From a virus, in the IMG/VR virus record IMGVR_UViG_3300027905_000010, positions 1 through 43,681 of that record: 43,681 nt of DNA. One strand, 5' to 3'. The position numbers and the translations under genes were made by a program. The first letter of the stretch is position 1; each line of letters opens with the position of its first letter. The notes beneath the pieces were generated by a model. That model made no database searches and was not told where the DNA came from. It saw nothing but the letters and a program-made list of their open reading frames with translations. Below, one piece after another: positions 1 to 43,681 of this stretch.

Positions 1-77
1 TGATGGCCGAAGCCACATCCTGCGCCAGGGCGGCGCCCCCGGTGGCCACGGCCAGGTTGCCCTGGTTGTCGAGCATC
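1..77. repeat. Terminal direct repeat, left copy
   Basis: These 77 bases are identical to 43605-43681. An exact repeat of this length at both ends of an assembly most simply means that the molecule is circular and the assembler kept its k-mer overlap. The unique genome length is then 43,604 bp. The gp25-like gene reads through the join without interruption, which supports true circularity. Confidence 0.95.
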
Positions 78-115
78 AGGTCCCAAGTGCTGGGGTTGAG
101 CTGGAGCGTGTTCAT
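1..115 (-). CDS. GPW/gp25-like baseplate wedge protein, 5' part (crosses the join)
   Basis: The ATG at 113-115 begins MNTLQLNPSTWDLMLDNQGN and the frame runs off base 1 into the right end of the window. Joined across the circle, the product is 116 residues and ends at 43369. Its length, acidic N-terminus and position between spike and baseplate J fit the gp25/W family, which forms part of the baseplate wedge next to the sheath. The start overlaps the spike stop as TGATG, so translation is probably coupled. Confidence 0.75.
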   Translation of the reverse strand, partial: MNTLQLNPSTWDLMLDNQGNLAVATGGAALAQDVASAI

Positions 116-876
116 CAGTGTGGGCCTCCAGTGTTGGCGCCGCCGGCCGTGACGCCGGAGTGCACGTGGCTCTCGAGGCTGACGGTGCCTGCTTTGATGT
201 CCCCGGTGGCGGTGAAGCTGCCGTTGAAGGTGCTGGTGGGCGATCCACCGCCCGTGCCGCCCGCGATCGACCCGGCGATCTGCACGTTCTGGTCGAAGGT
301 GGCCATCCCGGTCACCTCCAGGGTGCCGACGATCTTGGTATTGGTGGCGGTGATGGTGCATTGGCCCGGGGTGAGCACGGCGCTGGTGCCCCCGGGCAGC
401 ACGATGTTGATGGCCCCCTGGGTCACCTGCACGTAGCTGGTGGGCTGCACGGCCATGTTCCAACCACCGAAATACAACGCGTCGGCGAGGCTGAAGCGCC
501 GGGCGCTGGCGGGGCTGGCGGCGGCACCGGTCGCCTTCACGCTGGACAGGTCCCGGTCGGCGAACATGGCCATGCCGATGTCCCCGACCACCGGGTCGAC
601 GATCACCGCGTTGGCGCCGCCCTGGACCCGTAGGTAGGGCACGCCGTAGATGGTGGTGTGGCCCTGGGCCGTGCCGTCGCCGGCCACCTGGTTGACCAGC
701 GGCTGGACATCGACGAACCCGACCAGGAGGCCCGCGCCCGGGTGGACCGCCATCACCTCCACCAGGGTGGCGACGGCCAACTGGCCCAGCTGCTGCTGGA
801 TGATGAACGCCAGCTGGTTCTCAGTGTTGTTCCCGCTGCTGGGCGTCTTCTGAGGATAGACCGCTTGATCCGCCAT
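115..876 (-). CDS. Baseplate central spike protein (gpV / Mu gp45-like)
   Basis: This 253-residue protein is predicted to be the membrane-piercing spike at the tip of the contractile tail. The N-terminal half (about residues 15-130) looks like the OB-fold domain of Gp138/gpV-type spikes, with a segment on purging fluctuating 'GDIGMAMFADRD'. The C-terminus is rich in Gly, Thr and Ser and ends with HVHSGV...GG..TGGP. The HxH pair matches the apex where P2 gpV and phi92 gp138 bind iron. ATG 876 was chosen because it overlaps the hub stop (TGATG) and begins the conserved sequence; a longer frame upstream is only a shadow of the hub gene. Confidence 0.85.
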   Translation of the reverse strand: MADQAVYPQKTPSSGNNTENQLAFIIQQQLGQLAVATLVEVMAVHPGAGLLVGFVDVQPLVNQVAGDGTAQGHTTIYGVPYLRVQGGANAVIVDPVVGDIGMAMFADRDLSSVKATGAAASPASARRFSLADALYFGGWNMAVQPTSYVQVTQGAINIVLPGGTSAVLTPGQCTITATNTKIVGTLEVTGMATFDQNVQIAGSIAGGTGGGSPTSTFNGSFTATGDIKAGTVSLESHVHSGVTAGGANTGGPH

Positions 877-1748
877 CAGTTGCCCACCCAGGTGGCCGAA
901 ACCTTGGATTCCCAGGGGCCGCTCGGGGTCTCGCTGGTCAGGTGGTGCTTGAGCCCGTGCACTCGCCACGTGCCGCAGCAGACCGCGATGGAGGACTGGA
1001 CCACGACCAGGCCGCCCAGTTTGATACCTGGGTTGTAGAGGGTCGACACCTTCAGGCCTTCCTTGTCGAAGAGCGGATATTTCATCATGCCGGTGGCGGC
1101 GGAGATCAGCGGGGCGGTGCCGGCCCGGGCCGTGCCCCTGGGGCAAATGAATAGGGTGTCGTCGTCCACGCCAAACTCGATGTTGGCGGCGGCCGCCACG
1201 GCCCCGGCCTGCTGCATCGCCGTGCCCGGCAGGTAGGGGTTGTGCAGCTGGGCCGTCACCCCGTTGTTCTCGAATGCATACCCCATCTGGCTCGCCAGGG
1301 TCGACATGATCCCGGCCGCCGGGACGCCGCCCGGGAAGCTCTTCGGCGCCACCGGGGCGATCGCCGGGTAGTAGCCGGCCAGAGCCTCGATGCTGAGATA
1401 CAGATCCGGGGCGCTCTGGTAGTCGATCCAGGCCCCGGTGATCTCGCCCCCGAAGGCCGTGGCCAGGCCGAACTGGTCCCCGGCCAGCAGCTGCAACTTC
1501 GAGTGGTGGACCGCCAGGGCCTTCCCGGCTTTGGCCGGCAGGGTCGTGAGCTTGGCCATGTCGTTCTGGTTCATCCCGTAGATCTTCAGCTTCAGCTTGT
1601 TTTTGCTGGGGTGGCCGCCCTTGTCGATCTCGGCGTCCATCTTCAGGCCGGTGAGCTGCACCTGGTTGTTGGTCCCGTCGAAGGTGCCCGACATGAGGGT
1701 CAGGTTTGCCTGCAGGATCTTGCTGTTGAACGAGCTGCCTTGGGTCAT
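876..1748 (-). CDS. Baseplate hub protein (gp27-like)
   Basis: This 290-residue protein is predicted to form the trimeric hub that joins the tail tube to the spike. It starts MTQGSSFNSKILQANLTLMS and is rich in beta-type sequence, including LKLKIYGMNQNDMAKLTTL and a late segment GGLVVVQSSIAV. The order plug, hub, spike, gp25, J is the usual central-baseplate order of simple myoviruses such as Pam3 and E217. The call rests mainly on that order and on length. The stop overlaps the spike start, and 4 bp separate it from the plug gene upstream. Confidence 0.72.
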   Translation of the reverse strand: MTQGSSFNSKILQANLTLMSGTFDGTNNQVQLTGLKMDAEIDKGGHPSKNKLKLKIYGMNQNDMAKLTTLPAKAGKALAVHHSKLQLLAGDQFGLATAFGGEITGAWIDYQSAPDLYLSIEALAGYYPAIAPVAPKSFPGGVPAAGIMSTLASQMGYAFENNGVTAQLHNPYLPGTAMQQAGAVAAAANIEFGVDDDTLFICPRGTARAGTAPLISAATGMMKYPLFDKEGLKVSTLYNPGIKLGGLVVVQSSIAVCCGTWRVHGLKHHLTSETPSGPWESKVSATWVGN

Positions 1749-1752
1749 AGGT

Positions 1753-2055
1753 TCACTTCTGATAGAGGCTGATGGTGCAGTTCTGGCCGCCGAGGGAGAT
1801 GTCTAACTGCTGGGCGGGGACCGCCTGCAGGGGCACCTGGACCAGGGGCTGGCCGGGCTGGTAGTAGAGGAGCTGGTAGCGGCCGCCGGGCCCGATGCCG
1901 GTGTAGAGCGGGTCCGTGTTGCCCTGGGAGTCGTCGAACGCCAGGTTCCCAACGAACCCCAGGTACGGATAGGAGGCGAGCTGCCGGGTGTTCAGACAGG
2001 GCACGCCGGCCCAGAGAGTGACTCCATCGATGGAGAGGTCGCAGTAGAGGTTCAT
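1753..2055 (-). CDS. Baseplate plug protein (Pam3 gp18-like)
   Basis: This 100-residue protein is a compact beta-rich chain ending VPAQQLDISLGGQNCTISLY. A C-terminal 'pQ...v.LgGQ...i.lyq' pattern is typical of the small plug or central-baseplate protein next to the hub in Pam3- and E217-type tails. ATG 2055 overlaps the Dit-like stop by four bases (ATGA). It lies between Dit-like protein and hub, where this family is expected. The family match is from memory of the pattern. Confidence 0.65.
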   Translation of the reverse strand: MNLYCDLSIDGVTLWAGVPCLNTRQLASYPYLGFVGNLAFDDSQGNTDPLYTGIGPGGRYQLLYYQPGQPLVQVPLQAVPAQQLDISLGGQNCTISLYQK

Positions 2056-2594
2056 GAGTTTGAATCCGAATCAGCCTGGGCAATGACGCTGGCCATGGTC
2101 CGGGAGGGCGGCGCCGCCGGGGTCTGGGTCTGGCCCTTCCCTCCGGTCTGCTTGGAGGCGCTGGTGGGGTTCTTGCACTTCGCCGCGGGCAGGGCCGCGG
2201 TTGCGTACGCCGGGGTCACCTCGCGGATCTGCAGCAGCGCCAGGTCCACGACCAGGCCGCTCACACCCCCGTTGTCGGCGGTCTGGTCGTGGCCGTAGCT
2301 CTCCAGGGTCACGTTCAGGTAGACCTTCGTGGGGGTGACCACGTTGTACAGGTTGGTGGAGGCCAGTTCCGTGTCCAGGGCCGCCTGGAACGTCGCCACC
2401 CGGGCCAGCCCGTTGACCGCCAGCCGGACCTTGTTCTGGAACGGCTCCAGCACCTTGTTGAATCCGGCGAAGGAACCCAGCTCCACCGGGAAGGTGGAGG
2501 CCTTCGCCTTGGCGCTCTGTTTCAGGGACAGGACGGAATCCACGTCGAACACCAGGTTCCCACTCAGGTCATAGACGCCCCAGCCGTTCGCCAT
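2052..2594 (-). CDS. Dit-like tail/baseplate protein
   Basis: This 180-residue protein starts MANGWGVYDLSGNLVFDVDS. It follows the tape measure and precedes the plug, the place of the distal-tail adaptor ring in simple myoviruses. The middle holds VPLx-like strands (VYLNVTLESYGHDQTADNG), and the C-terminus is a low-complexity tail with lysine, threonine and proline (SASKQTGGKGQTQTPAAPPS), probably a flexible linker. ATG 2594 sits 1 bp from the tape-measure stop; an in-frame start further upstream would lie inside that gene. Confidence 0.65.
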   Translation of the reverse strand: MANGWGVYDLSGNLVFDVDSVLSLKQSAKAKASTFPVELGSFAGFNKVLEPFQNKVRLAVNGLARVATFQAALDTELASTNLYNVVTPTKVYLNVTLESYGHDQTADNGGVSGLVVDLALLQIREVTPAYATAALPAAKCKNPTSASKQTGGKGQTQTPAAPPSRTMASVIAQADSDSNS

Positions 2595-2595
2595 A

Positions 2596-4242
2596 TCAGA
2601 AGCCCCCGTCGAACTGATCAACCAGGGAGGAATGCGACTGGATGGCGCCGGGCAGATCCTGGGCCAGGCCCTGGGCATCCTTCGCCTGGGTATTGATGGT
2701 GCCGATGGTGACGTGGGTCTGCCGGGTGCTGTTGGTGGTGGACCGGTTGTTGGAGACGGAGGACGGCCGCAGGGCCATGCCGGCGCTCGCCGTGGGGGCT
2801 CCGGCGTAGGCGTGGGTCAGGCCGGTGACAGCCCCCACATCGCCGACGGCCGCCTTGACCGCACCGACCGCCCCCTTCACGTCCCCGTGGAGGATGGCGC
2901 TCAGAAAGTGCCCCTCCTGCTTGTAGATGTCGATGATGGCCTTGAGCTTGGACCAGATCCATTCCAGCGGGGCCATGGCCGATTCCTTCAGGCCCCGCCA
3001 CATCTTGGCGCCGGCCTTCTCGATGTCGAAGAACGCCAGGGCCAGGAAGTAGACAATGTCCAGGCCGATCTCATGGAACCAGTGGCCCACCTCCTTGAAG
3101 TGCGTCACCAGGAGGTAGAGTCCGCCGGCAATCACAGCGATCGCACCGATGATGAGGTTGGTGGGGCCAAGGGCCATGACCCACGCCCAGGCAGCGGAGA
3201 CCCCGGCAGTGATCGCGGCAGAGGAAACGAAGACCAGGGCAGTTCCGATGCCCGTCAGCGCAGCCTTGATGATCTGCGGGTGTTCCTTCGCCCAGGCCGC
3301 TGCCGAGGCCAGGGCATGGCCAATGGCGAGCAGCGCCGGCATCAGCACGGCCATCAGTTCCCGCCCTGTGGCGGCGGCGCTGTCCTTGAAATCCAGCATG
3401 CTCTGCTCGAGCTTCTCCGCCTGCTCGCCTTGCTCCTTGGAGGCCACGCCGAGGGCCTTCTGGTGCGCCACCAGGTCCGCCATGCCGTCCTTGCCCTGGG
3501 TCAACAGCCGGATCGTGCCCTCGTCCAGCCCCAGGCGTTCGCCCAGGCCCTGGGCCTTGGCTTCGCTCATGCCCTGCATCTTCTCGGCCAGCAGTCCCAG
3601 GGTCCCGATGGCGTCTTTTCCCTTGAGGGCGACTTCGGAGATCCCCAGGCCGGCGAAGACCTCCAGGGCCATCTTGGACCGGGGCCCATGGATGGCGATC
3701 AGTTCCAGCCGGCTGTTCAGCCCCTTCAAGGAGGCGTCGAGGCCTTCGCTGGTGCCGCCCACCCGCTTCACGGCGCCCTGCAGGGCCTCCAGCTCCTCCA
3801 CGTCGACGTTCAGGGTCTTGGCCAGCCGGCCGGCCCCCACCTCGGCCTCGAGGGTCGACTTGATGAACTCAACCATGCCGGCGGCGGCCGCCATGATCCC
3901 GAAGAATTCCAGGGCCGCCTCCCCTACCCCCTTGAAGAACTCCTTCCCTTTCTCGGTCTGCTCTTTGATTTTTTCGTTGGCTTCCTTGGTCTCCTTGATC
4001 AGGTTGTCCTTGATCTTCTTGGCGGCCTTCAGCGCAGCAGCCTGGACCTCCTTCGCTGATTCCCGGGCAGCGGCGATCTCCCCGGCGCTCTTGCCCTTGG
4101 CGGCCTCGACGGTGGCCTTGTACGTGGCCTTCGCCTTCTTCACCAGTTCCTCGTAGACCTTTTCCGCGTCTTCCGCTCCCTTGTGCATCTCATCGGTTTT
4201 TATCCCGAAGGAGACATAGAAAGCATCCAGGATGGTGGCCAT
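2596..4242 (-). CDS. Tail tape measure protein
   Basis: This 548-residue protein sets tail length and is threaded through the tube. Residues about 20-105 are a lysine/glutamate-rich coiled coil. A hydrophobic stretch occurs near 115-125, and several more lie at about 330-380 (ITAGVSAAWAWVMAL, LIIGAIAVIAGGLYLL). The C-terminus is Ser/Thr/Asn-rich. At roughly 1.5 angstrom per residue the tail would be near 80 nm, an inference from length alone. The ATG overlaps the stop of the frameshifted chaperone (TAATG), the expected gene order. Confidence 0.92.
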   Translation of the reverse strand: MATILDAFYVSFGIKTDEMHKGAEDAEKVYEELVKKAKATYKATVEAAKGKSAGEIAAARESAKEVQAAALKAAKKIKDNLIKETKEANEKIKEQTEKGKEFFKGVGEAALEFFGIMAAAAGMVEFIKSTLEAEVGAGRLAKTLNVDVEELEALQGAVKRVGGTSEGLDASLKGLNSRLELIAIHGPRSKMALEVFAGLGISEVALKGKDAIGTLGLLAEKMQGMSEAKAQGLGERLGLDEGTIRLLTQGKDGMADLVAHQKALGVASKEQGEQAEKLEQSMLDFKDSAAATGRELMAVLMPALLAIGHALASAAAWAKEHPQIIKAALTGIGTALVFVSSAAITAGVSAAWAWVMALGPTNLIIGAIAVIAGGLYLLVTHFKEVGHWFHEIGLDIVYFLALAFFDIEKAGAKMWRGLKESAMAPLEWIWSKLKAIIDIYKQEGHFLSAILHGDVKGAVGAVKAAVGDVGAVTGLTHAYAGAPTASAGMALRPSSVSNNRSTTNSTRQTHVTIGTINTQAKDAQGLAQDLPGAIQSHSSLVDQFDGGF

Positions 4243-4882
4243 TATTCATTCCCCCGCTTGGCTGCGACGCGCTCGTTGTGGTTGTCGACTCGAATGACTT
4301 CCAACATGTCGTAGGCATCCTCAAGGCTATAAACGGTTTGCAGTTCGTGGAGGGTGGCGTGCCTGCGCGAAACGATCACGCCTATGAGCGGCGGGACATT
4401 CGTGTAATTGGCGCCACCTGGGAGGCCGTCGGAGTCTTGGAGGTCGAGGGCTCGACGGCCGGCGAAAAACCCGTTTGCAGCTTCAGCAACGCACCCCGCA
4501 GCTTCAACAGGGTGGGAACTTCCTGGATGTCTCCGGCCTGCTTGTTGAGGGGGCGAGAGAAGTCTGGGTTCCCCACCGGGTCAGGCATGAACCGGATGCA
4601 CTCCAGCATCTCGTCCAGGAGCGGCTCGACCTTCTTCCAGTCGAGCTGGCCCAGCCCGCCCACCAGGGCGCCAAGGATGGCCGACATAGCCTCCTCGGTC
4701 ACCAGCGCCATCATGCCGCCGGCGGCCATCTCCGGAGGGATCTTGACCCCGCCCTCGATGAGCGCCAGGAAGGCCCGGATCGCCCACTTCTCGGCCCGAA
4801 AAGCATCCATCCGGGTCAGCAGGAAGACTTTGCCCTTGTCCGGGCCCTTGGAATCGACGGTAAACGGTTCGCTGTTCAGCAT
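4242..4882 (-). CDS. Tail assembly chaperone, -1 frameshift (GT-like) fusion
   Basis: Translation of 4882-4466 continues in the -1 frame from 4466 to the TAA at 4242-4244, giving 139 + 74 = 213 residues. The extension contains ATLHELQTVYSLEDAYDMLE followed by a stretch ending KRGNE. This is the 'HEL.tvYs.ed.y.mlE' pattern common at the end of tail chaperone extensions. The -1 frame is open throughout and has no start codon of its own with a good ribosome site. Its stop abuts the tape-measure ATG, as in lambda G/T. Confidence 0.87.
4382..4882 (-). CDS. Tail assembly chaperone, short (G-like) form
   Basis: This 166-residue product is predicted to coat the tape measure and recruit tube subunits during tail assembly. 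It starts MLNSEPFTVDSKGPDKGKVF and is helical and acidic through residues 30-110. It is the zero-frame form, ending after SRRS at 4382. The tube gene stop overlaps the ATG (TAATG). Lengths and place (tube, chaperones, tape measure) are standard. A slippery heptamer within the gene produces a longer form, annotated separately. Confidence 0.85.
   Translation of the reverse strand: MLNSEPFTVDSKGPDKGKVFLLTRMDAFRAEKWAIRAFLALIEGGVKIPPEMAAGGMMALVTEEAMSAILGALVGGLGQLDWKKVEPLLDEMLECIRFMPDPVGNPDFSRPLNKQAGDIQEVPTLLKLRGALLKLQTGFSPAVEPSTSKTPTASQVAPITRMSRRS
4466..4472 (-). promoter_or_regulatory. Programmed -1 ribosomal frameshift site (GGGTTTT)
   Basis: On the coding strand the zero-frame codons are acG GGT TTT, an exact X XXY YYZ heptamer with X=G and Y=T. 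After slipping, the ribosome reads GGG TTT TTC. It sits in the overlap between the short chaperone and its extension, as in lambda G/GT. No downstream pseudoknot was worked out. Confidence 0.85.
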
Positions 4883-5316
4883 TACAGCGCCGTCTTCTGG
4901 ACGAGCTGCCAGGTGATTTCATAGGTCAGCGGATCCAGCAGTTTCTTGCCGTCGGGCATGTCTTTGTAATCGGTCAGGAACCCCTGGTAGCAGCTGTATT
5001 CCTGGCCATTCGACGGAAACATGGCGGTCATCGAGGCAGGGATGCTGTCGCCCAGGGAATCCTCAGCGGACGCCCAGTCGTCGAAGACCTGCTGGCTCTC
5101 GCTGGAGGCCTCCAGGTGGACCTTCGACACCCGGGGCTGGATCTGCTTGCCCCCGCTGAGGATGCCGTCGACGCCCATCCTGGTGATGTTCGGCTTCCGG
5201 CTGGCAAGGTCGAAAATATCGTCGGTCTTGAATCCCTGCAGCTGCACCCCACTGTCGTAGACGCCGGGAATGGTGAGGATCAGGACCACATCGTTGGAGG
5301 TGAGAGAACGGGTCAC
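4882..5316 (-). CDS. Tail tube protein (DUF3277, phage_tube_2)
   Basis: This 144-residue protein is predicted to polymerise into the inner tail tube. It begins MTRSLTSNDVVLILTIPGVY and carries LQGFKTDDIFDLASRKPNIT, the 'F.tDDif..' feature of the DUF3277 tube family. It lies directly after the sheath gene, with 9 bp between them, and just before the chaperones. The ATG at 5316 gives the usual family length. Confidence 0.85.
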   Translation of the reverse strand: MTRSLTSNDVVLILTIPGVYDSGVQLQGFKTDDIFDLASRKPNITRMGVDGILSGGKQIQPRVSKVHLEASSESQQVFDDWASAEDSLGDSIPASMTAMFPSNGQEYSCYQGFLTDYKDMPDGKKLLDPLTYEITWQLVQKTAL

Positions 5317-5325
5317 AGGTGCTCC

Positions 5326-7026
5326 TTACTGGATGTTGATGCTGGCGACATTGAGGGTCTGCAGGCCGAAGGCGCCCGTGTACCAGAACAGGCAGGGCGG
5401 CGTGAGCAGCGGCGAGGCCGGCGCGTTGACCTGGAAATACCAGCCGACCGAGTTGAGGGTGCCGGCGATGTTCTGCCCGGCCTGGCTGTTGACCAGGGCC
5501 TGCTGGGTGGAGGTCAGGGTCACCCCGGTCTGGATCACCCCGTTCTTGATGGCCTGAGCGAACAGGGTCTTGAGCGCCGCCTTGATGAGCGCGTAGCCGG
5601 CGGGGTCGTTGGGCACCGAATTCGCCCCGGTGAACACGTCCATCTCGCACAGCTGGATATTGGCGTTCAGCCAGATCGCATCCACGTAGGCGCCGATCTG
5701 CCCGAAGGCGCCGCTGATCTGGCCCGGGTAGAGAATGTTCCACTGGGTGGCAGCGGTGGCGTAGGTGCCCACGTAGTTCCCGCCGTTGGCCACGACGTTC
5801 GCCGCGGTCACGGCGTCGGTCACGCTGGGGGTGAGGGCGGCGTTCGGGGTCTTGAACTGGTGGTCGAGCCGGCCATTGCTCACGCCATAGTTCGTGGAGG
5901 CGGTGAGAGACAGCTCGAAGGCACACTCCTGGGGGGTGAGGAACCAGCAGGTGCCACCGACGCTGTTCTGGGTCAGCCAGTAGCCAAAGCCCGTGTACGA
6001 GGCGTGCGCGCCCCGGGCGGTGGCGTCCGTGGTATACGGCGCGTAATAGAACTGGGTCGGATAGCCCGAGCACCAGGTGGCGAAGGCCTGCTTGTCAGTA
6101 TCGATCGGCTCGAAGGCGTGGCTGAAGCCGGCCCAGTTCGAGGTCTGGGCCACCAGGGCGGTCATGGCGTCCGCTGGGGTCATGGCGGCGCTGCCCTGGC
6201 TGAGGGTGCCCGCGTTGCCCGAGGCCAGGCCCAGCGTGGCGGCGAGGGTGCCGGTGGCGTAGGTCATGGTGCTGGTGGCGCCGGTGGTGCCGGACGTGAC
6301 CACGAACGCGTTGTAGAGCGAGGACCAGGTCACCGCGGCGGAGCCGGTCAGGCCCAGGGCCGTGGTGAGCAGGGCGGCGGCGTTCGAGAACGAGGTGGCC
6401 GCGGCCAGGGTCACGGTGGCGAAGGTCTTGACCACGCCGTCGATGGTGACGCTCAGGGAGCCGCTGGTGATCGCCTGGATCTGGGCCAGGGTCAGGCTGG
6501 AGGTCGCACCGACCAGGAACGCCGCGCAGGCGGTGGTGGCGTAGCGGCTGAAGATCAAGGCCTGGGGCGTCTGGGTGCCGATGGTGAACCCGGCGAAATA
6601 CACCTGGGCCATCTGGTATTCCAGGCAGTTCGAGGTCATGGCGCTGGAGGTCGCCTGGGTGAAGCCCGGGCCGGAGATGGTCACGGTGCCGATGCCGGTC
6701 ACGCTGGAGTAGGTGCCGATGGCGGTGATCACGCTGCCGGGCGGCACGCCGACGGCCTGGGCGCCCTGGATCTGCTGGCCCACCGCCAGAGCCCCGGAGA
6801 TGGTCTGGGTGACGGTCAGGGTGTTGCCGCTGCAGGTGGCGGTGAAGTTGCAGCTGTAGTTCCCGAAGTAGGCCAGCACCGAGGCCAGGGTCGGGAACGA
6901 CATCGGGGTGCCGACCGGCAGGTAGGGATACTGGCTGAGGATGACCCCGTTCAGGGTCTCCTGGGCGCCGCCCCCGGAGACCACGCTGGGCGTGACGGAG
7001 ATGAGCTGCTTGACGGGGATGGACAT
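5326..7026 (-). CDS. Contractile tail sheath protein (DUF3383)
   Basis: This 566-residue protein is predicted to form the contractile sheath. It has the DUF3383 pattern of N-terminal SIPVKQLISVTPSVVSGGG, repeated T/A/S-rich segments (about 180-280) and WAGFSHAFEPIDTDKQAFA near 300. The C-terminal part contains the conserved core. Residues about 57-128 look like an inserted repeat domain (TLTVTQTISGALAVGQQIQG ... GTVTIS) absent from minimal sheaths. The same motif occurs in the cement protein and baseplate J. ATG 7026 begins the family's typical short N-terminus. Confidence 0.88.
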   Translation of the reverse strand: MSIPVKQLISVTPSVVSGGGAQETLNGVILSQYPYLPVGTPMSFPTLASVLAYFGNYSCNFTATCSGNTLTVTQTISGALAVGQQIQGAQAVGVPPGSVITAIGTYSSVTGIGTVTISGPGFTQATSSAMTSNCLEYQMAQVYFAGFTIGTQTPQALIFSRYATTACAAFLVGATSSLTLAQIQAITSGSLSVTIDGVVKTFATVTLAAATSFSNAAALLTTALGLTGSAAVTWSSLYNAFVVTSGTTGATSTMTYATGTLAATLGLASGNAGTLSQGSAAMTPADAMTALVAQTSNWAGFSHAFEPIDTDKQAFATWCSGYPTQFYYAPYTTDATARGAHASYTGFGYWLTQNSVGGTCWFLTPQECAFELSLTASTNYGVSNGRLDHQFKTPNAALTPSVTDAVTAANVVANGGNYVGTYATAATQWNILYPGQISGAFGQIGAYVDAIWLNANIQLCEMDVFTGANSVPNDPAGYALIKAALKTLFAQAIKNGVIQTGVTLTSTQQALVNSQAGQNIAGTLNSVGWYFQVNAPASPLLTPPCLFWYTGAFGLQTLNVASINIQ

Positions 7027-7036
7027 GGGCGCCCTC

Positions 7037-7555
7037 CTAGGGCTTGGTGAGGATGTCGAGGATGGTGGGCTTGGGGACGGTCAGGAACGTCATGGGCGCG
7101 GCCATGGCCGGGTTGAACTGCATGTGCAGCAGGACGATCCACCGCTCCTCGTACTGCTCCTCGCCGTTGATGCCGGACAGCTCGACGGGGTCATCGGCCC
7201 AGAGCGGGGTGAGCCCGTAGGGCGCCAGGAAGGCCACCGCGAGGGGGGACTGCCACATGGTGGCGATGACGTTGGCCCAGTCGCCGGAGGCGGTGCCGTA
7301 GCAGTCGGCCTGGATCTGGAAATCCTTCGGGGTGGTGGTGGTGACCGTGCCGCCGGTCCCGCTGTAGACGACCGTGTTTGCCCCATGCCGCTTCTGGGTC
7401 TTGTGCAGCATGTTCACGAACCCGGTCTTGGGCGCGGCCGCCCGGTTCTGCAACTCCTGGACGACGGCGGCGGTGGGCAGGCCCAGGGCATCCATTAGCC
7501 AGGCCTTCAGCCCGGTGAAGATCTGGACGGCGGTGATGGAAGGGGTGAAGGTCAT
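7037..7555 (-). CDS. Tail terminator / neck protein (LIC_12616-like)
   Basis: This 172-residue protein lies just upstream of the sheath, where the terminator that caps the tail tube is usually encoded. It starts MTFTPSITAVQIFTGLKAWL, contains the segment HKTQKRHGANTVVYSGTGG, and ends with a segment running through EERWIVLLHMQFNPAMAAP. Length and order fit the LIC_12616 neck-terminator family. The start abuts the stop of the preceding gene. Confidence 0.62.
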   Translation of the reverse strand: MTFTPSITAVQIFTGLKAWLMDALGLPTAAVVQELQNRAAAPKTGFVNMLHKTQKRHGANTVVYSGTGGTVTTTTPKDFQIQADCYGTASGDWANVIATMWQSPLAVAFLAPYGLTPLWADDPVELSGINGEEQYEERWIVLLHMQFNPAMAAPMTFLTVPKPTILDILTKP

Positions 7556-7923
7556 CAGGACAGCTGCTGGATGAGGCCGACGGCGGACCAGTCGGGCCAG
7601 GATTCGAAGACGGTGGCCACCAGCCAGATGGTGCCATCCGGCAGGGTCAGCAGGTCGCCGCCCTGGCCGGAGGCGCGCACCACGCCGTTCAGGTCGCCCT
7701 TCACGTAGGCCTTCCGGGTGACGCCCTGGATGTTCAGGCCGTTCAGGTGCTGGATGTCCTTGCCGGAGAGGCCCTGGACGTTGACCAGGCCGGTGGCGGT
7801 GGCATAGGTGGGCACCAGGGAGCCGTCCGCCTGAGGGGTGCTGCCGGTGCTGGTCCGGATGGTGGCCACCACCGACGGGTTTACGGCGCCGGCGCAGTTG
7901 GAGGCGAGCCCGTGGAGGTTCAT
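7555..7923 (-). CDS. Conserved head-tail joining protein, function unassigned
   Basis: This 122-residue protein starts MNLHGLASNCAGAVNPSVVA and contains DIQHLNGLNIQGVTRKAYVK and GGDLLTLPDGTIWLVATVFE. I recognise it as a conserved head-tail region protein of DUF2184/DUF4054-type myoviruses, usually called hypothetical. It lies between the gp10-like completion protein and the tail terminator, so a neck or joining role is inferred from order alone. It overlaps its upstream neighbour by four bases. Confidence 0.6.
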   Translation of the reverse strand: MNLHGLASNCAGAVNPSVVATIRTSTGSTPQADGSLVPTYATATGLVNVQGLSGKDIQHLNGLNIQGVTRKAYVKGDLNGVVRASGQGGDLLTLPDGTIWLVATVFESWPDWSAVGLIQQLS

Positions 7924-8438
7924 TCCTTCACCGGCCCGGGGAAGCGCTCTCCGTCCACTTCGTAGGCCACGCTGTTGAGCATGACCTTGGTGTTCTGCAG
8001 GGTGGCCTGGGCGCCGCCCTTGAATCCCTTCTGGGCGATGGTGACGTCCTTGTCGGGCGGGTCGTTGAAATTGACGATGGCCATCTGCAAGTCCTGGGCG
8101 ATGGACTCTCCGAGCGACTTCATGACCAGGCCCATGTCGCCGTTGTTGAACCGGTGCAGGGCCTGGAGCCGGCGCGCCCAGTCGGGGGACTTCTCGGCGA
8201 GCATCTGGCTAAAGAACGGCCGCGCGACGGTTCGCGCAGCTGGCCCGCCGGCCTTGGGAGCCCGGTGGAGGTGGCCGTACTCGTTCAGGGCGGCCACCTG
8301 GGCCACCGGGGTGCCGTCGGGATACGTCGCGCCTTCCAGGAAACCGATGCGCAGCTGCAGGTTCTCGCCCGCCTTGCTCATCATCTCCTGGAGCTTGGCC
8401 TTGAAGGCGGCCCCACCGCCCAGTCCCCCGATTTCCAT
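7920..8438 (-). CDS. Neck / tail completion protein (HK97 gp10-like)
   Basis: This 172-residue protein carries LQLRIGFLEGATYPDGTPVA, QVAALNEYGHL and TVARPFFSQMLAEKSPDW, the 'IG...E.Gt.......PaRPFf' pattern of gp10-like neck proteins. These proteins help join the finished head to the tail. It overlaps the DUF4054 stop by one base and the downstream gene by four. The C-terminal part (KVMLNSVAYEVDGE) fits the terminal strand of the family. Confidence 0.68.
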   Translation of the reverse strand: MEIGGLGGGAAFKAKLQEMMSKAGENLQLRIGFLEGATYPDGTPVAQVAALNEYGHLHRAPKAGGPAARTVARPFFSQMLAEKSPDWARRLQALHRFNNGDMGLVMKSLGESIAQDLQMAIVNFNDPPDKDVTIAQKGFKGGAQATLQNTKVMLNSVAYEVDGERFPGPVKE

Positions 8439-8839
8439 TAGCGCCTCCCCGGTGCGATGTAGCGGAAGCCGCGATACCGCTGGGTGGCGCGCCAGAAGCT
8501 GGCGCCGTACTTGGTCTGGTTGAACCAGGCGGCGCTGCCGGTGGGGGCGTCCATCTCCGCGGTGACCTTGACGGTGCCCTCGCTGGCATCAGTGATGCGT
8601 CCCACCAGCGCCTGGGATCCGCGCTCGCTGCTCGCGTCGTAGAGCTCAGCGATGTGGGCGGTGATCATGTGCATGAGCAGGCTCTGGGTGTTCGCGTCCC
8701 CCACCGGCCCGCTGCCGGTGTTGTTCAGGTACAGCCCGGCCTCGGCGAAGTAGCCGGGCGCCGTGGTCGCCGCGATCCCCGCGAATTCCGGGTAGCGCTG
8801 CGACCAGTAGGTCGGGTCGTAGGACGCGATGAATCCCAT
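8438..8839 (-). CDS. Head-tail connector protein (DUF4054)
   Basis: This 133-residue protein starts with a 'F...YP.Fa' opening (WSQRYPEFAGIAATTAPGYF) and has MHMITAHIAELY in the middle, followed by VKVTAEMDAPTGSAAWFNQT. This is the DUF4054 layout of short helical connector proteins below the portal. Its place between the capsid genes and gp10-like protein agrees. Confidence 0.8.
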   Translation of the reverse strand: MGFIASYDPTYWSQRYPEFAGIAATTAPGYFAEAGLYLNNTGSGPVGDANTQSLLMHMITAHIAELYDASSERGSQALVGRITDASEGTVKVTAEMDAPTGSAAWFNQTKYGASFWRATQRYRGFRYIAPGRR

Positions 8840-8842
8840 GAG

Positions 8843-9238
8843 CTACACCAGGCCTTCCTGGGACGGCAGCTTGTCGAGGGCCTTCTTCATCTCTTCGGCG
8901 GGCCCGACACCGCGGCCCGGCTTCTTGGGGTCGATCCCCTCCAGGCCGGTGCGGTTGTCCTTGCGTTCCCGGGCCATGTCGCGGCCGGAGTTCTTGTTGT
9001 CCGCCGCGAAGATGTGCTCCTTCTCGACCGGCTCCAGGTTCTGGTGCTCCTTGAACCACTGGTCCCAGAAGTCCTTCGGGATCCGGGTGGCCCCGTGCCC
9101 GCAGACCACCGGCACATCGGAGGGCTGCTTATTGATGGGGCCGTTGATGCGGATGGTGTGGTCGACGCCGTCAGCGGCCTTCACCGTGAGGTGAAATCCG
9201 TTCGGGATCTTGCAGTAGACGATGACAGTTTCGGCCAT
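8843..9238 (-). CDS. Conserved head-region protein of unknown function
   Basis: This 131-residue protein starts MAETVIVYCKIPNGFHLTVK and has PKDFWDQWFKEHQNLEPVEK. It is commonly found between the major capsid gene and DUF4054 in this group of myoviruses. The N-terminal half looks beta-rich; the C-terminal half is charged, with ENKNSGR-type and DPKKPGRGVG stretches that look unstructured. No enzymatic motif was seen. Confidence 0.6.
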   Translation of the reverse strand: MAETVIVYCKIPNGFHLTVKAADGVDHTIRINGPINKQPSDVPVVCGHGATRIPKDFWDQWFKEHQNLEPVEKEHIFAADNKNSGRDMARERKDNRTGLEGIDPKKPGRGVGPAEEMKKALDKLPSQEGLV

Positions 9239-9241
9239 GGA

Positions 9242-10354
9242 TCACACTCCGAGCATCTGCTGGACGCCGGTGGGCTGGTAGAAGATCGCCCCCCAGGTCC
9301 CGCCGGACTTCTTCTGTTTGAAGGACGAAGAGTCGCGAACCACCGCGTGGGCGCGCATCTTCAGGTTGAAGGCGGTGGTGACCACGTCGTCGCCGTTCAG
9401 CTCGTCGGCGAACAACTGCACCAGGTTCCCGGAGGCGGTCGCGTACTGCACGGCCGTCTCCACGTGGAGCTTGGGGAAGTTCTTCTTGATCATGTCCATG
9501 ACGGACACGTTGTACTGGGTGACCTTGGTGAGGTTGACCTCGCTCCCCGGGCTCATCGCGAGGGTCATCGGAGTGGCCATGTTCACCATGCCGTCGGTCG
9601 CCTGGATGAGCTGCTGGACCAAGTAGACGATGTCGGCGTAGATGCCGAGGGCGTCTTTCTGGACCCACAGGTAGACCGGCACGCCGTTGATGATTTCCGC
9701 GAGGGGGGCCACCGCGGCCGGCAGGTTGGGGTCGTTGAGCAGACCGAAGTTCTGGAGACCGGCAAAGCCGTAGAAGTAGCTGTAGTTCTGGAACTCGGCC
9801 ATCACCTTGGCGGACGCAAGGTTCTTGCGGTTCGCGGCGTCGATTTTGGCCAGGCCAGCGCGCTCCAACTCCAGCTCGCCCCATTCGGTCTGGGTCTGGA
9901 AGAGGTAGCTCTGCCGGGGAACCCAGTTGACCTGGAAGTTCGCCTCGCCGGCGGAGGAGTAGTCGTCGTAAGAGGCGACCATGCCGGTGGACTCGATGAC
10001 CGGGAATTCCCAGATCATCTTGGTCCAGTCGCCTTTCAGTTCTTCGCGGGCGATTTTGGTGGCATTCAGCGGGGCGGTGTAGACCTCGATCATCTTGGGG
10101 TCGATGACGGTGGTCAGGAACTGCGGAATGCCGGCGTTGCTGGAGGTGATGGCCAGGGGCTGCGCGGCGTCGTAACCGAACCGGCCGCGCACATCGAGGC
10201 CGAATTCACGCTGGGCGGCGTCCATGGCCACGTCCAGGCGCCGGCCCCACTCGGGGCGCTGCTCGACCACGGCATCCGGCAGGACGATGGCGAAGTCCTC
10301 CTGGAGCCGGTCGAAAATGAGGTCACGATTGGTTTTCATATGGGGTCGCAGCAT
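9242..10354 (-). CDS. Major capsid protein (DUF2184)
   Basis: This 370-residue protein is the predicted HK97-fold shell subunit of the DUF2184 family. Recognisable parts are FGYDAAQPLAITSSNAGIPQ near 80, WEFPVIESTGMVASYDDYSS near 135, WGELELERAGLAKIDAANRK near 180 and the C-terminal TWGAIFYQPTGVQQMLGV. The first ATG, at 10354, has GAGG seven bases upstream and lies 1 bp from the cement gene stop; a second in-frame ATG at 10339 (MKTNRDLIF) is a possible alternative. No separate delta domain cleavage site is evident. Confidence 0.9.
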   Translation of the reverse strand: MLRPHMKTNRDLIFDRLQEDFAIVLPDAVVEQRPEWGRRLDVAMDAAQREFGLDVRGRFGYDAAQPLAITSSNAGIPQFLTTVIDPKMIEVYTAPLNATKIAREELKGDWTKMIWEFPVIESTGMVASYDDYSSAGEANFQVNWVPRQSYLFQTQTEWGELELERAGLAKIDAANRKNLASAKVMAEFQNYSYFYGFAGLQNFGLLNDPNLPAAVAPLAEIINGVPVYLWVQKDALGIYADIVYLVQQLIQATDGMVNMATPMTLAMSPGSEVNLTKVTQYNVSVMDMIKKNFPKLHVETAVQYATASGNLVQLFADELNGDDVVTTAFNLKMRAHAVVRDSSSFKQKKSGGTWGAIFYQPTGVQQMLGV

Positions 10355-10355
10355 G

Positions 10356-11552
10356 CTAGAACCTCGTTCCGATGATGGCCAGCTCGCCCTCGTTGGCCTG
10401 GGTCTGGAAATACCAGGGGGTCTCGATCCAGGCGGAGGCGGTGACGGTGCCGCTGGCGAGCGTTCCGGGGGTGGTGGAGACGGTGTAGGTGCCCACCCCG
10501 CCGGTGGTGCCGGTGAGCTGGTTCACGATGTAGGTCCCGGCGGCCAGGCCCGTGGTGCTGTCGGTGAGCAGCTGCCCCGGGGTCAGCACGCCGTTGGTCA
10601 CGGCGGTGACGGTCATCACGTTGGTGGCGAAGGTGGCGGTGACGGTGGCGCCCCCGACAGAACCGGCCGCAGTGCCGGTCAGCGATTCGGTGTAGACGCC
10701 GCCGACGGTGATGGTTTCGGTGCTCTCGGTGGTGACGGCGGCCGATAGCGTGTAGGTGCCCGCTCCGCCCGATCCGGTACCCAGGGCCGAGATGTAGACC
10801 GGGGAGGTGATGCCGGTCCCGGCGACGAGCTGGCCCACGGCCAGGATGCCATTGGCGCTGGTCACGGTCATCTGGGTGCCGCTGAGCGACGCCTGGATGG
10901 TGAACGTGGGCAGAGCGTTGGGCAGGCTCAGGTTGTAGGTGCCCACCCCGCCGGTGCCGGTGCCCAGGCTGGCGATGCGAGCGTTGATCGGGACACCGAT
11001 GCCGGCGAGCAGCATGCCCACACCGAGCGAGCCGGAGGCGACACTGGTCACGGTCAGGACGCCGGCCGCGCTGATCCAGCCGGAGAACGCGCAGGTGCTA
11101 CCGGACGGATAGCTCGGGAACGAGCCGGAGGCGGCCGGAACCACGGAACCGTCGAACAGGTTGGCGAACACCTTGTTGCCGCGCAGCGCGTTGGCGTAGT
11201 TCGAGCGGGCGAAGAAGTCGCCCCGGTTGAAGGCGGTGGCGGCGGCGCCCGGGGGGATGTTGATCCCGTTCGGATTCAGCAGGTTGCTGTTGTTGCCCAG
11301 CAGGGTGTTCATGATGAAGCCGTCGGGAACGGACGGGACGCCGCCGGGGGCGTAGTTCGTCAGGACCTGGCCGTTGCTGGAGACCCAGGCGAACCGGCCG
11401 ATATTCAGGCCGTTCACGATGTCAGCGATGAGGGCGGAAGCGAGCTGGTTCCCGCCCACATCACTGAGAACAGCGGCGATGGGGTTGCTCGAAGCCTTCG
11501 CGCCTTCGGTTCCGATGGGGGAGCTGATGTTGACAGAAGTCTGGAAACCCAT
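10356..11552 (-). CDS. Capsid cement / decoration protein with three repeat domains (Gp24-like)
   Basis: This 398-residue virion protein starts MGFQTSVNISSPIGTEGAKA and contains IGRFAWVSSNG and NRGDFFARSNYANALRGNKV, the core of the Gp24-type structural cement family. Three domains follow at about residues 154-209, 220-270 and 304-359, each with 'LTVTsv.sG.l.vGq.l.G.gi......lgtG.gG.GTYtls'. The C-terminus returns to the family core (ETPWYFQTQANEGELAIIGT). These domains probably project from the capsid. The gene lies just before the capsid gene, with which it is almost contiguous. Confidence 0.8.
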   Translation of the reverse strand: MGFQTSVNISSPIGTEGAKASSNPIAAVLSDVGGNQLASALIADIVNGLNIGRFAWVSSNGQVLTNYAPGGVPSVPDGFIMNTLLGNNSNLLNPNGINIPPGAAATAFNRGDFFARSNYANALRGNKVFANLFDGSVVPAASGSFPSYPSGSTCAFSGWISAAGVLTVTSVASGSLGVGMLLAGIGVPINARIASLGTGTGGVGTYNLSLPNALPTFTIQASLSGTQMTVTSANGILAVGQLVAGTGITSPVYISALGTGSGGAGTYTLSAAVTTESTETITVGGVYTESLTGTAAGSVGGATVTATFATNVMTVTAVTNGVLTPGQLLTDSTTGLAAGTYIVNQLTGTTGGVGTYTVSTTPGTLASGTVTASAWIETPWYFQTQANEGELAIIGTRF

Positions 11553-11555
11553 GGC

Positions 11556-12410
11556 TTACCTCCGGATCCGGTCAGGGTTGAAACGCTTGGCGTAGGCCTC
11601 ATCGCCCTTGGAGTCCTGGGCCAGCGGGCCCACGGGGGCGGGCTCGTTGTCCAGGTTCGCGGCCAGGCGCTGGAACAGCGGGCCGAAGGCGATGGGCGGC
11701 AGGCCTTCGAGGTCCACCTTCATGTGGTCCAGGGCCAGCTTGTAGACGGCCTCGGCGGTGGTCTGGCCGCGCACCCGGCCGATGATGGGCTCGACGTCGT
11801 CCTCGGCCTGGCGCACGGCCTGCATGCGCTGCATGGTCGCGTCGGCGGAGATACGGATGGCGGCGTCCATGGCGGGCTTGCCGATGCTGGCGGCCTTGGG
11901 ATCATTGGGGTCGGGGATCACGGGGGTTCCTTTCTTGGGGGGGAAGCCGTCGGCGGCCGGCGCCGGCGAGAGCTTGTCGAGCAGGGCCGCCACCTGGGAC
12001 ATGACCTCGTCGGGCAGGTTCTGAGCCTGCAGCAGGGCGAGCAGGGCCTTGCCGGCCTCGTCGCCGTCGCTGCTCATGTCGTCGTCATCGCAGGTGGGCG
12101 GGACGGGCGGGACGGGCGGTTTCTTGTCGTCGCCCATCTCGGGCTCGTCGCCGGCGCCATCCTCCAGGCTGTCCAGCAGGTCCGTGATGTCGTCGAGGGA
12201 CGCGTCCTGGGCCAGGCGCGGGGCGAAGGCGGACTTGATGTCCTCGGCCAGCTTGGCCTTCTGGGACTTGTAGCCCTTGGCGGTGATGGTGGCGACCAGG
12301 GGCGTGAGGTCGGAGACCTTCAACTTCTGGTCGGCGACGAGGCTGTGCGGGATACGGCCCAGGAGGGCCCCTCGCACGGCGATCGCCCTGGGGGAGAGCT
12401 TTTTCTTCAT
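11556..12410 (-). CDS. Scaffold protein from an internal start in the protease gene
   Basis: An in-frame ATG at 12408-12410 (Met202, MKKKLSPRAI) is preceded by AAGGAG nine bases upstream. Translation there would give a 284-residue scaffold without the protease, as lambda Nu3 is made within gene C. The Shine-Dalgarno match is as good as those of true starts in this genome, but use of this start is inference. Confidence 0.55.
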   Translation of the reverse strand: MKKKLSPRAIAVRGALLGRIPHSLVADQKLKVSDLTPLVATITAKGYKSQKAKLAEDIKSAFAPRLAQDASLDDITDLLDSLEDGAGDEPEMGDDKKPPVPPVPPTCDDDDMSSDGDEAGKALLALLQAQNLPDEVMSQVAALLDKLSPAPAADGFPPKKGTPVIPDPNDPKAASIGKPAMDAAIRISADATMQRMQAVRQAEDDVEPIIGRVRGQTTAEAVYKLALDHMKVDLEGLPPIAFGPLFQRLAANLDNEPAPVGPLAQDSKGDEAYAKRFNPDRIRR

Positions 12411-13013
12411 GGGGGATTTCTCCTTGTGGGATTTGGGTTTGGCGTCGGCGACGAGCACGTCGGGACCGGCCCGCCCCTCGTCCACGAGCGCCACGTGGTT
12501 TCCGCGCAGCTTGCGCATCACGCCGTCATAGGCGACTCCTTCGTAGGTCCCCGGGGTCATGTCGAGCACCCAGCGGTAGGCGCAGGACAGTTCCACCTGT
12601 TCCCGGGTGTCGATCCGCTTGATGGCCGCGGCGTCCCATACGACGAGGCTGTTCTGCAGGTAGGGCTTCACGAACCGGGCTTCGTTCCCGGTGGACCCGA
12701 CGATGACTTCCTTCAGCTCGGGGTTGATGCCCAGGTCCTCGGCGCTCAGCGGTTCGTGGACGTCCGTGAGCGGGAGGCCGTTGAATGTGGACGCGCCCAG
12801 CTCCAGCTCCTTCGGGTCGCGCAGCAGGAAGTACACCCGTTTCGGGTCGACCACCACGCTGGCTTCCTGGGCGATGTCGGCGATTTCGCTGCCGTTGTAA
12901 GGGCAGACCATGGCCTTGCTAATGTTCGAGATGGCCACGTGGAGCCATCCGTTCTCGTCGGTGAACCGTTGGCTCTTGTCCAGGGCAAGGATGATTCGCT
13001 CATTAGGCTTCAT
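11556..13013 (-). CDS. Head maturation protease / scaffold fusion (DUF2213)
   Basis: This 485-residue protein combines an N-terminal prohead protease (DUF2213, about 1-190) with a C-terminal scaffold. Candidate catalytic residues are His86 (PLTDVHEPLS), Ser143 (QVELSCAYRW) and His173 (GNHVALVDEG). After residue 200 it becomes lysine-rich, then acidic and proline-rich (PPVPPVPPTCDDDD), then helical to the end. It probably cleaves the scaffold and capsid N-termini during head maturation. It overlaps the Mu F-like gene upstream by 11 bp. Confidence 0.85.
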   Translation of the reverse strand: MKPNERIILALDKSQRFTDENGWLHVAISNISKAMVCPYNGSEIADIAQEASVVVDPKRVYFLLRDPKELELGASTFNGLPLTDVHEPLSAEDLGINPELKEVIVGSTGNEARFVKPYLQNSLVVWDAAAIKRIDTREQVELSCAYRWVLDMTPGTYEGVAYDGVMRKLRGNHVALVDEGRAGPDVLVADAKPKSHKEKSPMKKKLSPRAIAVRGALLGRIPHSLVADQKLKVSDLTPLVATITAKGYKSQKAKLAEDIKSAFAPRLAQDASLDDITDLLDSLEDGAGDEPEMGDDKKPPVPPVPPTCDDDDMSSDGDEAGKALLALLQAQNLPDEVMSQVAALLDKLSPAPAADGFPPKKGTPVIPDPNDPKAASIGKPAMDAAIRISADATMQRMQAVRQAEDDVEPIIGRVRGQTTAEAVYKLALDHMKVDLEGLPPIAFGPLFQRLAANLDNEPAPVGPLAQDSKGDEAYAKRFNPDRIRR

Positions 13014-13842
13014 CGCCGTCCTCCTCGCCCAGGCCCGGGATGACGCCCTCGGCGATGCAGCCGCAGTTGATCAGCTCGCCTGGCTGCACGAAGTCGCCGT
13101 ATTCCTTGTCGTAGCAGCCCACTGCCGTGTCGAAGATCCCGCCGTCATCCCGGGCCATGTCCTCGTGGGAGTCCCGGGGGTTCTTGCTGGCCTGCGTGTG
13201 GATCCAGCGCGACTTCACGATGCCCAGGTCCAGCTTACGCACCCGGTTGAACACGGCCGTGGCCTTGTTGTTCTGGTCCCGCGCGATGAGGGCAGCGCGC
13301 CGCTTGGTGATCTCGTACCGCTCCTGCAGGTCCTTGGACAGCTGCCCCATGTCGTGGCCGTGCTGAACGCTGCGCAGCACCAGGCCCTCGACGTCGTCCA
13401 GGTGCTGGGCGGGGATCGACTTGATGAGGTGCACCTGCTCGTGCCGCACGGCCTGGTAGGCATCGTTCATGGGCCGGGTCGCCTGGAACTTGACACTGAA
13501 GCCGGCCTTGCGCAGGGCGGACTGCAGGGCGACGTCCTGGTGCCGCAGGGTGTCATCGGTGAAGTGCTTGGCCAGGGTGTCCGCCCCGTCCTTGAACCGC
13601 TTCGTCCACCGCCGACGCAGGGCCGCCACGACCTTGCGCCCGTCACTGGCGGGGCTGGCGTCCTTGGCCAGGAGCGCATGGGGTGGGTTCGCCGCCCAGG
13701 CCTTGCTGACGGCTCGCAGAATGTCCTTGTGCATGGCCTCAATCAGGGCGACCAGACGCTTCTGGTAGGCCGCCTTCACGCCCAGGTTCGGGCCGACGGC
13801 GGCGACGCGGATGGCCTTCGGGCCCGGGGCGCGGAGCTTCAC
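13003..13842 (-). CDS. Minor head morphogenesis protein (SPP1 gp7 / Mu F-like)
   Basis: This 279-residue protein ends with the signature SRWIHTQASKNPRDSHEDMA followed by DDGGIFDT and GELINCGC, the C-terminal pattern of phage Mu F-like proteins. These are packaged near the portal in a few copies and help head assembly or DNA ejection. The N-terminal two thirds are basic and helical, with a tandem of Arg-Lys clusters. It overlaps the portal gene by four bases. Confidence 0.88.
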   Translation of the reverse strand: MKLRAPGPKAIRVAAVGPNLGVKAAYQKRLVALIEAMHKDILRAVSKAWAANPPHALLAKDASPASDGRKVVAALRRRWTKRFKDGADTLAKHFTDDTLRHQDVALQSALRKAGFSVKFQATRPMNDAYQAVRHEQVHLIKSIPAQHLDDVEGLVLRSVQHGHDMGQLSKDLQERYEITKRRAALIARDQNNKATAVFNRVRKLDLGIVKSRWIHTQASKNPRDSHEDMARDDGGIFDTAVGCYDKEYGDFVQPGELINCGCIAEGVIPGLGEEDGDEA

Positions 13843-15287
13843 AGGGCACCCATGGGCTTCTCAAGGCCTTCGGTCTTGGCGAGCAGGGGATCCTTGCCCA
13901 TGACCAAGGCTGGGTCGGGGTCAGGCAGCTCAGCGTCCACATCCAGGCCTTCGTAGCCGGAGTCGGGATCCTTGGCCAGCTTCGACCGGTTCTCCTGTGC
14001 CGAGACGACGCCGGCGGCCTGCAGCTCCACGGCCGCGTCCGCGTCGCTCTTGCGGATGCGGGCGAGCTTCTCCACGTCGGCCTGCCAGAGGGGTTCGAAG
14101 TCGAAGGTGATGTCCGGGTCGATGACGCCGAACTTGGAGAGCTGGATGATGCGGATGACCTTCTCCAGCGGCTCCCGGAAGATGGCCTCCTGGCGGTCGT
14201 GAATCAGGTCGTAGAAGACCCGGATCTCGCCCTCGCTGCTCGCGTTGAGCCCGGAGGGGGAGATGCCGGTGAGGATGATCAGGGGCAGCTGGCTAACGCT
14301 GCAGATGTGCTCCAGCGCCTGGGCCTGGAGCTTGTCGAGGCCGGAGATGGGGGCGTTGAACTGGAAGAACTCCTCAAGGTCTTTGTCCAGCAGCAGCAGG
14401 CCGAAATTATCCCTGGCCGCAGCGAAGAACTCGGCCCGGTCCAGGAGGTCCCCGCCATCGGACGACCCGTTGAGGACGTCGCCCATCTTGGTCCGAATGC
14501 CAGAGGTGCTGTAACCCTGGATCATGCGGTTGACGTTCTGGCGCGTGGACAGCCAGTTCTCGACCGTCTCCATGATCAGCTGGGACATGGACATGCCGCC
14601 GAAGTTGTAGCTCGGCTTGAGCAGGTCCGGGACGGGCTGGCTGTTGAAGGTGAGCAGACGGCTGTCGTGCACCTTCTGCCCGAGCACGAACCAGGACCGG
14701 GGCACGTAGAAGTCATCAGCCAGGGGATCCGAGCTGTTGTATTCGAAGGGGCTGGTGTAGAGCGGCTCGACGGCCTTCAGGCCCTGGAAGCTGTCGCGGG
14801 GGATCTTGTAGCGGGACTCCAGCAGGGGCGAGGCCAGCTCCTTCTGTGTCCGCCGCGCGTCCTTGATCTTCACGTAGAGCTGGCCGCGACCGAAGAACCC
14901 GTCATGGATGGCGGCCTGCCGGAACCAGCCCCGCACCTTGTGCTTCTTCATCTCCTGGTTGATGACCTGGATTTCCGCGTCCTTCTTCTGGTCGGACTCG
15001 CTCTTCAGGTGGATCCACTTACGGGTCATTTCGAAGGCCACGCGCTGGGTGGCGTTGCGGTACTCCGCGCGCTGGGTCAGCTCGCTGAGGAACGGGTAGC
15101 CCAGGAACCCCAGGCCGGTCTGCGCCTGGTTGAGGTAGGCGAAATTCGAGGCCTGGGCCGCATCCATGGCGAGCCGGGTCTTCTCCGGGACCACGCCCAG
15201 GGGCAGCTGCGGCAGGCCCCACGGCATGGCCGGGCGGTCGACCTGGGCGGCGCGCATCCGAGCGAGGAGGCCGGGGTCAATCGTCAA
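13839..15287 (-). CDS. Portal protein (DUF1073)
   Basis: This 482-residue protein forms the predicted dodecameric portal through which DNA enters and leaves the head. The DUF1073 signatures include GYPFLSELTQRAEYRNATQR near 62, WFRQAAIHDGFFGRGQLYVK near 120, ENWLSTRQNVNRMIQGYSTS near 240, and TGISPSGLNASSEGEIRVFY near 330. The acidic C-terminus (DVDAELPDPDPALVM) is usual. It lies between the lysis cassette and the Mu F-like gene, not straight after TerL. Confidence 0.92.
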   Translation of the reverse strand: MTIDPGLLARMRAAQVDRPAMPWGLPQLPLGVVPEKTRLAMDAAQASNFAYLNQAQTGLGFLGYPFLSELTQRAEYRNATQRVAFEMTRKWIHLKSESDQKKDAEIQVINQEMKKHKVRGWFRQAAIHDGFFGRGQLYVKIKDARRTQKELASPLLESRYKIPRDSFQGLKAVEPLYTSPFEYNSSDPLADDFYVPRSWFVLGQKVHDSRLLTFNSQPVPDLLKPSYNFGGMSMSQLIMETVENWLSTRQNVNRMIQGYSTSGIRTKMGDVLNGSSDGGDLLDRAEFFAAARDNFGLLLLDKDLEEFFQFNAPISGLDKLQAQALEHICSVSQLPLIILTGISPSGLNASSEGEIRVFYDLIHDRQEAIFREPLEKVIRIIQLSKFGVIDPDITFDFEPLWQADVEKLARIRKSDADAAVELQAAGVVSAQENRSKLAKDPDSGYEGLDVDAELPDPDPALVMGKDPLLAKTEGLEKPMGAL

Positions 15288-15592
15288 GGTTTGGCCTCCC
15301 GCAGGTCGTCGGGGCAGAAGTCGGGCACGATGCAGCCCTTCCCGCGCAGGAAGCCCCGCAGCTCGGAGTAGGCCTTCTCAGTGCTGTTCTGGCGCTTGTC
15401 AAGCTTCGCGATCTCCCCGAACGCGACCTCAATCCGGTCCACGACCATGGTCTGCAGCAGCCCCTTGACCTGCTCCATCTGCTGCTCGCGGTCGCGGTCG
15501 CGGGCGGTCCGGTCAGCCCGGAGCGTCGCCCACACCGTGATTGCGGATGCCGCAATGGCTGCCAGGATCGTGAGGAGGTTCGCGAGGGTCAT
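15284..15592 (-). CDS. Small membrane protein with coiled coil, end of lysis cassette
   Basis: This 102-residue protein has one N-terminal membrane segment (LLTILAAIAASAITVWATL, about 5-23) followed by a highly charged helix and a Cys-containing tail (KGCIVPDFCPDD). It overlaps the portal ATG by four bases. It may be an accessory lysis protein such as an antiholin or second holin, but no family was recognised and the assignment is by context only. Confidence 0.6.
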   Translation of the reverse strand: MTLANLLTILAAIAASAITVWATLRADRTARDRDREQQMEQVKGLLQTMVVDRIEVAFGEIAKLDKRQNSTEKAYSELRGFLRGKGCIVPDFCPDDLREAKP

Positions 15593-15595
15593 AGT

Positions 15596-15988
15596 TCAGG
15601 CCTGGGGAGCGGCGGGGGCGACCCAGCCCTGGACAGGAGCGGTGGGGGCGCCGGTATCCACCTGGGTGGCCGGAGCGTTGTTCACCACCGTAGCGGAGGC
15701 GGAAGCAGCCGCGAGGGCGAGGACCCTCTCCAGGGTCTCCATCCGGGTGATCAAGGCCTTGACCGAGTCGGCGGTGGCGTCGGCCACCTTCTTGACCTCG
15801 GCGGCCACGGTCTGCTCGACCTGAGCCTTGACCTTCGCATCGTCCTTGGCGAACGCGGCCTTGACCTTGTCCCAATAGGCAGCCGCCTTGGCCTTGATGG
15901 TGGGCCAGAAGTGGACCAACAGGGCCACGATGAGGCAGACGGCTGCCCACGCGAAGTGAGTCAGGTGGGAGGTGATGATCTCGGGCAT
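15596..15988 (-). CDS. Small membrane protein, lysis cassette
   Basis: This 130-residue protein has a membrane segment at about 10-30 (FAWAAVCLIVALLVHFWPTI), a long alanine/lysine/valine helix (about 33-95) and an alanine/proline-rich C-terminus. The architecture (TM, then coiled coil, then Pro-rich end) resembles accessory proteins of lysis cassettes. It sits between the spanin candidate and the small protein above. No catalytic motif seen. Confidence 0.6.
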   Translation of the reverse strand: MPEIITSHLTHFAWAAVCLIVALLVHFWPTIKAKAAAYWDKVKAAFAKDDAKVKAQVEQTVAAEVKKVADATADSVKALITRMETLERVLALAAASASATVVNNAPATQVDTGAPTAPVQGWVAPAAPQA

Positions 15989-15997
15989 GGGGGCTCC

Positions 15998-16648
15998 TCA
16001 GAAGCGCCAGCCCAGGCGGGCGGAGGCGTCGATGGTTGCGTTTCCGGCTGGAAGCACGCGGCGGACCACGTCCACGCCGGCGCGGATCGGGCCCAGGTCG
16101 CGCTCCAGGAACGCGCCCATGGTCTGGCTGGTGCCGTAGACGATGCCCGCGGCCCAGGGCCGGGCCGGGGTGATGGCCGCGCGCAGGGTGCTGGCCTCCT
16201 GCTGGAATCCCTGGGCCGCCTGGGTCAGGCTGGTCACGGACGCCTGCATGTCGGCATTCTGGGCCTCCACCACGCCGTTCTCGGTGGTCTGGTCGGTGAT
16301 CAGCTGGGCCTGGTCCTGTTCCACAGCCGATGCCACAGGCGCAGCAGCAGGGCCAGTGGATCCGGCACCGGCAGGCAGAACAGGCTGGGCGGCCCGGCGA
16401 ACCTCATCAGCCTGTAGCCGGGTGCGGTCCGCATCCACCTTGGAATGCGCGGCCTGCTTCGCTGGTTCGAGCGTTTGCGCGGCCTGGCCAATGGACACCC
16501 CCTTGCTCAAGGCGGCGGTTGCCGTCGCATCGATGGTTGCGGCATGGGCGACGGCAGCGGACGCCCCGTGCCTGCGGGCGGCCCAGCCCATCCACGCCCC
16601 GGCGACGAAGACCACGGCGGCAACGAGGATGTATCCCCGGGCGGTCAC
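15998..16648 (-). CDS. i-spanin-like lysis protein
   Basis: This 216-residue protein starts at a GTG that overlaps the holin candidate stop (GTGA). One N-terminal membrane segment (YILVAAVVFVAGAWMGWAAR) is followed by an alanine/glutamine-rich helical periplasmic region (about 35-150) and a C-terminal segment ending ASARLGWRF. An N-anchored coiled-coil protein right after endolysin and holin fits an inner-membrane spanin such as Rz. The C-terminal beta-like end with a terminal Phe is unusual for Rz. No clear overlapping o-spanin lipoprotein was found. Confidence 0.58.
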   Translation of the reverse strand: MTARGYILVAAVVFVAGAWMGWAARRHGASAAVAHAATIDATATAALSKGVSIGQAAQTLEPAKQAAHSKVDADRTRLQADEVRRAAQPVLPAGAGSTGPAAAPVASAVEQDQAQLITDQTTENGVVEAQNADMQASVTSLTQAAQGFQQEASTLRAAITPARPWAAGIVYGTSQTMGAFLERDLGPIRAGVDVVRRVLPAGNATIDASARLGWRF

Positions 16649-16959
16649 TGCTGGCCCCCGTCCGGCGCGCCCGGGGTGCGATGGACGTAGCCGGCGAGGC
16701 CCGCCACAAACGCACCCAGGCCGAGCAGTGCCGCCTGGGTGCCGCCGTCGATCCCGTGCGCGCTGATCTGCCGGGCCGCAGCCTCAGCGATCCGCAGGAA
16801 CGCCAGCATCATCGTCCCAGCCGCCAGCAGCACCACCACCTTCTGCGGGCTCTCGGCACAGTCCGTCCGGCTCAGGCGGACCAGGAAGTTGCGGCTCTCC
16901 GGGGAGGTCGCAGCCGTAGGGGTTGCAGATGGGGCAGGAGCAGTGCACGGGTCACCCAT
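16645..16959 (-). CDS. Holin candidate
   Basis: This 104-residue protein has two likely membrane segments: VVVLLAAGTMMLAFLRI at about 40-57 and AALLGLGAFVAGLAGYV at about 75-92. The N-terminus is Pro/Thr/Ser-rich and the C-terminus short and charged. Size, topology and overlap by eight bases with the endolysin gene support a holin that releases or activates the endolysin. No named holin family was recognised. Confidence 0.62.
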   Translation of the reverse strand: MGDPCTAPAPSATPTAATSPESRNFLVRLSRTDCAESPQKVVVLLAAGTMMLAFLRIAEAAARQISAHGIDGGTQAALLGLGAFVAGLAGYVHRTPGAPDGGQQ

Positions 16960-17470
16960 TGAGCGCCTCCACGAGGGCCGAGAACCTGGGCCAGCCGTTC
17001 AAGCCTCCGTTCACGCGGCGCCGGACCAGCTCCCATGCCTTGGCGTTGGCGGCGTCGGCCACGTGGCAGGTCTTGAAGAACCAGGCCAGCACGCGGGCCG
17101 CGACGGCAGGCTCCAGGGCCAGGTCCGGGTTGGCGATGAGGTCGAGGCCCAGTGCCCGGCCGGCTGCGGCGTAGTTGATCCTGCCGGTGAGCTGCACGAA
17201 GCCGCGGCCCTTGAAGCGTTCGCCGTCGCCGGACTGGCTGTTGCCCAGATCGGCCCGGCCGTCGTAGCGGCTCAGATACGCAGGGCCGCCCAGCTCGGCG
17301 ATGGGCTCGAAGTGCGGGACCTCGGTGCCGATGGTCGCAGCGGCGGCGATCTCCACCAGGTCGGAGTGGATCCCCAACTCATCGAGGGCCGCCGTGATCA
17401 GGGGCCAGTTCGAAACAACGTTCTGGCTTGGTGCCCCACACTTTTCAGCGATCGCGGCGGCAGTGAGCAT
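16952..17470 (-). CDS. Endolysin, glycoside hydrolase family 19
   Basis: This 172-residue muralytic enzyme is predicted to cut the glycan chains of peptidoglycan. The core is ATIGTEVPHF (acid residue near 50) and FKGRGFVQLTGRINYAAAGR (about 87-105), the classic GH19 'GRGfiQLTGr.NY' motif, followed by NPDLALEP. There is no signal peptide, so it needs a holin. ATG 17470 has GAGG five bases upstream. A longer in-frame reading to 17548 would translate the tandem repeat and lacks support. Confidence 0.9.
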   Translation of the reverse strand: MLTAAAIAEKCGAPSQNVVSNWPLITAALDELGIHSDLVEIAAAATIGTEVPHFEPIAELGGPAYLSRYDGRADLGNSQSGDGERFKGRGFVQLTGRINYAAAGRALGLDLIANPDLALEPAVAARVLAWFFKTCHVADAANAKAWELVRRRVNGGLNGWPRFSALVEALNG

Positions 17471-17518
17471 GTGGACCTCGGAGACCCCAGCCTCACACCC
17501 CAGGGACGGACCTGCACG

Positions 17519-17555
17519 CCACTCCCAACCACTCCCAACCACTCCCAACCACTCC
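17519..17555 (-). repeat. 10-bp tandem repeat, G-rich on the coding strand
   Basis: On the plus strand the unit CCACTCCCAA occurs three times in a row, followed by a partial CCACTCC. On the minus strand, which is transcribed, this reads as repeated TTGGGAGTGG units with several GG or GGG runs. It lies in the 92-bp gap between the small HTH gene and the endolysin, the only sizeable gap in this part of the operon. Confidence 0.9.
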
Positions 17556-17562
17556 TGCGTAC

Positions 17563-17772
17563 TTAACTCGCCCGGGGGGTGTCCCGCTCGGTCAAGACGT
17601 TCTCCAGGTCCTCCAGATCAACCTCGGGCCGCCGGCCCCGGCCGCGCTTCCCGTTCGGGTTGCGAAAGTGCACCTGGGCGATGCCGTCCTCGGGAATCCA
17701 TTCGTCCAGGAACTGGCGCCGGCCAATGCCGGCCATCTCGGCCGCCGTCTTGGGGTTGATCCAGGTCGTCAT
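17563..17772 (-). CDS. Small HTH DNA-binding protein
   Basis: This 69-residue protein starts MTTWINPKTAAEMAGIGRRQ and continues with a 'FLDEWIPEDGIAQVHF' wing-like segment and a basic NPNGKRGRGRRP stretch. The layout 'tAAEmaGigrrqf' resembles small MerR/excisionase-type helix-turn-helix proteins. ATG 17772 has GGAGG five bases upstream. It lies between TerL and the lysis genes and could regulate them, perhaps through the adjacent tandem repeat; this is inference. Confidence 0.65.
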   Translation of the reverse strand: MTTWINPKTAAEMAGIGRRQFLDEWIPEDGIAQVHFRNPNGKRGRGRRPEVDLEDLENVLTERDTPRAS

Positions 17773-17957
17773 CGCATCCTCCCGTCGACGGCATACAGAT
17801 GCGCCCCGAAGCCGCACCGCGGGCGCTTGTCGGGGATGTGGTTGCCCTGGGCGTCCAGGATCGGCAGCAGGCGGCGGTCGTGGTCCACGGCGGCGGGCAG
17901 GGCCGGCGCGCCGCCCGGGCGAGGCTCGGTCTCCCAGGTTTCCAGGTAGCTCTTCAT
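17769..17957 (-). CDS. Small protein of unknown function
   Basis: This 62-residue protein starts MKSYLETWETEPRPGGAPAL and ends CGFGAHLYAVDGRMR. It overlaps TerL upstream and the HTH gene downstream by ATGA, so it is embedded in a translation-coupled string. The sequence is Pro/Asp/Arg-rich, without a recognised motif. Confidence 0.55.
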   Translation of the reverse strand: MKSYLETWETEPRPGGAPALPAAVDHDRRLLPILDAQGNHIPDKRPRCGFGAHLYAVDGRMR

Positions 17958-19279
17958 CGGCGCATCCTTCCCAGCAGTCCGGGGTTGATCTTGATGGGCC
18001 CAGCAGGGTCGCCGGATAGTTCGGTCAGGGCCCAGACCAGGGCGTCCAGGCGGTCAGGGCTATCGGTGCTGGTGGCGGGGTCCCAGTCGCACAGCTGGTC
18101 CTCCAGCACCGGGAAGGCGCCCACGTGGTGCACCCGGTTCTGCTCGTACAGGGCAGAGATAGGCTCGGCCCGGATCGCCTTGCCGCGGCTGGCGTGCACG
18201 GCCTTGTAGCTGGCGTTCAGCCCTACCTTCTTGCCCTCGATCTCCACGTGCCGGATGATCGTCTCGATGAGGTCGCCGCCGTTGTTCACCTCGCCGATGA
18301 TGCGGTCGGCCTTCTGGCGCAGGTAGGCCAGCACCAGCACCCGGGCCCAACCGTCCGGGCTCGCGCTGAGGCTCAGGTCGTCCAGCACGTAGAAGTGCGG
18401 CGGGTTCTCGGCGCCCAGGCCGGCCACGACGATACCGGTCTCGTCGCTGTCCGCGTTGCTGGTGACGGCCGGGTCGGCGGCGACCACGATGCGGCGCAGC
18501 TCGGGTATCTTGGTGACCCGGTTGACATCGAAGTTGGCACGGTGCCACAGGGCGCCCGGGTTGTCCTCCAGGATCTCGCCCTCCAGTTCCTGGCGGCCCA
18601 GGCGGGTCCCGGCGTACTTGTTCACGATGAAGGTGAAGAACTCAGGCGCCAGGTTGGCCTTGTTGTCCAGGCTCCGGCCGTTCGTGATGACCGTGGTCTT
18701 CGCGGCCGCGATCTCCCGGATCAGCTTCGTGGGCCGGGGCGTGGTAGTGATCACCCCGCGCGGGTGGTCGCCCAGGCGCAGGCCGAACTGCAGCTGGTCC
18801 CAGGCATCAGGGAAGCGCCAGGAGGCCAGCTCGTCCACCCAGGCGCCGTCGTGCTGGGGGCCGCGCAGCAGGTCCGGCTCGTCGGCGCTGTACACGGTCG
18901 CCAGGGCCCCATTCGGCCAGGTGATGCGGCGCTTGCTGGGCTCGTACTTTGGCCTTTGCCAGGATGGGCAGATGGCCAGCAGGCCAGACTCGCCCTCGAC
19001 CATCACGTCCCGGGCATCGGCAGCAGTGCGGGCAACCAGGGCGAACCGCCCGCGCCGGCCAGCCTCGACCTCGCCGCGCACCCATTCGGCACCGGTGCGG
19101 GTCTTGCCCCAGCCACGGCCCGCCTTGATCAGCCACCAGACCCAGTCTCCAGCCGGGGCCAGCTGCTCAGGGCGGGACCAGAAGTCCCACCGGTAGCGCA
19201 GGGCCGGGCCCAGGCGAGCGAGGAAGGCCTCCTGCTCGGCGGCGGGCAGCTGCAGGAACGCTTCGGCCATCGACGTCAT
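17954..19279 (-). CDS. terL: Terminase large subunit
   Basis: This 441-residue DNA-packaging motor has a Walker A KAGRGWGKT at 52-60, a Walker B AWVDELA at 146-152, the coupling segment VITTTPRPTKLI near 177, and an RNase H-like nuclease with Asp269 (VVAADPA), GEVNNGGD near 329 and DRLDALVWA near 409. All key residues are present. The ATG at 19279 overlaps the TerS stop; an in-frame ATG at 19270 is an alternative. A headful (pac) mechanism would fit a circularly permuted genome but is not proven here. Confidence 0.95.
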   Translation of the reverse strand: MTSMAEAFLQLPAAEQEAFLARLGPALRYRWDFWSRPEQLAPAGDWVWWLIKAGRGWGKTRTGAEWVRGEVEAGRRGRFALVARTAADARDVMVEGESGLLAICPSWQRPKYEPSKRRITWPNGALATVYSADEPDLLRGPQHDGAWVDELASWRFPDAWDQLQFGLRLGDHPRGVITTTPRPTKLIREIAAAKTTVITNGRSLDNKANLAPEFFTFIVNKYAGTRLGRQELEGEILEDNPGALWHRANFDVNRVTKIPELRRIVVAADPAVTSNADSDETGIVVAGLGAENPPHFYVLDDLSLSASPDGWARVLVLAYLRQKADRIIGEVNNGGDLIETIIRHVEIEGKKVGLNASYKAVHASRGKAIRAEPISALYEQNRVHHVGAFPVLEDQLCDWDPATSTDSPDRLDALVWALTELSGDPAGPIKINPGLLGRMRR

Positions 19280-19815
19280 GCCATCCCCAAGCGGCGGCGT
19301 AGGTCATCCATGGCGCCATCCAGGTTCGGGCCGGTCTCCTCGTCGGGCTTGAGCGGGTGGCCGGCGGTGACCAGGGACACGCCCACCCGGCTGAGGTTGT
19401 GCGAGAGGGAGCCGTAGGTGGCGAGGTTGAGCAGCTCCACCTCCCTGCGCTCCGCCTTGACCTCGGGATCCTCCAGCCGGTCCATGGTCTTGTCGGCCAT
19501 CTTTGCCAGGCGGTGGGCGGTCCGGGTGTTCAGGGCGGTGACGGCGGCCAGGTTCGCGGCGGTGGTGCGCATGTTCGCGGCGAGGTCGCGCACCGTCAAT
19601 TGCGCGGATACAGGCAGCGCAGCAACTTCATCCTCAACCGTAGCTAGCCTTTTTGCAGTGGTTTGGATTTTTGCCACGCGCGCAGAAAAGTAAGCTCGCA
19701 GGCTCGACTCCGCCATCCCGAATTCCCGGGCGAGAGCGCGGCAGGATTCCCCGGCGGCCATCCTGCGCTGGACGTCGGCCTTCTGGTCCTCGGTGAGCTT
19801 CGACTTCCTCCCCAT
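19276..19815 (-). CDS. terS: Terminase small subunit
   Basis: This 179-residue protein has an N-terminal helix-turn-helix (MGRKSKLTEDQKADVQRRMA, then CRALAREFGMAESSLRAYFS at about 25-45) followed by helical oligomerisation segments. TerS recognises the packaging site and feeds DNA to TerL. It lies directly upstream of TerL with an ATGA overlap. ATG 19815 overlaps the NinB stop (TGATG); a GTG at 19827 in the same frame is possible. Confidence 0.85.
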   Translation of the reverse strand: MGRKSKLTEDQKADVQRRMAAGESCRALAREFGMAESSLRAYFSARVAKIQTTAKRLATVEDEVAALPVSAQLTVRDLAANMRTTAANLAAVTALNTRTAHRLAKMADKTMDRLEDPEVKAERREVELLNLATYGSLSHNLSRVGVSLVTAGHPLKPDEETGPNLDGAMDDLRRRLGMA

Positions 19816-20243
19816 CAGGCCGCCCACCCTGGCGCCACCGCCCGGCTGTCCACGAACCGCACCTGCAGCTCCTGGCCCGCGAACAGCTCCACCTCGTGGA
19901 CGAAGGTCTGGAACTGCTCGTCGTCCATGTTGGTGGTACTCATGGGGTAGCTGCCGCCGAGGGGGTGATCGAGCCGGGGCGCGAACCGGTCCTTGAACTC
20001 CTCGTGCCAGACCTTGGGGGCGTACTGGCGCGTGCCCTCAACCCAGACCTGCTCCGCGATCTGCTTCAGGACCACACCCCAGTAGTAGGCGTTGGCGGCG
20101 ATGCTGCGCTTGGTCTTCTCGAGGGCGACGACGACGGAGAGCGGCTTGCCGGCGGCGGCCTGCTGCCGGCGGTTGAGCTTCAGGAAGGCGTAGAGGCTGG
20201 CGGCATCGGCGTCATCCCGGAGGACGAACACTTCGGGCTTCAT
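19815..20243 (-). CDS. ninB: NinB-like recombination protein
   Basis: This 142-residue protein carries LEKTKRSIAANAYYWGVVLK and QYAPKVWHEEFKDRFAPRL, the 'kRS..qN.yyWg' and 'wHe.fK..f' signatures of the NinB/Orf family. Lambda Orf binds single-stranded DNA and helps RecA loading. It lies between replication genes and terminase and is joined to both neighbours by start/stop overlaps. Its strand differs from that of the RecE-like module. Confidence 0.85.
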   Translation of the reverse strand: MKPEVFVLRDDADAASLYAFLKLNRRQQAAAGKPLSVVVALEKTKRSIAANAYYWGVVLKQIAEQVWVEGTRQYAPKVWHEEFKDRFAPRLDHPLGGSYPMSTTNMDDEQFQTFVHEVELFAGQELQVRFVDSRAVAPGWAA

Positions 20244-20593
20244 CGGGGCACCCGTTGAGACGTGTTCTCGCTGTTTGCGGCGTGGGGCCGGGGGGCCAGC
20301 CAGCCGATATACCCGGCGATGACCCTCCGCAGCCCTGGGGCGCGGGGAGGCGGGGGCGCGGGGGGTTCTGGTCTCGGGTTCATCGCCCGGTTGGCCTCCA
20401 CGAACAGCCAGGCCCGACGGATGGGATCCGGGCGGGAAGAGAAAGAGCCGAAGGGGATGATCGTCTCCTGGCACACCAGGCGCTGCGCGCCGTAGCCGAT
20501 CGGCTGGGTGCTCTGGAGGAAGAAGCACCTCGTGGGCTGGTGGTGGATGATCGTGAGGGATTCCTGGGCCAGCGTGGGGGAAGTGGAAATCAT
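20240..20593 (-). CDS. Hypothetical protein
   Basis: This 117-residue protein starts MISTSPTLAQESLTIIHHQP and has a Pro-rich centre (PRPEPPAPPPPRAPG) and basic C-terminus. GGAG lies seven bases before the ATG and the stop overlaps NinB. No family recognised. Confidence 0.55.
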   Translation of the reverse strand: MISTSPTLAQESLTIIHHQPTRCFFLQSTQPIGYGAQRLVCQETIIPFGSFSSRPDPIRRAWLFVEANRAMNPRPEPPAPPPPRAPGLRRVIAGYIGWLAPRPHAANSENTSQRVPR

Positions 20594-20715
20594 GAAGTGG
20601 CTCCAAGGGGGAGAAGTTGCTGGCTTGCGCGGCCGCCGCCGACCAGCTTCGTTTTGGCGGCGGGAGCCGGGGTGGCCGGGAAGGACTGCAGGCGGAAGGC
20701 CATGCGGCGGCGCAT
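20590..20715 (-). CDS. Small basic ORF
   Basis: This 41-residue frame (MRRRMAFRLQSFPATPAPAA then KTKLVGGGRASQQL) ends in a TGA that overlaps the next ATG as ATGA. A weak AGGA lies seven bases before its start. The coupling and the otherwise empty 165-bp gap are the only support. A longer frame over the same bases reads through NinB in another frame and was rejected. Confidence 0.4.
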   Translation of the reverse strand: MRRRMAFRLQSFPATPAPAAKTKLVGGGRASQQLLPLGATS

Positions 20716-20760
20716 CTGGTGTTCCTGCTCGCGGTCAAGGCACACCGGGGAATCACACAC

Positions 20761-20943
20761 CTACCGGGCGCCACAGCGGGTCTGCCCCGGATCGGGTTCA
20801 GGGTCCTGGAGGTAGGGTTCCCGCTCCTTGCCCATCTCCTGGTAGGTCCAGAAGGTCTGCCGGCACTGGGGGCAGGTCTTCACCAGGGTCTTCACCAGGT
20901 CGTGCCCAGCGATTTCGACGATGGTGCCGTCCGGTTGATCCAT
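20761..20943 (-). CDS. Small zinc-ribbon-like protein
   Basis: This 60-residue protein has KTLVKTCPQCRQTFWTYQEM, a CxxC knuckle, and an acidic/proline C-terminus. The ATG overlaps the DnaC-like stop as TGATG. Only one CxxC is present, so a metal site would require dimerisation or be absent. Confidence 0.55.
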   Translation of the reverse strand: MDQPDGTIVEIAGHDLVKTLVKTCPQCRQTFWTYQEMGKEREPYLQDPEPDPGQTRCGAR

Positions 20944-21527
20944 CAGGCACCCCGCTTGAGGCGCAGGTCCGGCCCATCAAGGCGGAGTGGCGGCCACGCG
21001 TCGATAATCCGGCTCACAACCCGGGCGCCGTAAATAGCCGTCAGCCCCTTGAGATCGAGGTTGGATGTCCAGAACACGGGCCGATTGTTGCGGTAGCGGG
21101 AATCCAGGATGGTGCGGAGGATGCCGAGAGCATAGTCGTTTTCGTTGGTGATGCGCTCCTGGCCGATGTCATCGAGGTAGAGCTGCCCACAAATTGTGCA
21201 TTTCTCGATGAACCGCTCCAGGTCCTGGTGAAACCCCTGGGCCACCCAGCCTTTCAGGATTTCCGCGGTATCGGGCCAGTTGACCCACTTGGCATACGCG
21301 TAGGGTATTTTCGCCGTGTCAGGGATAGGGCACTGGGTGACGATGCGGACGACCTGAAACCCGATCCGCTGAGCCATGTGCCAAGTTTTCCCGACTCCGG
21401 TTCCGCCGGTGAGCCCAAACCCCTGGGGGGAGTCCTGAACCAGGTGAATGGGTTCACGCTCAATCGCCTGGATCTCACGCAGGGCCAAGCCGATGGTTTC
21501 GAGGATAGTAGCGATTCTGGAATTCAT
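20943..21527 (-). CDS. DnaC-like helicase loader ATPase
   Basis: This 194-residue AAA+ protein has Walker A GLTGGTGVGKTWH (41-48) and Walker B QLYLDDIGQE (116-122), followed by a sensor region VFWTSNLDLKGLTAIYGARV ending in SRIID, the DnaC/IstB arginine region. A CTICG cysteine pair precedes Walker B. It likely loads the host replicative helicase at the phage origin together with the adjacent DUF1376-like protein. No phage helicase or polymerase is present. Confidence 0.87.
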   Translation of the reverse strand: MNSRIATILETIGLALREIQAIEREPIHLVQDSPQGFGLTGGTGVGKTWHMAQRIGFQVVRIVTQCPIPDTAKIPYAYAKWVNWPDTAEILKGWVAQGFHQDLERFIEKCTICGQLYLDDIGQERITNENDYALGILRTILDSRYRNNRPVFWTSNLDLKGLTAIYGARVVSRIIDAWPPLRLDGPDLRLKRGA

Positions 21528-22351
21528 CAGGACACCGCATCAAGTTGGGCCAGGAAGGCAGCGTCTGCCTCCGCGGCACGGGAGTTGGTTTTGGGGGCGT
21601 AGGTCGAGCTGCTCTTGGGCATATCGGGGGTGAGATAGCCTTGACCCTCAAGCCATTTGGAGAGCTGGGGCATGAAACGCTCTTCGCTGGTTAAGTTGCG
21701 CAGGGCTTGGGCCTGGGCCTGGATGCGCTCCTGTGGTGCGCCGGCGACGATGGCAGCGGCGTAGAGCACGGCGGTTGTCTTGGGCGCGGGGTTCTTCGGC
21801 TGGCCGCCGAATGTCGCCACGAGCTTCCAGTAGGCCTCCCACATCGGGGTGCCCTTCCCGCCTCTCAGGATTTCCTCCAGGGAATCAGAACTCGCCTTCG
21901 GGGTTCTGGCCTTCCGTGGCGTTTTCGCCACGGTAGGTACTTCTTTATCTTCTTGTAAGTTATGGTTGTGGTTAGCTTTTGTTTGGGTTTCCGAAATTAA
22001 ACCCACTGGGTTTTTAGGCCTACCACCCTTGGAACCATTAACCCTGTTGCGATCAACGATTGAGTGATATTTCTTGATGCTCTCCATTAATCTTTCACTG
22101 ATTAATCGACCTTGATTTTCGGGGTCATTGGTGAAGAAATCACCGAGGAATCCCCCTAGAATTCGAGCGCGATTTCCATGGATACCCAGGATCTTGGACA
22201 GCTCCTTGAGGTCAGCGGGGATGGATCCGTCTAGGCAGCAACGGCACCAGCAGAGCATGAGCAGCCGGAATTCCGCGTCCTCCAGCCGGCACACCTTGGC
22301 ATCCACCAGAAGATCAGCGGCATACAAGGGGAACCAGGGCGCGCCGGCCAT
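21527..22351 (-). CDS. Replication initiation protein (DUF1376-like)
   Basis: This 274-residue protein starts MAGAPWFPLYAADLLVDAKV, then RLLMLCWCRCCLDGSIPADL, the 'PWfplY..Dfl.d..v......e.r..l..lW...gsIp.d' pattern of DUF1376-type initiators with winged-helix N-termini. The middle is lysine/serine-rich and less GC-rich (around 21940-22080). The C-terminal half resembles DnaT-like helicase recruiters. ATG 22351 overlaps the upstream stop. An origin may lie within the AT-richer middle part, as in other phage O genes; no iteron array was recognised. Confidence 0.75.
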   Translation of the reverse strand: MAGAPWFPLYAADLLVDAKVCRLEDAEFRLLMLCWCRCCLDGSIPADLKELSKILGIHGNRARILGGFLGDFFTNDPENQGRLISERLMESIKKYHSIVDRNRVNGSKGGRPKNPVGLISETQTKANHNHNLQEDKEVPTVAKTPRKARTPKASSDSLEEILRGGKGTPMWEAYWKLVATFGGQPKNPAPKTTAVLYAAAIVAGAPQERIQAQAQALRNLTSEERFMPQLSKWLEGQGYLTPDMPKSSSTYAPKTNSRAAEADAAFLAQLDAVS

Positions 22352-22590
22352 CAGTCCACCCCCCCGGGCCCCGTCGCACGGCAGGGCGGGCGCCAGAGGC
22401 CCCGGGAGCGAGCCGCAGCGAAGACGCCGGCCTCCCACTGGGCCATTGCCGCGCGGTAGTCCTCGTCGCTGGCGAACTGGTCCCCGTCGGGAATACCCTG
22501 GCATGCCTCGGCAGCAGGGCATCCGTCGCAGGAATAGTCCTGGTCATCCGGGGCGGGGATTCGGTTGAAGGGAATGATGTCGGCGCTCAT
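22351..22590 (-). CDS. Small Cys-containing protein
   Basis: This 79-residue protein starts MSADIIPFNRIPAPDDQDYS and has CDGCPAAEACQG, a possible metal-binding cluster, then an acidic helical segment. It is coupled to both neighbours (ATGA upstream, TGATG downstream). Function unknown. Confidence 0.6.
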   Translation of the reverse strand: MSADIIPFNRIPAPDDQDYSCDGCPAAEACQGIPDGDQFASDEDYRAAMAQWEAGVFAAARSRGLWRPPCRATGPGGVD

Positions 22591-22955
22591 GCGACTGCCT
22601 CAATGTCTTCCAGGAGCACGGTGGTGAACGGGGCCAGGCGACGCTCGATGACCTGCTCCACCACCAAGTCGCAGAACTGGTCCCGGTCATCGATGAGCAG
22701 CCCGCGGCGGACCAGGGCGTCCTCCAGCCACTTCACGCCGCCGACGAGGTTGGCGCGGTCGAGCCGGTTCCAGGCATGGCGCACGACGATGAGCCGGCGG
22801 CGCCCGGCGGCGCGAGGGATCTTAGGGATGGCGTTCAGGGCGGACTGAACCTTCCAGTCCAGCTGCTGCTTTTCCCGGTGTATATGGCGCCAGTGCCAGC
22901 CCTGAATCTCGTTCAGGCTGGGGGTGGGGTCGGGGAGCTTGAAAAACCAGCTCAT
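22587..22955 (-). CDS. RusA-like Holliday junction resolvase
   Basis: This 122-residue protein contains RLDRANLVGGVKWLEDALVR and RGLLIDDRDQFCDL, the 'D.dN...k...D.L...G...DD' pattern of RusA nucleases, whose clustered Asp residues bind magnesium. It would resolve recombination or replication junctions before packaging. It overlaps the downstream gene by four bases. Confidence 0.78.
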   Translation of the reverse strand: MSWFFKLPDPTPSLNEIQGWHWRHIHREKQQLDWKVQSALNAIPKIPRAAGRRRLIVVRHAWNRLDRANLVGGVKWLEDALVRRGLLIDDRDQFCDLVVEQVIERRLAPFTTVLLEDIEAVA

Positions 22956-23005
22956 TCCGTCACCAAAGGGTTGACGGCGCTGAGGAAGGGGGCGACATTA
23001 TTCAT
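22952..23005 (-). CDS. Very short ORF overlapping the RusA-like start
   Basis: This 17-residue frame (MNNVAPFLSAVNPLVTE) ends in a TGA overlapping the RusA-like ATG. The upstream gene stop is followed by a small hairpin (GCCCT GAA AGGGC). It may act as a coupling peptide giving ribosomes to the RusA-like gene. Evidence is weak. Confidence 0.25.
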   Translation of the reverse strand: MNNVAPFLSAVNPLVTE

Positions 23006-23028
23006 GGATGCAATTCCATTCCGCCCTT

Positions 23029-23208
23029 TCAGGGCTTGATCGAGCCGGTTACCGCCGGCTCCTTTTGTGTCTGGAGGAACGGCGCCAGGGCCGCGATGCC
23101 GCGCCGGACTTCCGCCATGACCCGTCCGGCGGCCGGGTGGTGACTCCCGAGCATTAGGGTGTCGATCTCCTCGAATGCGTGGAGGGCCTGCATGATCGGC
23201 GTTGGCAT
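23029..23208 (-). CDS. Small helical protein of unknown function
   Basis: This 59-residue protein starts MPTPIMQALHAFEEIDTLML, with GAGGAGG seven bases before the ATG. The sequence is helical and mildly basic. It overlaps the upstream stop as TGATG. No family recognised. Confidence 0.6.
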   Translation of the reverse strand: MPTPIMQALHAFEEIDTLMLGSHHPAAGRVMAEVRRGIAALAPFLQTQKEPAVTGSIKP

Positions 23209-23426
23209 CAAGACGCCTCCTCTCGAAACAGTGGCTGGAGGCCGATGGCCCGGGCCTTGGCTGCGGAAAATTCGTCGATAGCCGCCTGATCTCCCGGGGC
23301 CCACATGTCCCGGAGGTCGACCCATTCACCCTCGTCGCCCCGGTCCCGGCACTGCTGGGCCAGTTTGTGCCAGATCAGGAGTCGCTCCAGGAGGTGCTCG
23401 GCTGCGCGCTGGTAGGGGGTCAGCAT
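23208..23426 (-). CDS. Small helical protein of unknown function
   Basis: This 72-residue protein starts MLTPYQRAAEHLLERLLIWH and includes EWVDLRDMWAPGDQAAIDEF. GGGAGG lies six bases upstream of the ATG. The charged amphipathic helices suggest a small protein-binding factor; no family was recognised. Confidence 0.6.
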   Translation of the reverse strand: MLTPYQRAAEHLLERLLIWHKLAQQCRDRGDEGEWVDLRDMWAPGDQAAIDEFSAAKARAIGLQPLFREEAS

Positions 23427-23464
23427 GGTTTGCCTCCCGCGCCGGGATGGGTGATACTGTTCAT
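23420..23464 (-). CDS. Very short ORF (possible leader peptide)
   Basis: This 14-residue frame (MNSITHPGAGGKPC) has AAGGAG seven bases upstream and its TGA overlaps the next ATG. A good ribosome site on such a short frame suggests a leader or coupling peptide for the gene at 23208-23426. Confidence 0.35.
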   Translation of the reverse strand: MNSITHPGAGGKPC

Positions 23465-23491
23465 GGATCGTCTCCTTGCAGACGGTTGGTT

Positions 23492-23665
23492 TCAGGCCCG
23501 TTCCCGCGGGCCTTTTTTCTTGGAGATGAGCGGGTAGACCAGGGCCACCAGGGCGGCGGCGCAGACGACCCAGGAAATGACCTCGGTCCACCACGAGAGG
23601 ACGGCGAGGCCCAGAAGGCAGCCGGCGGCAAAGCCGATGAGGATGAGAGCGCCGACCCATTTCAT
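23492..23665 (-). CDS. Small membrane protein
   Basis: This 57-residue protein starts MKWVGALILIGFAAGCLLGL and has a second membrane segment (VISWVVCAAALVALVYPLI) before a basic tail (SKKKGPRERA). Two closely spaced membrane helices and a cytoplasmic basic tail are typical of small phage membrane proteins. The ATG overlaps the CII-like stop (ATGA). A possible role in exclusion or membrane signalling is speculative. Confidence 0.65.
   Translation of the reverse strand: MKWVGALILIGFAAGCLLGLAVLSWWTEVISWVVCAAALVALVYPLISKKKGPRERA
23495..23518 (+). terminator. Rho-independent terminator on the plus strand, inside a minus-strand operon
   Basis: GGCCCG (23495-23500), a six-base loop and CGGGCC (23507-23512) are followed by six T on the plus strand. 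On the minus strand the same hairpin follows a run of A and overlaps the stop of the small membrane protein gene, with no U tract. It would block plus-strand transcripts entering from the replication genes. Confidence 0.6.
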
Positions 23666-24168
23666 GACGCGTGCCTGGCCGTGGCCCGGGTCTCCTGCAG
23701 GCGCTCGCGCATGGCGATCAGGAAGTGGTTGAGCTTGTTCAGCTCGCGCTCCAGGTGATCCAGCGCTTCCGGCTCCTGGAAGTGGTCGGCGATCTCCTGG
23801 GCCAGCATGGCGTTGAAGACGCCCTCCTCACGCAGGGCCAGCACGAAAAGCTTGGTGACGGTGCGGGGGTCGATCGGCTTGTGCACCGGCGGGCCGGATC
23901 GAACGGCCTGGGTCAGGATCTCCAGCAGGGCCTCGGTCTTGAAGGCCTTGTCGACGACCGGGACCAGCCAAGCCGGCACCGCCCGGGTGCCGTTGATGTA
24001 GGCGCTGAGCGACGGGGCCGGGATCTTCAGAACGCTTTCGGCGATCCAGTTCTGCTCCCCCTCGGGGATCTGCTCCCGGATTTTGGCCCGCAGCAGGTCA
24101 TTCAGGATCCCGCTGTAAACCGAAATGGGATTGTCGTTGCAGTCACCTGCCGGGATATTTCGATCCAT
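23662..24168 (-). CDS. CII-like regulatory protein (putative)
   Basis: This 168-residue protein starts MDRNIPAGDCNDNPISVYSG; GAGGAA sits six bases before this ATG, which decides against the longer in-frame start at 24216. The segment NWIAESVLKIPAPSLSAYING and the following VPAWLVPVVDKAF read as a helix-turn-helix, like phage CII-family or host-like regulators. The C-terminal half (EALDHLERELNKLNHFLIAM) is a coiled coil. It heads the minus-strand replication operon and is probably its activator or timing regulator. Confidence 0.6.
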   Translation of the reverse strand: MDRNIPAGDCNDNPISVYSGILNDLLRAKIREQIPEGEQNWIAESVLKIPAPSLSAYINGTRAVPAWLVPVVDKAFKTEALLEILTQAVRSGPPVHKPIDPRTVTKLFVLALREEGVFNAMLAQEIADHFQEPEALDHLERELNKLNHFLIAMRERLQETRATARHAS

Positions 24169-24202
24169 GGAAGATTCCTCAGAAGGGTTGGTGATCGAGT
24201 TC

Positions 24203-24328
24203 ATGAAGATGGACAAGCTGCGGGTGTGGGGCCCGGTGGCGACCCGGGAATGGCTGGCCCGAGAGCGGCCGGTGGGCCGGGTGCCAACGCAGCCCGCGCA
24301 GGTGGTGCAGTTCCAGCGGGAGGGCTAA
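24203..24328 (+). CDS. Small basic protein, plus strand
   Basis: This 41-residue frame starts MKMDKLRVWGPVATREWLAR and ends VVQFQREG. A GTG at 24191 in the same frame, with AAGGG upstream, is an alternative start. It faces the CII-like gene from the opposite strand, 34 bp away, and is followed four bases later by another plus-strand gene. Function unknown. Confidence 0.45.
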   Translation: MKMDKLRVWGPVATREWLARERPVGRVPTQPAQVVQFQREG

Positions 24329-24331
24329 GGG

Positions 24332-24607
24332 ATGGACGACTTTCTGCGGATGTGCGTTCGCCGCGGCCATCGGAGGGAGATCTCCCGCCGGCTGGGCCTG
24401 GGCCAGGACGGCCTGCCCAAGGTGGTGGTGCAGCAGTTGGGCCTGTCGGTCAGATTCACGGCCTACAGCGAGGACCGCGTCGCCATGGTGGTGGAGGCGA
24501 TCCGCTCCGTGCTCCACAACCCGGGCGTGGACTGGAGCCTGTCGTGGGGCCCGCGAACGGAGGCTGAGCAGCCCACCTTGGGCGACCGGGGATCCCGGGT
24601 GCGGTAG
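24332..24607 (+). CDS. Hypothetical protein, plus strand
   Basis: This 91-residue frame starts MDDFLRMCVRRGHRREISRR and contains VVVQQLGLSVRFTAYSEDRV. Codon third positions are mostly G or C, as in real genes here, while the opposite frame is His-rich and unlikely. It ends 18 bp before the convergent cro-like stop. No family recognised. Confidence 0.5.
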   Translation: MDDFLRMCVRRGHRREISRRLGLGQDGLPKVVVQQLGLSVRFTAYSEDRVAMVVEAIRSVLHNPGVDWSLSWGPRTEAEQPTLGDRGSRVR

Positions 24608-24624
24608 TGGAGCGGCGGCGGGCA

Positions 24625-24942
24625 TCAGACGGCCTCGGCCAGCGGGACAGACGGTCCCGGGAGGACCGAAGGACCGGGCTGCGTGTCCGGGGTGGGGAGA
24701 GGCGCAGGGTTGTCTACTCCTTCAGGGGGGCGTTTGGAGAGGGAGGGCGCGGATTGAGGCCAAAGATCTGGGCGCAGTTCAGAACGAGTGATCAGCCCGA
24801 GGAGATCGGCTTCAATGGCGATGGCCAGCCTGGGTCCGGCAGGGACGGCGCCACGCAGAACCGCATGGACGTGGGAGTAGTCGTATCCCAGCCTCTTGGC
24901 CAAGGCGGCGATGTTGGAGACGCGTTCACGGAGATCAGACAT
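24625..24942 (-). CDS. YdaS-like Cro regulator
   Basis: This 105-residue protein has an N-terminal HTH, NIAALAKRLGYDYSHVHAVL, then RGAVPAGPRLAIAIEADLLG and ITRSELRPDLWP. The ending 'aIE..t.G.itr.eLRPDLwp' is diagnostic of YdaS-like Cro proteins. The C-terminal 40 residues are Pro-rich. The gene is divergent from the repressor, and its promoter candidate ends so close to the ATG that the mRNA may be leaderless; no Shine-Dalgarno is visible. It should act as the lytic-side regulator. Confidence 0.78.
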   Translation of the reverse strand: MSDLRERVSNIAALAKRLGYDYSHVHAVLRGAVPAGPRLAIAIEADLLGLITRSELRPDLWPQSAPSLSKRPPEGVDNPAPLPTPDTQPGPSVLPGPSVPLAEAV

Positions 24943-24948
24943 GTCGGG

Positions 24949-24966
24949 AGTATGGGATCAAATCCC
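24949..24966. promoter_or_regulatory. Operator 1 of the immunity switch
   Basis: GGGAT (24954-24958), three bases and ATCCC (24962-24966) form an inverted repeat. It is extended on the left by AGTATGGGA, a nine-base word that recurs in inverted orientation at 26458-26466. Confidence 0.55.
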
Positions 24967-24977
24967 GCACTCGGCAA
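24949..24977 (-). promoter_or_regulatory. Promoter for the cro-like gene
   Basis: On the minus strand TTGCCG (24977-24972), 17 bases and CATACT (24954-24949) form a sigma70-like pair with four of six matches each. Start would be at or next to the ATG at 24942. The -10 lies inside operator half-site AGTATGGGA. Confidence 0.5.
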
Positions 24978-24997
24978 GAGGTTTCCAGATAGGAATC

Positions 24998-25015
24998 AAT
25001 CCCAGGGTTGGGATT
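24998..25015. promoter_or_regulatory. Operator 2 of the immunity switch
   Basis: AATCCCA, four bases and TGGGATT form a perfect 7-bp inverted repeat. It shares the TGGGAT core with operator 1 and ends nine bases before the repressor start codon, so bound repressor could also limit its own gene. A related half-site GGAATC lies just upstream. Confidence 0.6.
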
Positions 25016-25023
25016 ATTCTCGT

Positions 25024-25407
25024 ATGGAGAAAGAGATCAACCCTTACCAGGCGAATTTCAAGCAGGCGGTCAAGGACCTCCGTCTTTCGAGGGGGATTAC
25101 CCTTCAGGTGGTGGCGAATCTGCTGGAGTTGGACATCAATACCCTTCACGACTACCTGTACAAACCGCATAGTCGGCCGGGCCGGGATCCATTGAAGCTC
25201 CTAGCTGGCCTCACGGGACGCCCTATGACAGATTTTGACGACGATCCCGGGGCACCTCCAGAAGGCGCCACCGAAGACTCATCTGAAATGGACCGGTTTA
25301 TGTTACGCGTGATGGGAAAAGATCTTTCAAAATTGACAGAAAAGCAGAAACGTAATGCGTTAGATCAATGGAACGTTATGATGAGAGGATATGAATCCTC
25401 CGAATAA
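25024..25407 (+). CDS. HTH prophage repressor (ImmR/CI-like)
   Basis: This 127-residue protein has an N-terminal helix-turn-helix (VKDLRLSRGITLQVVANLLE, then LDINTLHDYLY) and a short acidic and helical C-terminus (DFDDDPGAPPEGATEDSSEM, then KLTEKQKRNALDQW). There is no LexA/CI peptidase domain. It overlaps the downstream ImmA-type protease gene by 17 bp, as immR-immA pairs do, so inactivation is probably by cleavage by that protease. ATG 25024 gives a start shortly after operator 2; Shine-Dalgarno is poor. Confidence 0.72.
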   Translation: MEKEINPYQANFKQAVKDLRLSRGITLQVVANLLELDINTLHDYLYKPHSRPGRDPLKLLAGLTGRPMTDFDDDPGAPPEGATEDSSEMDRFMLRVMGKDLSKLTEKQKRNALDQWNVMMRGYESSE

Positions 25408-25855
25408 CCCGTCATGGTTTGGGCGGAAATACCCGACCTGGAATGATCTTCTGCAATATGCAGAAAAGCTAGGGTGCAAGGTTGGGTATGCAGACATCGG
25501 TGAGAACGCGCTGTTTGTGGCCGGGATGGGATCCCAACCTCCAGCCATTATTCTTCCCGCCGAGGATGGGCTATTGGCTTTTTGGCTTTTGGCCCACGAA
25601 CTGTTTCACCTATCTCACCACACAGGCCCGCGGAGCCAACTCCTCTATTCCAAGGGAGAGACTCAAGCTGATCAATGGGCGGCCCGGGCCCTAATTCCGG
25701 AACATCGCATCCGGGCCCACGGCAATGCTAGCCTGGACGCATTCATCGCGGCGCTGAGCGCCCATTACGAGGATCTCCCCCTCATCGACTGCCCGGCGCG
25801 TCGCCTCGCGGCCCACATCGCAGGGGTCAGGCTCAAATTACTGGAGGCAGCGTGA
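25391..25855 (+). CDS. ImmA/IrrE-family metallo-endopeptidase
   Basis: This 154-residue protein has the zinc motif HELFH at 69-73 and the third-ligand region KGETQADQWAARALIPEH at about 88-105, which is the COG2856 pattern. By analogy with ICEBs1 ImmA it would cleave the cognate repressor when DNA damage or another signal activates it, releasing lytic transcription. It overlaps both the repressor and the next gene (GTGA), so the three are co-translated. Codon use is visibly less GC-rich than in structural genes. Confidence 0.85.
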   Translation: MNPPNNPSWFGRKYPTWNDLLQYAEKLGCKVGYADIGENALFVAGMGSQPPAIILPAEDGLLAFWLLAHELFHLSHHTGPRSQLLYSKGETQADQWAARALIPEHRIRAHGNASLDAFIAALSAHYEDLPLIDCPARRLAAHIAGVRLKLLEAA

Positions 25856-26373
25856 CGGACGAGAAGAAGAGCAAACGCCTTTCCCTTAAAAGGGTCGGCC
25901 TCGGTTGCGGTGGTGCATTTCTGGCTTTCATAATCCTTGGTGTCATCGTCACCCACAGCGGCGGGCAAAAGGGCCCCGAAACGCCCCAGTCGGCTGGCCC
26001 AAATCCCAGGCAGGTATTCCAGGATGCCGTGCTAAAGAGGTTCAACGTGGGGTTCGAGAAAAGGAACCCAAAGGGCGTCAGCCTTATTGTTGATCTCAAA
26101 GACTTTGAAGATAAGGATATAACCATGACGGTCACCTTTGCCAAGGTCCAGCCGCTCTCCGAGGTAATCATCGACACAGAGGACATAACACGGGCCATCC
26201 TGTCCGAGTTGCAAGCCGGGGGGCGGAGGCCAGCAGAGGATGGCATTCGGGTCATGGTCTTTGGCGAGACCCCGACCACGGGCGAAACCGGAACCGCCCG
26301 AGTGATCAGGTATGGAGAGGCATACTACGAGCCAAGCGAGGATGCCGTAAAGTTCAAGCAACCATCATTCTGA
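25852..26373 (+). CDS. Single-pass membrane protein coupled to the ImmA gene
   Basis: This 173-residue protein starts at a GTG that overlaps the protease stop, with GGAGG five bases upstream. A basic N-terminus (TDEKKSKRLSLKRV) precedes one membrane segment (LGCGGAFLAFIILGVIVTH, about 17-35) and an outside domain of mixed beta and charged sequence (residues 50-173). It ends just before a strong terminator. It could be a superinfection-exclusion protein or a sensor for the switch; no family was recognised. Confidence 0.65.
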   Translation: MTDEKKSKRLSLKRVGLGCGGAFLAFIILGVIVTHSGGQKGPETPQSAGPNPRQVFQDAVLKRFNVGFEKRNPKGVSLIVDLKDFEDKDITMTVTFAKVQPLSEVIIDTEDITRAILSELQAGGRRPAEDGIRVMVFGETPTTGETGTARVIRYGEAYYEPSEDAVKFKQPSF

Positions 26374-26397
26374 GCGACTAGCTTTCCTGGTCCATTG

Positions 26398-26424
26398 GCC
26401 CCACTTCGGTGGGGCTTTTGTTTG
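26398..26424 (+). terminator. Terminator of the immunity operon
   Basis: GCCCCAC (26398-26404), a TTCG loop and GTGGGGC (26409-26415) form a perfect 7-bp stem followed by TTTTGTTT. It lies 24 bp after the stop of the membrane protein gene. Confidence 0.9.
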
Positions 26425-26438
26425 TCTGAAAATAATTC

Positions 26439-26467
26439 TTGACGCTATGGTATTCATTCCCATACTA
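26439..26467 (+). promoter_or_regulatory. Candidate early promoter overlapping an operator half-site
   Basis: TTGACG (26439-26444), 17 bases and ATACTA (26462-26467) resemble a sigma70 promoter; the -35 matches five of six bases. TCCCATACT (26458-26466), the inverse of the operator word AGTATGGGA, covers the -10, and TATGG/CCATA (26446-26450, 26460-26464) form an inverted repeat. This would place the early operon under the same repressor. Transcription would run antisense through 26930-26535 before the first early gene. Confidence 0.45.
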
Positions 26468-26534
26468 GGGGTATCGAACAGCACCGCACCCCCCCCCAGC
26501 AAAGGAACCCGCCACCATGCCCCTCCCCCTCCAC

Positions 26535-26930
26535 TCACCTGCGATTCAAATAACTCAGCAGGGACGTGGCCCGGCGGATGAGCTCGGCGAGCAGCTCCTG
26601 GTCTGCCAGGCCAAACCGACTCTCCCGGCAAGAGTCCGCAAGGTCATGTTCGGCCTTGCGGTAGCGCTCCAGATCGCGGCGGAACCTACCCCGGCGGAAC
26701 GGGGACAGGTAGAACTCAACCTCGTCCATACCGTCTCGAAGGCCGGACATGACGTTGCCGACCGCTGCCCCCTCGATCTGCCGCTCCAGCACCTCGCGGT
26801 GGGCGCTGGCGATCGGGTTCCATTCCTTCCGCTTGTCCCGACCAAGGGCGTACCGGTTGCCCAGCCAGAACGTGCCGAGGCTGCACCCCAAGGTGATGCA
26901 AGGCCAGGGCCAAGGTGGTGGAGACGTCAT
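26535..26930 (-). CDS. Small membrane-anchored phage protein of unknown function
   Basis: This 131-residue protein has a short N-terminal hydrophobic segment (PWPWPCITLGCSLGTFWLGN) followed by RYALGRDKRKEWNPIASAHR and a charged helical body ending SLLSYLNRR. The 'lGnr.algrdkrkEfNp' stretch is one I recognise from hypothetical phage proteins. AAGGGA lies six bases before the ATG. It is isolated on the minus strand between two plus-strand operons and may be a lysogenic-conversion gene. Confidence 0.65.
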   Translation of the reverse strand: MTSPPPWPWPCITLGCSLGTFWLGNRYALGRDKRKEWNPIASAHREVLERQIEGAAVGNVMSGLRDGMDEVEFYLSPFRRGRFRRDLERYRKAEHDLADSCRESRFGLADQELLAELIRRATSLLSYLNRR

Positions 26931-27091
26931 GAGTTTCCCTTTGAGCTTTGGTTCTACATTACATGCCCAATTTTCTCATTCCTACTTGGGTATTTCATTA
27001 AATCCGAGTTCTAATCCCACCCCCGCGCCACAAAGCAAAGCCCCCTGGACAAGAGAGGGCTAGCAAAAGCGCGCCTCATGCAGGAGGACAC

Positions 27092-27172
27092 ATGCAAATC
27101 GTACCCTTCAAACCGGCGCCGCGCAAGCCCCGCAATCCCGAGCCCATCGCTCCGATCAGGCGGGCCGCGTGA
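27092..27172 (+). CDS. 26-residue protein at the head of the early operon
   Basis: A perfect AGGAGG five bases before the ATG introduces MQIVPFKPAPRKPRNPEPIA, a short basic Pro-rich peptide ending IRRAA. Its TGA overlaps the next ATG (TGATG). The strong ribosome site and coupling argue that it is translated, perhaps as a leader that feeds ribosomes to the recombination genes. Confidence 0.6.
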   Translation: MQIVPFKPAPRKPRNPEPIAPIRRAA

Positions 27173-27399
27173 TGTGCCAGGAGCTGCCCTTCCCCTTCAC
27201 GCTCCTGCCGGCCGTGCCCCGCTGCGCTTGCGGCGAGCCCATGGACCACGAGGACGAGCGCACCGCCGGCAAGTGCTGGGCGTGCCTGGCCGAAGAGGCC
27301 GGCTTCTCGATGCCCGCGCCCCGTCCTCTGCTCCCCCGCCTCACCGCCCACCAAATCGACGCCCTGTGCGGCGTCACCCACCGGAGGAAGTCCGCATGA
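27172..27399 (+). CDS. Small zinc-finger-like protein
   Basis: This 75-residue protein starts MCQELPFPFTLLPAVPRCAC and has paired cysteines in RCACGEPM and GKCWACLAEE, a CxC...CxxC arrangement that could hold one zinc. It is coupled to the exonuclease gene (ATGA). A role in recombination is inferred from place only. Confidence 0.6.
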   Translation: MCQELPFPFTLLPAVPRCACGEPMDHEDERTAGKCWACLAEEAGFSMPAPRPLLPRLTAHQIDALCGVTHRRKSA

Positions 27400-28271
27400 A
27401 CATCACCCTCGACACCATCGCCAGCAACGCCATCCCCGGCATTACCTGCGGGATCCCCTTCGACGAGTACCTGGAGCTGGAGGGCGACAGCGCCTCCAAG
27501 CTCAAGAAGGCCATGCAGTCCCCCCTGGCCTACAAGTGGGCCCTGGACCACCCGGACCACACCAGCACGCCGGCCATGGCCCTGGGCACCGCGGTGCACA
27601 CCGCCGTCCTGGAGCCGCACCGCATGCGCACCGACTACGTGCTGTGGGACCAGGGCGACAAGCGGGGGAAGGCCTGGACCGAGTTCAAGACGGCCCACGA
27701 GGACAAGCAGATCCTGAGCGCCAGCGAGTTCGCCGACGTGAAGGGGATGCGCTCCGCCCTGATCAACCACGCCCCTGCGGCCCGCTACCTGGCCCGGGGC
27801 CTGGCCGAGGTCACCATTCAGTGGATCGACCCGGTGACCGGGCGCCAGGTGCACGGCCGCATCGACTGGCTGACCTTCCTGGATGACCGCTTCATCCTGT
27901 GCGACCTCAAGACCACGCGGGACAGCTCCAGGCGCCGGTTCCAGAGCGCTGCCTTCGATCTTGGCTATCACCTCCAGTTCAGCCTCTACGCCGACGGGTT
28001 CTACACCCTCACCGACATCTACCCCCAGTTCGTCACCCTGGCCGTCGAGTCCAAGGCCCCCTACGAGCCGGCCGTCTACGACGCCAGCGAGGCCTTCCTG
28101 GCCCGGGGCCACGAGGACTACCAGCGGATCCAGGCCACTCTGCAGCAGTGCGAGCGCACCGGCATCTGGCCGGCCCGGGCCACCGAGGAGATGGAGCTGG
28201 ACCTGCCGGCGTGGGCCGGCGGCAACGACGCAGAAGACGACGATCTCTCGGGCCTCGACCTCACCGCATAA
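27396..28271 (+). CDS. RecE-like exonuclease (PD-(D/E)XK, DUF3799)
   Basis: This 291-residue protein shows LEGDSASKLKKAMQSPLAYK, AMALGTAVHTAVLEP (about 65-80) and the nuclease core GRIDWLTF-DDRFILCDLKTT with Asp and Lys (about 153-172), then FDLGYHLQFSLYADGF. These are the exonuclease VIII C-terminal domain signatures: 'G.a.H..vLep', 'G.iD...' and 'DlKt'. It should resect double-stranded ends for single-strand annealing. No RecT/Bet was recognised, so the next two genes may supply the annealing function. GGAGG precedes the ATG. Confidence 0.85.
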   Translation: MNITLDTIASNAIPGITCGIPFDEYLELEGDSASKLKKAMQSPLAYKWALDHPDHTSTPAMALGTAVHTAVLEPHRMRTDYVLWDQGDKRGKAWTEFKTAHEDKQILSASEFADVKGMRSALINHAPAARYLARGLAEVTIQWIDPVTGRQVHGRIDWLTFLDDRFILCDLKTTRDSSRRRFQSAAFDLGYHLQFSLYADGFYTLTDIYPQFVTLAVESKAPYEPAVYDASEAFLARGHEDYQRIQATLQQCERTGIWPARATEEMELDLPAWAGGNDAEDDDLSGLDLTA

Positions 28272-28280
28272 GGAGCCTCC

Positions 28281-28766
28281 ATGGCCATCAAGAAGCCGAA
28301 CACCTACGACCAGATGTATCCCGGGCGCTTCCTCAAGGCCGGGCTCTTCGAGGGCAAGCACGTGACCCTCACCATCAAGGACGTGAACCTCGAGGAGCTG
28401 GAGGGCGACGACGGGAAGAAGACCAAGGCGCTCATCGCGTTCAACGAGACCGAGATGCAACTGGTGACCGCGAAGACGAACGGCCTGTGCATCAAGCACA
28501 TGTTCGGCGACAAGCTCTCCGGCTGGATCGGCAAGCGGGTGACGTTTTTTCCCAGCACCTGGAACGGCGAGCCGGCCATCCGCGTCTGGGGGTCTCCGGA
28601 CATCCCGGCCGACATGAACGTCTCCATCCAGCTTCCCCGGCGGAAGCCCATCCCGATGGTCATGCACCACGTCGGGCCGGCCGGCCCCGCGGCGCCCGCC
28701 GATCCTCCGGCCCAGGCTGCGCCGCCCGCCGCCGCTACCGCCCCCGTCGATGACCTGCCCCTCTGA
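28281..28766 (+). CDS. Recombination-operon protein, possible OB-fold ssDNA-binding protein
   Basis: This 161-residue protein starts MAIKKPNTYDQMYPGRFLKA and contains HVTLTIKDVNLEELEGDDGK, LVTAKTNGLCIKHMFG and WIGKRVTFFPSTWNGEPAIR, ending in a proline/alanine-rich acidic tip (APVDDLPL). A beta-rich core followed by a flexible Pro/Ala linker and an acidic, hydrophobic tip is the SSB layout, and the gene lies directly after a RecE-like exonuclease. The function is inferred from these features. Confidence 0.55.
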   Translation: MAIKKPNTYDQMYPGRFLKAGLFEGKHVTLTIKDVNLEELEGDDGKKTKALIAFNETEMQLVTAKTNGLCIKHMFGDKLSGWIGKRVTFFPSTWNGEPAIRVWGSPDIPADMNVSIQLPRRKPIPMVMHHVGPAGPAAPADPPAQAAPPAAATAPVDDLPL

Positions 28767-28774
28767 GGTGCCCC

Positions 28775-29977
28775 ATGGAAGACCTTGAAATCGGAACCGC
28801 CCCCATCACCCCGCTGGCCCCCAAGGCCAAGCGGGCCTCCCGCCGGTCCGCCGCGGACCTGGTGCTGGACGGCACCAGCGCCCGGGTGCTGGAGGAGGCC
28901 CCCCTGGAAGGCATCATCGAGCCCGAGAAGGTGGCCACCGTCGCGGAGGACAAGCGCCTCGAGGTGTTCTCTACCCCCGGCGGCCTCCGGCCCATCATCG
29001 ACCTGATCACCACCATGGCCCGGGCCCACAAGCCGGACCTCTCCACCGATGCCGGGCGGAAGATCACCGCCTCCGTCGCCTACCAGGTGGCCCGGTGCAA
29101 GACCCGCCTGGATGATGCCGGCAAGGCCCTGGTGGCCGAGCTGAAGGAGCTGCCCACCAGGATCGACGAGAACCGCCGCGCCATGCGCGAGGAGATGGAC
29201 GCCCTGAAGGACGAGGTGCGCCAGCCGCTGACCGACTGGGAGGCCGGCCAGGCCGCGCAGCAGGCCTTTGTCCGCGACATCCTCGACGCCCCGGGCCGGT
29301 TCGCCGCGGCCCCCGCCGCCCAGGTGCTGGCCGAGATCGAGCGCCTGGAGGCCCTGGACCTGGGCGCGGCCCCGGACTTCGCCGAGGACGCCCACCTGGC
29401 CCTGGCCGGGGCGCTGGATGCCCTGCACACCCTGCGCAAGAAGCGGGAGCAGGAAGACGCCGACGCCGCCGAGTTGATCCGGCTGCGGGCGGCGGAGGCC
29501 GAGGCCAAGCGCCGACAGCTGGCCGACGAGAAGGCCCGCAAGGACACCCAGGACGCCCTCGACAGGGCGGAGCGAGACAAGGCCGCCGCCGAGCAGCGGG
29601 CGAAGGATGCCGAGGCCGCTGCGGCCAGGGCAAAGGCCGATGCAGAGGCGGCCGCCGCCAAGGCGAAAGTCGACGCCGAAGCTGCGGCTGCCCGGGCGAA
29701 AGCCGATGCGGAAGCCGCCGCCGAGAAGGCCAAGGCCGACGCAGAGGCAGCTGCGGAGCGCGCCGCCCAGGCGGAGCGGGACCGCGCGGCAGCCGCCAAG
29801 AAGGCAGATGAGGACAAGGCCGCCGCGGCCGCCGCCAACGTGGAGCACCAGCGCACTTTCAACCGCGAGGCGCTGGCCGACCTGCTGAATGTCCTGGCCG
29901 GCGACGAGGCCGCGGGCAAGGCGGTGCTGCTCGCCATCTACAACCGGCAAGTCCGGCACGTGGCGATCAATTATTAG
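28775..29977 (+). CDS. Coiled-coil protein of the recombination operon (DUF1351-like N-terminus)
   Basis: This 400-residue protein has an N-terminal domain with PDLSTDAGRKITASVAYQVA, then KTRLDDAGKALVAELKEL and DEVRQPLTDWEAGQ. This 'dlsT..Grk.i.s.a..va..Kt.ld..gk.l' pattern is familiar from phage proteins next to RecE/RecT-type genes. Residues about 225-350 are a TolA-like coiled coil of repeated AAARAKADAEAA and AEKAKADAEAA units. The C-terminus is a short helical domain (ADLLNVLAGDEAAGKAVLLA). It may scaffold the recombination machinery. Confidence 0.65.
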   Translation: MEDLEIGTAPITPLAPKAKRASRRSAADLVLDGTSARVLEEAPLEGIIEPEKVATVAEDKRLEVFSTPGGLRPIIDLITTMARAHKPDLSTDAGRKITASVAYQVARCKTRLDDAGKALVAELKELPTRIDENRRAMREEMDALKDEVRQPLTDWEAGQAAQQAFVRDILDAPGRFAAAPAAQVLAEIERLEALDLGAAPDFAEDAHLALAGALDALHTLRKKREQEDADAAELIRLRAAEAEAKRRQLADEKARKDTQDALDRAERDKAAAEQRAKDAEAAAARAKADAEAAAAKAKVDAEAAAARAKADAEAAAEKAKADAEAAAERAAQAERDRAAAAKKADEDKAAAAAANVEHQRTFNREALADLLNVLAGDEAAGKAVLLAIYNRQVRHVAINY

Positions 29978-29986
29978 GGAGCAGGC

Positions 29987-30457
29987 ATGGACGCTTTGGC
30001 GCGGTTCTGGACCAACGTAAAGAAAATTGATCCCGATGGATGCTGGATCTGGTCGGGTGCAAGGACAAAAGGTGGCTATGGCGAGTTTATGGTCAATGGA
30101 AAAATGGTCTATACTCATCGGTTTTCTTTCGAGCTTGTAAATGGCCCAATCCCGGAAGGTATCCTCCTTGACCATGGACCGATTTGCCACAACCGTGCGT
30201 GCGTAAATCCCAGCCACCTTCGCCTTGCGACCGATGCCCAGAACAGCTTAAACCATGTGATCCGTAAGGACAGTGAGGTCGGCTTCAAGGGGGTTGGCCG
30301 GAATAAAAATTACAACAGGTGGTATGCACGGATAACCATTAATCACAAAACGATCAACCTTGGATCTTTCCCTTCCCCGGAAGAGGCCCACGCTGCTTAC
30401 TGTCAAGCCGCCAACCGGCTGCATGGACAATTCGCAAATTACGGGGCGGCATCCTAA
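29987..30457 (+). CDS. HNH homing endonuclease with AP2 domain
   Basis: This 156-residue protein has an N-terminal HNH domain (DGCWIWSGARTKGGYGEF, HRFSFELVNGPI, LLDHGPICHNRACVNPSHLR) and a C-terminal AP2-like DNA-binding domain (GFKGVGRNKNYNRWYARITI, LGSFPSPEEAHAAYCQAANR). This is the usual layout of free-standing phage homing endonucleases. Codons rich in A and T (AAA, AAT, ATT) set it apart from its neighbours and indicate recent entry. It sits cleanly between the coiled-coil gene and the YbcO-like gene, overlapping the latter as TAATG. Confidence 0.92.
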   Translation: MDALARFWTNVKKIDPDGCWIWSGARTKGGYGEFMVNGKMVYTHRFSFELVNGPIPEGILLDHGPICHNRACVNPSHLRLATDAQNSLNHVIRKDSEVGFKGVGRNKNYNRWYARITINHKTINLGSFPSPEEAHAAYCQAANRLHGQFANYGAAS

Positions 30458-30786
30458 TGGCCGGCGCCCCCTACCCCAAGACCCCCGCCTTCCGCAGCCA
30501 AGCGCTGCGGGATCTGGCGGTGGAGGCCCCGCGCTGCATGCGCCGCGCCTGCCGGGCCGTGAACGTGGGCCAGGTGGTCGGCTGTCACCGCGGCGGCCTC
30601 GCCCACGGGCGCGGGATGGGCCACAAGACGCATGACCTGGTCGCCTACCTCTGCTTCGACTGCCACAACCTGATCGACCGTCGCACCGGGGACTTGACGC
30701 CTGAAGAGGCAGACCGGGAATTCCTCGACGCCTATTACGAATCCAATCTCTGGCTGCTAGAGAGCGGCCACCTGGAGGTCGCATGA
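30457..30786 (+). CDS. YbcO-like nuclease (DUF1364)
   Basis: This 109-residue protein has ALRDLAVEAPRCMRRACRAV, VGCHRGGLAHGRGMGHKTHD and VAYLCFDCHNLIDRRTGDLT. This is the DUF1364/YbcO pattern: paired Cys, a His in the centre, and a CxxCH...iDrRt end that forms an HNH-like zinc nuclease. YbcO-type genes lie in phage recombination regions. It follows the exonuclease cluster, split off by the homing endonuclease. Confidence 0.82.
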   Translation: MAGAPYPKTPAFRSQALRDLAVEAPRCMRRACRAVNVGQVVGCHRGGLAHGRGMGHKTHDLVAYLCFDCHNLIDRRTGDLTPEEADREFLDAYYESNLWLLESGHLEVA

Positions 30787-31391
30787 CCGAACGCATACAC
30801 CCCGAAGACCTCCGTGCCTTGGTAGCGGCCACGATGTGGGGCGACGACATGAGCCTCCCCGGCTGTCTCAAAATGGCCGACACCCTCCTGACCGAGCTGG
30901 CCCGCACCGCCAAGCCGGACGCCCCCCGCCTCCATGCCTGCCACGACTGTCAGCAGGCCGAAGCGGAGGCCCGGGACCGCCTGGCCGAGGCCGGCGAGCA
31001 CATCCTCGCCAGCGACGCTGCCATCGCGCGGCTCAACGCCGAGCTGGCCCAGGCCCAGGAGGACGTAGAGTCCCTGCGGATCAGCCGGGACGCCTATGCC
31101 GAGATGAGAGACAAGGCCCTGGCAGAGAACAGGGAGGGTCACGCCGCCTATGCCCGCCTGAGCGAAGAGAAGGCGACCATTGTTGAGCGCGTGGATAAGA
31201 TCCGGGCCGAGGCTCGCAAGGATGCTGCCTGGGCCGAGCAGGTGCGGATTATCTCCCTGTTGACCAACGATCTGTTTTCCCCCGTGGCGGCATGTCAGTT
31301 CAACCCTGCGGAACAGCCCGAAAAGATGGTTGGGGAAATCCTTACAGCTGCCGAACTTCACGCTGCCCTGAGCACCCCGGTGCAGCCGTGA
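30783..31391 (+). CDS. Coiled-coil hypothetical protein
   Basis: This 202-residue protein starts MTERIHPEDLRALVAATMWG, has one ACHDCQQAEA cysteine pair near 55 and a coiled coil from about 60 to 150 (LAEAGEHILASDAAIARLNA, ESLRISRDAYAEMRDKALAE). The C-terminal domain contains NPAEQPEKMVGEILTAAELH. Start and stop overlap both neighbours. The length is typical of phage 'Ead/Ea22-like' region proteins, but identity is not clear. Confidence 0.6.
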   Translation: MTERIHPEDLRALVAATMWGDDMSLPGCLKMADTLLTELARTAKPDAPRLHACHDCQQAEAEARDRLAEAGEHILASDAAIARLNAELAQAQEDVESLRISRDAYAEMRDKALAENREGHAAYARLSEEKATIVERVDKIRAEARKDAAWAEQVRIISLLTNDLFSPVAACQFNPAEQPEKMVGEILTAAELHAALSTPVQP

Positions 31392-31576
31392 TCGACATCG
31401 CACCGCCCCTCACCCGCGCCGAGCGCTGGGCTATCGCCATCATGTGCATCGCCATTTGGGGCGCCGCCTTCCTGCTGGTCGCCTACACGGAGCACGAAAC
31501 CCGCCGCGCGACGAAGAACTGGCCGCCGCACGCCCACCAGGAAAGGAGTCCCAACCATGTCAGCCCTCGCCCGTAG
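31388..31576 (+). CDS. Small single-pass membrane protein
   Basis: This 62-residue protein starts at a GTG overlapping the previous stop (GTGA) and contains RAERWAIAIMCIAIWGAAFL, one membrane helix, then a charged tail (EHETRRATKNWPPHAHQERS). It overlaps the next gene by 20 bp. Function unknown. Confidence 0.6.
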   Translation: MIDIAPPLTRAERWAIAIMCIAIWGAAFLLVAYTEHETRRATKNWPPHAHQERSPNHVSPRP

Positions 31577-31736
31577 GACCCTCGCCGACCTCCGCGCCGC
31601 TCAGGAGGACATCCGGCATCTGGAGATGGAAAACCAGTTGCTGGCCCGCCAGAACGAGCGCTACCGCCATGAGGCCAACCTAGCCTACCTGGAGGGGCTG
31701 GACCAGGGGCGGCTGCAGATGGGAGGCGCGGCGTGA
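31557..31736 (+). CDS. Small coiled-coil protein
   Basis: This 59-residue protein starts MSALARRTLADLRAAQEDIR, with AAAGGAG upstream of the ATG, and continues LEMENQLLARQNERYRHEAN, a perfect leucine-type amphipathic helix. It overlaps the preceding gene by 20 bp and the next by four (GTGA). It is short enough to be missed by length filters. Confidence 0.6.
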   Translation: MSALARRTLADLRAAQEDIRHLEMENQLLARQNERYRHEANLAYLEGLDQGRLQMGGAA

Positions 31737-32227
31737 ACATCGAAACTTTCCTGGCCCTTCGCCGTGACGCCCTGATCATCGCCGCCGATCGAGAATTCCG
31801 GGGCAGCACCGAGCCCATCCCGGAACTGCCGGCCGTGCCCGGGATCTACCGGCCCACGCCCAAGCCTGAACCGTTCCGAGCCCGCACCAAGGGTGCACCC
31901 GTCAGCCACAAGGAGGCCAATCGCCGCTGGTCCGCCGCGCGCCGCAGCCGGCAGGCCCGTGGAACGCTGCCGGTTGGCACCCCCATTGAGATGGGGCGCG
32001 GCATGGGGACGATCATCGGCTACGTGGCCCCGGGGGAGGACCCCATGGCCTACGTCCCTGCTGGGACCAAGACCGGCCACATCACCGGGTGCCGGCGCCA
32101 CGAGGCGAATAACGTCCCGCGTTACGCCGTGACGGTGCTGCTCAACGGCGAGCTCCACTACTACTTCCCGAAATCGGCCTGGGTGGAGCGTTTCGTGGAC
32201 CCCATCACGATGAAGAGGGTGTCATGA
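31733..32227 (+). CDS. Hypothetical protein
   Basis: This 164-residue protein starts at a GTG, continues NIETFLALRRDALIIAADRE, has a basic linker (RRWSAARRSRQARG) and a C-terminal beta-like region (YAVTVLLNGELHYYFPKSAW). It is coupled to the neighbours on each side, the second being the recombinase. No family recognised. Confidence 0.6.
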   Translation: MNIETFLALRRDALIIAADREFRGSTEPIPELPAVPGIYRPTPKPEPFRARTKGAPVSHKEANRRWSAARRSRQARGTLPVGTPIEMGRGMGTIIGYVAPGEDPMAYVPAGTKTGHITGCRRHEANNVPRYAVTVLLNGELHYYFPKSAWVERFVDPITMKRVS

Positions 32228-33264
32228 GCTTTGAGGTTCCCAATTTCGAAATTGAGGAGAACCAAGAAACGGTGCCTGCACTGATTTCTAGCTCCGTTCC
32301 CCTTATCAATCCTCACTCCCCCATCATGGAAGTGATCAAGGCGTTCCTGGCCTCAGCGGACATAAACAAACGCACTGCCCGCGGCTATCGTCAGCACCTT
32401 CTTGCCGGCATGGGTGCAATGTGCATCGAGAAATTGGCTGACCTTGAGCCAGTGCACCTGATGAATTACCGGGCGGAGATCATGGCCGATTCCAGGAGCG
32501 CTTCGGTGCATTCGAAGGCCCTCATTGCCCTTCGATCATTCCTGGAATGGGGCGCCGCGCTCCGAGGCCACACCATCCCCATGGACCAGGCCAAGTATCT
32601 GCTCAAGGTCCCCAAGACAGTTGTGATCACTCCCCACGAGATCCTGACCGACAAAGAGATCGCCCGCTATCTTGCTACTGCGAAGCGAACGGGAAAGCGC
32701 GAATTCGCGCTCGTCATCGTGGCGCTCGGGTCAGGCCTCCGCATTTCAGAACTAGTCCACCTCGACATCAAGGACATCTGGGAAGACCCTGGCGGCTTCA
32801 CGGTCCACGTCCGGCAAGGGAAGGGTGCAAAAGATCGGTTGGTGCCCGTTCGAAAGGAAGTAGGCAAGGCGATTGCCACGTATCTGGAGAGCACTGGACG
32901 CCGGATGGGGGATGGCGGCCCATTGTTTCAATCTGAGGACCACGCCATGGCTGATCGGGATTCCTGGCGCCTAAGCACAAAGACTGCCTCCCGGATCATC
33001 AAGGAATGTGCCGAACTGGCTGATATTCGTAAGCGAGTAACGCCCCATGCCCTGCGCCACACCTTTGCCGCCGCAACATTTATGCACAACAAAAACGTTT
33101 TGATCGTTTCCAAACTGTTGGGCCATGCCGGAATCGCTACTACATATCGATATATCGACCACCTCATGGATTCCGACTTTCGGAATGCCACACCGGCCTA
33201 TCTCGTCGGTGCGAAGGGGCCGCGGATCTCTGCATCCATCACCAAGAACCACGACGCCGCTTAA
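32224..33264 (+). CDS. XerC/D-like tyrosine recombinase, second of the genome
   Basis: This 346-residue protein has a SAM-like N-terminal DNA-binding domain (FLASADINKRTARGYRQHLL, RSFLEWGAALRGH) and a catalytic domain with Arg173 (GLRISEL), Lys200 (RQGKGAKDR), His275 and Arg278 (HALRHTF), His301 (LGHAG) and Tyr310 (TTYRYI). All catalytic residues are present. It differs from the 431-residue integrase in size and lies inside the early operon, coupled to the gene upstream. A role in dimer resolution, cassette exchange or inversion is possible. Codons are AT-richer than in the late genes. Confidence 0.9.
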   Translation: MSFEVPNFEIEENQETVPALISSSVPLINPHSPIMEVIKAFLASADINKRTARGYRQHLLAGMGAMCIEKLADLEPVHLMNYRAEIMADSRSASVHSKALIALRSFLEWGAALRGHTIPMDQAKYLLKVPKTVVITPHEILTDKEIARYLATAKRTGKREFALVIVALGSGLRISELVHLDIKDIWEDPGGFTVHVRQGKGAKDRLVPVRKEVGKAIATYLESTGRRMGDGGPLFQSEDHAMADRDSWRLSTKTASRIIKECAELADIRKRVTPHALRHTFAAATFMHNKNVLIVSKLLGHAGIATTYRYIDHLMDSDFRNATPAYLVGAKGPRISASITKNHDAA

Positions 33265-33283
33265 GGCGGTCCTGAAAGGACCC

Positions 33284-33305
33284 CCACTCGCCGGAACCCC
33301 GGCAC
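33284..33305. repeat. 22-bp direct repeat, copy 1
   Basis: This stretch is identical to 33612-33633 and contains the hairpin GCCGG-AACC-CCGGC. It lies 20 bp after the recombinase stop and is followed by GAAAGGA, the ribosome site of the gene at 33323. Directly upstream is another hairpin, GGTCCT-GAA-AGGACC (33268-33282). Confidence 0.9.
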
Positions 33306-33322
33306 CCATCGAAAGGAACCGC

Positions 33323-33604
33323 ATGCAAGCGACCGTCGAGAAATTCCAGGAATTGCAGGCGAGGTGCGATGAAGGGATTGCCCTCACTGAGGACCAGCGC
33401 CAATTCGGGGATCAAATCTGGATCGACATCGAGACCCGCCTGAAAGAGTTTCACAAGCTCAAGGAGACCTACCGCGAGTTGGAGGCGGCCCAGGCCGAAC
33501 TCACCCTGATTGAGTGGTGGTTGACCAGGCAGCCCACCGCCTGCTGGCCGGAGAAGTTCACCCGCGTTGCGCTGCTCCATGACTACATGAACGCCAACAA
33601 GTAG
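33323..33604 (+). CDS. Small charged protein between the direct repeats
   Basis: This 93-residue protein starts MQATVEKFQELQARCDEGIA, is helical and charged (LTEDQRQFGDQIWIDIETRL, KEFHKLKETYRELEAAQAEL) and ends with WWLTRQPTACWPEKF and ALLHDYMNANK. AAAGGA precedes the ATG. It is flanked by exact 22-bp repeats and follows the XerC/D-like gene, giving it the look of a single-gene cassette. Function unknown. Confidence 0.65.
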   Translation: MQATVEKFQELQARCDEGIALTEDQRQFGDQIWIDIETRLKEFHKLKETYRELEAAQAELTLIEWWLTRQPTACWPEKFTRVALLHDYMNANK

Positions 33605-33611
33605 CACCTGT

Positions 33612-33633
33612 CCACTCGCCGGAACCCCGGCAC
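33612..33633. repeat. 22-bp direct repeat, copy 2
   Basis: Exact second copy, 328 bp after the first. It lies between the stop of the gene at 33323-33604 and the ribosome site of the next gene, so the repeats bracket exactly one gene with its start signal. Confidence 0.9.
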
Positions 33634-33651
33634 ATCTCTGAAAGGCACTCC

Positions 33652-34056
33652 ATGAACCTCCGAGCCCTTGCCGAACACTTCTGCACCGCCCCATCCTATG
33701 GAGCCAAAATGCTTGAACCTGCCTGTCTCAAACGCATGCGCGGATCGGTGGTGATGTTGCCGCCGCCCGGCGAATCGGTTGCCCTGGAACTGCTGGATGA
33801 GGTGGATCGTCTCCTCGCACGGGTCAAAGAACTGGAGGCGAAGGATTGTGAAAGCCTGATCACCCTGTCTCAGGTCCAGGACCGGGCCAAGGACAAGTGC
33901 GACGACCTCCAGGAGGCCCTGCTTGCTCTCCTCGGCGCACCCGGCTTCCGAACCGAATACGAATGCGAACATGGCACCCCGCTGGGGCAGAAGTGCATCG
34001 CCAGCAACTGCCACCTGAAACCCGTCCGCTTCGCACTCAAGCACCTTCCGAAGTGA
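33652..34056 (+). CDS. Hypothetical protein with Cys/His cluster
   Basis: This 134-residue protein starts MNLRALAEHFCTAPSYGAKM, has an acidic helical middle (ELLDEVDRLLARVKELEAKD) and a C-terminal YECEHGTPLGQKCIASNCHL with three Cys and two His, a possible zinc site. GAAAGG lies upstream of the ATG. No family recognised. Confidence 0.6.
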   Translation: MNLRALAEHFCTAPSYGAKMLEPACLKRMRGSVVMLPPPGESVALELLDEVDRLLARVKELEAKDCESLITLSQVQDRAKDKCDDLQEALLALLGAPGFRTEYECEHGTPLGQKCIASNCHLKPVRFALKHLPK

Positions 34057-34070
34057 ATCCGGAGCTACCG

Positions 34071-34442
34071 ATGGAACTCTATTACCGCATGGCAGACCGC
34101 TGCATGTATGAAGGCAGCGAGATCAAGATCGAACTCCAAAAGTTCCGGGTGGTCAAGCGCACCCCCAAGGGGGCCTGGATCATCCCCTCTTGGGAACCTG
34201 GGTGGTGGCATGAATCCAATCCCAAGAAGCGGTTCGTCCTGGACGGAGAGGGAAGGCGCTATGCCTACCCCACGGTGGAGGCCGCGCACAAGTCCTTCCT
34301 CCGGCGCAAGGTGGTCCAGATCAGCCGCCTGGAGGACCAGATGCTGATCGCCAAGGTCGCCCTGGAGATCGGCTCCAGGCCCGACTTTGAGCCCGACAAA
34401 ACCTATGTGGACGAATCCCTTAGCAAGTTTGTCTGCTACTGA
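34071..34442 (+). CDS. Hypothetical protein
   Basis: This 123-residue protein starts MELYYRMADRCMYEGSEIKI and contains VVKRTPKGAWIIPSWEPGWW and RRYAYPTVEAAHKSFLRRKV, a pattern of alternating strands ending in a helix seen in small phage proteins of unknown role. A CCGGAG site precedes the ATG by seven bases. The C-terminus is acidic. Confidence 0.6.
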   Translation: MELYYRMADRCMYEGSEIKIELQKFRVVKRTPKGAWIIPSWEPGWWHESNPKKRFVLDGEGRRYAYPTVEAAHKSFLRRKVVQISRLEDQMLIAKVALEIGSRPDFEPDKTYVDESLSKFVCY

Positions 34443-34469
34443 CCAAATCCGTGAACCTCGGAGCCTGAA

Positions 34470-35153
34470 TTGAAAATCCTTTCCCTATGCACCAGTGCCG
34501 GCCTTTGGGACCGCGCCTGGATCGAGGCCGGGCACCAGATCATTCCGGGGTGCGAGATCATGCCGCACAAGCGGGCCATGTATGAGGTGTTCTGCGGCGG
34601 AACCCACATGTGCCACGACCTGGCCGATCTGCCGCCCATGATCCGTGGCCATCACTTCGACGGCATTATCGGGGGCATCCCCTGCCAGTCCAGGTCCAAA
34701 CTCCGGGCGATCCGCGAGGCCAAGTTCCCCGACCTCCTGCCGCTGACCATGGCCGTGCTGAACGCCTGCACCTGGGACTGGTGCCTTCTGGAGAACGTGT
34801 CCCCGCTCGACATCCCGGCGTTCTCCAAGTCCAGGCTCAACGCCATGCACTACGCCCAGCCGCACCAGAGCCGGGAACGCTGGTTCACCTTCAGCCCCAA
34901 CCTGACGCCCCCCCGGCGCATCTTCGAGGGCGATGTGGACGATCTGCTGGCCTATTCCGTGGTCGCTGGTCGGATCTACGGCCCGAAGCGCGGCTCCCGG
35001 CTCCAGGGTTGGCCAGAGTTCATGTCCCTGGCCGGTGCGTTCCCCTGTGTCCAGATGCAGGAGGCCCTGGCAGACGGAGTGCCCCGTGGTCTGGCCGATG
35101 CCTGGATCCGCTCCATCGAAGCCACTCAGCCATCAACCCAGGCCACGGCCTGA
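34470..35153 (+). CDS. DNA C5-cytosine methyltransferase, solitary
   Basis: This 227-residue enzyme, starting at TTG with GGAG eight bases upstream, has the SAM-binding motif I (LSLCTSAGLWDRAWIEAGH), motif IV with catalytic Cys72 (IIGGIPCQSRSKL), motif VI LENVSP (108-110), motif VIII QSRERWF (133-139), motif IX-like GSRLQGWPEFM and a C-terminal GLADAWIRSI. The target recognition region is short. No restriction gene lies nearby, so it probably protects phage DNA from host enzymes or alters expression. Motif I is divergent (CTSAG instead of FxGxG). Confidence 0.85.
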   Translation: MKILSLCTSAGLWDRAWIEAGHQIIPGCEIMPHKRAMYEVFCGGTHMCHDLADLPPMIRGHHFDGIIGGIPCQSRSKLRAIREAKFPDLLPLTMAVLNACTWDWCLLENVSPLDIPAFSKSRLNAMHYAQPHQSRERWFTFSPNLTPPRRIFEGDVDDLLAYSVVAGRIYGPKRGSRLQGWPEFMSLAGAFPCVQMQEALADGVPRGLADAWIRSIEATQPSTQATA

Positions 35154-35194
35154 GCATGTCCAGGCGCTGCCCTGGACCCAACCATGGAGACACT

Positions 35195-35539
35195 GTGAAT
35201 CTCGAAACCATGAAATTACTTGAAGCCGCAGCCAGCCCGGCCCCATGGAGGCCCAACACCATCCATGAAACCGAGGGAGAGGGCGCCTGGGGATGCGGTC
35301 CACTGTGCGAACCCGTTTCGGATGAAGATCTCGAACGGGTCGATAGCGGGGACTGGGACCAGGATGCTCAGGAGGAACTTGCCGAGCAGGACGCCGATCT
35401 GATCGCCACCCTCCGCAACCTCGCCCCGGAACTCATCGGCCTGTGGGAAGCCGTGAACGCCACCCGTTTCGACCACGGTCTTTGCGTTTCAGTCCTGAAG
35501 GCCCTGGCCAACCTCAACGCGAAGGCCGACACCCTGTAA
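35195..35539 (+). CDS. Ead/Ea22-like phage protein
   Basis: This 114-residue protein starts at GTG (MNLETMKLLEAAASPAPWRP), with TGGAG five bases upstream. It contains EQDADLIATLRNLAPELIGL and WEAVNATRFDHG. The pattern 'A.pgPW.....DA.liA..Rn..peLl.lw' is frequent in Ead/Ea22-like proteins of unknown function from early operons. An upstream in-frame ATG at 35156 is possible but less well placed. Confidence 0.6.
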   Translation: MNLETMKLLEAAASPAPWRPNTIHETEGEGAWGCGPLCEPVSDEDLERVDSGDWDQDAQEELAEQDADLIATLRNLAPELIGLWEAVNATRFDHGLCVSVLKALANLNAKADTL

Positions 35540-35588
35540 CGCATCTGTCCAAAATCCGCCCCGGCGGTCCCCGGGAGAAAGGCAACCC

Positions 35589-35699
35589 GTGACGATCAAA
35601 CCTCAACTCCTGTGGGAAAACTGGCTTTTCGGATTCACGCTCTGGACCCGGCATGTTGGGCTTTTCTTCGGACCCTTTTCCCTCTGGCTCAAATTCTGA
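35589..35699 (+). CDS. Small hydrophobic peptide ORF
   Basis: This 36-residue frame starts at GTG after AGAAAGG and encodes MTIKPQLLWENWLFGFTLWT, then HVGLFFGPFSLWLKF. It is rich in Trp, Phe and Leu and could sit in or on the membrane. It fits exactly between the preceding and following genes with their linker sequences. Confidence 0.5.
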   Translation: MTIKPQLLWENWLFGFTLWTRHVGLFFGPFSLWLKF

Positions 35700-35727
35700 G
35701 CCTGTCCATCCTCGGAAGGAGGAAACC

Positions 35728-36099
35728 TTGACCGACCAACCCATGACCGCCTCCATGCAAGATGCCCTGAACCGGCTGAACCAGGATCGGCGCGTCCGCC
35801 CTGAACTAGCACCTGTGGACCTGATGCTCAGGGGCGCCATCCAGCGGGGCGGCGAGATCGTGGCGGAAAACGACCGGCTCCGCGCCCAGGTCGCGGAACT
35901 CACTGAGGACCGAGACCTCTGGATGGCATCCGAAGCCGAAGCGGCAGAGGCGAACCGAGTCCTCGAGGCCCGGGTCGCGGAACTGGAGCGCTGCCGGGAG
36001 GCCCTGGACCAGATCATCAGTGACCCCAGGTGGGTCAGGTTCGAGAATTTCGATGCCGCCTGGATCTACACCATTGCGACCGAAGCCCTCCACCCCTAA
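35728..36099 (+). CDS. Coiled-coil hypothetical protein
   Basis: This 123-residue protein starts at TTG with a perfect AGGAGG six bases upstream. It encodes TDQPMTASMQDALNRLNQDR, then a coiled coil (AENDRLRAQVAELTEDRDLW, EANRVLEARVAELERCREAL) and ends WVRFENFDAAWIYTIATEAL. An in-frame ATG upstream at 35653 would lie in the preceding peptide and has no ribosome site. Confidence 0.6.
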   Translation: MTDQPMTASMQDALNRLNQDRRVRPELAPVDLMLRGAIQRGGEIVAENDRLRAQVAELTEDRDLWMASEAEAAEANRVLEARVAELERCREALDQIISDPRWVRFENFDAAWIYTIATEALHP

Positions 36100-36140
36100 T
36101 CCACCCCGCGGGGAGCCCCGCACAACGACGAGACCCGACC

Positions 36141-36344
36141 ATGACCGACCGCCCTGCCCGACCCATCCCAATTCTGGCGCTCAGTGTCGATGAAGCCGCC
36201 GCGGCCCTGCACATCGGCAGGACCAACGTGCTGGCGCTCATCGATGCCGGCGAGATCCGCCCTGTGCGCCCCAAGACCTGCAAAACCAAAATCATCATCT
36301 CGGTAGAGGAACTGCAGCGGTATTTGAGGGACAGCGCCGCATAG
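36141..36344 (+). CDS. Excisionase-like HTH protein
   Basis: This 67-residue protein contains LSVDEAAAALHIGRTNVLAL, IDAGEIRPVRPK and IISVEELQRYL, the MerR-like fold shared by excisionases and HTH_17 proteins: helix-turn-helix, wing, and final 'is.eeL..yl'. It is the last gene of the early operon and converges on the integrase, 27 bp away. It should bias integrase to excision after induction. Confidence 0.8.
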   Translation: MTDRPARPIPILALSVDEAAAALHIGRTNVLALIDAGEIRPVRPKTCKTKIIISVEELQRYLRDSAA

Positions 36345-36349
36345 CCCAT

Positions 36350-36373
36350 GCCCCCGGCACCGGGGGCTTTTTT
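36350..36373 (+). terminator. Terminator of the early operon
   Basis: GCCCCCG, a GCAC loop and CGGGGGC form a 7-bp GC stem followed by TTTTTT (36368-36373). It ends the plus-strand operon just as the integrase stop codon is reached on the other strand. Confidence 0.9.
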
Positions 36374-37667
36374 ATGTCTTGATCTTCAAGGAGGCCACGC
36401 CTTCAGGCTGATAGATGCCCAGGGTCGGGGCGAGTTTCCGGATGGCCTCCACCTTGGCCGTCTTGCACAGGTGCCCGTAATGCTTCTCTACCTGCCGTGT
36501 ATCCCGATGCCCTAGGTTCTGGGCCACAAAAACCAGGGGCACACCACGGTTCACCAGACCAGAGGCGTAGGTGTGGCGCAGCTCGTGAAAAACCATCGGC
36601 TCCAGTTTGGCCGCTCTCAGGGCCGCCTTGAGTTTGCGGCCGATCTCCGCGCGATCCCATCCCCCGGTGTTGCGCCGGTCCTTTCGGGCATAGACCGTTC
36701 GGGGGAACACGATGGCGGATGCCTCCAGTCCGGCGCACCGCTCCCGGAAATACTCCTGGGCCTCTTCCGTGAGGGTGATCCACCGGGGCCCAGTCTTCCC
36801 ATCCACGTAGACTGCTCCATTCTCGGCATCGAAGTGCCGGGCCTGCACCGCGGCCAGCTCGCCCTCTCGGCCCCCCGTGAACAGGCCGGCCTGGACCAGG
36901 TGCCTGAAGTCTATGTCCACGCAGCAGTTGACTAGCCGGACTTGCTCATCGGCGGACAAGAAGTGGACCCGGGCCACGTCCACCTTCCGGAATGCCCGGA
37001 CGCCGGCCCAGCCCAGATTATTCTCCACCAGGTGCTCATCCATCGCATGGTTCAGCGCGGCCCGCAGATCCGTCCATAGACGGTTGGCCGTGGATCGGCG
37101 TGCGCGGATCTCATCTGGGCCCGATGGCGCTTCGCGCTCCTTTCCCCGGCGTCTCCGGCCCGACTTGGAGATCAGGAGCATCCAGGCTTCAATGCGCTTG
37201 CGGGTCAGTCGGTCGGCCGGAATCGTCCCCAGGTGGGGAATGACGTGGGCGGCCATGTCTTTCCGGGTGCGCTCCGCGTTGGTGGAGCCCTGGCGCTCCT
37301 TGTCGGCCAGATAGTCCGCGATGGCATCGGCCACGGTGTATGCGCCGTCCCGGATCACATCTCCGGTCGCCTCGTGGAAGGCCGCTTTGAACCACTCCCG
37401 GGCACCTGCCTGGGCCTGGGACCAGTCCAACACCATCTTGCCGTCAGGGTCCGAGTGGTCGTCTGCCGCGCCCAGGGGCTTGTACAACATCGGGGGCTTG
37501 GCGCTAGGGTTGTAGTAGCGGGCGATCCAGGTTCCTCCAGAGGGAGCCTTCCGATAGCCGATGAACCGGCTCTTTTCCAGGGTGAACCAGTAAGGCTCCT
37601 TCCGGATCTCTAGCGGCGCGCGGGCGGTGCGGTCCTTCAGAAAGGAGCTGTCCTTCGTCCTGGCCAT
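36372..37667 (-). CDS. int: Tyrosine integrase
   Basis: This 431-residue site-specific recombinase has an N-terminal arm-binding region, a SAM-like core-binding domain (about 110-230) and a catalytic domain with Arg267 (TGGREGEL), Lys291 (DGKTGPRW), His361 and Arg364 (HELRHTYA), His387 (LGHRDTR) and Tyr397 (EKHYGHL). All catalytic residues are intact. Its upstream region carries candidate attP arm sites. ATG 37667 gives a basic N-terminus. Confidence 0.95.
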   Translation of the reverse strand: MARTKDSSFLKDRTARAPLEIRKEPYWFTLEKSRFIGYRKAPSGGTWIARYYNPSAKPPMLYKPLGAADDHSDPDGKMVLDWSQAQAGAREWFKAAFHEATGDVIRDGAYTVADAIADYLADKERQGSTNAERTRKDMAAHVIPHLGTIPADRLTRKRIEAWMLLISKSGRRRRGKEREAPSGPDEIRARRSTANRLWTDLRAALNHAMDEHLVENNLGWAGVRAFRKVDVARVHFLSADEQVRLVNCCVDIDFRHLVQAGLFTGGREGELAAVQARHFDAENGAVYVDGKTGPRWITLTEEAQEYFRERCAGLEASAIVFPRTVYARKDRRNTGGWDRAEIGRKLKAALRAAKLEPMVFHELRHTYASGLVNRGVPLVFVAQNLGHRDTRQVEKHYGHLCKTAKVEAIRKLAPTLGIYQPEGVASLKIKT

Positions 37668-37696
37668 GGTCTCTACCTCGGATCCTTTATTCTGCC

Positions 37697-37976
37697 CATC
37701 TGAAATCTATCTGAAAAGCATGGGGGTAATCCGATAGGCAAGGCCATGAATAGTTGTGAACATCAACCCTAGAAAGCCCTTGAAAACCAATGATCACAAG
37801 TAATCAAAACCGTGAAATTTTTATTAAAATACAAAGTGAAACGCCCCGAGGCAGGGGCGCTTACTATTCACATAACTTATATTATATATGCTTTTAGATT
37901 ACATTCTAGGTTCCAATCTGGAATAAATCTGAAATCCATGGATCTGGATCATGCCGAATCGCAGGGGCGTTTCACT
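37697..37976. other. attP: Candidate attP region in the integrase upstream gap (37668-38070)
   Basis: This gap is AT-rich in its middle. ATCTGAAA occurs at 37698-37705 and 37709-37716, 11 bp apart. AATCTGGAAT and AATCTGAAAT occur at 37915-37924 and 37926-37935, also 11 bp apart. Two helically phased pairs in the same orientation about 218 bp apart look like integrase arm sites. Between them lies a hairpin (37842-37859). A 13-bp stretch (37835-37847) recurs inverted at 37964-37976, and GCAGGGGCG repeats directly at 37851 and 37961. No tRNA fragment was recognised. Confidence 0.55.
37830..37859 (-). terminator. Possible minus-strand terminator upstream of the integrase
   Basis: Read on the minus strand, CGCCCC, a six-base loop and GGGGCG (37859-37842) are followed by TTTCACTTTG. 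The T run is interrupted, so strength is uncertain. It would keep transcripts of the 38.1-38.5 kb operon out of the integrase. Confidence 0.4.
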
Positions 37977-38070
37977 GTAATCCGCCACCCCTGCGGAAAC
38001 CGCCCATCCCGTCCGGCCGGATCCGGCCTGGGGTATGGGCGGCTCTGGGGTGCTGCGCGGGGTGGGCAGG

Positions 38071-38280
38071 TCAGGACCAGGACGGCCCGGGAATCCCACG
38101 CTCCCGGAACAGCCTGTCGATGGTCTGCCGAGCGGTCCTGGTTGGGTCGGTCACCTCGTGTGCCCAACGGTAGAGGGTCCGCTGGGAACACCCCAACTCT
38201 TGGGCCAGCAGTTCCGGGCCGCCCATCTGGCGGGCGAGGGTGGACCATGGCTCGGGATAGGTTAGACCGGTACCACGCAC
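38071..38280 (-). CDS. Small HTH regulator
   Basis: This 69-residue protein starts at a GTG directly after the previous stop and contains LARQMGGPELLAQELGCSQR, then TLYRWAHEVTDPTRTARQTI. This is a clear helix-turn-helix ('LA.elGcs.rTlyRWa'). With the gene before it, it forms an operon whose promoter bears a palindrome, so it may be an autorepressor. GGAG eight bases upstream lies inside the preceding gene. Confidence 0.7.
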   Translation of the reverse strand: MRGTGLTYPEPWSTLARQMGGPELLAQELGCSQRTLYRWAHEVTDPTRTARQTIDRLFRERGIPGPSWS

Positions 38281-38517
38281 CTACTGCTCCAGGGTGTCAA
38301 GGACATGGGCCGGCGCGCAGCCCTCGTGGCCATCCACGATCTGGCGTTCGCATGCAGCCGCGAACACCTCCAGGGAGACCCGCTCGGCGGCGGTGATCTC
38401 GCGGACGGGGGCCAGCTGCGATGCCTGGTCGCAGTCACAGACTACAGTGATGCCGGCGGCGGTGCGGGTAGTAGTGGCCCAGCGGCCGGAGGAAATATCG
38501 ATGGTGGTCATGGTCAT
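38281..38517 (-). CDS. Hypothetical protein, partner of the HTH regulator
   Basis: This 78-residue protein starts MTMTTIDISSGRWATTTRTA and includes ITVVCDCDQASQLAPVREIT and AAACERQIVDGHEGCAPAHV. GGAGG lies seven bases before the first of two adjacent ATG codons. Four Cys and two His are spaced as they might be in a metal site. Its stop abuts the HTH gene's start. The layout, unknown protein followed by HTH protein under a self-contained promoter, recalls toxin-antitoxin or regulatory pairs, but no toxin family was recognised. Confidence 0.6.
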   Translation of the reverse strand: MTMTTIDISSGRWATTTRTAAGITVVCDCDQASQLAPVREITAAERVSLEVFAAACERQIVDGHEGCAPAHVLDTLEQ

Positions 38518-38538
38518 GGTGGTGCCTCCATGACCTAA

Positions 38539-38566
38539 ATGATAGGACAGACTGTCCACTGTGCAA
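38539..38566 (-). promoter_or_regulatory. Promoter with internal palindromic operator
   Basis: On the minus strand TTGCAC (38566-38561), 16 bases and TATCAT (38544-38539) form a promoter with a near-consensus -10. The spacer is almost filled by the palindrome GGACAG-A-CTGTCC (38545-38557). A second small palindrome, TGTG-A-CACA, lies at 38574-38582. Confidence 0.6.
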
Positions 38567-38584
38567 TACCGAGTGTGACACAAA

Positions 38585-38746
38585 TCACTCCGCCCCGGGC
38601 GGATCCAGCATCTCTCGCTGGCGGGGGTCCAGGGTGGCCAGATAGGCCAGCCGCTCGGCCTCGTGGTCAATTTTGACCAGTCGTTGCGCACGGTCTGCCG
38701 GAGCCTCGGGATTCGGGGCGGGTGATTCGATGGTCTTCTTTGCCAT
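38585..38746 (-). CDS. Small charged protein
   Basis: This 53-residue protein starts MAKKTIESPAPNPEAPADRA, is helical in the middle (QRLVKIDHEAERLAYLATLD) and ends DPPGAE. The ATG overlaps the stop of the gene upstream (TAATG), and GAGG lies six bases before it. It is the last member of the late operon as read here. Function unknown. Confidence 0.55.
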   Translation of the reverse strand: MAKKTIESPAPNPEAPADRAQRLVKIDHEAERLAYLATLDPRQREMLDPPGAE

Positions 38747-39306
38747 TAAAACCTCATGATCTGGCAAGCGGTGCCCAAGCCGAAGTATCGGTAGTCGCGC
38801 GGGGCGTCCGGTTGAGAATCGCGGGGTGACAATTTCCACCCCGCCCAGATACCCCAGGACGCGCATTGCCAACGGAACCCGACATAGATCCCTTGCCAAG
38901 CGAGGAACCATCCGGGGGTGCCGTCAGCAGGCACGGCGGCCACGTTGCCGACCCACCGGACAGAGGGGGACGGCAAGGTGGAGACGATGGGCCAGAATCG
39001 CAGGTTGCATATCGGATTGCGCACGAACCATGAATAGCGATTGCCACCAGATTCAACCCACCATTGGGGCAAAAGGCCATCCTCCCAATTGCCGAAAAGG
39101 GTCTGAGCCCATCGCCACCGGAACGCCTCGATCTGCTGGCCAAGGTTGACGCGACTCTCAACCTGAACCACGGGAGCGAATCGGATCAAGGCGGGCATGA
39201 GGATCAACCCGGCGATGAACAGGGGCAGGAAGACCAGCAGTTCCACGGCCAGCCATGAGGCTAGACCCCACGGCGCGGCCCAGAGGATGTTCCAGCGGCT
39301 GCTCAT
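38746..39306 (-). CDS. Membrane-associated phage protein (DUF7338-like)
   Basis: This 186-residue protein has an N-terminal membrane segment or hairpin (GLASWLAVELLVFLPLFIAG, continuing into LILMPALI) and a conserved WVESGGNRYSWFVRNPICNL, then RFWPIVSTLP. The 'W..RNP..NLRFW..vs' stretch is one I recall from widespread phage proteins of the DUF7338 type with unknown function. It follows the tail-fibre accessory genes and overlaps its neighbours at both ends. Confidence 0.65.
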   Translation of the reverse strand: MSSRWNILWAAPWGLASWLAVELLVFLPLFIAGLILMPALIRFAPVVQVESRVNLGQQIEAFRWRWAQTLFGNWEDGLLPQWWVESGGNRYSWFVRNPICNLRFWPIVSTLPSPSVRWVGNVAAVPADGTPGWFLAWQGIYVGFRWQCASWGIWAGWKLSPRDSQPDAPRDYRYFGLGTACQIMRF

Positions 39307-39605
39307 TTGCCGACCGCGGGGGCGAGCGCCCCGGACTCCAGGTCGTCGAAGAAGCTGGAGATCAGGCCGGGCAGCGGCTGATACTTGGCGGGCAGCGCGG
39401 CGATCGCGGCGGCATCGAGCGCCATGGCCAGGGGGGTCATGGACTGGGCGGCCTCGCCCACCTGGTTCCCGCTGGCATCCAGACTGATGGCCTCCCGGTA
39501 GCCGCTGATGACCGGCGTCCCACCGTTGGGCGTTTCGATGTTCACGCGCCAGGTGCGGCGCTTCGTGCTGGCGATGGTCTGGGTGGAGGGCGTAGTGATG
39601 CTCAT
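39303..39605 (-). CDS. Hypothetical protein downstream of the tail fibre
   Basis: This 100-residue protein starts MSITTPSTQTIASTKRRTWR and contains VNIETPNGGTPVISGYREAI, then a helical C-terminal half. A beta-type N-terminal half and location after the fibre gene suggest a virion or fibre-related protein. It overlaps both neighbours by four bases. No family recognised. Confidence 0.55.
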   Translation of the reverse strand: MSITTPSTQTIASTKRRTWRVNIETPNGGTPVISGYREAISLDASGNQVGEAAQSMTPLAMALDAAAIAALPAKYQPLPGLISSFFDDLESGALAPAVGK

Positions 39606-39934
39606 GCGGTCACCTCGCCCTTGGCTGCATCCTCGATCAGATTCCAGACCACGAACACCAGCGGTCCGGTGAGCAGCTTGCCAACGCGGTCTTTGACTCG
39701 GGCCACGTCGTCCACGGGCAGGTCTACCTCCTTGCCGATGGCGAACCCCAGCTTGCCCAGAGCGTAGCGGTCGGCCGGGGTCATGCGCTCATCCTCCGGG
39801 TGCTGGACGCTGAACGCGGTGATCAGGGCGTCCTTGAACGTCAAGAACTTGGCGGGCGCGGCTTCGGTCGCGGCGGCGGTCTGGATGTCGTTGCCGGCCA
39901 TGTCGGTGAGGATAGTGCTGTAGGGGAGTTTCAC
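39602..39934 (-). CDS. Hypothetical protein, possible fibre accessory
   Basis: This 110-residue protein starts at a GTG with AGGAGG seven bases upstream, which sets the start and excludes the longer frame to 40036. It begins MKLPYSTILTDMAGNDIQTA and has LTFKDALITAFSVQHPEDER, YALGKLGFAIGKEVDLPVDD and KDRVGKLLTGPLVFVVWNLI. I recall similar 'L.dal..al......r..la.ki...vdl..ed...ik..v.k...plvv...w..i' proteins in tail operons, function unknown. Confidence 0.6.
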   Translation of the reverse strand: MKLPYSTILTDMAGNDIQTAAATEAAPAKFLTFKDALITAFSVQHPEDERMTPADRYALGKLGFAIGKEVDLPVDDVARVKDRVGKLLTGPLVFVVWNLIEDAAKGEVTA

Positions 39935-39984
39935 GATGTGCCTCCTTGGGCGATGAGTGAGAAATATGTAGATGTTGCGTGGAA

Positions 39985-41229
39985 TCACCAATAGGGGATG
40001 AAGCTGCTCCGGCCGGCGACATTGACGTTGATCCACCCAAAGGTGGCCGCGGCGGCACCTGTCGGAGCGTTAGCGGCCATCGTCGCCGCCACAGCCCCAC
40101 TCAGGGTTGCGCCAACCGTGAAGGTCCCGGCCGCAAACGTTCCAGGGCAATTGAATGCCTGGGCGTAGATCTGCCCACCCACCCCTAGTCCGCCCGCGAT
40201 TACCATCGCGCCTGTTGTCTTGGAAGACGAGGCGGTGGTGTCGCCGATGCTGACGATGCCGGCGCTGGTATAGATTGCGTAGTTTGTGGTAGACCCAGCG
40301 ATAATAGAGCTGATAAATAAGCCGGTGGCATTCGCGACCGTTCCAGCAGACTTCGTTATTCCGATTGTCATTCCGTTAATATTCGAAACGGTCCCACCGC
40401 CGCTCTGAAAAACCTGCACGGATGTTCCGGTAATCGCAGTTGCGGTTCCTGTCGTTGCGTTATTCGTTACGGTGGTAAAAAATCCATAAAGCGTGCCGGT
40501 ATTTCCGTATCCTCCGGAATAGGTGAGGTTGGTTTGCATTCCGCAAATATTTGCGGATTGGGCCCCTGCCGGAGTCACGACAGCGTTCAGGTTCAGGCCA
40601 CTGGAACCACCAAGGCCAGAATTTGATACGATGCTCAGGCCACCGTTGAGAATTAGCGCGCCTGTGCCGGGCGCGTAGGAGGGAGTCGTATTCGCGATGG
40701 TCAACCCGCCGGTAGCCAGCGTCGACGCGTAGGTTAGGTTCGCGCTCCCCACTGTTCCGGTGCCGCTGCCGACCAGGATCTGGCCAGCCGGGAACGCGCC
40801 GCCGTAGGGTACCCACCCGACCATGGACACGTTGGGGTCCGTGCTGTTGCCGTTGACAGTGGAGACCACGCAGCCCAGGCCGCCGTTGAGCTGGAGGACC
40901 GCGCCCAGGGGATACCCGCCGATCGCCGCCGCCAGGGTGGCCGAGAACGGGTACTGCCCCCCCGCGTTCGACCAGACCTGGAACGCCGTGATGTAGTTCA
41001 GGATCCCGTTGAAGTCAGCCCCGGCGGGAGCCACGCCGCCGGCGAGCGGGTTGGTCATGGTGACCAGCGGCAGCCCATCAACCAGGGAGGCGCCCGGGGA
41101 GAGGGATGCTGAGGAGCTGAGCACGCCGTTGGTGACGGTGCCGAGGGGATTCACCAGCCCTTTGGTGGCGAGGCTCCCGCTGGCGAACGCCGAGGTGATG
41201 AGAACGGGCAGGACAAGGGACGAGGACAT
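39985..41229 (-). CDS. Tail fibre / receptor-binding protein
   Basis: This 414-residue protein has an N-terminal attachment region (GVAPAGADFNGILNYITAFQ is typical of fibre N-termini), a glycine, serine and threonine-rich shaft (about 150-370) and a C-terminal ATFGWINVNVAGRSSFIPYW, the 'GyI.vnv.G...fiPyw' tip found at many fibre ends. It should recognise the host surface. The region around 40250-40560 has lower GC content than its flanks, which hints at exchange with other phages. GGAG precedes ATG 41229. Confidence 0.82.
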   Translation of the reverse strand: MSSSLVLPVLITSAFASGSLATKGLVNPLGTVTNGVLSSSASLSPGASLVDGLPLVTMTNPLAGGVAPAGADFNGILNYITAFQVWSNAGGQYPFSATLAAAIGGYPLGAVLQLNGGLGCVVSTVNGNSTDPNVSMVGWVPYGGAFPAGQILVGSGTGTVGSANLTYASTLATGGLTIANTTPSYAPGTGALILNGGLSIVSNSGLGGSSGLNLNAVVTPAGAQSANICGMQTNLTYSGGYGNTGTLYGFFTTVTNNATTGTATAITGTSVQVFQSGGGTVSNINGMTIGITKSAGTVANATGLFISSIIAGSTTNYAIYTSAGIVSIGDTTASSSKTTGAMVIAGGLGVGGQIYAQAFNCPGTFAAGTFTVGATLSGAVAATMAANAPTGAAAATFGWINVNVAGRSSFIPYW

Positions 41230-41239
41230 TCATTGCTCC

Positions 41240-41905
41240 TTAATAAGTGACTTGGCTGTACTGGCCGGCGAACAGAACCCCGTAGCCGAGGGGTGTTCCA
41301 CTGCCCGTTTCGCGGAACATGAAGGTTTTCCCCGGGACGTACCCGTTGTAGAGGTAGGCCCGCACCCCCGTGGGCCGGGGCAGCGCCCGGGAGTTGATGA
41401 GGATGTAGTAGTCCAGCAGGCTCAGGTTCGTGAACGTGACCTGCATCTGCATGTTCCCGAGGTCGCTGCAGAAGGCGGCCCCGACCCCGAACAGGTTCTG
41501 CAGCAGCTGGTTGATGGCCGGGCAGCTGGCGAACGAGATGTTGGCCAGGGCCTTGGTGAGGACGAGCATCCGGTAGGCGGTGTCCCCGAGACGGTAGAGC
41601 GTGGTGCCTTTGCTGCCGTCGTAGAGGGGGGAGGACCCACCCGGGCCCAGGGGTGTGCCTACGCCGCTCTCCCGGAAGTAGAAGCTGGAGTTCCCGGCGG
41701 GGATCGGGACCGTCCTGGAAACGCCGACAATCCGGCCCCACACGTCCAGGCCGTATCCCTGGGCCGTCAGCACGTTCTGCACCTGGTTGTAGAAATTGTT
41801 CAGGTTCGCCGTGGGGTCGATGTAGCTGTTCATGTTATTGATCAGCTGCAGCAGGATCGGCGAATTCGCCCACTGGGCCTGGATGGTCTGCTCGACGTCG
41901 ATCAT
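41240..41905 (-). CDS. Baseplate protein (DUF2612)
   Basis: This 221-residue protein starts MIDVEQTIQAQWANSPILLQ and contains IDPTANLNNFYNQVQNVLTA and GYGLDVWGRIVGVSRTVPIP, the DUF2612 hallmark 'TA.gyGLD.WGrivgv.R'. It is the counterpart of tail protein I or gp53-type wedge proteins and links baseplate J to the fibres. A duplicated motif, FYFRESGVGTPLG and FMFRETGSGTPLG, occurs near residues 75 and 198. It overlaps the J stop by ATGA. Confidence 0.87.
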   Translation of the reverse strand: MIDVEQTIQAQWANSPILLQLINNMNSYIDPTANLNNFYNQVQNVLTAQGYGLDVWGRIVGVSRTVPIPAGNSSFYFRESGVGTPLGPGGSSPLYDGSKGTTLYRLGDTAYRMLVLTKALANISFASCPAINQLLQNLFGVGAAFCSDLGNMQMQVTFTNLSLLDYYILINSRALPRPTGVRAYLYNGYVPGKTFMFRETGSGTPLGYGVLFAGQYSQVTY

Positions 41906-43359
41906 GCGAGCACCAGGCTGATGGTCCCGAGGGCGGGCACCTGGTTGATCTGCATGGCCTGGGAGTTGGCCCAGCTGCTGCCGGTACTGACCTGGACGCC
42001 CAGGATCACGACCCCGGCCGGCAGCAGGGCCTGGATGGTGCTGTTGAACCTGCTGCCGTAGACCGTGGCGCCGATCTGCGCGACCGGTACGCCCCCGTCG
42101 GCGCCGGTGAAGGCCTCGACCAGGCCGGTGCTGGCCTGGAGTATGGAGAGCGCATTGCTGGGCGGCTGGGTGATCGCCGCCAGGGTGACCTGGACGTTGA
42201 CCGGGGTGGGGACGGCCGCCGTGTACGAGACGTTGTACACCGGCTGGGGCGGCGGGTAGGCGGAATCCGGGACCTGCACGGTCGTGGCCGACCAGACGGT
42301 GGATCCGGAGAAGTTACCGCTGCCCGGGGCCGCGCTCAGCACCCAGGCGGCACCGCTGCCGGAGGCAATGGTGACCGCGGCGCCCGTCGAGGACAGGTAG
42401 GGCTGCCCAGTGGCGGTGATCAGGGTCTGGCCGGCGGCGATGACGCCGGAGGTCAGGGTGGTGACGGTAAGGGCCGTGCCCACGCAGGTGGCGGTGAAGA
42501 TCGCGCTGGGGGCGTAGTCGCAGCCCGGGTTCTTCTTCGAGAGGATGGCCTGGGCGATCGCCGTGGGGTTCCCACCTGCAGCCGCCGCATAGAGGCTGTT
42601 CGCCGGCAGGGTGATGCCGCCGGCCACCACCGCGGCCGCCGTCGGGTTTTCGTAGACGTAGACGCTGCTGGGCTGCTGGGGCGGCACCAGGGACGCCCCG
42701 CTGGCGAAGACCGCCGCCCGGACCGCCGCGGCGAACCCCTGGGCGTTGACGGCCACGCTCGCCTGGCGGCGCGCCTCGAAGGCCTGGGCGTTCTCGACCA
42801 AGTTGCCGAGCTGGGTCTGGGCGGCGCCGGTGATGGCATCCCACCCGGGCGTGGTCTGGTAGATAGTGAGCGGGCTAGTGAAGGCCGTCGGGCCCACCGT
42901 CTCGTTGGAGAAGACCATCGTGAGCGACCCGCTGGTCCCGATGGTGCCACCCGGGCAGGTGTACAGGGTCCCGGCGCCGTCCACCGCCACCGCTACGCCG
43001 GAGGGGATCACGGTGCCGGGCAGGCCGACGCAGGCGCCGGTGACCTCGGTCCCCTGGGCCGCCTCCCTGGTCATGAAATAGATGTTTCCCAGCGCGTCCT
43101 GATTGCGCCCTGTGGCGTACTGGGGGTCGAACTGGGTAACCAGGGCCAGGAACTGGGCGTAGCAGTCCGAGACGATGGCCGTGAGGCTGCTGGCGACCTG
43201 CCCCATGGGCGTGGTGAGGCTGCTGGAGTTGCTGATGGAGAGATTCAGGCCGCCGCCGAACGCCGCCTGCATGTCCTGGATCACCCCGGTCAAGATCTCC
43301 GCATCGGTCGGGATGGAATAGCCGCTGGCGGTCAGGGTCGGCGTTGGGACGTTGGTCAT
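41902..43359 (-). CDS. Baseplate J-like protein with inserted repeat domain
   Basis: This 485-residue wedge protein contains the baseplate J core: DAEILTGVIQDMQAAFGGGL near 20, ATGRNQDALGNIYFMTREAA near 83, and RRQASVAVNAQGFAAAVRAA near 198. Residues about 287-360 (TATCVGTALTVTTLTSGVIA, then AAGQTLITATG) look like an insertion related to the repeats of the cement protein and sheath. The C-terminal third resumes the J fold. GGAG lies upstream of ATG 43359. Confidence 0.87.
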   Translation of the reverse strand: MTNVPTPTLTASGYSIPTDAEILTGVIQDMQAAFGGGLNLSISNSSSLTTPMGQVASSLTAIVSDCYAQFLALVTQFDPQYATGRNQDALGNIYFMTREAAQGTEVTGACVGLPGTVIPSGVAVAVDGAGTLYTCPGGTIGTSGSLTMVFSNETVGPTAFTSPLTIYQTTPGWDAITGAAQTQLGNLVENAQAFEARRQASVAVNAQGFAAAVRAAVFASGASLVPPQQPSSVYVYENPTAAAVVAGGITLPANSLYAAAAGGNPTAIAQAILSKKNPGCDYAPSAIFTATCVGTALTVTTLTSGVIAAGQTLITATGQPYLSSTGAAVTIASGSGAAWVLSAAPGSGNFSGSTVWSATTVQVPDSAYPPPQPVYNVSYTAAVPTPVNVQVTLAAITQPPSNALSILQASTGLVEAFTGADGGVPVAQIGATVYGSRFNSTIQALLPAGVVILGVQVSTGSSWANSQAMQINQVPALGTISLVLA

Positions 43360-43368
43360 CCGGAGCTC

Positions 43369-43681
43369 CTAGAAGGTGACGCCGAGGCTCGTGCCGGTCG
43401 CATCGGTGAATTCGAGGGTCCCGGTCACCGCGCCGCCAGGGAGAGCCACGCCCGTGGCGTGGGCGGAGACGACACCCGGGACGGTCAGGGCCGCCTGCTC
43501 CAGCAGGGCCCCCACCAGGGAGGCGCTGAACTGCTGGCCGAACACCTCGGACTGCCAGGGCACGCCCACGGTGGTGTCATAGAAGACCTCGCCAAGGAAG
43601 GTGCTGATGGCCGAAGCCACATCCTGCGCCAGGGCGGCGCCCCCGGTGGCCACGGCCAGGTTGCCCTGGTTGTCGAGCATC
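43369..43681 (-). CDS. GPW/gp25-like baseplate wedge protein, 3' part (crosses the join)
   Basis: This is the distal part of the 116-residue protein that starts at base 115. It contains the segment SAISTFLGEVFYDTTVGVPW, the kind of conserved core seen in gp25-like wedge proteins, and ends LGVTF before a TAG. The baseplate J gene follows 9 bp later with its own GGAG site. The family assignment rests on motif feel, size and gene order. Confidence 0.75.
   Translation of the reverse strand, partial: MLDNQGNLAVATGGAALAQDVASAISTFLGEVFYDTTVGVPWQSEVFGQQFSASLVGALLEQAALTVPGVVSAHATGVALPGGAVTGTLEFTDATGTSLGVTF
43605..43681. repeat. Terminal direct repeat, right copy
   Basis: This is the exact partner of bases 1-77. 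It is too short to be a typical biological terminal redundancy for a 43-kb phage, so an assembly overlap on a circular or circularly permuted genome is the preferred reading. Confidence 0.95.

Follow-up and report, generated by a model that had tools for sequence, protein, structure and literature searches.

Integrons rely on the integrase IntI, an entry site (attI) and folding attC sites with inverted core sites (GTTRRRY/RYYYAAC). In T4-like phages, PeSL stem-loop cassettes carry early promoters and act through homology. The pdif modules of Acinetobacter plasmids are Xer-dependent and are bounded by 28-bp sites with conserved arms and a variable centre (PMC6449649). Cluster K mycobacteriophages have 13-bp start-associated sequences, GGGATAGGAGCCC, beside start codons, with a proposed role in translation initiation (PMC3203893), and the stoperators of Cluster A mycobacteriophages are asymmetric repressor sites distributed across the genome (PMC9283540).

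The DNA analysed here (the window) is a stretch of 43,681 nucleotides comprising the whole of an IMG/VR virus record. An exact 77-bp terminal repeat (1-77 = 43605-43681) makes it probable that this record is a whole genome of 43,604 bp, assembled as a circle. An initial annotation had noted a second, XerC/D-like tyrosine recombinase in this genome, followed by what might be a gene-cassette array whose exchange that recombinase could drive. My reading, to which I give a probability of about 0.6, is that of a worn cassette array in which exchange would take place at a 6-bp core, TGTCCA, through a trans-acting site-specific recombinase (Table 1).

Table 1. Features of the recombinase and array region of the window
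Feature	Position	Strand	Remarks
Xer-like tyrosine recombinase	32224..33264	+	346 aa; PF00589, E 2e-28
Linker 1	33265..33322	+	Decayed site CCCCCA (33281-33286) replacing TGTCCA; leader hairpin GCCGG/CCGGC; GAAAGG ribosome site
22-bp repeat, copy 1	33284..33305	+	Core end + leader type CTCGCCGGAACCCCGGC
Cassette gene A	33323..33604	+	93 aa; no known family
Intact site GCACC-TGTCCA-CTCGC	33604..33619	+	Core 33609-33614; left arm overlaps gene A stop codon
22-bp repeat, copy 2	33612..33633	+	Same leader type precedes different genes in four other viral contigs
Cassette gene B	33652..34056	+	134 aa; unknown
Cassette gene C	34071..34442	+	123 aa; phrog_13631; G002 protein 80% identical
Degenerate site GCTAC-TGACCA-AATCC	34435..34450	+	Fused to TGA stop
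Cytosine-C5 methyltransferase-like cassette gene	34470..35153	+	227 aa; 77% relative in G003
Intact site GAGCA-TGTCCA-GGCGC	35152..35167	+	Core 35157-35162
Cassette gene	35195..35539	+	114 aa; unknown
Intact site GCATC-TGTCCA-AAATC	35541..35556	+	Core 35546-35551
Possible small cassette gene	35589..35699	+	36 aa
Intact site GAGCC-TGTCCA-TCCTC	35698..35713	+	Core 35703-35708
Last cassette gene	35728..36099	+	123 aa
HTH_17/excisionase-like gene	36141..36344	+	3' of array
Phage integrase	36372..37667	-	PF00589; separate from array

The recombinase is complete, as annotated, and exists besides a separate integrase: both match PF00589, and the motifs R, K, HxxR, H and Y are present in the former (residues aligned to XerA). 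It lies directly upstream of the array, 20 nt distant, and its gene has 56% GC compared with 65% for the genome. With 130 and 128 bits against the curated XerC and XerD cut-offs of 335 and 330, it scores far below a chromosomal ortholog of either, and its 87 bits likewise fall short of the 265 bits set for IntI (TIGR02249). No close relatives were found in 398 genomes of the Chthonobacter phylum, and plasmids contained no relatives at E 1e-20. The sole close relative recovered (62%) is on contig G001, which stops 8 nt past the recombinase stop codon (L005, positions 1-8), a spot where an array could begin and possibly an assembly break at a variable array. Gene 31733-32227, used as a query, found no related phages. 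The window also encodes an ExoVIII-like nuclease; it contains no Rfam families or tRNAs.

Other repeats lie elsewhere in the window. GGACAGACTGTCC, a palindrome except for an odd central base, occurs at 38545-38557 and, as a one-mismatch copy, at 24645-24657; near the repressor-like gene 24628-24942, the pair is possibly an operator pair. A 33/66-bp in-frame tandem repeat, rich in A, K, D and E (29606-29756), lies in a 400-aa gene (28775-29977, phrog_1376), and the 10-bp repeat CCACTCCCAA is present in 3.7 copies (17519-17555) in a gap between structural genes.

Within the array, the two exact hairpin-bearing 22-bp repeats, CCACTCGCCGGAACCCCGGCAC, do flank one small gene plus its GAAAGG ribosome site, as initially annotated, and the window holds no further copies at up to 3 mismatches (0 expected in shuffles). 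The repeat spans just the last three bases of the core and the following leader, that is, a hairpin with the ribosome site after it. I rejected it as the unit of exchange, since it is a core end plus one among many leader types, and the idea that these repeats are the exchange sites gives way to TGTCCA with its arms as the informative part. The TGTCCA words expected in later gaps are present: the linkers between 33265 and 36140 (8 gaps, 305 nt) contain four exact copies where 0.11 would be expected (p about 5e-6). Near 34443 a related word does occur, but it is TGACCA at 34440, fused to the stop codon. Four sites are intact and about half are decayed; the sites of the window are the most decayed among the arrays.

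Leader types of the window recur in other phages. Gene C matches G002 at 83% DNA identity exactly over 34068-34442, with different neighbours, and the leader CCAAATCCGTGAACC of the degenerate site 34435-34450 recurs in G002 before a different gene. At site 35152-35167 the leader forms a hairpin, TCCAGG/CCTGGA, of a type that occurs in many phages. Further on, 35545-35582 is 97% identical to a linker of G004 that precedes another gene, and 35965-36128 matches the end of the G007 array at 97% identity. On balance, 33265-36140 is best read as a worn phage gene-cassette array.

Arrays with the same boundary site occur in 14 other IMG/VR phage records, which are metagenomic, several of them fragmentary, with genes called by a simple script; close relatives among the records are G009/G010/G012, G013/G015 and G002/G016. 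The recombinase, gene C and the methyltransferase, used as queries, each found one relative among viral contigs (G001, G002 and G003, respectively), and these share with the window almost solely the queried accessory gene. In G002 there is a run of nine cores, with TGTCCA after nearly every small-gene stop. Records G004-G012 were collected by pattern scans with two linker types. As a core-blind check, a scan with an array leader not containing the core found seven contigs, and in all seven TGTCCA lies 34-35 nt beyond the leader, while the first cassette differs between them; one of these contigs (G014) carries a fresh array of six cores. Two conserved leaders occur ahead of the first core in relatives, leader A at 34-35 nt and leader B at 55-56 nt. 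Neither leader was found in the window, and no array leader sequence was found in known phages and plasmids. Since the same kind of array is also carried by G008 (L039-L044), a 106-kb phage with 50% GC, the cassette pool spans phages differing in size and GC. A scan of GTDB with the type-1 linker, as a search for the system in sequenced bacteria, gave one match, in Chthonobacter, which I rejected as chance-like because its 8-kb locus has no further post-stop TGTCCA. A literature search for TGTCCA in phages returned nothing relevant. Pentapeptide-repeat genes (ADLSGANL) are found in several differing copies near arrays (L008/L009 in G002, L025 in G004, L032 in G007), and their internal repeats probably recombine.

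Among the 6-mers that follow the stop codons of 663 genes in eleven records, TGTCCA is the most enriched (60 occurrences, 8.5 expected, p 1e-30). The full site spans about 16 bp, GMDNH-TGTCCA-DNHKC, and lies just 3' of stop codons, once per cassette and in a single orientation, that of transcription. The invariance of the core is partly by construction, the sites having been collected via TGTCCA; array gaps without this word show the one-mismatch variants TGTCCG, TGTCAA, TGCCCA and TGACCA. Searching both strands of 556 kb for strict sites gave 26 sense and 0 antisense sites in arrays and 6 elsewhere. Most linkers are 13-60 nt long, and in G004-G012 their left part (the stop codon and 0-12 nt) and right part (the leader of the gene that follows) occur in free combination on either side of TGTCCA.

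Over 74 unique sites, the left flank GMDNH and right flank DNHKC are mutual reverse complements centred exactly on the core, although part of the left-arm pattern may stem from stop codons (TGA, TAG) at a fixed distance. The arm symmetry score reaches 34 at the core, whereas no other offset exceeds 19 and no other common 6-mer exceeds 5.7. Counting against a recombinase site, conservation of the arms is weak, with about five weak positions on each side. Within individual sites, arm complementarity does not exceed that of shuffles (148 against 141.7, SD 8.0), which makes an RNA hairpin unlikely and a symmetric protein site likely; an inverted repeat in the consensus without complementarity in each site is what one would expect of a protein-DNA recombination site. 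For this reason I rejected the idea that the linkers are RNA hairpins for translational coupling, with TGTCCA as a loop or an anti-Shine-Dalgarno strand. Some leader hairpins do include the core (TCCAGG/CCTGGA), but leader structures differ and several linkers have none, so that this explanation is highly improbable.

In BLASTN comparisons between records, 25 of 78 homology boundaries within arrays lie within 3 nt of a core edge where 1.45 would be expected; these boundaries are not independent (pairs and related contigs recur) and represent about 9-10 distinct joins. A few boundaries, which count against the core as the place of exchange, fall inside genes. Among the clearest joins at a core is that of G009 and G012, which match at 99.6% for 3,003 bp beginning with the first T of the core but show no relationship upstream. 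Upstream of that core G012 carries the G008 array leader, and the same cassette stands seven cores further on in G008. A 316-bp core-to-core unit is common to G004 and G009/G010/G012 in different neighbourhoods, and another such unit, carrying a methyltransferase and flanked by core edges left and right, is found in both G002 and G011. Along 18-20 kb, much of the sequence of G016 matches that of G002 at about 86-97% (93.6% for the final 985 bp); this match breaks off with the last base of the first core, and the G016 contig itself ends a single base further on. At the joins inspected, partners share 0-2 nt beyond the core. Some leaders are shared between different genes, indicating that the far end of the leader, too, is a place of some exchange.

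Thus the comparison of relatives bears out the annotated array: flanks are retained, and whole genes are gained or lost with joins exactly at TGTCCA. A cassette array of swappable small genes is well supported by these alignments, from which it is evident that cassettes move between unrelated phages; I infer that site-specific recombination at the core is responsible.

One contig, G011 (L037), carries five cores and, through an exact 127-bp repeat at its termini, forms a closed sequence of 3,462 bp. It is composed mostly or wholly of cassettes, the fifth of which holds the cytosine methyltransferase shared with G002; of its called genes, six are without a Pfam match and one has only a weak zinc-ribbon match. 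G011 could be either an excised circle of several cassettes or a loop produced by assembly.

In the explanation proposed here, a cassette would begin with a short leader, in many cases a hairpin followed by a ribosome site, and continue with a small early gene (as a rule just one) up to its stop codon, and cassettes would be joined by the site of about 16 bp, with two short inverted arms around the asymmetric core. A site-specific recombinase acting in trans, be it an Xer-like tyrosine enzyme or a serine enzyme that cuts at the central TC, would exchange strands within the core and thereby excise and insert cassettes, in some phages behind a fixed leader sequence that would act like an entry site. 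In most array phages the enzyme would probably be provided by the host or another element, the window recombinase being one candidate. It is quite unlikely that this recombinase is itself the enzyme of the system, with helpers serving the phages that lack one. It is an intact Xer-type enzyme 20 nt upstream of an array, Xer enzymes use 6-bp centres, and the contig that carries its 62% relative breaks off at a point where an array might begin. However, 14 of 15 array records have no tyrosine recombinase (PF00589; the window has two and G001 one), an absence that is firm only for the apparently complete G002, several other records being fragments. None of 17 records has a serine recombinase, so that G002 is without either type, and no gene family, in particular no recombinase gene, was found to be common to the array phages. 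Arrays whose sites are better and more numerous exist in 14 records lacking a tyrosine recombinase, and on these grounds I rejected the window recombinase as a necessary enzyme: the drive initially attributed to it is probably not required. The decay of about half of the window sites also argues against active use by this recombinase, its GC content is unlike that of its neighbours, and the window has a separate integrase.

The main rival to a trans-acting recombinase remains annealing. Here the linkers would be kept for expression, as promoter, hairpin and ribosome-site modules, and annealing recombination of the ERF, RecT or RecE type would swap genes via short shared words, much as in T4-like stem-loop cassettes and with no dedicated site or enzyme. 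G002 encodes ERF and YqaJ, G007 encodes RecT and the window its ExoVIII-like nuclease, and hairpin leaders are reused before different genes. Yet recombining partners share merely the 6-bp core and 0-2 nt, the joins fall at the core edge and not within the longer leaders that are shared, and the arms are symmetric exactly about the core. So short a shared sequence within a symmetric frame favours a dedicated enzyme acting in trans over annealing, which I consider unlikely. Alternatively, the sites could bind a regulatory protein, one per gap, with joins as a by-product. Their intergenic position and single orientation relative to transcription recall the stoperators of Cluster A mycobacteriophages and a dyad would suit a dimer, but the present sites are restricted to the accessory array and not genome-wide, the same site is found in phages with unrelated backbones, and the joins exactly at the core are left unexplained. 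A purely regulatory role is thus very unlikely.

The sharp, gene-sized boundaries of small genes shared by phages are an old question, to which the usual answer is random recombination and then selection. In these arrays a specific 6-bp word inside a symmetric site marks the boundary, once per gene and across different backbones, which makes directed exchange directly testable. The site gives a route to a shared pool of host-takeover genes, including methyltransferases, an RNA ligase, a helicase and many unknowns. Should an enzyme be identified, it might also be useful as a compact tool for assembling cassettes.

Among the described systems, stoperators are likewise intergenic and in one orientation relative to transcription, but are distributed across the genome, whereas the sites here are confined to accessory arrays (26 strict sites there and 6 elsewhere in the 556 kb). 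Start-associated sequences are similar in being short asymmetric repeats in one orientation before accessory genes that differ from phage to phage. The site here, in contrast, has a different sequence from GGGATAGGAGCCC, follows stop codons instead of standing at start codons, and marks recombination joins. As with PeSL cassettes, intergenic hairpin units flank swapped small early genes, although the joint here is a 6-bp core. The pdif modules, too, consist of genes between short sites whose inverted arms enclose a 6-bp centre, and their enzyme is supplied in trans by the host, as may be so for these arrays. Unlike a 28-bp Xer site with conserved 11-bp arms, however, the present site has degenerate arms and an invariant centre, which is its conserved part, and the sites form dense arrays with a common orientation. 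Integrons resemble these arrays in several respects: the genes are small, lack promoters and all point the same way, each with a site close to its stop codon; in some phages a fixed leader stands ahead of the first cassette; entire cassettes are gained or lost; and circles may occur. Yet the arrays here are phage-borne and without IntI (no PF00589 match at all in 14 of 15 array records), and their site is much shorter, with neither an attC fold, its arms not being complementary site by site, nor a GTTRRRY core. It is an even chance that they represent a previously undescribed phage-borne cassette system, in which a putative recombinase would exchange leader-gene-stop units, drawn from a pool of small early genes, between unrelated phages at a 16-bp dyad whose TGTCCA core is invariant, with free circular cassettes: an analogue of the integron, yet distinct from both integrons and dif modules.
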